From: a virus
Reading direction: 5' to 3' (one strand)
IMG/VR virus record: IMGVR_UViG_3300013285_000044
Span: 1-34,081 of that record
Length of the DNA: 34,081 bases
Below, piece after piece: positions 1 through 34,081 of the stretch; positions within the stretch are counted from its first letter, which is position 1, and the number at the start of each line of letters is the position of its first letter. The notes beneath the pieces are model-generated. The model was not told where the DNA came from. It worked only from the letters and a program-made list of their open reading frames with translations, and ran no database searches. The translations under genes and the position numbers were made by a program.

Positions 1-1745
1 CCAGATATACCAGATGTGCCACTAAAACCAGAAATACCAGAACCACTATATCCAGAAATACCAGATGCGCCACTGTAGCCAGATTTACCGCTAAAGCCTG
101 AGAAGCCTGAGAATCCGCTTATGCCGTTTACAACAGCCAAAATTACTGGCAGGTTGTTTGCAAAATTAGTGGTTCCTGTTCCGCCAGAAGCGGCCAAAGT
201 TACAGGATATGTCCAGTAGCTTGTTGATGTTCCAGCGTTTGTGTTGGTTGGTGTTCCAGAGATAATCCAAGTTTGGTAGTTAGAACTGGTTGTTGCGTCT
301 TGAATAATAAATTCTTCAGTTTGATTTAACAGTGCTAAAAATACATCAACGTCTACTGAGTTGCTGGTTAAGTGAGAAACACTAACGCTTGTTGCGCTGG
401 CTTGTGTTGCATTGTTCCAAAGTACAAAGCCATCGCCAGGGTAGCCTGTAGTTGCTCCCGTGTTGGTTTTGTATTGGAAATAGGTTGATGAGTTTCCGGG
501 TGTTCCAGAGAATCCACTGTAGCCAGAGATACCAGAGTAACCAGAGATACCAGAAAAACTACTATATCCGGAGATACCAGAGTAGCCAGAGATACCAGAT
601 GCGCCACTGTAGCCAGATATACCAGATGCACCACTGTAGCCAGATATACCAGATCCACTGTAGCCAGATATACCAGATCCACTGTAGCCAGATATACCAG
701 ATGTGCCACTGTAGCCAGAGATACCAGATGCGCCACTGTAGCCAGAGATACCAGATGCGCCACTATAGCCAGAGATACCAGATGCACCACTATAGCCAGA
801 GATGCCAGATGCACCACTATAGCCAGAGATGCCAGATGCACCACTATAGCCAGAGATACCAGATCCACTATAGCCAGAGATACCAGATCCACTGTAGCCA
901 GATATACCAGATCCACTGTAGCCAGATATACCAGATCCACTGTAGCCAGATATACCAGATGTGCCACTGTAGCCAGAGATACCAGATGTACCACTGTAGC
1001 CAGATATACCAGAACCACTATAGCCAGAGATACCAGATCCACTATAGCCAGAGATACCAGAACCACTATAGCCAGAAATACCAGATGTGCCACTGTAGCC
1101 AGATATACCAGATCCACTGTAGCCAGATATACCAGATGTGCCACTGTAGCCAGATATACCAGATGTGCCACTGTAGCCAGATATACCAGATGTGCCACTG
1201 TAGCCAGATATACCAGATGTGCCACTAAAACCAGAAATACCAGAACCACTATATCCAGAAATACCAGAACCACTGTAGCCAGATATACCGGAACCACTGT
1301 AGCCAGATATACCGGAACCACTGTAGCCAGAATATCCAGATACGCCAGAATATCCAGATAATCCAAAGCCACTATAACCGGATATACCGGATCCGCTAAA
1401 ACCAGAACGACCGGAGTAACCAGACCAACCAGAAATGCCAGACCAACCAGAAATGCCAGACCAACCAGAAATGCCAGACCAACCGGAGTAACCAGACAGT
1501 CCAGAATATCCAGACGAACCAGAGACAGGACCAACAACTTCTGTTGTTCCGTCGCTGTAGTAAATTGTTAAATAACCCGTTGTTGGATTATAAATAATAT
1601 TGGTGATTAATTTGCCAGGCGAGGCAGCGTTAGCGATCTGGGAGACAGACGCTTGTTTTGTTACACCACGTTGTACAACTACCGTTTGCTCATCACCTGT
1701 TAGGGTTGTAGCAACCGGTAGTCTAGTTATCGGCTGATCTGACAT
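1..1745 (-). CDS. Collagen-like tail fibre protein (3' end outside window)
   Basis: The open minus-strand frame starts at the ATG at 1745 and has no stop to the window edge, giving at least 581 residues. It opens with a short N-terminal domain (MSDQPITRLPVATTLTGDEQ) ending in SDGTTEVVGPVSG. A collagen-like tract of roughly one hundred Gly-X-Ser triplets follows (GIS, GYS, GAS, GTS, GWS). Near 120-525 a non-repetitive domain rich in Thr, Ser and Asn interrupts it, and the triplets then resume as GFSGFSGFSGKSGYSG up to the edge. Collagen-like stretches form trimeric rods in phage fibres, so a tail fibre or appendage is the best reading. It is the last gene of the unit that begins at the motif at 3389-3401. 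The receptor-binding end is not in the window. The two long frames over the same bases are by-products of the repeat. Confidence 0.85.
   Translation of the reverse strand, partial: MSDQPITRLPVATTLTGDEQTVVVQRGVTKQASVSQIANAASPGKLITNIIYNPTTGYLTIYYSDGTTEVVGPVSGSSGYSGLSGYSGWSGISGWSGISGWSGISGWSGYSGRSGFSGSGISGYSGFGLSGYSGVSGYSGYSGSGISGYSGSGISGYSGSGISGYSGSGISGFSGTSGISGYSGTSGISGYSGTSGISGYSGTSGISGYSGSGISGYSGTSGISGYSGSGISGYSGSGISGYSGSGISGYSGTSGISGYSGTSGISGYSGSGISGYSGSGISGYSGSGISGYSGSGISGYSGASGISGYSGASGISGYSGASGISGYSGASGISGYSGASGISGYSGTSGISGYSGSGISGYSGSGISGYSGASGISGYSGASGISGYSGISGYSSFSGISGYSGISGYSGFSGTPGNSSTYFQYKTNTGATTGYPGDGFVLWNNATQASATSVSVSHLTSNSVDVDVFLALLNQTEEFIIQDATTSSNYQTWIISGTPTNTNAGTSTSYWTYPVTLAASGGTGTTNFANNLPVILAVVNGISGFSGFSGFSGKSGYSGASGISGYSGSGISGFSGTSGIS
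530..1515 (-). repeat. Tandem array coding for Gly-X-Ser triplets
   Basis: This is a near-continuous 9/18/27-bp repeat of codons for Gly-Ile-Ser-Gly-Tyr-Ser-Gly-Ala-Ser and variants. Adjacent blocks are almost identical at the DNA level, for example around 720-860 and 1130-1220. Such tracts expand and contract by slippage or unequal recombination, so fibre length probably varies between relatives. The low-complexity stretch could also be mis-assembled in copy number. Confidence 0.85.
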
Positions 1746-1750
1746 TTATT

Positions 1751-2368
1751 TTATAAGGTGTAAGTAAAGCTACCGTGCAGTGTTGCTGTTCCAAATGTGG
1801 ACGTAGCGCTCACGTCAACAATACCAGTGATTGGATACACTGGGGTAGTTGCGTGAATTACTGTGGAATTGATCAATGAGAATGTTGCTAAAGCTCCGCC
1901 AACCTTAACTGTTGTTACATCGGTAAAGTTAGCACCAGTGATTACCAAAGCTGTGCCACCAGATTTGGGGCCGGTGCTTGGTGATATTGTGTAGATAAAC
2001 GGATTGAGCATCTGTGGGTTTGGTGCCACGTTGCTGGCTCTGTTAAGATCGCCCTGTGCTCCGCCCGCAGGAGGAACACCCTCAATGAAAAACGAATCTG
2101 CGCCTTGTGTAAAGCCACCATCTGTCATAATCTGATTTGGTGTAAGCGCAACAGAGACGTCTGGGCGCGGGAAGCGCAACGCAATGTTTTCAGTTTGACG
2201 CGCAGGCAAGCGCCATGGGTCGAACTGATCTAGGTCGTCCTTACATACCCGCATCCCTGGAAAATTAGGGTCGGGCATTAATTCGGTATAGCCAAACTTT
2301 CTATTACAGCGGTCACAGACCGCTATTGATAGAACAGAATTGCCTCGAGTGTCAAGGTAGACAGGCAT
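1751..2368 (-). CDS. Virion protein with N-terminal Cys cluster and C-terminal IPT/TIG domain
   Basis: The protein has 205 residues. The N-terminal part has a zinc-ribbon-like pattern, CDRCNRKFGYTEL followed by RVCKDD, and then a conserved-looking stretch DQFDPWRLPARQTENIALRF. The C-terminal 80 residues read as an Ig-like IPT/TIG fold: ISPSTGPKSGGTALVITGANF, then V-K-V-G-G, then a Thr-rich strand ending in GSFTYTL. TIG domains are common in phage surface and fibre-associated proteins. The gene lies between small structural genes and the collagen-like fibre, so a neck, tail or fibre-attachment role is likely. The exact role is not known. Confidence 0.7.
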   Translation of the reverse strand: MPVYLDTRGNSVLSIAVCDRCNRKFGYTELMPDPNFPGMRVCKDDLDQFDPWRLPARQTENIALRFPRPDVSVALTPNQIMTDGGFTQGADSFFIEGVPPAGGAQGDLNRASNVAPNPQMLNPFIYTISPSTGPKSGGTALVITGANFTDVTTVKVGGALATFSLINSTVIHATTPVYPITGIVDVSATSTFGTATLHGSFTYTL

Positions 2369-2377
2369 TTAGGCGCC

Positions 2378-2671
2378 TTAGCCTTGGTAGAATACTGTGC
2401 TTGCGGCTAGTCCGCCGGTAAAGGTTGCGTAAATACTTGTATAAAAACGAATACCAGTTCCGGGTACTAAAATATAAAATGAGTTTACGTTTGTGTTTCC
2501 AGGTACATCAACTTCACACAAAATTGTTCCGCTAGATCCACCGTCTTTAAACTGAATGGTTCCTGCTGTTGCACCACCAACTAAACTAAAACCAGCTAAA
2601 CGACTTGGGCCAGCGCAAATTAATCCCGATGCGTTTAAGTGCGTTGATTTAACATCTGTTATTAAAGACAT
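2378..2671 (-). CDS. Small structural protein, unknown role
   Basis: The protein has 97 residues, starting MSLITDVKSTHLNASG with a CTCCT Shine-Dalgarno complement just upstream on the plus strand (2678-2682). It is rich in Gly, Ser and Thr with alternating hydrophobic strands (TIQFKDGGSSGTILCEVDV), suggesting a small beta-sandwich. It sits inside the virion unit between the 190-residue protein and the TIG-domain protein. A tail or decoration component is inferred only from position. Confidence 0.6.
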   Translation of the reverse strand: MSLITDVKSTHLNASGLICAGPSRLAGFSLVGGATAGTIQFKDGGSSGTILCEVDVPGNTNVNSFYILVPGTGIRFYTSIYATFTGGLAASTVFYQG

Positions 2672-2687
2672 AAAATTCTCCTAAAGG

Positions 2688-2713
2688 TTAAAAGAGGCGG
2701 GACTAAGCCCGCC
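2688..2713 (-). terminator. Weak terminator or attenuator hairpin
   Basis: On the minus strand GGCGGG and CCCGCC pair around a 6-nt loop (2696-2713), followed by CTCTTTT. It lies between two same-strand genes. It could trim or reduce read-through, giving less of the fibre genes than of the upstream protein. Confidence 0.5.
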
Positions 2714-2720
2714 GTCTATA

Positions 2721-3293
2721 TTAGCTATTTGTGTAGCCAGAACCAATTGGAGTAATGGAACCGTCAAAATTACGTGCTGTGTAGGACACATCAAATGTGC
2801 CACCTAAAGAACCGCTTGACAATGTGGTTACAGAAGCTGCAGAGAATGTCAATGTAGCGTCAAGTGTACCGATGTTGTTAAGGATGGCTGCAACGGCTGC
2901 AGATGCTGTGAATACAATAGGAACAACGCCGCCAGTTGCTGTTGGGGTGATTGTGCCTAAAGTTGTAGTTGTCAAAGAGCCGTCAACTGGGCTAGTTTGG
3001 ACAATAGCTACAGTGATAACGCCGCCAACTAAGCCGCCAGCTGCAACAGTTTGAAAGAAGCGAACGTTGCTAATTTGTGAGCCGGCTGGTAACACAAATG
3101 GGGTTACTGTTGTGGAACCTACGTCAGCTGTTGTTAGGGTAGTTGCTGTACCCGTTGTAGTGGTAATTGGATTGGTGATGTAGCTTTGCTGTGTGCAAGC
3201 TACCGCGCCTGTGTTATCTGGAGCGATTGTGCCGTCATTTGATGGGTTGTTGCGTTTGAAAACCCGAACTGGGCCTGTAAATGTGCTTGACAT
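2721..3293 (-). CDS. Structural protein, Thr/Ala/Gly-rich, unknown role
   Basis: The protein has 190 residues, starting MSSTFTGPVRVFKRNN. It is extremely rich in Thr, Val, Ala and Gly, with no transmembrane segment strong enough to call, and resembles a beta-rich virion protein. It is the first gene after the TTTGCATAAGTAG motif at 3389-3401, with about a 95-nt leader, and the preceding transcription unit is closed by the terminator at 3422-3451. Capsid decoration or tail roles are both possible. Confidence 0.6.
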   Translation of the reverse strand: MSSTFTGPVRVFKRNNPSNDGTIAPDNTGAVACTQQSYITNPITTTTGTATTLTTADVGSTTVTPFVLPAGSQISNVRFFQTVAAGGLVGGVITVAIVQTSPVDGSLTTTTLGTITPTATGGVVPIVFTASAAVAAILNNIGTLDATLTFSAASVTTLSSGSLGGTFDVSYTARNFDGSITPIGSGYTNS

Positions 3294-3388
3294 TTTGGTG
3301 TTTCCTTATCTTAGTGGGTATCCCAAGCTGTCTCTAAGTCGTCTCACCGGGAAGCGTCGGTGGTCAGAGTGGGATTATCTTCCTAATA

Positions 3389-3401
3389 CTACTTATGCAA
3401 A
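3389..3401 (-). promoter_or_regulatory. TTTGCATAAGTAG motif, copy 1 (candidate phage promoter)
   Basis: This is an exact minus-strand copy of the 13-mer. It lies directly downstream (in minus-strand sense) of the capsid-unit terminator at 3422-3451 and upstream of the gene starting at 3293. A terminator followed at once by this motif is what a new transcription unit should look like. Confidence 0.65.
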
Positions 3402-3421
3402 ATTGAAAGAAAAAACGCCCT

Positions 3422-3451
3422 AAAAACAAAAAACCCCGCCGAAGCGGGGTT
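3422..3451 (-). terminator. Rho-independent terminator after the capsid gene
   Basis: On the minus strand an 8-bp stem AACCCCGC/GCGGGGTT (3432-3439 with 3444-3451) has a 4-nt loop and is followed by TTTTTTGTTTTT. It begins 27 nt after the stop of the gene at 3479-4396. It closes the unit that starts at 7335-7347. Confidence 0.92.
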
Positions 3452-3478
3452 CCAAAGTGCCTTTGTAAGGCTTTTTGA

Positions 3479-4396
3479 TTAAACGCCTTGAGTACCAAAG
3501 ACGTTACGTGCATCATGCCAGCCGGTCGCATAGCGCTCGGTAGCTTTGTAACGCATAGAATCAGTCTCGAAGTCGCCTTCCATGGATTTCTCCAATGGAC
3601 GACGGGATACGAGCATGAGACCATTTTCAGCATCAGTCTGAACAAACCAGGCTTTGCTTGAGGACAAACGTGTTACCACGTGTGTGCCTTTTGGCAACAT
3701 ACCTGTTGATTTGATAGGGTTCAAATCATTGTCAGCTGTACCAGAACGGAGAACCGATTTCAGAATTACTTCTGATTGGAACTCAAGTGCTGGAGGAACA
3801 ACTAACTGCTCAGCTTTCAGACGAATACGCTTACCGTTATTGTCGATAGCGCCACGGATTTGAATCAAAATCTGTTCAACAGAAGTTTGGCTCAATGAAG
3901 CAGCGGTTGACAATTTATTGCTGTATGTTTGACCATTGGCAATAGGGTGAGCTGTACTAATCAAAACTACGCCATCGCCACCAGTGTAACCGCTTGTGAA
4001 CGCAAAGTTCAACAAGTTAGCACACAAAGTTTCCTTAGTTTCAATCATAGACTGAGCCAAGTGTTTAGCGAAGGTAGAGCCGATACGGATGTGATCGCCG
4101 TCTTCCATCAAAACTTTGGTCAAAGCGTAAGCCAAGCCATAGATTTGGTAGATAAAACGGGTGATGTACAATGTACCACCTTGGTCATAGCTAACGGGAG
4201 TACCGTCAGGCATGGCAGGTGCAGCATTCATACCGAAGAGCATTACTTCTTCGTGATAATTACGTGGAATACCTTGGATCTGTTCTACAAATCCTTTCCA
4301 CTCGTCAGCGCGTTGTTCATAAACGCCATCAAAAACTTCGTTGATAATCGGTTCGACTACCGCACGAAAGTCTGTACTACGCATTGGAGTTGCCAT
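3479..4396 (-). CDS. Probable major capsid protein
   Basis: The protein has 305 residues, starting MATPMRSTDFRAVVEPI. The size, the phrasing (FVEQIQGIPRNYHEEVMLFG, FAFTSGYTGGDGVVLISTAHP, RIRLKAEQLVVPP, LVSRRPLEKSMEGDFETDSM) and the alternation of helices and strands fit HK97-fold capsid proteins related to the Mu gpT group. It follows a scaffold-like protein and a co-chaperonin in the same transcription unit, and a strong terminator lies just behind it, as expected for a very highly expressed gene. Assignment rests on sequence feel and context; the 220-residue neighbour is the alternative capsid or decoration candidate. Confidence 0.75.
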   Translation of the reverse strand: MATPMRSTDFRAVVEPIINEVFDGVYEQRADEWKGFVEQIQGIPRNYHEEVMLFGMNAAPAMPDGTPVSYDQGGTLYITRFIYQIYGLAYALTKVLMEDGDHIRIGSTFAKHLAQSMIETKETLCANLLNFAFTSGYTGGDGVVLISTAHPIANGQTYSNKLSTAASLSQTSVEQILIQIRGAIDNNGKRIRLKAEQLVVPPALEFQSEVILKSVLRSGTADNDLNPIKSTGMLPKGTHVVTRLSSSKAWFVQTDAENGLMLVSRRPLEKSMEGDFETDSMRYKATERYATGWHDARNVFGTQGV

Positions 4397-4420
4397 TGCT
4401 TGTTACCTTTCGTTAGTTAA

Positions 4421-5083
4421 TTAAACCGAAATCGCAGGAGCGACTGTTTGGCTGTTAGCGACTTTTACTTGCACGATTGTGTACGTGTCAGCCCAAGCAT
4501 TTGTTTGCCCTGTTGGCCAAGCAGTTTCACGACCCAAACCAACAACTTTAACTTGACCTTGCGCACCAGCGGAAACTGGTGATGCGGCCAAAGCTGCTTG
4601 GGAGAAGCCAGCGCCACCGTTACCGATGGATTGACCTACTGTTGGGTTATTGGTTGCGTCAAAGTCATACTCGCGGCCCATTACTGAAGTTGCTACTGAA
4701 CCATTACACTGAGCTTCGTAAACCAACTCAGGATCACTGAAGAGCCAGAAAATGATTTGTGTAGAAGCGTCAAGAGTTAGTTTAGAAGCCCATTTAGCTA
4801 CTGAACGACGACCTTGTGAATCGGTAAACTCAACACCATCAAATACACCATACATACGGCCAGTTGCGGCTAATGTAGGAGCAGGGATCAATTGACCCGA
4901 GGAGTTGATTGCTACTGGTTGATATTGATAAAAAGACTGACCAGTTGTGAGACCGTAAGGTGCATTGTAAGTATTATCGGTAGCAGCTTGAAAGCTGTTG
5001 GTACCCACAAACTGAGTTGCACGATCCAGACCACTTGGGTGGTAGGCAGGCTTCATACCAAAGGGAAGATATGTCGTAGACAT
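4421..5083 (-). CDS. Capsid-associated structural protein (decoration or second head protein)
   Basis: The protein has 220 residues, starting MSTTYLPFGMKPAYHPSG. It contains SGLDRATQF, RMYGVFDGVEFTDSQGRR and a long beta-rich C-terminal half ending VAPAISV. The FGMKPAYHPSG opening recurs in structural proteins placed next to capsid genes in uncultured aquatic phages. It lies immediately upstream of the probable major capsid gene in the same unit, so it is likely a capsid decoration or minor head protein. Confidence 0.55.
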   Translation of the reverse strand: MSTTYLPFGMKPAYHPSGLDRATQFVGTNSFQAATDNTYNAPYGLTTGQSFYQYQPVAINSSGQLIPAPTLAATGRMYGVFDGVEFTDSQGRRSVAKWASKLTLDASTQIIFWLFSDPELVYEAQCNGSVATSVMGREYDFDATNNPTVGQSIGNGGAGFSQAALAASPVSAGAQGQVKVVGLGRETAWPTGQTNAWADTYTIVQVKVANSQTVAPAISV

Positions 5084-5114
5084 GTATTATAGTTCCTTTG
5101 TTTTTTGAAGAATG

Positions 5115-5669
5115 TTAATCGAAGCGGATATTACTATTCGCTTTTGCGGTTTCTTTTTCCATTTCCAAAACTCCTCCTTCAAGAATTGAGCGTCCGCCCT
5201 TACCTTCTTGTGCAGTATTACGCACATTTGCGGTAATGTTGCGTTGATGATCTAGCGGATCCTCTAGGTGCATCATGCGCATCACTTCTTGATAGATTTC
5301 TTCTGGTAACTTGAAGAGAACCATCTCGTTACAGCTAACACAGCCTTCAAACTTGCCCGAGCTCATTTTGCCTAGTCCTTCAAAGCCTTTTCCTAATTCG
5401 GAGGCTTTAACTGGCTCATAACCCAATGCTACGCGTTTGTCGATACTGTCATAATTATTTGTGGTAGATAACCAGCACAAATGGAAGCCAGGGATTATCC
5501 CCGCTGGCAAGTCTGGCAATGCGCTATTTTGCCATTTATCTCTGAACGCCTCTGCACGTTCGCGCTTACTTTTGTTGTTTGGATCTTCTGCTGCGATCCG
5601 CTCTTTAGTTTCTTGGACTCGATCTGATAAACGATCTTCTAAGTCACGTTTAATTCTTGTATTTGCCAT
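5115..5669 (-). CDS. Virion-arm protein, unknown function
   Basis: The protein has 184 residues. The N-terminal third is charged and helical (MANTRIKRDLEDRLSDRVQE). The middle has a more ordered part, IIPGFHLCWLSTTNNYDSID and ALGYEPVKASELG, and a CVSC pair near residue 113. Its position between the scaffold-like protein and capsid genes suggests head assembly. I do not recognise a named family. Confidence 0.55.
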   Translation of the reverse strand: MANTRIKRDLEDRLSDRVQETKERIAAEDPNNKSKRERAEAFRDKWQNSALPDLPAGIIPGFHLCWLSTTNNYDSIDKRVALGYEPVKASELGKGFEGLGKMSSGKFEGCVSCNEMVLFKLPEEIYQEVMRMMHLEDPLDHQRNITANVRNTAQEGKGGRSILEGGVLEMEKETAKANSNIRFD

Positions 5670-5674
5670 GATAA

Positions 5675-6652
5675 TTAACCTTTATTTTCACGATCATACT
5701 GTGCATAAGCACGGATCATTTTGTTTCGTTTTTCTACATCGTCCCATGCACCAGCGTCTTTAATTGCACTTACCCGTTCACGGGATAGTGTGATGGTGCC
5801 AGCTTTTTGACTGGTGGTATTTGCAACCCTACTTGATGCTGTGGGGTTTGCCCGCCTATTACTTCCGCCTTTTGATACATAGCGGTGCGGTAAACGATTT
5901 GTTAAACGACTGTCTAACTCTTCCCAATACTCAGGATCTGCTGGATCCCAACCATCGGCTGCGAGTTCTTGGTCAACTACTTTGGCAATTCTACTATCTG
6001 TATCTCGGGCTTGCGGATCGTACCAAGAGTTTTTCTTTAACCAACGAGTAGCATTTTCTTGCACTTCATTGCTAATTGGGTTAGGAACATTTTGCTTTGG
6101 TGCTTTAGCTGCATCGAGCTGTTGTTTCTTGTAATGCTGAGCTTGATTGAGACGTTGTTTAGCATCTGTCAATTGCTCTAAATACTCTACTTGAGCTGCT
6201 GCATCGTTAGCTTGCGTTGCTTGCAACATCTTCATTTTTGCATACTCAACTCTTGTAGCTTCGTCTTCGATAGCTTTATCAAGTTGTGCAAATTGATACG
6301 ATGATGCTGTATTTTCTACTTTAGCAAGGCGTTCTGCTAGGTCTGCATTATGGCGCTCAAGCATTTTAATCTTGTTTTGCGCCGAAAAATCACGCTGTTT
6401 CTTTAACTCTTTTTTAAGTCTGCGTTCTTCTCTACGAGCTTCACGGATTGCTTCACGCTCATCATCTGAGACATCATCAGTTTCATCCGCATCTGCGTCA
6501 GCATCTTCTTCACGCTCTTCATCAGTGCGTTCATCGATATGCGTTTCTTGTTTTTCGACTTCATCAACGCTATCTGGTATTTCTACCTTGGCGAGGACAG
6601 AGCCATCTTCTTGTTCCTTAATTGGAACATCTTTCTTTTCATTTTCTGCCAT
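5675..6652 (-). CDS. Scaffold-like protein, acidic N-terminus and coiled coil
   Basis: The protein has 325 residues. The first 70 are strongly acidic (EREEDADADADETDDVSDDE). They are followed by a long charged coiled coil at about 70-190 (REARREERRLKKELKKQ through EYLEQLTDAKQRLNQAQ). The C-terminal domain contains NATRWLKKNSWYDPQARDTD and YWEELDSRL. Acidic, coiled-coil proteins placed between portal and capsid genes are typically scaffolding proteins that template the procapsid. Function is inferred from composition and gene order. Confidence 0.65.
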   Translation of the reverse strand: MAENEKKDVPIKEQEDGSVLAKVEIPDSVDEVEKQETHIDERTDEEREEDADADADETDDVSDDEREAIREARREERRLKKELKKQRDFSAQNKIKMLERHNADLAERLAKVENTASSYQFAQLDKAIEDEATRVEYAKMKMLQATQANDAAAQVEYLEQLTDAKQRLNQAQHYKKQQLDAAKAPKQNVPNPISNEVQENATRWLKKNSWYDPQARDTDSRIAKVVDQELAADGWDPADPEYWEELDSRLTNRLPHRYVSKGGSNRRANPTASSRVANTTSQKAGTITLSRERVSAIKDAGAWDDVEKRNKMIRAYAQYDRENKG

Positions 6653-6670
6653 TTTGTACTTTCTACAAAG

Positions 6671-7111
6671 TTAATCTACAAACGCTTTCATTTTTTGTGC
6701 TGCTTCAAATGACTTGATCTTAGAGATCACTTCACGCGCCTGTAGTGTAATAAACACCACTGGAGCGCCATCGTCTTCTGGTTGCACTACGAAACGATCA
6801 CCGCCGTACTTGATAGTACGAACTAAGTCACCAACATTACACCAAGCGCCTTCTGGCCATGGGGTGAGGTCATCTGGGCTTTTATACGCCAAGGGACCAA
6901 TGTTAATTACTTTAGCTACTGTCTCGTTAAAACGTAACGTTTGTCTGGTTTCATCGACTAGGATGATTCCGCCTTTACTTGTTGTCTTTTCCCTGCGCAA
7001 TTGCACAAGTACTCTGTCTCCAAGAATCTCTACGCCTGGGTCTACGTCTGGAAAGCATTCTTGTTCTGAACGTAAATCGGGCTCGTCTTTACTATTAAAA
7101 TCAATTGGCAT
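6671..7111 (-). CDS. GroES-like phage co-chaperonin
   Basis: The protein has 146 residues. Residues 30-75 match the GroES fold start: LGDRVLVQLRREKTTSKGG, then the mobile-loop hydrophobic run IILV, then TVAKVINIGP. Residues 93-109 supply the second half, VGDLVRTIKYGGDRFVV. Ordinary GroES is about 95 residues; the extra length is a 28-residue N-terminal extension and a C-terminal helix. The protein would cap the host GroEL ring and help fold phage proteins, as T4 gp31 does for capsid protein gp23. It is transcribed with the scaffold-like and capsid genes, which fits that role. Confidence 0.85.
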   Translation of the reverse strand: MPIDFNSKDEPDLRSEQECFPDVDPGVEILGDRVLVQLRREKTTSKGGIILVDETRQTLRFNETVAKVINIGPLAYKSPDDLTPWPEGAWCNVGDLVRTIKYGGDRFVVQPEDDGAPVVFITLQAREVISKIKSFEAAQKMKAFVD

Positions 7112-7141
7112 ACGCCAACTCTCCTTACACCTTACGGCGCT

Positions 7142-7330
7142 TTAGTTTTCATCATCCTCTGTTAGGAGGGCTTCTAGAATCGCCATGGCTTGTTTTAAGC
7201 CATCACGATTACCCAGTACTCTTTGATAAGAATCAAAGTTGTGGATATTTGAACCGGAAGCTAGAACTTCGGTTGTTTCTTTATCCGCTTCTTTCAAGCG
7301 GCTTATGTACTCAGAAAGTATGTCCTTCAT
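7142..7330 (-). CDS. Small protein at head of the capsid unit, unknown
   Basis: The protein has 62 residues, starting MKDILSEYISRLKEADKETT. The upstream in-frame start at 7369 is rejected because it would translate through the conserved TTTGCATAAGTAG motif. The ATG at 7330 is only 4 nt beyond that motif, so the message may be leaderless. The predicted protein is largely helical. It precedes the co-chaperonin gene; its function is unknown. Confidence 0.65.
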   Translation of the reverse strand: MKDILSEYISRLKEADKETTEVLASGSNIHNFDSYQRVLGNRDGLKQAMAILEALLTEDDEN

Positions 7331-7334
7331 ATTA

Positions 7335-7347
7335 CTACTTATGCAAA
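7335..7347 (-). promoter_or_regulatory. TTTGCATAAGTAG motif, copy 2 (candidate phage promoter)
   Basis: This is an exact minus-strand 13-mer ending 4 nt before the ATG at 7330. If its core acts as a -10 element, transcription would begin at about the start codon. It would drive the unit that runs through the co-chaperonin, scaffold-like and capsid genes to the terminator at 3422-3451. Confidence 0.65.
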
Positions 7348-7372
7348 GAGACGGAAAATTCCGCCCCAAAGA

Positions 7373-7582
7373 TTAATAAAAGTTACCGCCACCGATATCT
7401 TTAAGATTCTTTCCTGGACCAACTTTGCTTGCTTTAGCCATTTTGTTTTGGTTAAGAACTGCATTGTTAGCACGCTTAGAACCAGAAGATCCTGCGTCTA
7501 AGTTTTTGTTTTCTGGGCCACCGCCAGATGACAGTTTGCCAGTTTCTTGGTATGTTTGACGAAAGCCTTTTTGATCGGCCAT
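7373..7582 (-). CDS. Small Gly/Lys-rich protein after the portal, unknown
   Basis: The protein has 69 residues, starting MADQKGFRQTYQETGKLSSGGG. It is basic, low in hydrophobic residues and probably disordered (GSSGSKRANNAVLNQNKMAK). It starts next to the portal stop codon, so it is translationally coupled to the portal. It is probably a minor virion component; no family is recognised. Confidence 0.55.
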   Translation of the reverse strand: MADQKGFRQTYQETGKLSSGGGPENKNLDAGSSGSKRANNAVLNQNKMAKASKVGPGKNLKDIGGGNFY

Positions 7583-7583
7583 A

Positions 7584-10487
7584 TTATGCTCCTTGTGGGG
7601 GTGTTGGTTGGGGTGCTACTGCTTGTTGTTCTTGCATTTGAGCTATCTGTTGCTGATGAGCTTGATCTGCTTGCTGTAAACCTTGGACATGCTCTTGCTG
7701 GGATTGTTGCAATCCCATAGCGTGCTCTTGAGCTGTTTGTTGTAATCCTTGGGCATGTTGCTCTTGGGCACGTTGAACCTCTAATTGATGCTGTACTTGT
7801 TGCGCTTGTTGCTCAAAAGATTGTTGTTGTACTGCCAAACCATGTTGACGAATGTCTGCGTTAGCCGCGTTGATTGCTTCCATAGCAGAGGCATTTTGTT
7901 CAGCATCTAAGGCAACTTGCTGTTGGCTCATTTGTGCTTTGGCATTAATCATTGCAACACGCTCTTTAGCGGCATTATTGATGTTAGCCATTGCCACATT
8001 GGTTGCATTACGCTGATTGTCAATGTTGGTTTGTGTAGAGTACTTAACTTGTAATTCTTGAACATCTTGTTGCAACTCAGCCACCCGAATCTTAAAGTTT
8101 TCTTGGGCTTCTTGTAGTTCAGCTTGCAATTTAGCTTGCGATTCTTGTGATTTACGCTGAGTTTCAGCCATCTGAGTTTTCATCAATACATGAGCTGTTG
8201 GGTCAGCCAAAGCTTGCATTTCAATCTGTTGCTGCTGTGCTTGTTGGGCTTTTTGGGCTAATTGCTGGATAACTGGCATAAATGACGCAAATTCTTGTTG
8301 ACTTTGCTGAGAAACCAGTTGTGCGGCAATTGCAAGAGCTTGTTGGCTTTCTTTATCCAATGTACGCTCTTCATTTAACTTCAATGTGTCTTTTCCACCC
8401 GAGGCTTCTGCCACATAATTGCGCATAGATTGCAAATAATGCAACGAAATATGTTGCTGAATGTGTTGCAAAAGATTAGAAATAAATGCGGGTCCAATAA
8501 CAGGGCTTCCACCATAATTTGGGTCAACCGCAAAGATTAAATGGGTTCTAATGTGAGCCAAATGATCTTGATCGGGGAAAGCGGCAGCCATTCTGCCCAT
8601 AACCATGGAAACATTTTCCAAAGCGGGGTTAGATTCCACCACACCATTGGGGCTTGGCAGAATTTCTTGAATATTTGGTACTTTGAGCTGTTTAAGGATG
8701 CGTAAATGGGCTTCACGCATGTCATAAAGCTGTGGCGCGCTGTTTGCAAGCTGTAAAATCGCTTGTGCTTGAGCCAAACGCTGAGTTTCTGAAAAAATAT
8801 TAGGGTCAGAGACTGGTCTAATGTCATTATTGGTCGCAAAATCACGAATTTCGATCTCTTCACCAGAGCCATTGTTCATTTCTTCCAAGTACCAATGGTT
8901 GATACGAGATAAAATGGCTAAAGACTTGGCTTGTGAACGATGTAACCTAGCGTGAATGCTTGAAAATACCTTGGCACCTTGCTCAATCAATGCTTGAGTG
9001 GTTCCAACTGGAGCATTTGCGTTAATATCACCAATTTTTTCTTCAGAGGTGGTGACTACACCCTTGGCTGCGGCTGTTAACCAACCTAAAAGGTTAAATA
9101 GAACAGACGATGGTTGGTTAAATGGCAACGGCATTGCCAATTTACGCACATCATCAACGCCAGGAGCGCCTTCAATTTCTACTACTTGGGTTGGCTCAAT
9201 TCGGTCACTTTGACCGCCGATGCGACCACCCTTGAGTTTAAGCATTGTCTGGCTGTTGTTAATATGTGCTGCATCCAACAGAGCGCGTAAAGAGCCAGTA
9301 AGAGCGGCAGCGAGACCGCCAATAAGATGAGGAAGACCAATTGCATAAGCACCCCTCCAAGGAATGAACTTAAATTCAACGTACCAGTCCAACTTCTCAA
9401 GTTTTTCATCGCCATATGCCCAGTTTCTGTAAAGTGCCAATACTTTAGAAGTTGAATCATCAACCGTTAAAATGTATGGAGCACGCTTTCCTTCGGTTTC
9501 ATTATCGTCATCTAAACGTAGAAAGCAAGTGATTTCATAAACTCGGCGCACACCATCCACATTCTTGGATGGTTTTGTAATACCTTCAATTTTGTCGTTG
9601 GCTTTTTTAGACTGGCTTTGTTGGTCTGTTTCTATGTCAGAAATGTAATTGGTATCAATGTCACGATAGATACCTTGATCTACTCGTTGCTTAAAGATAT
9701 CTTCTGTAATATCTTGAATTTCAGTAACACGAGCAGAAGTGTAAAAATTGGTTGAGGCATAAGGCAACAAAATGTTGTCAATAGGTACCCATTCAGTAGT
9801 CGGACGCTTGAGCTCATAGTCATAACGCCATTTGAGATATTGTGATCCGCCTAGTGGCAGTTGAGTGAGCATTTGCTCCATCTCATCACGATACTCTGGA
9901 ATTTGTTCGGTTAACTGCCAGTTAAGGAAGTTAACTTTTCGATCAGCTATTTCACTACGCTCTTTGTTGTCACCACCAAAAATTTGTGATTTTACAATGC
10001 CATCTGATGGCAATAGTTCACGAGAGGCTGACGCAGCAAAGTCAACGCAGGACTCTGCCATAACAGGGTGAACGACTTTAGAGGCTCCATCAAAGGTTGC
10101 GCCTCCAGGCGCGTCCTTACCTAAACCGGTACGGCGTAATCCATCTTCATACTGCTTATCTCGTTCTTTGCGAGCTTCACGATCTACTTCAATTAAATCT
10201 AAAAATTCAAAAGAAAGGTCATCTAAAGTACCTTCATCAAATTCTTCTGCCAAGTTGGCGTAGAATTCTGGATCTTTAAGCGGACCTTCTGTGGGCGTTA
10301 AGTTGACAATAACAGAGCCATCTTCTTGCTCAATGATATCGTCTTGGATATTCATTTCATCATCAAGACCTAAAGCATCTGTATAAGAATCAATTTCTTC
10401 ATCACTTAACTCAATATCTTTATTGGAATCGTCCAATGAAGATAGATTGGCTCCTGTTTGAATAGGAAGTTGTGGTGCTTGTGCCAT
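7584..10487 (-). CDS. Portal protein with long Gln-rich C-terminal coiled coil
   Basis: The protein has 967 residues. The N-terminus is acidic and disordered (about 1-85). The core at about 90-640 reads as a portal: VDREARKERDKQYEDGLRRTG, PVMAESCVDFAASASRELLP, GGSQYLKWRYDYELKRPTTEW, GLPHLIGGLAAALTGSLRALLDAA and APVGTTQALIEQGAKVFSSI. Residues about 700-967 form a Gln/Ala-rich coiled coil with late repeats of the type QEHAMGLQQSQQEHVQGLQQ. Portals form the dodecameric DNA gateway of the head and dock the terminase. The C-terminal tail resembles the long barrel of P22-like portals, suggesting a short-tailed virion, but that is tentative. The coding frame is intact. Confidence 0.88.
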   Translation of the reverse strand: MAQAPQLPIQTGANLSSLDDSNKDIELSDEEIDSYTDALGLDDEMNIQDDIIEQEDGSVIVNLTPTEGPLKDPEFYANLAEEFDEGTLDDLSFEFLDLIEVDREARKERDKQYEDGLRRTGLGKDAPGGATFDGASKVVHPVMAESCVDFAASASRELLPSDGIVKSQIFGGDNKERSEIADRKVNFLNWQLTEQIPEYRDEMEQMLTQLPLGGSQYLKWRYDYELKRPTTEWVPIDNILLPYASTNFYTSARVTEIQDITEDIFKQRVDQGIYRDIDTNYISDIETDQQSQSKKANDKIEGITKPSKNVDGVRRVYEITCFLRLDDDNETEGKRAPYILTVDDSTSKVLALYRNWAYGDEKLEKLDWYVEFKFIPWRGAYAIGLPHLIGGLAAALTGSLRALLDAAHINNSQTMLKLKGGRIGGQSDRIEPTQVVEIEGAPGVDDVRKLAMPLPFNQPSSVLFNLLGWLTAAAKGVVTTSEEKIGDINANAPVGTTQALIEQGAKVFSSIHARLHRSQAKSLAILSRINHWYLEEMNNGSGEEIEIRDFATNNDIRPVSDPNIFSETQRLAQAQAILQLANSAPQLYDMREAHLRILKQLKVPNIQEILPSPNGVVESNPALENVSMVMGRMAAAFPDQDHLAHIRTHLIFAVDPNYGGSPVIGPAFISNLLQHIQQHISLHYLQSMRNYVAEASGGKDTLKLNEERTLDKESQQALAIAAQLVSQQSQQEFASFMPVIQQLAQKAQQAQQQQIEMQALADPTAHVLMKTQMAETQRKSQESQAKLQAELQEAQENFKIRVAELQQDVQELQVKYSTQTNIDNQRNATNVAMANINNAAKERVAMINAKAQMSQQQVALDAEQNASAMEAINAANADIRQHGLAVQQQSFEQQAQQVQHQLEVQRAQEQHAQGLQQTAQEHAMGLQQSQQEHVQGLQQADQAHQQQIAQMQEQQAVAPQPTPPQGA

Positions 10488-10490
10488 TAA

Positions 10491-11390
10491 TTATTTTCCA
10501 GAAATGTGTTTTTGAATTAGCATTTTGCTAATATCTTTAAATGGTTTTACTTTGCCACCTTTTTTAAAACCAACAGCGTTGCCCATTGTATCAACATTTG
10601 GCATTTGTGCTGGATCTTGTGGTGCATCTTTATCAATCACAGGAATCGGAGGAGGCGGAACGGGGTTATGGTACGCATCCCGAATAGTATTTAAAAGTTC
10701 AGTATTTTTTGGATGACCAACATATTGCATGTTAGCTTTCATCGATTCTACATATTGTGGACTAGTTTGTTTGTCTTCGCTAACCCCAGTACCAAACCAA
10801 TATTTTGATGGGTCGCCACCAAATTGTTTTGCTTTTGCATGTGCATCATAAACCGCTGGTCCGAATCCAGCGGCTGCAGGATCATAGCCTTCTTTTACAA
10901 GGTTACGATAAATTTCTAAAGACTTAGGATCTCGGTAGTTAAACTGGTTATATCCAAGATCAGTTCTACCTTCTTTAAATACCATTGCAGCTAATTGTTC
11001 TGGTGAAAGCTGGGGAACCCCATGTTTTTCACCTGCACGCATAACACTAATCCAATTTTTTAACTCATTGGCGTTTATTTCACTTGGCAGGGTTTCTAAA
11101 CCTTCTTTTGTGGTGTGCTTTGGAATGGTTCCTCGGCGATAATATTTTACTGGTGCTGGATCTTGAAAATAATAAAACTCTGGTTTTCCATGATACATTG
11201 GCATTTGAACATCTTCTGGCAAATCTTTTGGTGCCATTTTACCATTGCCTAATCCCGATGTAGCACCCATTGCCAACGCAGCATTCATTGTTGCTGTAGG
11301 TGGTAGTGTTTTGCCACCAGCTTGCATATGAGGAATGCCAGCCTGCTCAAGAATCATCTGAGTGGGAGTTTTAATAAGGGAGAGCGTCAT
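10491..11390 (-). CDS. Virion-associated protein with possible lysozyme-like domain
   Basis: The protein has 299 residues, starting MTLSLIKTPTQMILEQAGIP. The middle (about 120-200) has a transglycosylase-like phrase, LSPEQLAAMVFKEGRTDLGYNQF, in which the Glu of KEGR could be catalytic, followed by YDPAAAGFGPAVYDAHAKA. The C-terminus ends with a Gly-Lys patch (GFKKGGKVKPFKDI) often seen in phage virion proteins. It is the first gene after the motif at 11399-11411 and precedes the portal. An internal peptidoglycan-opening virion protein is plausible but unproven. Confidence 0.5.
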   Translation of the reverse strand: MTLSLIKTPTQMILEQAGIPHMQAGGKTLPPTATMNAALAMGATSGLGNGKMAPKDLPEDVQMPMYHGKPEFYYFQDPAPVKYYRRGTIPKHTTKEGLETLPSEINANELKNWISVMRAGEKHGVPQLSPEQLAAMVFKEGRTDLGYNQFNYRDPKSLEIYRNLVKEGYDPAAAGFGPAVYDAHAKAKQFGGDPSKYWFGTGVSEDKQTSPQYVESMKANMQYVGHPKNTELLNTIRDAYHNPVPPPPIPVIDKDAPQDPAQMPNVDTMGNAVGFKKGGKVKPFKDISKMLIQKHISGK

Positions 11391-11398
11391 ATCTATAA

Positions 11399-11411
11399 CT
11401 ACTTATGCAAA
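11399..11411 (-). promoter_or_regulatory. TTTGCATAAGTAG motif, copy 3 (candidate phage promoter)
   Basis: This is an exact minus-strand 13-mer ending 8 nt before the ATG at 11390. It sits in the short gap between the terminase stop and the next gene. It would start the portal transcription unit. Confidence 0.65.
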
Positions 11412-11429
11412 ATAGCTTGTATGTTCGCC

Positions 11430-12872
11430 CTAAACTGCATAGGGGTTATAACGTTTCTTATTTCGATCGTCAGCGTAGTCCATATCTCGAGTTGGAAGCA
11501 AATCAAGCTGGATCCATCCAGAATCACGCAGGACACGCAATGCTTGGGACAAAACGTCCACATAGTCATCATGCCCACCAGACTCTGGAAACGAACACAC
11601 TTGCCGTATAAAGCGTTTTGCCCATGGTGCTACCTCGCCAGGTTTGTCGGGATCTTCTGGAATGTAGACTTTACCTTTGGCAATCAGCGGTGCCACAATG
11701 TTAATACGTTGGACTTTATCCGCTCTGCCAGGGTTGTAACCCCGCACAGGAACACCAGATCCTTGAAGTTCTTGAATCAGCGAAATACCAGCCGACTTGT
11801 CTTCCATCAAAATAAGGTCTGCCTTACGCCCCTTGGCAAACTCATTGTCTGAGCCATACACCACTTCTTTAAAATCGTTGATCACTTTACGGCGTAGCTC
11901 TGGGTAACCTAAATGCTGATCCCACGCATCTAAGAGGATAATTGCTGTACCAATGTCCACCGACTCAAAAATACCGAACACACCGCACGCTGTTGGGTCG
12001 TTGGCGGTTTTCTCTGAGGTAGCGGGGTCGTAACTAGCAATTACATACTCAAGCACTGGAGACGGCTTTTTGGCTGGCCATGTTTTAAACCAGCGCCGTT
12101 TAACAATACCCGCATCTTCTGGATCCAAAATAGCGCCATAGATCTCTTGCTTACCGAGGTCGGTGCCTTCATAAGTTTCGAGCGCTTTAAAAAACGAAGA
12201 CGATAGGTTGGCTCGGTTCTCATAGGAGCTGGCGTTGACTACGAATACATCACCACCCACCTTACCTTCGTTCAGATCCACGATCAGTTCTCGGGGCTTG
12301 GGTGTCGTGGTGATGATCTGCTGGACTCTAGCAATCCGAGGGTCACGCAGACGCATGGTGAATTGCGCTTGATCCCAGGCATCGTCCAAATAGTCGAACG
12401 CGGCTAACTCGTCATACCAGCCACCATGGAATTGCTTACCACGATAACGCTCTGGTTCGGAGGCTGGGATACCTTGGATGATGGAGCCATTCTTAAGCGT
12501 AATCTCAAACAACGATTTGTTGTAAGTCTCAATCAATTCTGGCGGGATGATGTTTAAAAGACCAGAGTCTCCCTCAAAGCAGGTCGCCCTAATGTCGTTG
12601 GAGGTTGGCGCTGTGACCAACCAGCGTGTGCCACTGAACTGGGCTGCCCGCTGTCCAATCCAATTCGAAGCGGTGTAGGTCTTACCAGCGCCACGCCCCG
12701 CCAACATGAGCATGATGTCATACTCGCCATCCTCTGGCTCACGCTGATGCTTGAGTGCTTGTACTTCCCAGCGGATCTGCCAGAGCGCAAGAGCTAGTTG
12801 ATCTTTAGGCCAGTGTTGTCGTTTTGCTGCAAAGCTGGCAAGCAGCTTTTCTTGAATTGCGTTTAATGCCAT
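11430..12872 (-). CDS. terL: Large terminase subunit (ATPase and nuclease)
   Basis: The protein has 480 residues. The packaging ATPase shows Walker A LAGRGAGKT at 57-65, Walker B GGWYDELAAF at 150-159 and the coupling motif IITTTPKP at 186-193. The RNase H-like nuclease shows SYDPATSEK with Asp282, LILMEDKSAG with Asp358 and GGHDDYVDV with Asp435/436. All expected catalytic residues are present and no intein interrupts the gene. The start overlaps the end of the Hint gene by 10 nt. The enzyme cuts phage DNA and pumps it through the portal. Confidence 0.95.
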   Translation of the reverse strand: MALNAIQEKLLASFAAKRQHWPKDQLALALWQIRWEVQALKHQREPEDGEYDIMLMLAGRGAGKTYTASNWIGQRAAQFSGTRWLVTAPTSNDIRATCFEGDSGLLNIIPPELIETYNKSLFEITLKNGSIIQGIPASEPERYRGKQFHGGWYDELAAFDYLDDAWDQAQFTMRLRDPRIARVQQIITTTPKPRELIVDLNEGKVGGDVFVVNASSYENRANLSSSFFKALETYEGTDLGKQEIYGAILDPEDAGIVKRRWFKTWPAKKPSPVLEYVIASYDPATSEKTANDPTACGVFGIFESVDIGTAIILLDAWDQHLGYPELRRKVINDFKEVVYGSDNEFAKGRKADLILMEDKSAGISLIQELQGSGVPVRGYNPGRADKVQRINIVAPLIAKGKVYIPEDPDKPGEVAPWAKRFIRQVCSFPESGGHDDYVDVLSQALRVLRDSGWIQLDLLPTRDMDYADDRNKKRYNPYAV

Positions 12873-13843
12873 ATTGGTAGAAATCCCTGACCGACCACAA
12901 ACGGCGCATCTGTTTCGATGTGTACTGTGGGCGTGGGATCTATTCTCTCCACTTTAGTTATCATGCGGCGCTTATGACCCTTGATACCCTTTTTGGTTTG
13001 TTGCTTGGGGTGCAACTGGATATCGGTCTTAAACGTAAGTTGGTGCGTGAGCGATAAACGGTTATCAAACACATAGCTCTTCATTCCCAGCGATTCACAG
13101 ATCGATTGCAATGTAATCAGAAACCGCAAGTCACGGGAGTAGACAAGGAACCGATCTAGGCGTGAGTTGTAACATCCTGGTTTCATCGCAACAATCCCCT
13201 TGAGGAACTCAATCCGCTGTTCGATACTGCCGAAGGTGTACTCGATGGGTATTGTGGTGGGGACTGTTGGATAACGGGTTAAAAATGATACGTTAATCGA
13301 TTGTTTGAAGGCTAATAGGTTATTTTTCAACCGTTGCGTAAACCAACCAAGGGCACGGATTTTCTTTTGCACATAGTCAATCCATTCTGGATCAAAGGAA
13401 AAGACCACCTTGCCTTTTTGTTTGGCTGCCCACAATCCCACAATGAATGGTGGCACAGGATGATCCTCATAGGGAAAGTGAATCGGATCGGTGTTTTCAA
13501 TCGAGAACACATTCCAGCCTCGCTTATCTTTTAATCCCTTTTCAAGCAAATCGTCTGGTGTGTAATAGCGCTGGATGTAGTGGCGTTTGTATTTACCTTG
13601 GTGCCGGGATTCTCTCTGGCGGTTTCTGGTGGTGAACGCTGGAAACCGAGTGTGTTGGTCGACTTCCAGATAAACCCCATCTTTTAACTGCACATCAAAC
13701 ATCTGGGTTGGGGTGTAGTGCTGAATGGTTTTAATCGGTAGTGGATAGCCATCCCACGAAAAGACATAGTCCTTTGTAGTTAACTGACCCGCCAGTTTCC
13801 AGCCTCCCAATACGGGGACTGGAGTGTTACTTGCTATTCCCAA
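12863..13843 (-). CDS. Stand-alone intein-like Hint protein with degenerate LAGLIDADG region
   Basis: The protein has 326 residues from a TTG start. The N-terminal splicing block reads ASNTPVPVLGGWKLAGQ (4-20) and block B reads VYLEVDQHTRFPAF (57-70). The C-terminal block is VHIETDAPFVVGQGFLPIWH (307-326). The last His is present, but the following Asn needed for splicing is replaced by the stop codon. Between the blocks lies a LAGLIDADG-like region whose acidic positions look lost: FIVGLWAAKQKG (133-144) and FLKGIVAMKPG (213-223). It overlaps the upstream gene by 17 nt and terL by 10 nt, so it is translated alone rather than inside an extein. It may be a domesticated intein or a Hint protease. 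The frame is long and intact, which argues against simple decay. Confidence 0.75.
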   Translation of the reverse strand: MGIASNTPVPVLGGWKLAGQLTTKDYVFSWDGYPLPIKTIQHYTPTQMFDVQLKDGVYLEVDQHTRFPAFTTRNRQRESRHQGKYKRHYIQRYYTPDDLLEKGLKDKRGWNVFSIENTDPIHFPYEDHPVPPFIVGLWAAKQKGKVVFSFDPEWIDYVQKKIRALGWFTQRLKNNLLAFKQSINVSFLTRYPTVPTTIPIEYTFGSIEQRIEFLKGIVAMKPGCYNSRLDRFLVYSRDLRFLITLQSICESLGMKSYVFDNRLSLTHQLTFKTDIQLHPKQQTKKGIKGHKRRMITKVERIDPTPTVHIETDAPFVVGQGFLPIWH

Positions 13844-14117
13844 TGGTATTCTCTTTGATTACCCAATTATCTAACCACTGGTTCATAGGTGAGCGGATTC
13901 TGTTTTGAATTGTAATGGGTAGCTTTCTTACATCAACAAACGCATTTACTTTTAATCGAAACTTTAAATAATCAAGGGTGGCTTTATCAAAGATACTCGC
14001 TGGCACATCAACTGAATCAAAGAAGTCTTTAGAACACAGCAGTACCCTCATGCCTCCAATCTCCTTGTTGGGCTTTTCAAGAATGCCCTTGATTTGGTAA
14101 ACATATAGCTTAGACAT
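13827..14117 (-). CDS. Hypothetical protein upstream of the Hint gene
   Basis: The protein has 96 residues, starting MSKLYVYQIKGILEKPNKEI, a mixed alpha/beta composition with one Cys (VLLCSKDFF). Its start overlaps the end of the upstream gene and its end overlaps the Hint gene, so three genes are tightly coupled. No family is recognised. It could be the remnant N-terminal flank of a former Hint host protein, since the Hint frame begins where it ends. Confidence 0.55.
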   Translation of the reverse strand: MSKLYVYQIKGILEKPNKEIGGMRVLLCSKDFFDSVDVPASIFDKATLDYLKFRLKVNAFVDVRKLPITIQNRIRSPMNQWLDNWVIKENTIGNSK

Positions 14118-14364
14118 GGGTTGGCACCATTTTGAACACCCGAGGCAGCTTCCCAGCTTGCCGTCGTTTTTTACACTTCGCTGCTCTATCTCGTTCTAAT
14201 GCCTTTTCAAATGCTTCTTTATAAAGCCAGCGTTCTCCACGAAAACCATTGGCAAGCACATCCGAGCGATAGTTGTAGAAGAATAGCTGACCTTTGCCAG
14301 AGGCTTCTGAACAAGCATCACCAAGTTTAAAAGGCAGGTTTGTTTTGGGATTAAGTCTTTTCAT
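14110..14364 (-). CDS. Small basic protein, first gene of the terminase unit
   Basis: The protein has 84 residues from the ATG at 14364, starting MKRLNPKTNLPFKLGDACSE. The farther in-frame start at 14403 is rejected because it lies upstream of the conserved motif at 14369-14381. The pattern NPKTNLPFKLGD followed by FFYNYRSDVLANGF and RWLYKEAFEKA resembles small proteins found beside, or as the N-terminal part of, phage HNH endonucleases. The C-terminus is highly basic (KCKKRRQAGK). A DNA-binding role is possible; the function is unknown. Confidence 0.6.
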   Translation of the reverse strand: MKRLNPKTNLPFKLGDACSEASGKGQLFFYNYRSDVLANGFRGERWLYKEAFEKALERDRAAKCKKRRQAGKLPRVFKMVPTHV

Positions 14365-14368
14365 ACAT

Positions 14369-14381
14369 CTACTTATGCAAA
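14369..14381 (-). promoter_or_regulatory. TTTGCATAAGTAG motif, copy 4 (candidate phage promoter)
   Basis: This is an exact minus-strand 13-mer ending 4 nt before the ATG at 14364. It is the outermost minus-strand copy, facing away from the central non-coding hub, and would start the terminase unit. As at 7335, the geometry predicts a leaderless message. Confidence 0.65.
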
Positions 14382-14424
14382 CTCTATACACTGACCGCCC
14401 CAAATTGTTGCATTCATCGTAGTT

Positions 14425-14656
14425 CTATACAGAGGGTGACAGAGCTATCCCATTGATTCCAAAGTAAATTCCACTTTTAAAGACAGGGTATCCATAGAAG
14501 ACAGGGTCAAAACGTATATTACCTCCTATATATCTCTTTTATTTTATTAAATAAATAAATAAATAAACAAAATACTATGGATACTATGGATACCCTGTCT
14601 TTTAAAACAAGAAAGCTATATGGATTAAGGAGTTAGAGGAGACACCCTCTGTATAG
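14425..14656. repeat. Nested dyad element around an AT-rich core
   Basis: The outer arms CTATACAGAGGGTG (14425-14438) and CACCCTCTGTATAG (14643-14656) are perfect reverse complements. The inner arms AGACAGGGTATCCATAG (14481-14497) and CTATGGATACCCTGTCT (14584-14600) are perfect over 17 bp. Both pairs share the same centre, about 14540.5. Extra partial copies of the inner arm occur at 14496-14506 and 14573-14581, and another outer arm lies at 14673-14686. The centre is a run of AAAT units. Candidate roles are replication origin, regulator-binding region or cruciform. Confidence 0.8.
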
Positions 14657-14887
14657 AATCAGACAGGGAAGCCACCCTCTGTATAGCACTCAATGTTGCG
14701 TTGAACCTAGTTCTATACAAGTCTTCTAATAATTTACAAAAAAAATAAAAAATTACAGCGGAAATTTAACAAGCTTGCTTTTGGTTGGAGCCTCCCGCGC
14801 CCAAGCCGCAGGGAGTCGTAAAAGGTGGTGTGGCGTCAAAACAACACCGCCTTGCTTTGTTGCAAGGAAACAACGCAGCAATTTGAC

Positions 14888-15099
14888 AAGTGAGTGAGTG
14901 CTTACTTCCCAGGCTGAAGTGAGTACTCACTTACAAGTTAGTGGCTGCTAACTTGTTGCACTGCAACATAATGCAACGCAACATAATGCTAAGTAAGTAA
15001 GCGCTTACTAACTGCCAGGTTAGTGACTACTAACTTGTTGCAATGCAACATATTGCAACGCAACAATATGCCACGCTGATAATGTTAGTGTTTACTAAC
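14888..15099. repeat. Array of operator-like palindromes
   Basis: Dyads in this stretch are AAGTGAGTGAGTGCTTACTT (14888-14907, imperfect), AAGTGAGTACTCACTT (14917-14932, perfect), AAGTTAG-N6-CTAACTT (14935-14954), AGTAAGCGCTTACT (14996-15009, perfect), GTTAGT-N4-ACTAAC at 15019-15034 and again at 15084-15099. Interleaved are GTTGCA-N-TGCAAC at 14955-14967 and 15037-15049 and CATATTG-N8-CAATATG at 15049-15070. The shared half-site is near GTNAGTNA. This resembles a cluster of binding sites for a dimeric regulator or replication initiator. Confidence 0.75.
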
Positions 15100-15192
15100 T
15101 TAGCAGTTTGGTATGCGTGCGTGAGAGCGTGCTAGAGGATCGGCACAATTTCCAGCAATTGTGACAATGATGCAATGCAACAATATGGCCTT

Positions 15193-15517
15193 AGGGTAAA
15201 CACCTATTGACAATGCAATAGTGTTGTATTCCAGCAACTAAGGGTAAACACCTATTGTTTTGCTGTTAAATTTAATGTATTTTGAGGATCAGATCCCAGG
15301 GTAAACCCTAACGCTCAGATCGCACGCTATGCCATTATTACAATGCATCTAATGCAAGTAGATCAAAGCACAACAAAACACGCCAAAACCCCATTAAATC
15401 GATTGCAGAGGGTTTGCCTAATATTTAAGCAATGGATGACCTAATTATTTTCTAAGGGTTTGCCCTAATAGTAATAGGACAATCAATCTAATATTATATG
15501 AGATAGGGCAATTGTGC
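15193..15517 (+). repeat. Leader module A (duplicated at 16260-16527)
   Basis: Five blocks occur here in the same order as in the leader of the gene at 16550: AGGGTAAACACCTATTGACA (15193-15212, with a 17-nt repeat at 15241-15257), AGGGTAAACCCTAACG (15298-15313), CCAAAACCCCATTAAAT (15383-15399), GAGGGTTTGCCTAA (15408-15421) and ATAGGGCAATTGTGC (15503-15517). A further AGGGTTTGCCCT dyad lies at 15455-15466. The last block is followed by a GGAGGA ribosome-binding site. Duplicated promoter or operator DNA is the simplest reading. Confidence 0.75.
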
Positions 15518-15535
15518 CTATTAACTGGAGGATCT

Positions 15536-16177
15536 ATGCAACAAGTAATTAATTTTGTACAAAAAAACAATGTACATATATCCATTATGACTGGAAAACT
15601 GGAGGGATTAAAATCCATCTCTAGTAACACAGTTACCAATGATTATTGCATTAAGCAATATAATAGTAATAATGAAAATAATATTTGTACTAAATGCTAT
15701 TCTAATATAATGCTTAATAGTTATCGTAAGAATATGCAAAGTCCATTACAAAGTAATAGTAATATGTTATCTAGTAATATATTATCTGATAATCAATTAC
15801 CTATTATAATGGATGCATTTTTTAGATTTAATGCTCATGGGGAATTGATTAATGATATTCATTTAATTAATTTAGTTAATATTACCCTTAAAAATCCATC
15901 ATGCAATTTTGCATTATGGACAAAACAAAATGGATTAATTAAAAAGTATTTTGATAATAACCCAAAACCTAGTAATTTGATTTTGATATATTCCAATCCT
16001 AAAATCAATTCTATTATGGATAAAATCCCAAAACACTTTGATAAGACTTTTAATAATGTATTATCTACTGATTTTGTAGATCAACAAAACTGTACTGGAC
16101 AACAATGCAAAACTTGTTTACTTTGCTATAAGCATAATTCCACTACTAAAATTGTGGAAATGGTAAAAAAGTATTAA
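15536..16177 (+). CDS. Gp88-like phage protein with two Cys clusters
   Basis: The protein has 213 residues from the ATG at 15536, preceded by GGAGGA; an upstream GTG at 15512 is less likely. Cys38, CTKCYS (51-56), the phrase FFRFNAHGELIND (95-107), NFALWTKQNG (124-133), NLILIYSNPK (147-156) and the C-terminal cluster NCTGQQCKTCLLCYKH (185-200) follow the layout of the phage Gp88 family. That family's biochemical role is unknown; the Cys pattern suggests metal or Fe-S binding. It is the first plus-strand gene of the early arm, is very AT- and Asn-rich, and is followed by its own terminator. Confidence 0.65.
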   Translation: MQQVINFVQKNNVHISIMTGKLEGLKSISSNTVTNDYCIKQYNSNNENNICTKCYSNIMLNSYRKNMQSPLQSNSNMLSSNILSDNQLPIIMDAFFRFNAHGELINDIHLINLVNITLKNPSCNFALWTKQNGLIKKYFDNNPKPSNLILIYSNPKINSIMDKIPKHFDKTFNNVLSTDFVDQQNCTGQQCKTCLLCYKHNSTTKIVEMVKKY

Positions 16178-16196
16178 GCAATTAGTACTTACCCTG

Positions 16197-16223
16197 ATCC
16201 CGCTATTAAGCGGGATTTTTTTT
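16197..16223 (+). terminator. Rho-independent terminator
   Basis: The stem ATCCCGC/GCGGGAT (16197-16203 with 16210-16216) has loop TATTAA and is followed by a run of T. It lies 19 nt after the stop of the Gp88-like gene, isolating that gene from the next leader module. Confidence 0.92.
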
Positions 16224-16259
16224 AACTATTTTTTGCAATGTTGCAATAAAACAACACAC

Positions 16260-16527
16260 AGGGTAAACACCTATTGACAGGGCAAAGTGTTGTCGCCACA
16301 CAACACTAGGCCTAGGGTAAACCCTAACGATCAGATCGTGCCATATTGGACGATCGTCAACCCTCTAATGCACTTATTCATAGTCAACCCAAAACCCCCC
16401 AAAACCCCATTAAATGGATTTTGGAGGGTTTGCCTAAAATCAACCATTGCAAAATCATACCCTTATAGGGTTTATCCCTATATCAATTCTACCCTATACA
16501 TATAAGATAGATATAGGGCAATTGTGC
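16260..16527 (+). repeat. Leader module B (copy of 15193-15517)
   Basis: The 372-nt non-coding gap 16178-16549 holds a terminator and then the same five blocks as module A: AGGGTAAACACCTATTGACA (16260-16279), AGGGTAAACCCTAACG (16314-16329), CCAAAACCCCATTAAAT (16399-16415), GAGGGTTTGCCTAA (16424-16437) and ATAGGGCAATTGTGC (16513-16527). Sequence between blocks has diverged and is about 57 nt shorter overall. The blocks are therefore likely the selected, protein-bound parts. Confidence 0.75.
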
Positions 16528-16549
16528 TCATTAATTGGAGAATAGACTA

Positions 16550-16789
16550 ATGGAAAATAGATCAATTTCAAGCATTGCAAGAGATATTAAAAGGGTATGG
16601 ATTAAACCATATTTTGGAGCAAAACCCTATTTAGATGCAATGGAATATCTAGATAACATCAACGATAATTATATTTATGATGATGCAAAAAGTGTCATTA
16701 TGTATTTTTTGGCTAATGCATCAACTTTTAGAGGCAATGATGCCAAGGTATTAAAACTTGAATTAAAAAACTTATTGAAGGGCAATTAA
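16550..16789 (+). CDS. Small hypothetical protein
   Basis: The protein has 79 residues, starting MENRSISSIARDIKRVWIKP. The ATG at 16550 is preferred to the in-frame TTG at 16535, which lies inside the ribosome-binding stretch. The body contains AKPYLDAMEYLDNINDNYIYDDAKSVIMYFLANASTFRG and ends in a basic helix. Proteins with this text are widespread short phage early proteins without assigned function. Confidence 0.7.
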   Translation: MENRSISSIARDIKRVWIKPYFGAKPYLDAMEYLDNINDNYIYDDAKSVIMYFLANASTFRGNDAKVLKLELKNLLKGN

Positions 16790-16791
16790 TT

Positions 16792-16971
16792 ATGACAATG
16801 GATAGCTATAGAGCAGTAGGATTGGCAGAGGGTTTTATTGAGGCAGATAGTGAAGAGCAAGTACTGGAGGCATGGCAATACTTGCACGATACCCGCCTAG
16901 GTTATGGGTTACAAGGGTTTTTTGGTCGAACCATTCGACAATTATTGGAAGAGGGTTTAATTAACCCCTAG
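16792..16971 (+). CDS. Small hypothetical protein (59 residues)
   Basis: It starts MTMDSYRAVGLAEGFIEADS two bases after the previous stop. The phrase EAWQYLHDTRLGYGLQGFFG followed by RTIRQLLEEGLI is a pattern I know from many small phage proteins of unknown role. It is short but clearly coding by codon use and by its tight fit between neighbours. Confidence 0.75.
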   Translation: MTMDSYRAVGLAEGFIEADSEEQVLEAWQYLHDTRLGYGLQGFFGRTIRQLLEEGLINP

Positions 16972-16981
16972 GCAGCCCCAT

Positions 16982-17060
16982 AAGGGTAAACCCCTGGAAT
17001 TTCGGATCCAAGGGTTTTCCCTAATTGTGTTGCAATAAACAGTCAGTACTATTGAATTGT
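16982..17060 (+). promoter_or_regulatory. Intergenic control module C (paired with 18486-18560)
   Basis: It contains AAGGGTAAACCCCTGGAAT, then AGGGTTTTCCCT (17011-17022), then TGTTGCAATA and CAGTACTATTGAA. The module before 18577 has the same succession with variations: GGGGTTTACCCTGGAAT, CAGGGTAACTACC, GTTGCAGTA and CAGTACGATTGAA. It probably holds a promoter with operators, but I cannot place -35 and -10 boxes with confidence. Confidence 0.55.
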
Positions 17061-17087
17061 AGTCAACCAAAACAAAGGAGAATTTTT

Positions 17088-17381
17088 ATGGCAAATTGGA
17101 AATATCAAATTGATCTGTCAGATATCTTCAGTAAATTTAATGATGATGGTGAAATCACAACCGATGAACCCATCCAAAAAATTGCAATGGATATCTATCA
17201 TCGGTTTTCAAAATTTATGGATGCCCATCCCGATATGTTCGAGGATGATTATTCCACAGAGGACAATATCGACAATTTAAAGTATTGCGATAATGTAAAA
17301 GAGATTGACACAATATTGTGTGAACTCTATGATTTTTGTGATGCAAATCGTATTTGGATAAACACTTGGGAGATAGCATGA
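17088..17381 (+). CDS. Acidic hypothetical protein
   Basis: The protein has 97 residues, starting MANWKYQIDLSDIFSKFNDD, with AGGAG seven nt before the ATG. It is strongly acidic and helical. Its stop overlaps the next ATG in an ATGA junction. No family recognised. Confidence 0.7.
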   Translation: MANWKYQIDLSDIFSKFNDDGEITTDEPIQKIAMDIYHRFSKFMDAHPDMFEDDYSTEDNIDNLKYCDNVKEIDTILCELYDFCDANRIWINTWEIA

Positions 17382-17830
17382 ATTTTCAAATTAAAGCTTT
17401 TAAACATTGGCAAACCGAAGATGGAGGTGGATATCAATTCAACCTTTATCTTGATGGCAAAAAGTTTGCATGGGTGCATAACGATGGCAATGGTGGGTGC
17501 ATCGATATGAATTTTGCTGATGGTAAGCACAATATGGATGACGATACCCCGAATGGCAAGATATGGGATGACTATGTCAAATCACTAGGACAATGGAAAT
17601 CATCTTGGGGTGCAATTAATGGTCAAGAATTTTTTGATCACGATACCGATACTGCCATTGGCATTTTGGTGGAAGAGTACGAGATGTCTAAGCATCGTAA
17701 AAAGGGCATTTTGTTTAAATTACCAGTTGATGGTGAGGGAACATTCCGAACCATTAAAACTCAAGATATGGATTTAGCAGTCGCACAATTAGATAAAACC
17801 TTTGGCAAGGGTAAGTACGAACTTGTGTAA
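17378..17830 (+). CDS. Hypothetical phage protein, 150 residues
   Basis: The ATG at 17378 overlaps the previous stop, which fixes the start over an in-frame upstream ATG at 17354. The N-terminal half looks like a beta sheet (FQIKAFKHWQTEDGGGYQFN, KKFAWVHNDGNGGCIDMNF), and the C-terminal half carries KGILFKLPVDGEGTFRTIKT. Similar text occurs in phage early proteins of unknown function. Confidence 0.7.
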   Translation: MNFQIKAFKHWQTEDGGGYQFNLYLDGKKFAWVHNDGNGGCIDMNFADGKHNMDDDTPNGKIWDDYVKSLGQWKSSWGAINGQEFFDHDTDTAIGILVEEYEMSKHRKKGILFKLPVDGEGTFRTIKTQDMDLAVAQLDKTFGKGKYELV

Positions 17831-17838
17831 TGTTGCCT

Positions 17839-17880
17839 AGTAAAGCATTCTGAGAGTGCTTTACTGGATCAATATTGATC
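17839..17880. promoter_or_regulatory. Hairpin plus 14-bp palindrome
   Basis: AGTAAAGCA (17839-17847) pairs with TGCTTTACT (17857-17865) around a 9-nt loop, with no following T run. Directly after it GATCAATATTGATC (17867-17880) is a perfect palindrome. The pair lies between two plus-strand genes and 21 nt before the next ATG. An operator or RNA-processing site is more likely than an intrinsic terminator. Confidence 0.55.
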
Positions 17881-17901
17881 ACACAAAATTAGGGAGTTAA
17901 G

Positions 17902-18081
17902 ATGACTAAAAAAATTAAAGTGCGTATCAGTACGCAATTTGATATCGAGGTATCGGAAGATTACTTTGAGAAAATGCGTAAGTATGATATCAAGTGGGAA
18001 TTACTTGATAAGTGTTTTAAAAATAATCCTATGACAGTTAACCATGCAACAATGGAGGTATTGAGCGATGAAACAGTTTGA
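17902..18081 (+). CDS. Small hypothetical protein (59 residues)
   Basis: It starts MTKKIKVRISTQFDIEVSED with GGGAG just upstream and ends in EVLSDETV. It is alpha/beta and charged. Its end overlaps the next gene by 14 nt, so the two are coupled. Function is unknown. Confidence 0.7.
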   Translation: MTKKIKVRISTQFDIEVSEDYFEKMRKYDIKWELLDKCFKNNPMTVNHATMEVLSDETV

Positions 18082-18268
18082 ATGCTTTTGGGGTGATGGA
18101 TATCGTAGTAACGATAAAAAGTCAACCCTTGCTTATTACGATTTAGAATTTTTTAATGAGTTGCGTGGCTATGGTGATCAAGAAATTCACATTGTCGACA
18201 CGCTTGAAATTGGCGATCGTGCAGAATTTAATGAATGCGGCGAGCATTGGGTGCGGAGGATAGCATGA
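18068..18268 (+). CDS. Small hypothetical protein
   Basis: The protein has 66 residues, starting MKQFECFWGDGYRSNDKKST and ending EFNECGEHWVRRIA. The preceding GGAG lies inside the upstream gene. Aromatic and acidic; no family recognised. Its stop overlaps the next ATG. Confidence 0.65.
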   Translation: MKQFECFWGDGYRSNDKKSTLAYYDLEFFNELRGYGDQEIHIVDTLEIGDRAEFNECGEHWVRRIA

Positions 18269-18477
18269 AAAAATGGCAAATCGAGGCATTGTTTTTTAAC
18301 ATCGGCTGGGAAGTGCCGAATGAAATTGACAACCAGTTATTTGATAGCAAGGAAGAGGCAGAACTAGAACTCCAAGATCACCTTGATTCAATGGCATACG
18401 CAGTCGAGATGGGTTACATGGAAGACTCCAATGCCCATGATTGGCGAGTAGCGGAGGTGGATGTTTCGCAACCCTAA
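18265..18477 (+). CDS. Small acidic hypothetical protein
   Basis: The protein has 70 residues from the ATG at 18265, which forms an ATGA junction with the upstream stop. It contains KKWQIEALFFNIGWEVPNE and KEEAELELQDHLDSMAYAVE. A small anti-host or regulatory role is possible, but nothing in the sequence shows one. Confidence 0.65.
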   Translation: MKKWQIEALFFNIGWEVPNEIDNQLFDSKEEAELELQDHLDSMAYAVEMGYMEDSNAHDWRVAEVDVSQP

Positions 18478-18485
18478 AAGTAAAT

Positions 18486-18560
18486 AGGGGTTTACCCTGG
18501 AATCCGAAATCAGGGTAACTACCTATGTACTTTTGTTGCAGTACCAGTACGATTGAACTT
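18486..18560 (+). promoter_or_regulatory. Intergenic control module D (paired with 16982-17060)
   Basis: It carries GGGGTTTACCCTGGAAT, CAGGGTAACTACC and GTTGCAGTACCAGTACGATT ahead of the gene at 18577, in the same order as module C. The AGGG...CCCT dyads also occur in modules A and B. A shared regulator across four early leaders is the simplest explanation. Confidence 0.55.
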
Positions 18561-18576
18561 TTACAAGGGAGGTAGT

Positions 18577-18771
18577 ATGAAATTTAGTATTTCAATAGAT
18601 ATTTTAGATTGTGACATTGATGAAGTGATGGAATTAAACCATTGCACTAAGCAAGAAGCAATTGATCAAATCACCAATGTATTTTATTTAGGTTTATCTT
18701 GCATTGATGGTATGTTACATCGTGTAACTGGCATTGATGGCATAGATTCTTATGTGGAGAAAGCAGAATGA
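18577..18771 (+). CDS. Small hypothetical protein
   Basis: The protein has 64 residues, starting MKFSISIDILDCDIDEVMEL, with GGGAGG upstream. A beta strand is followed by helices (NHCTKQEAIDQITNVFYLGL). Its stop overlaps the next ATG. Function is unknown. Confidence 0.65.
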   Translation: MKFSISIDILDCDIDEVMELNHCTKQEAIDQITNVFYLGLSCIDGMLHRVTGIDGIDSYVEKAE

Positions 18772-18962
18772 TATACATCACTAAAACTGAAACATACAAT
18801 ACTGGTGGTGGGTGCATGGTAGATATACTGACACTCTCAACTGGTAAAGTAGTTTGTATTTCCGATGAGTATGTGGGCTTGTACCATTCAATTGATGATA
18901 TGTTGGAAGACGATGGTACAAAATGCATTCAAGGTTTTTGGATTAATGGAGAAACTGTATGA
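18768..18962 (+). CDS. Small hypothetical protein
   Basis: The protein has 64 residues, starting MIYITKTETYNTGGGCMVDI, likely a small beta protein (STGKVVCISDEYVGLYHSID). It is coupled on both sides by ATGA overlaps. No family recognised. Confidence 0.65.
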   Translation: MIYITKTETYNTGGGCMVDILTLSTGKVVCISDEYVGLYHSIDDMLEDDGTKCIQGFWINGETV

Positions 18963-19123
18963 TTAATGACCAATACTTAAACGCTTTGGATGATGCCATT
19001 TTGACAATGTTGCACAATGACATCGAACCAACATCAGCACTAAAGCAATGTGCATCTGACAATGGCATTGCTTATGGTGAAGACATGGGCAAATTTATTG
19101 AATGGGCAAAGGAGCAATTATGA
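18959..19123 (+). CDS. Small hypothetical protein (54 residues)
   Basis: It starts MINDQYLNALDDAILTMLHN and ends FIEWAKEQL. The ATG overlaps the upstream stop, and its own stop overlaps the next ATG. It is helical and acidic. It fills what would otherwise be a gap in an unbroken series of coupled genes. Confidence 0.7.
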   Translation: MINDQYLNALDDAILTMLHNDIEPTSALKQCASDNGIAYGEDMGKFIEWAKEQL

Positions 19124-19305
19124 TTACTGCACAATTATTAATGGAAGACTATTTGGATTATTTCAACAACTACTTGACAATTGCCAAGTACGCTAAAGAT
19201 CGAGGCTTGACCCTTGAACAGGGACAAGACTTGGTTTTACTGGGCAAATCGTTGCATGAAAAGAAGCTTATTGAAGAGCATTTTCAATTCATCAAGGTGG
19301 GCTAA
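19120..19305 (+). CDS. Small hypothetical protein, possible HTH-like helices
   Basis: The protein has 61 residues from the ATG at 19120, starting MITAQLLMEDYLDYFNNYLT. The stretch TIAKYAKDRGLTLEQGQDLV followed by LLGKSLHEKK resembles short phage proteins with a helix-turn-helix-like core, though DNA binding is not established. Confidence 0.65.
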   Translation: MITAQLLMEDYLDYFNNYLTIAKYAKDRGLTLEQGQDLVLLGKSLHEKKLIEEHFQFIKVG

Positions 19306-19306
19306 T

Positions 19307-19516
19307 ATGAAAATCTACAAAGCGTGGTACGACTCTCGCAATTTTTCATTCGAGGCTTTTGGTTTGGATGAGAAAACTGCAAAAGCAACGCTCATTAAAG
19401 GTTTGCGTAAGCATGGTAAAGAGTACAAGTGCGAATCCAACTGGTGGTACAAGGACGATGTTTGCGTACTGGAGCATGAATTAAACACACCTTATAGGGA
19501 TAGGGACACAATATGA
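19307..19516 (+). CDS. Small basic hypothetical protein
   Basis: The protein has 69 residues, starting MKIYKAWYDSRNFSFEAFGL. It contains DEKTAKATLIKGLRKHGKEY and a Trp-rich turn (SNWWYKDDVCVLE). The text resembles small phage early proteins without known role. It overlaps the next ATG. Confidence 0.65.
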   Translation: MKIYKAWYDSRNFSFEAFGLDEKTAKATLIKGLRKHGKEYKCESNWWYKDDVCVLEHELNTPYRDRDTI

Positions 19517-19683
19517 ACAAATATGTAGAAGAACTAATAACCGAAATGGTATTTGATTTTAATGATTTGGCATTAGGTCATACCTATAAAGATGTAGGCT
19601 ATGATACTAAAAAAGAGTTTTTTAAAGAGATGAGCATTAAAATAAACGAACTGTATTACAGATTAAACAAGGAGCAAGCATGA
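19513..19683 (+). CDS. Small hypothetical protein (56 residues)
   Basis: It starts MNKYVEELITEMVFDFNDLA and ends YYRLNKEQA. ATGA overlaps on both sides support it as a real gene. It is helical and unknown. Confidence 0.7.
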   Translation: MNKYVEELITEMVFDFNDLALGHTYKDVGYDTKKEFFKEMSIKINELYYRLNKEQA

Positions 19684-19946
19684 TTACCAATCAATTAGAT
19701 GATTTACACGCATCAGTCAACGATGTTTATACCCAGTGGGATGAGGGTAGTGTTGAATACGCTGAGGCTCAGCAAATACTTATGCGAGTATGCAAAAACT
19801 TTCTTGCCCCGCAGCCCGACCAAAACCAGGCACTCGACCACAAAATTTGCTTTGATGATGTGGATTGTATGGTGCTTTGGTTATTAGAAAATGATGTAGA
19901 CGATACCCCAGTAACACTAACTATTCACTTAGGAGAAAAAGCATGA
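19680..19946 (+). CDS. Acidic hypothetical protein
   Basis: The protein has 88 residues, starting MITNQLDDLHASVNDVYTQW. It is acidic with helices in both halves (EYAEAQQILMRVCKNFL, VDCMVLWLLENDVDDTP). It lies between coupled genes. No family recognised. Confidence 0.7.
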   Translation: MITNQLDDLHASVNDVYTQWDEGSVEYAEAQQILMRVCKNFLAPQPDQNQALDHKICFDDVDCMVLWLLENDVDDTPVTLTIHLGEKA

Positions 19947-20152
19947 GTAACTGGGAACAACAATTCGTAGAAAGCTTTATTGCCAAACTGGTAAACCCAA
20001 GAGAAAAGCATCGATTGGAGCAAGTATCGGAGCAAGGTTATAAGGTGATTGATACTAGCACCAACGAGTGCTTGTGGGATATTAGAAATGGGTGTAATGT
20101 ATTTACCTTGGAAGAGGCAGAACAATTTATAAAGGAGCAGAATAATGGGTAA
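19943..20152 (+). CDS. Small hypothetical protein
   Basis: The protein has 69 residues, starting MSNWEQQFVESFIAKLVNPR. It contains QGYKVIDTSTNECLWDIRNG and ends with the helix TLEEAEQFIKEQNNG. The start is fixed by overlap with the previous stop. Function is unknown. Confidence 0.65.
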   Translation: MSNWEQQFVESFIAKLVNPREKHRLEQVSEQGYKVIDTSTNECLWDIRNGCNVFTLEEAEQFIKEQNNG

Positions 20153-20432
20153 TATGTACGATGGATGGCTTGAATCCGGAATTCAGGATAGCTATGATGA
20201 CCAAGATCGAAGGGCAGAAGAGATTGCTTATTGGGCAGAGGCAGATCTCAAACCCGATGGCAGATGCTACCCCTTTTCAGCACCAAACTGGGCAGAGGCA
20301 ATCTCTCAGTTAGGGCTTGCTGAAGAACTCCAAGATATCGATCCAGTAACCGCAACCCAAGAGTTGCGTGACAAAGTGGTAGCCTATTGGTATGATGTGG
20401 CTGAGTATATCAATGAGCGAGACTGTACATGA
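20145..20432 (+). CDS. Acidic hypothetical protein
   Basis: The protein has 95 residues, starting MGNMYDGWLESGIQDSYDDQ. It is very acidic and Trp/Tyr-rich (EEIAYWAEADLKPDGRCYPF). It overlaps both neighbours. A DNA-mimic role could be imagined from charge alone, but nothing supports it specifically. Confidence 0.65.
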   Translation: MGNMYDGWLESGIQDSYDDQDRRAEEIAYWAEADLKPDGRCYPFSAPNWAEAISQLGLAEELQDIDPVTATQELRDKVVAYWYDVAEYINERDCT

Positions 20433-20719
20433 TCCTAAAAACCCTAACTGTTGCGTTCATCCTAACTTCCATCCATCCAGTCTATGCTGACGAGTACTAT
20501 GCTTTTGCTCCCAACACGATTGGTGGGTGGACGATGCTGACTGAGAACCCATGTCGGTACGATAAAACTCTACCCGAGGCATACGCAACCAACCAAAAGA
20601 ATGAAAAAGCTTATGGGTGTTACTGGTTTGGGAACAAGGTGATTTACTTCCGAGATTCCCAAGGCAACATTCGTTACATGGAAAAGAAACATTTTGTTTT
20701 AAAACATAATATGCTATAA
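20429..20719 (+). CDS. Exported protein with Sec signal peptide
   Basis: The protein has 96 residues. The first 20 form a signal peptide (MILKTLTVAFILTSIHPVYA) with probable cleavage before DEYYAF. The mature part has two Cys residues (ENPCRYDK and AYGCYWFG), which could form a disulphide in the periplasm, and ends in a basic tail. It sits in the early arm, not in a lysis cassette. A superinfection-exclusion or envelope role is possible; none is shown. The promoter of the downstream sigma gene overlaps its last codons. Confidence 0.7.
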   Translation: MILKTLTVAFILTSIHPVYADEYYAFAPNTIGGWTMLTENPCRYDKTLPEAYATNQKNEKAYGCYWFGNKVIYFRDSQGNIRYMEKKHFVLKHNML

Positions 20720-20720
20720 T
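20712..20720 (+). promoter_or_regulatory. Extended -10 host-type promoter for the sigma gene
   Basis: TGCTATAAT is a perfect extended -10 box (TG-N-TATAAT). The -35 position holds only the weak TTTTGT at 20692-20697, which extended -10 promoters tolerate. Transcription would start near 20727, after the GTG at 20723 and before the TTG at 20753. It would let host sigma-70 polymerase make the phage sigma factor. Confidence 0.65.
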
Positions 20721-20752
20721 GGGTGACCCCCAATCCGATTGGAGATTCCCCA

Positions 20753-21328
20753 TTGAGAAACCGCAAGAATGCGCTGACTGATTATATGCAGTCGCTATAC
20801 AAGATCCCTACGCTGACCCTCGAGGAAGAGGCAAGGCTGGGGATTCTAATTGCTCAAGGTGACGAGGGCGCGCTGGACAGATTAGTAACCCACAACCTAC
20901 GCTTTGTAGTCTCGGTCATTAAAAAGATGCCGAATTGGGCGCATTCCAATATGCCGATGGAAGACTTATTATCATTCGGCAACGAGGCCTTGCTCAACGC
21001 AGCCCGCTCCTGGAAACCGATGGGAAAAATCCGATTTGCCTCGTATGCCAAGAAATTCATTCACTTCGATGTCAATCGGGGTGTTGCCAATACCAAGAAC
21101 ATTATTCGATTGCCAGTAAATATTACTGAAGAGATCCGCAGAATCAAATACACCGAGCGCGTACTGAGTCAAACTCTCCAGCGCGAGCCGACCGACACAG
21201 AGCTTGCCGACAGGCTGGGGGTGTCAACCACTCGGATTGCATACATTAATTCCATAATCAGTAAAGAGCCAGTAAGCTTAGAGATATTTAATTCCGAACA
21301 TTTAGAACAAGAAGGATACGATGACTGA
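20753..21328 (+). CDS. Sigma-70 family factor lacking region 4
   Basis: The protein has 191 residues from TTG at 20753, which has GGAGA seven nt upstream; the in-frame GTG at 20723 (201 residues) has no visible ribosome-binding site. Region 1.2 reads DYMQSLYKIPTLTLEEEARL. Region 2 reads LVTHNLRFVVSVIKKM, MEDLLSFGNEALLNAARSW, then IRFASYAKKFIHFDVNRGV. Region 3 is IRLPVNITEEIRRIK through LADRLGVSTTRIAYINSI. The protein stops shortly afterwards, so the -35-binding region 4 is missing. Such factors recognise one-box promoters, as T4 gp55 does. It would redirect host RNA polymerase to phage genes. Confidence 0.88.
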   Translation: MRNRKNALTDYMQSLYKIPTLTLEEEARLGILIAQGDEGALDRLVTHNLRFVVSVIKKMPNWAHSNMPMEDLLSFGNEALLNAARSWKPMGKIRFASYAKKFIHFDVNRGVANTKNIIRLPVNITEEIRRIKYTERVLSQTLQREPTDTELADRLGVSTTRIAYINSIISKEPVSLEIFNSEHLEQEGYDD

Positions 21329-21656
21329 AGAACAGATTCGAGCTTACAATAGATTTATTCGTGCTCGTGACAGAGTCAAACTAGTAAAAACCAAAGAGAA
21401 CTTTAGAAATGCTTATATACCTCATCGTAATTTTACTGATAGTGTACATATCAATGGATTGAACCATCCGCTCTTTGTGGTGAACGATGAGTGGATTGAA
21501 TACAAAGAGGCAAGTGCAGCATGGTGGGCAATTGAACCCAGATACCGCCATGAAGAACGTTTAAGGGCAACCCGAGGCGATTATGGAGATTCAGATAACT
21601 GGGATGAACCAAACGAAGTTGAAACATTAGACACTTTCTTCAAGGAGGAGAAATGA
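21321..21656 (+). CDS. Hypothetical protein between sigma factor and methyltransferase
   Basis: The protein has 111 residues, starting MTEEQIRAYNRFIRARDRVK. It contains FVVNDEWIEYKEASAAWWAI and an acidic tail ending FFKEEK. Overlaps link it to the sigma gene before and the methyltransferase after. No family recognised. Confidence 0.65.
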   Translation: MTEEQIRAYNRFIRARDRVKLVKTKENFRNAYIPHRNFTDSVHINGLNHPLFVVNDEWIEYKEASAAWWAIEPRYRHEERLRATRGDYGDSDNWDEPNEVETLDTFFKEEK

Positions 21657-22822
21657 AATACTTATCAGTATGCTCGGGAGTCGAGGCTGCCACAGTAGCG
21701 TGGCACGACCTTGGCTTTGAGCCAGTAGCGTTTTCGGAGATTGAAAAATTTCCAAGCGAGGTGTTGAACTTTCGTTACCCTAATGTACCAAACATGGGTG
21801 ACATGACTAAATATAAGGAATGGAAACTAAATGAATCAATCGACCTTCTTGTGGGCGGAACCCCATGTCAGTCTTTTAGCGTCGCAGGGCTTAGAAAGGG
21901 ACTCGAAGACCCTCGAGGAAACCTCATGCTCACATATGTTGGAATTCTTGACAAGTTTAGACCCAAGTGGTGCGTTTGGGAAAACGTGCCAGGTGTCCTC
22001 AGTTCCAACGGAGGACGGGATTTTGGTTCCTTCCTCGGGGCGCTGGGCGAACTCGGGTATGGGTGGGCCTTCCGTGTCCTTGATGCTCAGCACTTTGGAG
22101 TACCACAAAGACGCCGCAGAGTCTTCGTTGTTGGATGTCTTGGAAACTGGGTCAGTCCCGCAAAGGTTCTTTTTGAGCCCGAAAGCTTGCGCCGGAATCC
22201 TCCGAAGAGCAAAGGTAAGAAACAAAGTGCTCCCGCCTTTACTTCATCAAGCTTTGGAGGCTACAGTGAAGGAGTCGGGACAATCCGAGCTACTGGAGGA
22301 GATCTTGGCGGTGGATCAGAAACCCTAATTGCTACACCCGATGGCAACCACACTACTGGCTCACTACTTGCCAAAGACTACAAAGGGATTGGTAATCAAG
22401 ACTTGGGTGATGGTCGTGGGCTCGTTGTGTATGAAACTCATCCAGCCGATTCTCGTGTAAAAGAGATGGGTGATGTGTGCCAGACTGTGACATCTCGTTG
22501 GGGTACTGGTGGTGGCAATGTGCCCATCGCACTAGCGGAAAACACCATCGGTCGTCAACCGCTCAATGGTGGCAACGGAACTGGGTACACCGAGGGTGGA
22601 CCTATGTACACATTAAACGCAACAGGTGTGCATGGTGTCAACCAAGGAATGGCAGTACGCCGACTTACACCAATTGAATGTGAGCGTTTGCAAGGGTTTC
22701 CAGATGACTACACCAACATCAAGGAAAAGTGCCCAGATGGGCCAAGATACAAAGCGATGGGCAACAGCATGGCAGTACCGGTTATGAAGTGGATTGGACA
22801 ACGCATAAAGGAAGTGTCATGA
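21653..22822 (+). CDS. dcm: C5-cytosine DNA methyltransferase
   Basis: The protein has 389 residues. Motif I LSVCSGVEAATVAW (4-17) binds S-adenosylmethionine. Motif IV GGTPCQSFS (68-76) holds catalytic Cys72. Motif VI is WENVPG (109-114) and motif VIII is QRRRRVFVVG (152-161). After a Gly-rich target-recognition stretch come motif IX (RRLTPIECERLQGFPDDYT) and motif X (YKAMGNSMAVPV). All catalytic motifs are present. No restriction endonuclease gene is adjacent, so it is probably an orphan enzyme that protects phage DNA or marks sites. The target sequence cannot be read from the protein. Confidence 0.95.
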   Translation: MKYLSVCSGVEAATVAWHDLGFEPVAFSEIEKFPSEVLNFRYPNVPNMGDMTKYKEWKLNESIDLLVGGTPCQSFSVAGLRKGLEDPRGNLMLTYVGILDKFRPKWCVWENVPGVLSSNGGRDFGSFLGALGELGYGWAFRVLDAQHFGVPQRRRRVFVVGCLGNWVSPAKVLFEPESLRRNPPKSKGKKQSAPAFTSSSFGGYSEGVGTIRATGGDLGGGSETLIATPDGNHTTGSLLAKDYKGIGNQDLGDGRGLVVYETHPADSRVKEMGDVCQTVTSRWGTGGGNVPIALAENTIGRQPLNGGNGTGYTEGGPMYTLNATGVHGVNQGMAVRRLTPIECERLQGFPDDYTNIKEKCPDGPRYKAMGNSMAVPVMKWIGQRIKEVS

Positions 22823-23013
22823 TAGTAATACCATCGGATGTATATGATAAGGATGGCAATCTATTGAGGATTGAATTTTACAACGAATTGGGCTCGTTTG
22901 AGATTCAATCGTTGTGGGATCCAGCAGATGAGCAAACCAGTGAAAACCGAGACGAGTTTAGAAAATGGAGCTATGTCATGGTAAAAAGGCAAAATTACGA
23001 GGTGGCTAAGTAA
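22819..23013 (+). CDS. Small hypothetical protein after the methyltransferase
   Basis: The protein has 64 residues from the ATG at 22819, which overlaps the methyltransferase stop. It starts MIVIPSDVYDKDGNLLRIEF and ends VKRQNYEVAK. A small beta-rich protein. It is the last gene before the second non-coding element. Confidence 0.65.
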   Translation: MIVIPSDVYDKDGNLLRIEFYNELGSFEIQSLWDPADEQTSENRDEFRKWSYVMVKRQNYEVAK

Positions 23014-23126
23014 ATTGCTGCACTGCATCCTGTCTTCCCTGTCTCTATTGCGGCGCACAATTTCATTGAAAATTCATGCAAAAACACTAGATGTAGTGGT
23101 TGATTAGGCGCAAACCTACTGGAAAT

Positions 23127-23240
23127 CCATAGAAGACATAGAAGACATAGTAATATTGAATTATCTCTTTTTAAAATTAAAATAAAATAAAAAGATATAG
23201 GGTAAAGTGAGTTAGACCGTGGATACCCTGTCTTCTATGG
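23127..23240. repeat. Inverted repeat with AT-rich core, related to the hub dyad
   Basis: The 334-nt gap 23014-23347 holds this element. CCATAGAAGACA (23127-23138) and TGTCTTCTATGG (23229-23240) are perfect reverse complements 90 bp apart. A direct repeat of AGAAGACATA follows the left arm, and GGATACCCTGTCTT (23221-23234) is shared with the inner arm of the hub dyad at 14588-14601. Both elements enclose AT-rich DNA containing TATCTCTTTT. They are therefore two copies of one cis-acting element, here just upstream of the primase-helicase gene. Confidence 0.75.
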
Positions 23241-23311
23241 CGAATCATAACTAAAAGTAATAAGCTATATAACTAAAAATTATATAGGTACACCACCAAA
23301 AGTGCCTATAA

Positions 23312-23324
23312 TTTGCATAAGTAG
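23312..23324 (+). promoter_or_regulatory. TTTGCATAAGTAG motif, copy 5 (candidate phage promoter)
   Basis: This is an exact plus-strand 13-mer 23 nt before the primase-helicase ATG. The leader between them contains AGAAGAGG, a normal ribosome-binding site. It would start the replication transcription unit. Confidence 0.65.
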
Positions 23325-23347
23325 AAGAGCACAGAAGAGGAAAACAG

Positions 23348-25654
23348 ATGAAGCCGAAGGTCTTACCAGTATTATTCCAAAATATACCTCTTGCACTACG
23401 CACAATCCCACGCTGGACACTGTGGAATTATGTAGAAGTGGGAGAGAATGAAACAAAACGTTGGTCAAAACTGCCAGTACAACCCTCTGGTAAGGCTGCC
23501 AGTTCAACAAACGCATCAACATGGACAGACTTTCATTCTGTCGAGGCGGCATACCTAACCGCCAAGTTTGATGGTATTGGATTTGTATTTACCAAGGATG
23601 ACCACATTGTTGGCGTTGATATGGACGATTGCTTTGATGAACAAACTCTTAAGTTCACCAACCCGACCTTAGAGGCGATTGCCAACAAGATCGATGGTTA
23701 CATGGAGATCAGCCCATCGGGTACTGGGGTCAAAATATTTACACTGGGTGACATCCCTAGTGCATTCGTTGACCATAGCATCGGTCTTGAAGTGTATAAG
23801 ATGGGTCGGTACTTTACTGTTACTGGTCAAAAGATTCGTGGAGAGTTACCAACCGAGTTGCAAGACTTTACTGACATCATCCCCGAGCGTACAGTACGCT
23901 TAACTGGCGATGCCTTTGCTGACTACAACCCACCGCTCGATGGGTGGGACTTAGCTAAAGTTGAAACAGAACTACTGCCAAACTTTGACCCAACCTACTA
24001 CACCGATTGGTTGCAAGTGGGGATGTGTTTACATCATCAATTCCAGGGTGACATTGAGGCTTGTGAGGCATGGGATCGCTGGTCATATGGTGATGGTAGC
24101 GTAGAAAGTTATAACAACAACGCTTGTGAAAACAAGTGGAAAACCTTTAGTCAAAAAAGTGGTGGAGCAACACTACGCACATTGACTTATAAAATATCAT
24201 CGAACAAACGCAACGATGCGTTAGCCAAGGGCGATGTGATTCTGTCTGCAGCCCCATTGGAGAATGCACAGACTTTTCTAGACTCAAAGTTTTCATCTGA
24301 AGAAGGTATCAAGCTAGTGCATTACTCGGGCGACTTCTTCAGCTACCAAGGTACGCACTATGCCGAGGTGGAAGAGTCAACCATTCGCTCTGAGTTGTAT
24401 AAGTTTTTAGACAAGTGTAAGAAACAAGATCGCAAAGGCAATGTTGTTGCGTTTGCCCCAAATCCAGCGAGCGTGAGCGGTGCAATGGATGGCATCAAGG
24501 CATTGACACACTTACAGAACCAAGCCAACACACGCCCACCAGTATGGCTTGATGGTTACAGTGCCAATCGTCCCGAGGCGAGTAAACTGGTCAGCGTTAA
24601 GAATGGTTTGTTTCACTTAGAAGATAACATCCTACTGCCACACTCATTGGGCCTGTATACACAGAACTCATTGCCATTTGCGTATGACCCGATGGCACAG
24701 TGTCCCTTGTGGATGAAGTTCTTAGATGATGTTTGGGGAATGGATCAGCAGTCAATTGATTGCTTGCAAGAGATGTTTGGCTACATCCTATCGGGTGATA
24801 CAGCACAGCAAAAGTTTTTTAACATCATTGGACCACGCCGTTCGGGTAAGGGCACAATTAACAAAATCTTAGTGGCGTTACTTGGGCAACATAACACAGT
24901 AGCACCCCAATTGGAGGAACTTTGTGATACATTTGGTCTGCAGCCTTGGCTGGGTAAGCTCCTCGCTTCTTTTACTGATGCGAGAGCACCTGAACGAAAC
25001 AGATCTTCTGTTGTATCTCAGCTTCTGCGGATTGTGGGCGGGGACACTATTACCGTTAACCGCAAGAACAAGGAGAGTTGGAATGGCTATTTGCCTACTC
25101 GCATTGTTATTTACAGTAACGAGGTTCTTCAATTAACAGAGAACTCCAATGCCCTCACTGGTCGTATGGTAGTGCTCAAGATGACACACAGTTTTTACAA
25201 CAAGGAAGACACTAACCTATCAAACAAACTGATGGCCGAACTATCAGGCATTTTTAACTGGGCAATGGGTGGATTGAGTAGGCGGATTGAGCGTGGTGGG
25301 TATTTTGTGCAACCAGATAGTGGTAAAGAGTTACTGGAAACCATGGAAGAAATGAGCAACCCAATTAGTGCGTTCATAGAGCAAGTTATGGAGTATGACC
25401 CCGAAGGTGAAGTAGATAAGGATCATGCCTTCATTTGCTATAAGCGTTGGGCAACAAAGCATGGACTCAATCCAGGAAATGACTTATCCTTTAAGCGTAG
25501 ATTCCTTGCATCAACACAAGATAAGAATGTAATATCAAGCGCCATTCGGGTTGATGGTAAACGACAACATAAATACTTGGGTATTAAGCTAACAGAAAAA
25601 GCTTTAGCGTATGTAGAAAAGCAAGTATACTTTGAAGAAGAGGAAATATTTTGA
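23348..25654 (+). CDS. Primase-helicase (primpol, PriCT-2 and D5/SF3 helicase)
   Basis: The protein has 768 residues. The N-terminal primase/polymerase domain shows SKLPVQPSGKAASSTNASTW (40-59), IVGVDMDDCFD with acidic Asp91/Asp93, and EISPSGTGVKIFT (120-132). A PriCT-2-like stretch follows at about 205-285 (YTDWLQVGMCLHHQF, ACEAWDRWSYGDG). The helicase half has Walker A GPRRSGKGT near 494-502 and later PTRIVIYSNE. The order matches P4-type and NrS-1-type phage primase-polymerase-helicases, which prime and unwind at phage origins and may also polymerise. No other DNA polymerase is present in the window. It follows the inverted repeat at 23127-23240, a natural candidate origin. Confidence 0.88.
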   Translation: MKPKVLPVLFQNIPLALRTIPRWTLWNYVEVGENETKRWSKLPVQPSGKAASSTNASTWTDFHSVEAAYLTAKFDGIGFVFTKDDHIVGVDMDDCFDEQTLKFTNPTLEAIANKIDGYMEISPSGTGVKIFTLGDIPSAFVDHSIGLEVYKMGRYFTVTGQKIRGELPTELQDFTDIIPERTVRLTGDAFADYNPPLDGWDLAKVETELLPNFDPTYYTDWLQVGMCLHHQFQGDIEACEAWDRWSYGDGSVESYNNNACENKWKTFSQKSGGATLRTLTYKISSNKRNDALAKGDVILSAAPLENAQTFLDSKFSSEEGIKLVHYSGDFFSYQGTHYAEVEESTIRSELYKFLDKCKKQDRKGNVVAFAPNPASVSGAMDGIKALTHLQNQANTRPPVWLDGYSANRPEASKLVSVKNGLFHLEDNILLPHSLGLYTQNSLPFAYDPMAQCPLWMKFLDDVWGMDQQSIDCLQEMFGYILSGDTAQQKFFNIIGPRRSGKGTINKILVALLGQHNTVAPQLEELCDTFGLQPWLGKLLASFTDARAPERNRSSVVSQLLRIVGGDTITVNRKNKESWNGYLPTRIVIYSNEVLQLTENSNALTGRMVVLKMTHSFYNKEDTNLSNKLMAELSGIFNWAMGGLSRRIERGGYFVQPDSGKELLETMEEMSNPISAFIEQVMEYDPEGEVDKDHAFICYKRWATKHGLNPGNDLSFKRRFLASTQDKNVISSAIRVDGKRQHKYLGIKLTEKALAYVEKQVYFEEEEIF

Positions 25655-26205
25655 AAAAGAAGCTATACCACATAATTAAAGTGCCTATTTTTCCAGCAAA
25701 CATTCATGTATGCTTGGACGAAGTGTCATTTAAACAAGCACTTAAAGACAAAAACGTGGTGCAAAAAGTAGAAATCATGGAAAATGGGGCAATGGCAGAA
25801 ACCCACTCTGTACCAACAGCCGATGGTAAAACATTCATTGGTTTACTGCTTGATTTAAACGCAATTGATGATTTAGATGCAACATTAGTACATGAATCTG
25901 TGCATTTGGTGTATCGTATTTTTGAATATATGTGCGAAGAAACACCCGGTGAAGAAACAAGAGCGTATTTAACAGAATATGTTTACAAAGAAATAAGGAA
26001 GGTGTTAGATGAGCCTAGTGTTAGAAAAAGACATAGAGAATTACTTGAACAAAAGAATCAAGCAGTCATCGGGGCTCTCATACAAATGGCTGAGCAGCGT
26101 GACGGGAGTACCAGATCGGATAGTAATTCTCAACCAAAAGATCCTATTCATAGAACTAAAAACACAGATAGGAAAACTGTCACCAAGGCAAGAGTTGGTA
26201 TTTGA
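25651..26205 (+). CDS. HExxH metallopeptidase-like protein with long C-terminal overlap
   Basis: The protein has 184 residues from a TTG start overlapping the primase stop. HESVH (81-85) is a zinc-peptidase motif in a helix (ATLVHESVHLVYRIFEYM), and GEETRAYLTEYVYKEI (100-115) could supply the third ligand. The recognisable domain ends near residue 120. The remaining 65 residues lie entirely over the VRR-NUC gene in another frame (26009-26205), are Ser/Arg/Lys-rich, and look like read-through rather than a domain. Role unknown; similar short HExxH proteins occur in phage replication clusters. Confidence 0.6.
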   Translation: MKKKLYHIIKVPIFPANIHVCLDEVSFKQALKDKNVVQKVEIMENGAMAETHSVPTADGKTFIGLLLDLNAIDDLDATLVHESVHLVYRIFEYMCEETPGEETRAYLTEYVYKEIRKVLDEPSVRKRHRELLEQKNQAVIGALIQMAEQRDGSTRSDSNSQPKDPIHRTKNTDRKTVTKARVGI

Positions 26206-26293
26206 TGAACTGGGCGAGGCTGGATTTCCAGTTCATGTGTTGCGCTCTAAAGAAGATGTTGATGACTTTATAACAGAGGCGACTCGTGGCTAG
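26009..26293 (+). CDS. VRR-NUC family nuclease
   Basis: The protein has 94 residues, starting MSLVLEKDIENYLNKRIKQS. The PD-(D/E)XK core is visible: SSVTGVPDRIVIL with Asp36, FIELKTQIGKLS with Glu49 and Lys51, then PRQELVFDELGEAGFPVHVL. This is the usual length of the stand-alone phage VRR-NUC proteins. They are structure-specific or Holliday-junction-type nucleases of replication and repair. A ribosome-binding site AAGGAAGG precedes the ATG. Confidence 0.88.
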   Translation: MSLVLEKDIENYLNKRIKQSSGLSYKWLSSVTGVPDRIVILNQKILFIELKTQIGKLSPRQELVFDELGEAGFPVHVLRSKEDVDDFITEATRG

Positions 26294-27095
26294 AAAAGAA
26301 TTTTATGAAGCTGAAAAAGAGTATCGTAAAACAAAACGGGGGCATATTAGTAGAGCAATGGGTGCAGCATCAACCCGAGCAAGAAATGAATGTTTAGATT
26401 TTGATTTGGATTTAGATTATTTAGAATCAATTGCAACCGATTTTTGCCCAATTTTTGGAACGCCATTTAATTGGGGTCAAGGAGAAAAGGTAAACGATTG
26501 GTCTCCCTCGTTAGATAAAATTATTCCAGAGTTTGGGTACATCAAACACAATGTTATATTTATCAGTATGCTTGCTAATAAAATAAAACAAAATGTTACT
26601 GAGAATGAAATTTATTTGGTAGGTGATTGGTTACACGAAGAAAGAAAGAAAACTTTAGATGCTCTCAAAAAATCAGCTCCACCCGTACCAATTGAGCATG
26701 TTGTCATTAGCAAAGCAAATTCCCCATATCGGCTTATTTATGGAACCAGGACTTGGGAAGACTGCTACGGCACTGACTATAATCAAGGAGAGCAAACCTG
26801 GGAAGACCTTGGTAGTTGCCCCGAAGCGAGTGGCAGAAACAGTATGGTCACAGGAATGTGGCAAATGGGAACACTTGAAATCTTTTACAATAGCAAAGGT
26901 TATCGGTACGCCAGCGCAACGGGAATTAGCACTGAAGAGCTCCAGCGACTTATATATTATAAACTTAGAGAACTTGGTTTGGTTATTGGATCAAAATCCA
27001 AAGTTCGATTATCTGATAATAGACGAGAGCAGTCGGTTCAAGGATCCCTCGACCAAGAGATTCAAAGCCCTCAAAAAGCATTTGAAGAGTTTTAA
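26286..27095 (+). CDS. HNH-like endonuclease with C-terminus running into the helicase gene
   Basis: The frame has 269 residues from GTG at 26286. Residues 1-125 carry the domain: ISRAMGAASTRARNE, DFCPIFGTPFNWGQGEKVND, then SPSLDKIIPEFGYIKHNVIF and SMLANKIKQNV, a pattern of small phage HNH-like nucleases, ending with GDWLHEERKK. From about residue 125 the frame lies over the N-terminal 437 nt of the SNF2-type helicase and shows no recognisable domain. The functional protein is probably the first 130 residues, with the ancestral stop lost. It could nick DNA at phage or host sites. Confidence 0.6.
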   Translation: MARKEFYEAEKEYRKTKRGHISRAMGAASTRARNECLDFDLDLDYLESIATDFCPIFGTPFNWGQGEKVNDWSPSLDKIIPEFGYIKHNVIFISMLANKIKQNVTENEIYLVGDWLHEERKKTLDALKKSAPPVPIEHVVISKANSPYRLIYGTRTWEDCYGTDYNQGEQTWEDLGSCPEASGRNSMVTGMWQMGTLEIFYNSKGYRYASATGISTEELQRLIYYKLRELGLVIGSKSKVRLSDNRREQSVQGSLDQEIQSPQKAFEEF

Positions 27096-27987
27096 AAGGC
27101 GTATCATACTCACTGGTACACCTACCCCTCAAGGGATGGCTGATCTCTGGTCACAGGTGGGTATATTGGATTTAGGTGAGCGTTTGGAGACTAGTCTTAC
27201 TCGGTTTCGTGATAAATATATGAACCCAGGTCAGCGTAACCGCCATACTGGGGTAATTTACAATTGGATACTAAAAAATGGTGCGGATAAAAGTATTACA
27301 GATAAGATTTCAGATATATGTTATTCGCTTAAAGCTGAAGATTATCTGCAGTTGCCTACGCTTACAACGCTATTTCACAATGTGGAATTAGATAAACTTA
27401 TACGAGCAAAGTACAATGAACTTAGAAAAAACATGGTCTCTGACATCAAAGGCCAAACAATCACAGCTCCAACAGCAGCAACATTGGCGGGGAAACTCCT
27501 CCAGTTTACATCGGGCGCTGTTTATGCCGAAAATGGAAAAGCGCAAGAGATACACCGCGCTAAATTGGAATATCTTGAGTCGATCATGGAAGAGTCTTCC
27601 TCCCCTACGCTGGTCTTCTACCACTTCAAACACTCGCTCCAACGGATACGTCTTCAATTCCCGCAGGCTGTGGTGCTGGACGATGACAACATTGCAGCGT
27701 GGCGTCGTGGCGAGATTCGTATGCTCCTTGCCCATCCCCAGAGCGGGGGAATCGGGCTCAATCTACAGTGCAACATTGGCGAGACAGCCCAGACGGTGTG
27801 GTTTGATCTCCCATGGAGTTCAGAAAACTACATCCAGGCCAACGCACGGATTTACCGCCAAGGGCAAGAAAAACCGGTTATTATACACCATCTAGTGGTG
27901 TCCAATAGCATTGACGGCCATGTAGTAAATGTATTAAATGGCAAAATAACAATTCAAGATGCTTTAATGGACTCTTTAAATACATGA
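26659..27987 (+). CDS. SNF2-type superfamily 2 DNA helicase
   Basis: The protein has 442 residues, starting MLSKNQLHPYQLSMLSLAKQ. Motif I is MEPGLGKTATAL, motif II is YLIIDESSRFKD, and motif III is RIILTGTPTPQGMADLW. The C-terminal lobe has LVFYHFKHSL, GGIGLNLQ and motif VI QANARIYRQGQEKPVIIHHL. All helicase motifs are intact, so this frame, not the overlapping one, is the conserved product in 26659-27095. Short phage SNF2-type enzymes are thought to act in replication or recombination. Confidence 0.92.
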   Translation: MLSKNQLHPYQLSMLSLAKQIPHIGLFMEPGLGKTATALTIIKESKPGKTLVVAPKRVAETVWSQECGKWEHLKSFTIAKVIGTPAQRELALKSSSDLYIINLENLVWLLDQNPKFDYLIIDESSRFKDPSTKRFKALKKHLKSFKRRIILTGTPTPQGMADLWSQVGILDLGERLETSLTRFRDKYMNPGQRNRHTGVIYNWILKNGADKSITDKISDICYSLKAEDYLQLPTLTTLFHNVELDKLIRAKYNELRKNMVSDIKGQTITAPTAATLAGKLLQFTSGAVYAENGKAQEIHRAKLEYLESIMEESSSPTLVFYHFKHSLQRIRLQFPQAVVLDDDNIAAWRRGEIRMLLAHPQSGGIGLNLQCNIGETAQTVWFDLPWSSENYIQANARIYRQGQEKPVIIHHLVVSNSIDGHVVNVLNGKITIQDALMDSLNT

Positions 27988-28283
27988 GAATAATAATTAA
28001 TTGCAGTAAGCCGCGTTTGTCAGATGAAGAGGTAGATCCTTTAGAGTTGGATGACATTGATGCATTTGCTGGACATTTGGATAGTGGGTGGTTACCATGG
28101 GATTTAGATGACTTAATTGATATTGAGCGCATAATAGCGGAGCGTATGCCTAAAAAACAAAAATATGTCATTGAAGCATTTTTAACAGGCAGGACTTATT
28201 TAGATATAGGCGTTACTGAAAAACACTGGCGGTATCATTATGACAAAGCAATAGATTTTATTAAAGAGGAATTAAAGCTATGA
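27984..28283 (+). CDS. Small protein with sigma-region-4-like helix-turn-helix
   Basis: The protein has 99 residues. The first 50 are acidic (DEEVDPLELDDIDAFAG). Residues 55-98 (MPKKQKYVIEAFLTGRTYLD, then IGVTEKHWRYHYDKAIDFIK) match the layout of sigma region 4: a helix with conserved Gln, a Gly turn, a second helix beginning with Asp-Ile-Gly, and a recognition helix. It could supply the -35 or flap-binding half missing from the sigma factor at 20753, like T4 gp33 with gp55, or be an independent late regulator. It is coupled to the helicase gene by an ATGA overlap. Confidence 0.6.
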   Translation: MRIIINCSKPRLSDEEVDPLELDDIDAFAGHLDSGWLPWDLDDLIDIERIIAERMPKKQKYVIEAFLTGRTYLDIGVTEKHWRYHYDKAIDFIKEELKL

Positions 28284-28465
28284 ACACTTTTGTAGTAGAG
28301 CATGAGTACAAGGGTCATCCTATGTTTGAAACCATCACAGGTGTCGAAGATATTGACTTATCTATGTTTGATAAAATATTGACATTATGGGTGTGTGATA
28401 ACCAAGAAGAAGTGAATGCTGTTGAAAGCGAGTTAAGGAGAAAACATGCACGACGCAGTAAATAG
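28280..28465 (+). CDS. Small hypothetical protein
   Basis: The protein has 61 residues, starting MNTFVVEHEYKGHPMFETIT and ending SELRRKHARRSK. It overlaps the region-4-like gene before and the DUF3310-type gene after. Acidic body with a basic tail; unknown. Confidence 0.65.
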   Translation: MNTFVVEHEYKGHPMFETITGVEDIDLSMFDKILTLWVCDNQEEVNAVESELRRKHARRSK

Positions 28466-28691
28466 TCCCAAACATTATATTAGTCATCCCAGTGGTATAG
28501 ATTGTATTCAGATTACTGAACACATGAGTTTTAATTTAGGTAATGCCATTAAATATATTTGGAGAGCCGATTTAAAACACGATGCAATTGAGGATTTGCG
28601 TAAAGCGCATTGGTATATTGAACGTGAAATTAAAAAGCGTATTAACCCAATTAAAGTTAATAACCCTGTAGATAAGGAATGTGGAAGATGA
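28446..28691 (+). CDS. DUF3310-type protein
   Basis: The protein has 81 residues, starting MHDAVNSPKHYISHPSGIDC. The phrase IDCIQITEHMSFNLGNAIKY, then IWRADLKHDAIEDLRKAHWY, is the DUF3310 signature found in many phages, sometimes fused to nucleotide kinases. The biochemical role is unknown; a link to nucleotide metabolism is only by association. AGGAG precedes the ATG inside the upstream gene. Confidence 0.85.
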   Translation: MHDAVNSPKHYISHPSGIDCIQITEHMSFNLGNAIKYIWRADLKHDAIEDLRKAHWYIEREIKKRINPIKVNNPVDKECGR

Positions 28692-28906
28692 TATTAGAAC
28701 TTGATGATGATTTTACTGATGAAATTACAAGAGTTAATTTGGCTGAAAGTTATGTCGGCGTTTCAGACATGATGAAAAATGGCGACGCTTGGCATGAAGA
28801 TGATGTCAAAGCCTGGAAAGAATTACTTCCAGCAATTAAATTGGTTGGTAGTTGGTACAGTACAGATTTTGATGCGGATATTAAAAAGGCAAAGAAAAGA
28901 AAATGA
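28688..28906 (+). CDS. Small acidic hypothetical protein
   Basis: The protein has 72 residues from the ATG at 28688 with GGAAG upstream; an in-frame TTG-free start farther upstream at 28679 is less likely. It contains ITRVNLAESYVGVSDMMKNG and ends in a Lys-rich helix. Similar short proteins occur in aquatic phages. Function is unknown. Confidence 0.7.
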   Translation: MILELDDDFTDEITRVNLAESYVGVSDMMKNGDAWHEDDVKAWKELLPAIKLVGSWYSTDFDADIKKAKKRK

Positions 28907-29187
28907 ATTCAAAAATTGATTTAGAGTCAGCCATCATGTTGGCGTGGCAAACCAGTGATGATATTAATTTGTTGTACAAACACCATGGTGACCATCCAGT
29001 TCCGATGACAGAGGATGATGTGGGTAATGCTTTATGGGGCATCAAAGTTTTACATGACATGCGCATGGAAAAATTGATGGACACCTATTGTCGCAAAATG
29101 GAACTTAATGAGTATTGCATTGATCCAGAAAAACTTGCTGCAAGAGAGCAATTATTTAAACCAAAAAAGAAAGGTAATAAAAAATGA
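28903..29187 (+). CDS. Hypothetical phage protein, 94 residues
   Basis: It starts MNSKIDLESAIMLAWQTSDD and contains LLYKHHGDHPVPMTEDDVGN and LWGIKVLHDMRMEKL. It is helical, with a basic C-terminus KPKKKGNKK. Text of this kind is frequent in uncultured aquatic phage genomes; role unknown. Confidence 0.7.
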   Translation: MNSKIDLESAIMLAWQTSDDINLLYKHHGDHPVPMTEDDVGNALWGIKVLHDMRMEKLMDTYCRKMELNEYCIDPEKLAAREQLFKPKKKGNKK

Positions 29188-29399
29188 CCGAACAAATTAA
29201 AAAAGATCCAATTGAGGATGCCATTATTAATTTTTCATTTACTGTAGCTCAAGTAAATCAAATCCTAAATATTTTAGGTAATGCACCATACATAGCATCA
29301 GCCAATTTAATTGGGTTGATTCAAATGCAAGGTGAACCACAATTTAAAGCTGCTATTGCGGCAGAACAGGCTAAAAATGAATCTCAAGCAACTTCTTAA
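29184..29399 (+). CDS. Small hypothetical protein
   Basis: The protein has 71 residues, starting MTEQIKKDPIEDAIINFSFT. It contains VAQVNQILNILGNAPYIASA and an Ala/Gln-rich helix. It is a recurrent small protein in aquatic phages without assigned function. Coupled to the next gene. Confidence 0.7.
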   Translation: MTEQIKKDPIEDAIINFSFTVAQVNQILNILGNAPYIASANLIGLIQMQGEPQFKAAIAAEQAKNESQATS

Positions 29400-29598
29400 T
29401 ATGGCTGGTGTCCGTAATGACATTGCCAAAGCAGTTGAGAAAAAACAACTAACAGCCGAACAAGAACTTAAAGTTCAAGAAGAGGCTATGGCAATGACTA
29501 AAATGATTCTTAATGATGCTCTTCGATATCGTAAAGAACATGGTAATAATACACCTCCTTCAGAACCTAAAAAAACAATTATCATGCCAGATGATTGA
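29377..29598 (+). CDS. Small hypothetical protein
   Basis: The protein has 73 residues from the ATG at 29377, starting MNLKQLLNMAGVRNDIAKAV. An upstream in-frame start at 29332 would overlap the previous gene much more. Two helices with a Lys/Glu-rich body; unknown. Confidence 0.65.
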   Translation: MNLKQLLNMAGVRNDIAKAVEKKQLTAEQELKVQEEAMAMTKMILNDALRYRKEHGNNTPPSEPKKTIIMPDD

Positions 29599-29767
29599 TG
29601 ACCAACTAAAACCGCTTACTGATGAAATGATGTGTGAAATTGCTGCCGATGCCATGTTTGATGTAATGACTTACGCCATGACAACGGGCTATGTGTCATT
29701 ACAAGATGTTCATTTAGCCATTGGTCGAGCAATTGAGCAAGCTCATGGAATTGGAATTAAACAGTGA
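29591..29767 (+). CDS. Small acidic hypothetical protein
   Basis: The protein has 58 residues from the ATG at 29591, starting MIDDQLKPLTDEMMCEIAAD. The earlier in-frame start at 29513 lies deep in the previous gene and is rejected. It ends in AIEQAHGIGIKQ. Unknown role. Confidence 0.65.
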   Translation: MIDDQLKPLTDEMMCEIAADAMFDVMTYAMTTGYVSLQDVHLAIGRAIEQAHGIGIKQ

Positions 29768-30006
29768 AAAGGTTTAACTTTCGTAAACGCATCAAGCGCA
29801 ACGACTTTACCAGCGTCTTTGGTAACGTCGGCGCTAGACGCACCATCACTAGGAAAAAACCAATTAGGTTAGTGCTGCGGTTTATGATGCAACAAATACG
29901 CCGAGCTAAACAGGGCTGGCGTAACAAAGTATTTGGCATGAAGACAGCGCTGCGCATTCGCAAAACGTACGGCAGACGTAAACCAATCGGGTCATTTAGG
30001 AGATAA
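29764..30006 (+). CDS. Very basic small protein
   Basis: The protein has 80 residues from GTG at 29764. About one third of residues are Arg or Lys (RKRIKRNDF, ARRTITRKKPIRLVL, RKTYGRRKPIGSFRR), with few acidic residues, unlike its acidic neighbours. Nucleic-acid binding is likely from composition alone. The GTG overlaps the previous stop. Confidence 0.6.
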   Translation: MKRFNFRKRIKRNDFTSVFGNVGARRTITRKKPIRLVLRFMMQQIRRAKQGWRNKVFGMKTALRIRKTYGRRKPIGSFRR

Positions 30007-30007
30007 C

Positions 30008-30205
30008 ATGGAACTGTATAAATTAAATTGCGGTGATAACTTCAAAGTCATTGACGAAGAGACCAAGGTGCCACCAGCGGCACCACAACCTGCTGATAAC
30101 GTAACGTACAAGTACACCCACGTCGACGGCATGTACGCACCATGCGAAGGCACAGACGGCGAGCGCTACTACTTTGCCGCATGGACAGAGGTTGAGAAGG
30201 TATGA
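30008..30205 (+). CDS. Small hypothetical protein
   Basis: The protein has 65 residues, starting MELYKLNCGDNFKVIDEETK. AGGAG precedes the ATG. A proline-rich segment (VPPAAPQPADN) leads to a beta-rich end (CEGTDGERYYFAAWTEVEKV). Unknown. Confidence 0.65.
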   Translation: MELYKLNCGDNFKVIDEETKVPPAAPQPADNVTYKYTHVDGMYAPCEGTDGERYYFAAWTEVEKV

Positions 30206-30339
30206 ACATTCGCTTTTACAAAGCCCCATGGTTTAAAGGCGAGCCGCTACAATGGAACTCACCACGCTTTAACGGTGGTGACATGTACTACGTGTACCGA
30301 CTAGGACCGATACTTTTACAGGTGAGAAATGAACAATGA
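30202..30339 (+). CDS. Small hypothetical protein (45 residues)
   Basis: It starts MNIRFYKAPWFKGEPLQWNS and ends RLGPILLQVRNEQ. The ATG overlaps the previous stop, and the end overlaps the next start by 11 nt. The aromatic-rich text is real-looking but unassigned. Confidence 0.65.
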   Translation: MNIRFYKAPWFKGEPLQWNSPRFNGGDMYYVYRLGPILLQVRNEQ

Positions 30340-30535
30340 ACCAGTAGCGTGGATGCAGACCTATAGAGGTGAACCAAACAATATAGCTTGGACTAAAAAA
30401 GATTTAGAGGAATTGGGTGAATGTTTTGAGTATGACTACATTCCACTTTACACCCATCCAGCAAAGTACACAGACGCTTGGTGGAAAGAAGTTGATGAAT
30501 TTAATAAACAATTAAAGGAACAAAAGAATGGCTGA
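30329..30535 (+). CDS. Small phage protein with EPVAW...PLYTHP pattern
   Basis: The protein has 68 residues. It starts MNNEPVAWMQTYRGEPNNIA and has IPLYTHPAKYTDAWWKEVDE. The EPVAW opening with a later PLYTHP is a very common signature of small phage proteins in proteobacterial hosts, function unknown. It supports a proteobacterial host. Confidence 0.75.
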   Translation: MNNEPVAWMQTYRGEPNNIAWTKKDLEELGECFEYDYIPLYTHPAKYTDAWWKEVDEFNKQLKEQKNG

Positions 30536-30713
30536 TATAACAATGTGCAGAGATAAAACTTGTAAAAAGCATAAAAGATGCTATCGGTTTACAGCTAAAG
30601 TTACGCCTGAGTATCAGTCTTATTTTGTAGATAGCCCACGACAAGGTAAAGAGTGTAAATACTTTAGCGATAATGAAGATAAAACTGAACGAATGAGAAA
30701 GAATTGCGAATGA
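30528..30713 (+). CDS. Small Cys-containing phage protein
   Basis: The protein has 61 residues, starting MADITMCRDKTCKKHKRCYR. Three N-terminal Cys with His and a fourth at KECKYFSD could bind zinc. PEYQSYFVDSPRQGKECKYF is a phrase I know from short phage proteins of unknown role. Coupled to the previous gene by an 8-nt overlap. Confidence 0.7.
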   Translation: MADITMCRDKTCKKHKRCYRFTAKVTPEYQSYFVDSPRQGKECKYFSDNEDKTERMRKNCE

Positions 30714-30792
30714 AGTATTTAAAGACTACAAGAATTGGCATCACTACCAAATAGATTTTGCTAGAGCAATACTAAAGAAAGCGAGTAAGTGA
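30697..30792 (+). pseudogene. C-terminal remnant of a small phage gene
   Basis: The frame encodes ERIANEVFKDYKNWHHYQID followed by FARAILKKASK and a stop, but has no start codon of its own after the TGA at 30694. Its last 25 nt before the cassette repeat at 31417-31441. It looks like the tail end of a gene whose front was lost while its junction with the next gene was kept. Confidence 0.4.
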
Positions 30793-31007
30793 TGAGTGAT
30801 TTTGGAAAAGCAACGCCAAAATGTGAAGGGCAAGCTGTTAAGTTTGATATGGCAGATATGAATGTCACTTTCCCAGTTAAACCTGAATTTCAAAATCCTG
30901 ATACCACTTATGTAGAGCGCAGGGTGCCAGTTGAATTAGAAGAAGAAGCACACAAATTGCTCGATAACTGGTTAAAATCTAAGGGTTTTGACCCCGATGA
31001 AATTTAA
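30792..31007 (+). CDS. Small hypothetical protein
   Basis: The protein has 71 residues from the ATG at 30792, the end of the first cassette copy, starting MSDFGKATPKCEGQAVKFDM. It continues with NVTFPVKPEFQNPDTTYVER and a C-terminal helix EEEAHKLLDNWLKSKGFDPD. Unknown. Confidence 0.65.
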   Translation: MSDFGKATPKCEGQAVKFDMADMNVTFPVKPEFQNPDTTYVERRVPVELEEEAHKLLDNWLKSKGFDPDEI

Positions 31008-31022
31008 GAAAGCGAGTGAGAA

Positions 31023-31214
31023 ATGAACTGTCCTGATTGTCAGCATATTAATCATTATCAAGAAGCACCTAATGTTAGTTATGGGCTTAATTATTATGAG
31101 TGCAAACACCCAAATCATCCAAAAGAATCGTATGCAAATATTTGTTTTGGAAAGCGTGAATTGTTTAAAGAAATACCTAAATGGTGCCCATTAAAGAAAG
31201 CGAGTGAGAAATGA
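31023..31214 (+). CDS. Small Cys/His-rich protein, probable zinc binding
   Basis: The protein has 63 residues. MNCPDCQHINHY, YYECKHPNHPKESY, NICFGK and KWCPLKK give Cys/His pairs that could hold zinc. It starts at cassette copy 2 and ends in copy 3 with KKASEK. Short phage proteins with this CPxC...CxHP...C...CP layout are common and unassigned. Confidence 0.7.
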   Translation: MNCPDCQHINHYQEAPNVSYGLNYYECKHPNHPKESYANICFGKRELFKEIPKWCPLKKASEK

Positions 31215-31348
31215 ACGCAAATGAATTAGCAGATTTATTAGCTGACACCCAAGACCCTGATGTTAGGAGAGCAGTAGCTATGCTACGACAGCAAAAATCT
31301 AAAATGTCGTCCAGTAGCTACGATGATGGAAAAAATGTCGTCCAGTAG
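31211..31348 (+). CDS. Small protein truncated by a 31-bp tandem duplication
   Basis: The present ORF has 45 residues, starting MNANELADLLADTQDPDVRR. It resembles the N-terminal part of longer phage proteins with NANELAD...AAxMLRQQ. A 31-bp unit is tandemly duplicated inside it; 31 is not a multiple of three, so the second copy is read in another frame and gives KNVVQ-stop. Removing one unit in silico extends the frame to 62 residues, ending in VVNQLFNETNVQQDRCVEQY. It is probably a recent disruption or an assembly artefact. Confidence 0.6.
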   Translation: MNANELADLLADTQDPDVRRAVAMLRQQKSKMSSSSYDDGKNVVQ

Positions 31349-31373
31349 CTACGATGATGGAAAAAATGTCGTC
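31304..31373 (+). repeat. 31-bp tandem repeat (2.3 copies)
   Basis: Identical units start at the ATG at 31304 and at 31335, and an 8-nt partial third copy is at 31366-31373. Each unit is ATGTCGTCCAGTAGCTACGA plus eleven more bases ending in A5. The repeat is exact, so the duplication is young. Confidence 0.9.
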
Positions 31374-31446
31374 AATCAGCTATTTAACGAAACAAACGTT
31401 CAACAGGACAGATGCGTAGAGCAATACTAAAGAAAGCGAGTGAGAA

Positions 31447-31572
31447 ATGATTGATTTAAGATGGCTAGAAACCGAAGATGGAACAGTTTTGCAATATAGG
31501 GAAAGACCAGATACTACCTATTGCTGGACTGAATGGAAAACGATACCGACTGTAAAGGCACAAGAGAAATGA
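31447..31572 (+). CDS. Small hypothetical protein (41 residues)
   Basis: It starts MIDLRWLETEDGTVLQYRER at cassette copy 4 and ends WKTIPTVKAQEK. The phrase LRWLETEDGTVLQYRERPDT occurs in several short phage proteins I know. Its stop overlaps the next ATG, which supports its reality. Confidence 0.7.
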   Translation: MIDLRWLETEDGTVLQYRERPDTTYCWTEWKTIPTVKAQEK

Positions 31573-31748
31573 AATTAACTACTGAAGAAATACACAATAT
31601 TTACTTACACCAAAGTGGTGTGTCGGAAGGATTGCTTAGGGCTGGAGCAGATGCTGATTTTCCTGTGATGTTTGCAAATGCACTAATAGAGTTTTATGAA
31701 GCACGAAAGGCACAAGACAAAAACGAATACCACACACCGGAGGACTGA
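31569..31748 (+). CDS. Small hypothetical protein
   Basis: The protein has 59 residues from the ATG at 31569, starting MKLTTEEIHNIYLHQSGVSE. An in-frame earlier start at 31533 lies inside the previous gene and is rejected. It has the helical segment FPVMFANALIEFYEARKAQD. Unknown. Confidence 0.65.
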   Translation: MKLTTEEIHNIYLHQSGVSEGLLRAGADADFPVMFANALIEFYEARKAQDKNEYHTPED

Positions 31749-31749
31749 C

Positions 31750-31920
31750 ATGAAACGCAAGATGATTGATCCACCCAGTGGATGGAAGTACGGCTTTCCA
31801 AAAGAAATACCAGAGGACATTGACGACACACGCCAATGGCTATTAGACAACGGCTACCCACAGAGCGAGATTGACGCCTGCGGTGACGCATTTTTTGTAC
31901 GAGGATGGTGGCAAGAATGA
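31750..31920 (+). CDS. Small phage protein with PPSGWKYGFPK pattern
   Basis: The protein has 56 residues, starting MKRKMIDPPSGWKYGFPKEI. It continues RQWLLDNGYPQSEIDACGDA. The IDPPSGWKYGFPK opening is a frequent small phage protein signature with no known function. GGAGG lies eight nt upstream of the ATG. Confidence 0.75.
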   Translation: MKRKMIDPPSGWKYGFPKEIPEDIDDTRQWLLDNGYPQSEIDACGDAFFVRGWWQE

Positions 31921-32102
31921 CCGAGATTGGATTAGCTTTTATGGTTGGCTTTATGGTCGGCCTTGTTATGCGCCCCAAAGATAAAGACACACAAGAGCAA
32001 TACACGCTTTATGACAGACAGATTAGAGCGCAGGAAGAAACAATACAGTACTACAAAAACTTATGTAAATGGCATGTTGAGCAAAAAAGGGCGGATTCTT
32101 AA
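31917..32102 (+). CDS. Small membrane protein with coiled C-terminus
   Basis: The protein has 61 residues from the ATG at 31917. One N-terminal transmembrane helix (IGLAFMVGFMVGLVM) is followed by a charged helical tail (QEETIQYYKNLCKWHVEQKR). It could be a small inner-membrane effector or a holin-like protein, but nothing beyond topology supports lysis. It ends just before motif copy 6. Confidence 0.65.
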   Translation: MTEIGLAFMVGFMVGLVMRPKDKDTQEQYTLYDRQIRAQEETIQYYKNLCKWHVEQKRADS

Positions 32103-32107
32103 AGTTT

Positions 32108-32120
32108 TTTGCATAAGTAG
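32108..32120 (+). promoter_or_regulatory. TTTGCATAAGTAG motif, copy 6 (candidate phage promoter)
   Basis: This is an exact plus-strand 13-mer five nt after a stop codon. It would begin the unit that contains the small-terminase candidate. The first full gene starts at 32243. Confidence 0.65.
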
Positions 32121-32134
32121 ATATAGGACACGCT

Positions 32135-32170
32135 GTGAAGCGCTCCTGCCCTTACCCTGGCTGTAAATAA
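32135..32170 (+). pseudogene. Possible remnant of a Cys-containing endonuclease N-terminus
   Basis: A GTG frame 14 nt after motif copy 6 encodes MKRSCPYPGCK and stops. CPxPGC is typical of the zinc knuckle that begins many phage HNH endonucleases. No HNH core follows. It may be a leader peptide instead. Weak evidence. Confidence 0.25.
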
Positions 32171-32242
32171 AGCCAAAGGTTGCCAGCGCACCTTCATAGA
32201 ACACTGGCATTTTATACACACTATACACACGAAAGAAACAAA

Positions 32243-32500
32243 ATGAATCCATTTGAATTACGTTATTCCATTTTTAACACCGCTAAAGATTTGATGATCA
32301 AGCAACACGAGGCTAATATAGCTGCTTGGGAAGTCCTTAATAAGACCACCAAAGAAGCCGAAGACTTGGCTCCTAAGTTTCCAACAATGGAAGAGATCAT
32401 TGACAAGGCTATTGAAATCAATACCTTTATTAGCGGCAGCACAACAAGAGAACTAACTAGCCTAGCCAAGAAAATGACTGGCGTTGGCATCGTATTTTAA
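32243..32500 (+). CDS. Hypothetical phage protein, 85 residues
   Basis: From the ATG at 32243 it starts MNPFELRYSIFNTAKDLMIK and continues EANIAAWEVLNKTTKEAEDL and PTMEEIIDKAIEINTFISGS. It is helical. The MNPFELR start with a later EEI..KA.EIN.F phrase resembles small proteins of T4-like cyanophages, role unknown. An upstream in-frame start at 32180 has no ribosome-binding site. Confidence 0.65.
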   Translation: MNPFELRYSIFNTAKDLMIKQHEANIAAWEVLNKTTKEAEDLAPKFPTMEEIIDKAIEINTFISGSTTRELTSLAKKMTGVGIVF

Positions 32501-32511
32501 GTTTTTGAGAT

Positions 32512-32595
32512 TAGGCAAGGTGTGACCGGGGGCATCGGCACTTAATATCACCAGACCCACAGGTAACCAACTCCAAGATTGGGATTTCCTGCCTA
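32512..32595 (+). other. Non-coding stretch with long-range pairing
   Basis: TAGGCA (32512-32517) is the exact complement of TGCCTA (32590-32595), and the adjacent AGG/CCT can extend the stem with one bulge. Inside, CCG/CGG around a 7-nt loop and GGTG/CACC can pair. The 84-nt segment lies in a 132-nt gap between genes. It may be a small structured RNA or leader. No tRNA cloverleaf fits. Confidence 0.35.
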
Positions 32596-32632
32596 GTACC
32601 AATTCTTTACAATAATTACTAAAAACTTTACA

Positions 32633-32785
32633 ATGGCAACTAAACCCGGACTCTACGCAAACATTCACGCTAAGGCTGCTCGTATCAAGGCGGGCTCTGG
32701 TGAGAAGATGCGCAAGCCTGGCAGTCCGGGCGCCCCGACTTCCAAATCATTTAAACAATCAGCAAAGACTGCGAAAACAAAATGA
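32633..32785 (+). CDS. Small basic phage protein (50 residues)
   Basis: It starts MATKPGLYANIHAKAARIKA and continues GSGEKMRKPGSPGAPTSKSF. The phrase KPGLYANIHAK...GSGEKMRKPG is conserved in many aquatic phages, often near packaging genes. Basic and probably disordered. Its stop overlaps the next ATG. Confidence 0.8.
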   Translation: MATKPGLYANIHAKAARIKAGSGEKMRKPGSPGAPTSKSFKQSAKTAKTK

Positions 32786-32874
32786 ACGAACTAGACCCAC
32801 CGTTAGAAAATCTACAAGCCCCTGCAAACGAGGCACCTCCTGTTGAAACACCAGTAGAAGAAAATGGCAGTTAG
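32782..32874 (+). CDS. Tiny Pro/Glu-rich ORF (30 residues)
   Basis: It encodes MNELDPPLENLQAPANEAPP followed by VETPVEENGS. The ATG overlaps the previous stop, and the end overlaps the small-terminase start by 11 nt. It may serve mainly to couple translation. Modest confidence because of its size. Confidence 0.5.
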   Translation: MNELDPPLENLQAPANEAPPVETPVEENGS

Positions 32875-33253
32875 GAAATATACTTTTACCCAAGACATGT
32901 GCGATCGTATGATCAAACTGGGTACTCAAGGCGCATCTCAAAAAATGATTTGGGCCGACCTCGGTATTACCAAAGATGTAGCAGCCAACTGGCGTAAAAA
33001 ATACCCAGAGTTTGCAGATGCCTTGGATATGGCTTTAGTACACTCACAAGCATATTGGGAGCGGGAGATGCTTGCCAATGTGGGCAATAAGGCATTTAAC
33101 AGTCGAATTGCAGAAATTGCCCTTCGTGGTCAATTCCCACAAGATTACAAAGATGTGCGTGAAATTAAAGCGGACATTAAACAAGAGGTTAAAATTGACT
33201 TTGCTGGTGAGGTAAATGACCTAATCAAGCAGTTACGAGCGAACGCAACATAG
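32864..33253 (+). CDS. Probable small terminase subunit
   Basis: The protein has 129 residues. An N-terminal helix-turn-helix (CDRMIKLGTQGASQKMIWAD, then LGITKDVAANWRKKYPEFAD) is followed by helices ALVHSQAYWEREMLANVGNK and an oligomerisation-type stretch FNSRIAEIALRGQFPQDYKD. This matches small terminase or DNA-packaging proteins, which bind the packaging site and load the large subunit. The large subunit is on the other strand at 11430-12872, so the two are in different transcription units. A general HTH regulator is the alternative. Confidence 0.7.
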   Translation: MAVRKYTFTQDMCDRMIKLGTQGASQKMIWADLGITKDVAANWRKKYPEFADALDMALVHSQAYWEREMLANVGNKAFNSRIAEIALRGQFPQDYKDVREIKADIKQEVKIDFAGEVNDLIKQLRANAT

Positions 33254-33275
33254 TAGTATAATCACAACGGGGAAC

Positions 33276-33310
33276 AGGTTTAGCGACCTTGCCAGTGCTT
33301 ACTCACTGGC
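33276..33310 (+). promoter_or_regulatory. Two adjacent hairpins before endonuclease VII
   Basis: AGGT/ACCT with loop TTAGCG (33276-33289) is followed by a perfect 7-bp hairpin GCCAGTG/CACTGGC with loop CTTACT (33291-33310). No T run follows, so it is not a standard terminator. They lie in the 89-nt gap before the next gene and may act as an RNA-processing or translation-control site. Confidence 0.5.
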
Positions 33311-33342
33311 TACCCACCAAATAACCAGTAAGGGTAACATCA

Positions 33343-33708
33343 ATGAAGAAGTGCACAAAATGTGGCATTGAAAAGCCACTATCTGAATTCTATAAAAACA
33401 GAAATAAACCAAGGCAAGATTGTAAAGTTTGCCATGAAAAAACTAAAATTAAATCAAGAATTGGTGCTTACGGCATAACAGTGAATCAATTTAATGGTAT
33501 GCTCGTATTGCAAAATAACGCTTGCGCCATTTGTAAAGTTAAATTTATTGTTAAAAAACATAGACATATAGATCATGACCACAAAACAGGCAAAGTCCGT
33601 GGGATACTTTGCCATAAATGTAATACTTCTTTAGGTCATTTTTGTGATTCAATTCAAATACTTAAGTCTGCCATAGAATATTTATCACATAATGAAACAA
33701 AAATATGA
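33343..33708 (+). CDS. Recombination endonuclease VII
   Basis: The protein has 121 residues. It starts MKKCTKCGIEKPLSEFYKNR with CxxC at 4-7 and C27/C30. The core has CAIC (61-64), HIDHDHKTGKVRGILCHKCN (75-94) and LGHFCD, the His-Me-finger signature of the T4 gp49 family. It would resolve branched DNA before packaging, or be a mobile endonuclease of the same family. All signature residues are present. Confidence 0.92.
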   Translation: MKKCTKCGIEKPLSEFYKNRNKPRQDCKVCHEKTKIKSRIGAYGITVNQFNGMLVLQNNACAICKVKFIVKKHRHIDHDHKTGKVRGILCHKCNTSLGHFCDSIQILKSAIEYLSHNETKI

Positions 33709-33724
33709 TAAATTTGTGGTAAAG

Positions 33725-33737
33725 TTTGCATAAGTAG
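33725..33737 (+). promoter_or_regulatory. TTTGCATAAGTAG motif, copy 7 (candidate phage promoter)
   Basis: This is an exact plus-strand 13-mer 16 nt after the endonuclease VII stop and 37 nt before the next ATG. The leader contains AAGGAAAA. It would start the unit that continues past the window. Confidence 0.65.
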
Positions 33738-33774
33738 TATTACTCAGTAAAACAGTTAAATAAGGAAAACAGCA

Positions 33775-34081
33775 ATGACAAGTCACGCTTTACTTAGCCC
33801 ATCATCAGCACATAGATGGTTACATTGCACGCCTAGCGCACGCCTTGAAGCCACTCTACCAGAACAAAAACGAAATCCTAATTCAAAAGATTACTCGGCT
33901 GAAGGTACATTGGCGCATAGTCTTTCTGAAATTAAATTGAAATACCAATTAGGTCAAATAGGAATTGAAGAACATGACACGGAAATTGAACTCTGCAAAA
34001 ACAACTTGTTATACAGCATCGAGCTCGAAGAAGTCGCAAATAGCTATGTCAACTATGTCCGTTCCCAAATTGGTCAAAACG
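33775..34081 (+). CDS. DUF2800-type nuclease-like protein (partial)
   Basis: At least 102 residues are visible. It starts MTSHALLSPSSAHRWLHCTP and continues SARLEATLPEQKRN, YSAEGTLAHSLSEIKL. The LSPSSAHRWLxCTPSARLE opening with a later AEGTLAH is the DUF2800 signature, a group related to RecB/Cas4-type nucleases and usually followed by a single-strand-binding protein and DNA polymerase. Those genes would be expected just beyond the right edge. The catalytic part is outside the window. Confidence 0.85.
   Translation, partial: MTSHALLSPSSAHRWLHCTPSARLEATLPEQKRNPNSKDYSAEGTLAHSLSEIKLKYQLGQIGIEEHDTEIELCKNNLLYSIELEEVANSYVNYVRSQIGQN

Follow-up and report, generated by a model that had tools for sequence, protein, structure and literature searches.

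A nested dyad in the genome of a freshwater bacterial virus is most likely one of two matching DNA replication start sites

Genome context and features of the locus

The window analysed here is the whole 34-kb viral record IMGVR_UViG_3300013285_000044 (34,081 nucleotides). Its left arm carries structural and packaging genes and its right arm genes for a primase, a sigma-like protein, a methylase and a helicase. All profile-identified genes are located on the minus strand in the left arm and on the plus strand in the right arm; thus, the nested dyad, hereafter site 1, lies where the two gene arms diverge, and the placement in a large non-coding stretch between divergent arms, which had been predicted from the letters alone, agrees with the identified genes. 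A second element, site 2, precedes the primase-helicase gene. The features of both sites are as follows:

14369..14381, minus strand: TTTGCATAAGTAG as the promoter-like motif of the leftward gene; the window has seven perfect copies
14423..14438, minus strand: left outer arm, TGTATAGAA preceded by CACCCTC, reading leftwards; perfect inverted match to 14643-14658
14446..14458, minus strand: degenerate IHF-like site AATCAATGGGATA, one mismatch to WATCAANNNNTTR; perfect at the equivalent place in L003, L006, L009, L012, L016 and L026
14480..14506, plus strand: left iteron array AAGACAGGG TATCCATAG AAGACAGGG, facing the core; seen in the sequence and in the 9-bp periodicity across relatives
14507..14574, no strand: AT-rich core with T prevailing in its left part and A in its right part, probably a DNA unwinding element; stability minimum, kept in relatives
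14575..14601, minus strand: right iteron array, inverted, AAGACAGGG TATCCATAG TATCCATAG, facing the core; seen in the sequence
14623..14635, plus strand: degenerate IHF-like site GATTAAGGAGTTA, two mismatches; perfect at the equivalent place in L009, L012, L015, L020, G004 and G005
14643..14658, plus strand: right outer arm, CACCCTC TGTATAGAA; perfect inverted match to the left outer arm
14661..14686, plus strand: further unit row AGACAGGG AAGCCACCC TCTGTATAG; direct repeats D5 and D7
23126..23150, plus strand: site 2 left array, TCCATAG AAGACATAG AAGACATAG
23161..23199, no strand: site 2 AT-rich core; the 60 bp from 23139 rank third in the window for low stability
23217..23242, minus strand: site 2 right array, inverted, CGCCATAG AAGACAGGG TATCCACGG
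23312..23324, plus strand: TTTGCATAAGTAG as the promoter-like motif of the primase-helicase gene; another of the seven perfect copies
23348..25654, plus strand: primase-helicase (AEP primase, PriCT_2, D5_N, SF3-like helicase, predicted C-terminal winged helix), proposed initiator

Several neighbouring features were recorded in passing. The non-coding stretch 14869-15187 holds many TTAGTGAGTACTAA-type palindromes and TTGCAACGCAACA repeats, which, unlike the iterons, are alike in the distant relatives G004 and G005. Repeated TAGGGTAAACCCTAAC-like words with an operator-like appearance surround small genes at 16900-18300 of the related record G001 and in further relatives; one small gene amid such words has a weak GP88 match (window 15512-16177). 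Directly upstream of the terminase gene, a 326-aa open reading frame (12863-13843) diverges rapidly (around 30% between lineages); its start is Hint/intein-like, and it matches terminase weakly. Two large-terminase genes at this place are also found in Caulobacter phage RLK.

Anatomy of the nested dyad

The nested dyad is not due to chance. Both inverted repeats of the original prediction are perfect, namely a 17-bp pair at 14481-14497/14584-14600 and a 14-bp pair at 14425-14438/14643-14656, and they are indeed concentric, sharing the centre 14540.5. When extended, the inner pair reaches 23 bp with one mismatch (14475-14497/14584-14606) and the outer pair stays perfect to 16 bp (14423-14438/14643-14658). 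Among 60 dinucleotide shuffles of the window, an exact inverted pair within 230 nt was found in 0/60 cases for 17 bp and in 4/60 for 14 bp. The AT-rich core anticipated between the arms lies at 14507-14574, and nearest-neighbour energies place the lowest duplex stability of the whole window in the 60 bp from 14527.

Beyond what had been noticed before, the arms of site 1 are made of tandem 9-bp units, and further unit copies lie beside them (14498-14506, 14575-14583 and 14661-14686). From the outside in, each side presents an outward-reading TGTATAGAA after CACCCTC, an IHF-like site and a row of 9-bp units facing the core. Since the arms are inverted unit rows around an AT-rich core, the concentric dyad can be understood as the symmetry of two facing rows of sites. 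Exact TGTATAGAA occurs in four copies in each of three related records, all of them at site 1.

A constant layout with changing words

A terminase search yielded 80 related viral contigs, around 23 of which align to the dyad region at the DNA level. Most of the non-aligning relatives that reach far enough share this layout and carry it in the equivalent position upstream of the terminase block, so that the conservation by which the dyad was to be judged is found at the level of layout, with AT core and iterons recurring at this position. The 9-bp period, the inverted geometry, the AT core and usually the IHF consensus are kept between lineages, whereas the units differ: the word is TTGCGGGGG in G005, and other lineages carry TTGTCACAC, TTGCAAGGG, TTGTCGGGG, TTGTCACCA, TTGACACAC, TTGTCCGAC, TTGCACAGG, GTAGCGCGG and others. 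In elements chosen by an inverted pair around an AT core, and not by periodicity, the identity at lag 9 over 83 distinct arrays was 0.41 on the left and 0.46 on the right, and at lag 18, it was 0.35 and 0.33, respectively; the remaining lags gave around 0.26, and shuffles did not exceed 0.29.

Of the non-redundant elements, 19 of 21 at site 1 (shuffled mean 1.0) and 15 of 34 at site 2 (shuffled mean 1.6) contain a perfect IHF consensus. The complete genome G004 (64.8 kb) has only two IHF matches, one at each site, and two of the three matches in G005 lie at the two sites. Furthermore, three lineages (G004/G005, L043 and L035) carry paired TTATCCACA DnaA boxes next to site 1, and G013 has a tandem row of four such boxes next to site 2. 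In the window, both IHF sites of site 1 are degenerate, with one and two mismatches, and a DnaA box is absent; this is the main weakness of the case for the window's own copy.

A DNA-level search with the dyad region in GenBank phages gave no match, and in the parts fetched of the isolated phages RLK, MW202545, Henu15 and Sasha no element stood out. Proteus phage 2207-N35, an isolated phage with a related primase, has TGTTTCAC words clustered in both orientations in AT-rich DNA upstream of the small terminase gene (L235 6390-6700); the cluster lacks the strict layout of site 1 and is possibly a cultivable relative of the element. A search for the host by primase in genome contigs returned one contig of a betaproteobacterial metagenome-assembled genome (61%), which may itself be viral.

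A second copy before the primase-helicase gene

A unit census revealed a second cluster at 23037-23242 of the window, directly upstream of the primase-helicase gene, and a cluster before this gene in each relative that holds it. The element within it (23126-23242) consists of inverted 9-bp rows around an AT core and thus repeats the layout of site 1. A genome-wide element detector was run over 24 records, 14 of which hold both terminase and primase genes; in 11 of these 14, with G001 and G011 representing one genome, the top two elements were site 1, close to the terminase block, and site 2, ahead of the primase gene. The exceptions are G014 with none, G015 with a single, relocated element, and G013, in which the terminase lies at the contig end and site 2 scores below the reporting threshold. 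Detected elements scored 23-49, and the maximum in block-shuffled sequence was 17.2. The unit words are the same in both copies of one genome and mostly different between lineages: sites 1 and 2 of a genome have 15-34 8-mers in common, compared to at most six for random windows. A primase search added 80 loci, most of them with site 2; some relatives have no recognisable site 2.

The primase-helicase as a candidate initiator

The primase-helicase matches the profiles PriCT_2, D5_N and DUF5906 and, over its primase domain, the PDB entry 7ola, which we take to be the SaPI5 primase-helicase. The last 150 residues, modelled from 30 relatives (pLDDT 81), form a predicted winged helix, whose best matches are two RFX DNA-binding domains (Z 10.8 and 10.4) and the P4 origin-binding domain 1ka8 (Z 8.3). 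The protein thereby combines a primase, a D5_N/SF3 helicase and a predicted C-terminal winged-helix domain, as initiators of the P4/SaPI type do, and the iterons characteristic of that type are found in cis beside an AT-rich stretch.

It speaks against recognition of the units by the winged helix that its recognition helix stays conserved although the units vary. A window-based coevolution scan of the primase gave no signal specific to the winged-helix domain; its highest windows are the PriCT region and the surroundings of residue 650. When all 768 columns were compared with the unit class, residue 741, which lies in the wing, ranked first: it is histidine in 24 of 25 proteins with CA-type units and in none of nine with GC-type units (Fisher 1.9e-7, for a hypothesis drawn from the same data). 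The direction held, more weakly, in 15 classified held-out loci (8/12 versus 0/3, p 0.08). On the tree, only around three independent changes underlie the association; in two of three cases, the class changes on the same branch as the residue (p 0.006). The apparent tracking of the unit class by residue 741 is a lead, not proof.

GC skew

Three complete maps are available: one of 67.7 kb, of which G001 and G011 represent circular permutations, and those of G004 and G005, which have short terminal repeats. The GC skew changes sign between the two sites in all three. The minimum of the cumulative curve, in which an origin at the dyad should be visible according to the original prediction, does not fall exactly at the dyad: after detrending, its distance from site 1 is 2.2, 3.8 and 4.2 kb, always to the right. 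The amplitude is greater than in block permutations. As the genes switch direction at the same place, the skew can count only as consistent with an origin; however, a part of the left arm has a non-negative skew despite its minus-strand genes, so gene direction is not the sole cause.

A proposed replication origin

The dyad had been suggested to be a replication origin or a bidirectional control centre. The first of these readings is well supported by the AT core, the iterons, the IHF consensus and, in some cases, the DnaA boxes that relatives keep, as well as by the same iterons at the gene of a primase-helicase with a predicted P4-type origin-binding fold. We therefore propose, with a probability of roughly 0.72, that bidirectional replication starts at site 1, an iteron-type origin of the P4/SaPI kind, which would be recognised by the primase-helicase of this freshwater tailed phage itself.

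The units, their period and geometry, the conservation, the second copy, the IHF and DnaA consensus in relatives and the predicted fold are established from sequence, and from them we infer binding, melting, fork direction and looping in the following way. The two inverted rows of 9-bp units would be binding sites of the primase-helicase, whose C-terminal winged helix probably recognises the units. One set of helicase subunits might assemble per row, with the sets facing each other as for SaPI Rep, and bending by IHF would assist in most lineages. The AT core would then melt, and two forks would depart in opposite directions. Site 2, upstream of the primase-helicase gene, could serve as another origin, in autoregulation or in both roles, and a loop may connect it to site 1.

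Alternative explanations

The main rival is a pure transcription-control element without origin function: with the 9-bp rows as its operators, a phage regulator would govern the leftward genes from site 1 and the primase operon from site 2. A pure operator is possible, but we consider it rather improbable. Each site has a copy of the promoter-like motif downstream of it (14369-14381 for site 1 and 23312-23324 for site 2), promoters can likewise have IHF sites and AT tracts, and the turnover of the words resembles that of immunity-type regulators. On the other hand, an operator needs neither symmetric inverted rows around a melting core nor paired DnaA boxes, the protein encoded beside site 2 has a predicted origin-binding fold, and TTTGCATAAGTAG stands before other genes without any array. 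This 13-bp motif, which is likely the phage's own promoter, has seven perfect copies in the window (3389, 7335, 11399 and 14369 on the minus strand; 23312, 32108 and 33725 on the plus strand), which are distributed over both arms and mostly located directly upstream of genes. Only one of the seven adjoins the dyad, and the bidirectional control centre is accordingly the weaker half of the original prediction.

TGTATAGAA was also considered as the main outward promoter, which is possible, but it is the different motif TTTGCATAAGTAG that is spread over both arms. Variants of the latter, TTTGCATTAATA and TTTGTATTAGTAG, precede the primase gene in relatives. The window also encodes a conserved sigma-70-like protein of 201 aa (20723-21328) with regions 1.2, 2 and 3 and no match to region 4; it could recognise promoters that lack a -35 box, for instance TTTGCATAAGTAG.

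That the small terminase subunit binds the element as a packaging site (pac/cos) is very unlikely. In nearly all relatives, around 1.3-1.7 kb separate site 1 from the large terminase gene downstream of it, and cosB of phage lambda likewise combines repeats with an IHF site; however, packaging is directional while the element is symmetric, a second copy stands at the primase gene, and relatives carry DnaA boxes.

Still harder to sustain is a cruciform or hairpin whose function would be the pairing of its arms. The strand folds far better than shuffles (z -5.1), and G004 and G005 have perfect 33-bp arms that differ by a matched change in both arms, although this joint change could reflect copying between the arms. 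As a function, pairing is improbable: the original prediction looked for arms preserved by compensating changes, but among 55 non-redundant elements only 9% are at least 85% complementary over 36 bp, the mean is 65%, and 35% of the elements fall below 60%, yet the 9-bp period is kept. An Rfam search gave no match. Since the arms are not kept complementary in relatives, a functional hairpin is unlikely and a hairpin with compensating changes was rejected; the persistence of the 9-bp words despite lost complementarity makes it more likely that they are read as sites. The failed complementarity counts against the hairpin, not against the origin. Finally, although IHF sites and short repeats also occur in phage attachment sites (attP), this least probable reading was rejected because the tyrosine integrase profile PF00589 had no match in five related records, two of which are apparently complete as they have terminal repeats (positive controls were found in 14 genomes), and because each genome holds two copies of the element.

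Possible diversification of the origin words

The most interesting part is the concerted change of the word in the two copies of one genome, which itself needs explaining. As a tentative scheme, to which we give somewhat less than even odds, the replication origin proposed here might follow an origin code: the architecture would be fixed, the 9-bp word would be swapped in both genome copies at once, and the initiator would adjust a few wing residues, notably residue 741. Specificity would thereby diversify between co-occurring phages, and the two copies would act together by looping. If true, such diversification might serve, for instance, to escape origin-reading nucleases or cross-initiation.

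To our knowledge, few tailed phages have a known replication origin. The freshwater phages considered here, an entire uncultured family, share a recognisable paired element with lineage-specific words beside the gene of its likely reader. It would offer a natural data set for the joint specificity change of initiator and origin; in addition, it could help to locate origins in phages known from metagenomes and supply orthogonal origin/initiator pairs for testing in laboratory strains.

Comparison with known systems

The closest known cases appear to be SaPI Rep and the alpha protein of phage P4. P4 has two repeat-bearing sites, ori and crr, and resembles the genome described here with its sites 1 and 2 in this respect. 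Alpha binds the origin repeats with a winged helix (PMC4234260), and the likeness lies in a primase-helicase with a C-terminal winged helix, the predicted fold here matching 1ka8. However, the primase domain of alpha is of the DnaG type (Toprim), whereas that of the proposed initiator is of the archaeo-eukaryotic type; the comparison made here covers the protein and the number of repeat-bearing sites.

SaPI Rep binds the origin iterons by its C-terminal domain, apparently as two hexamers (PMC7581432). Short iterons and a self-loading initiator helicase, as proposed here, are found for SaPI Rep, the SaPI5 primase-helicase and the SCCmec Cch2 origin (PMC7581432). SaPI origins are located downstream of the rep gene, whereas in the phage genome one copy lies upstream of the gene and one around 9 kb away at the genome divergence; in addition, the phage element differs by its 9-bp units in inverted rows and the IHF consensus in most lineages.

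The primase-polymerase of NrS-1 has a similar AEP and D5_N/SF3 layout, and its 8-nt recognition sequence occurs twice in the genome centre, once per strand, which is maybe its origin (PMC7102993). Tandem iteron rows are not described there, and sequence similarity was found over the primase domain only. Covariation of origin words and initiator, as suggested here for the 9-bp units, is known from the PLE of Vibrio cholerae (PMC8263062); PLE is a satellite and not a phage, and differs by an unrelated initiator, RepA (RepA_N), and three iterons of around 30 bp.
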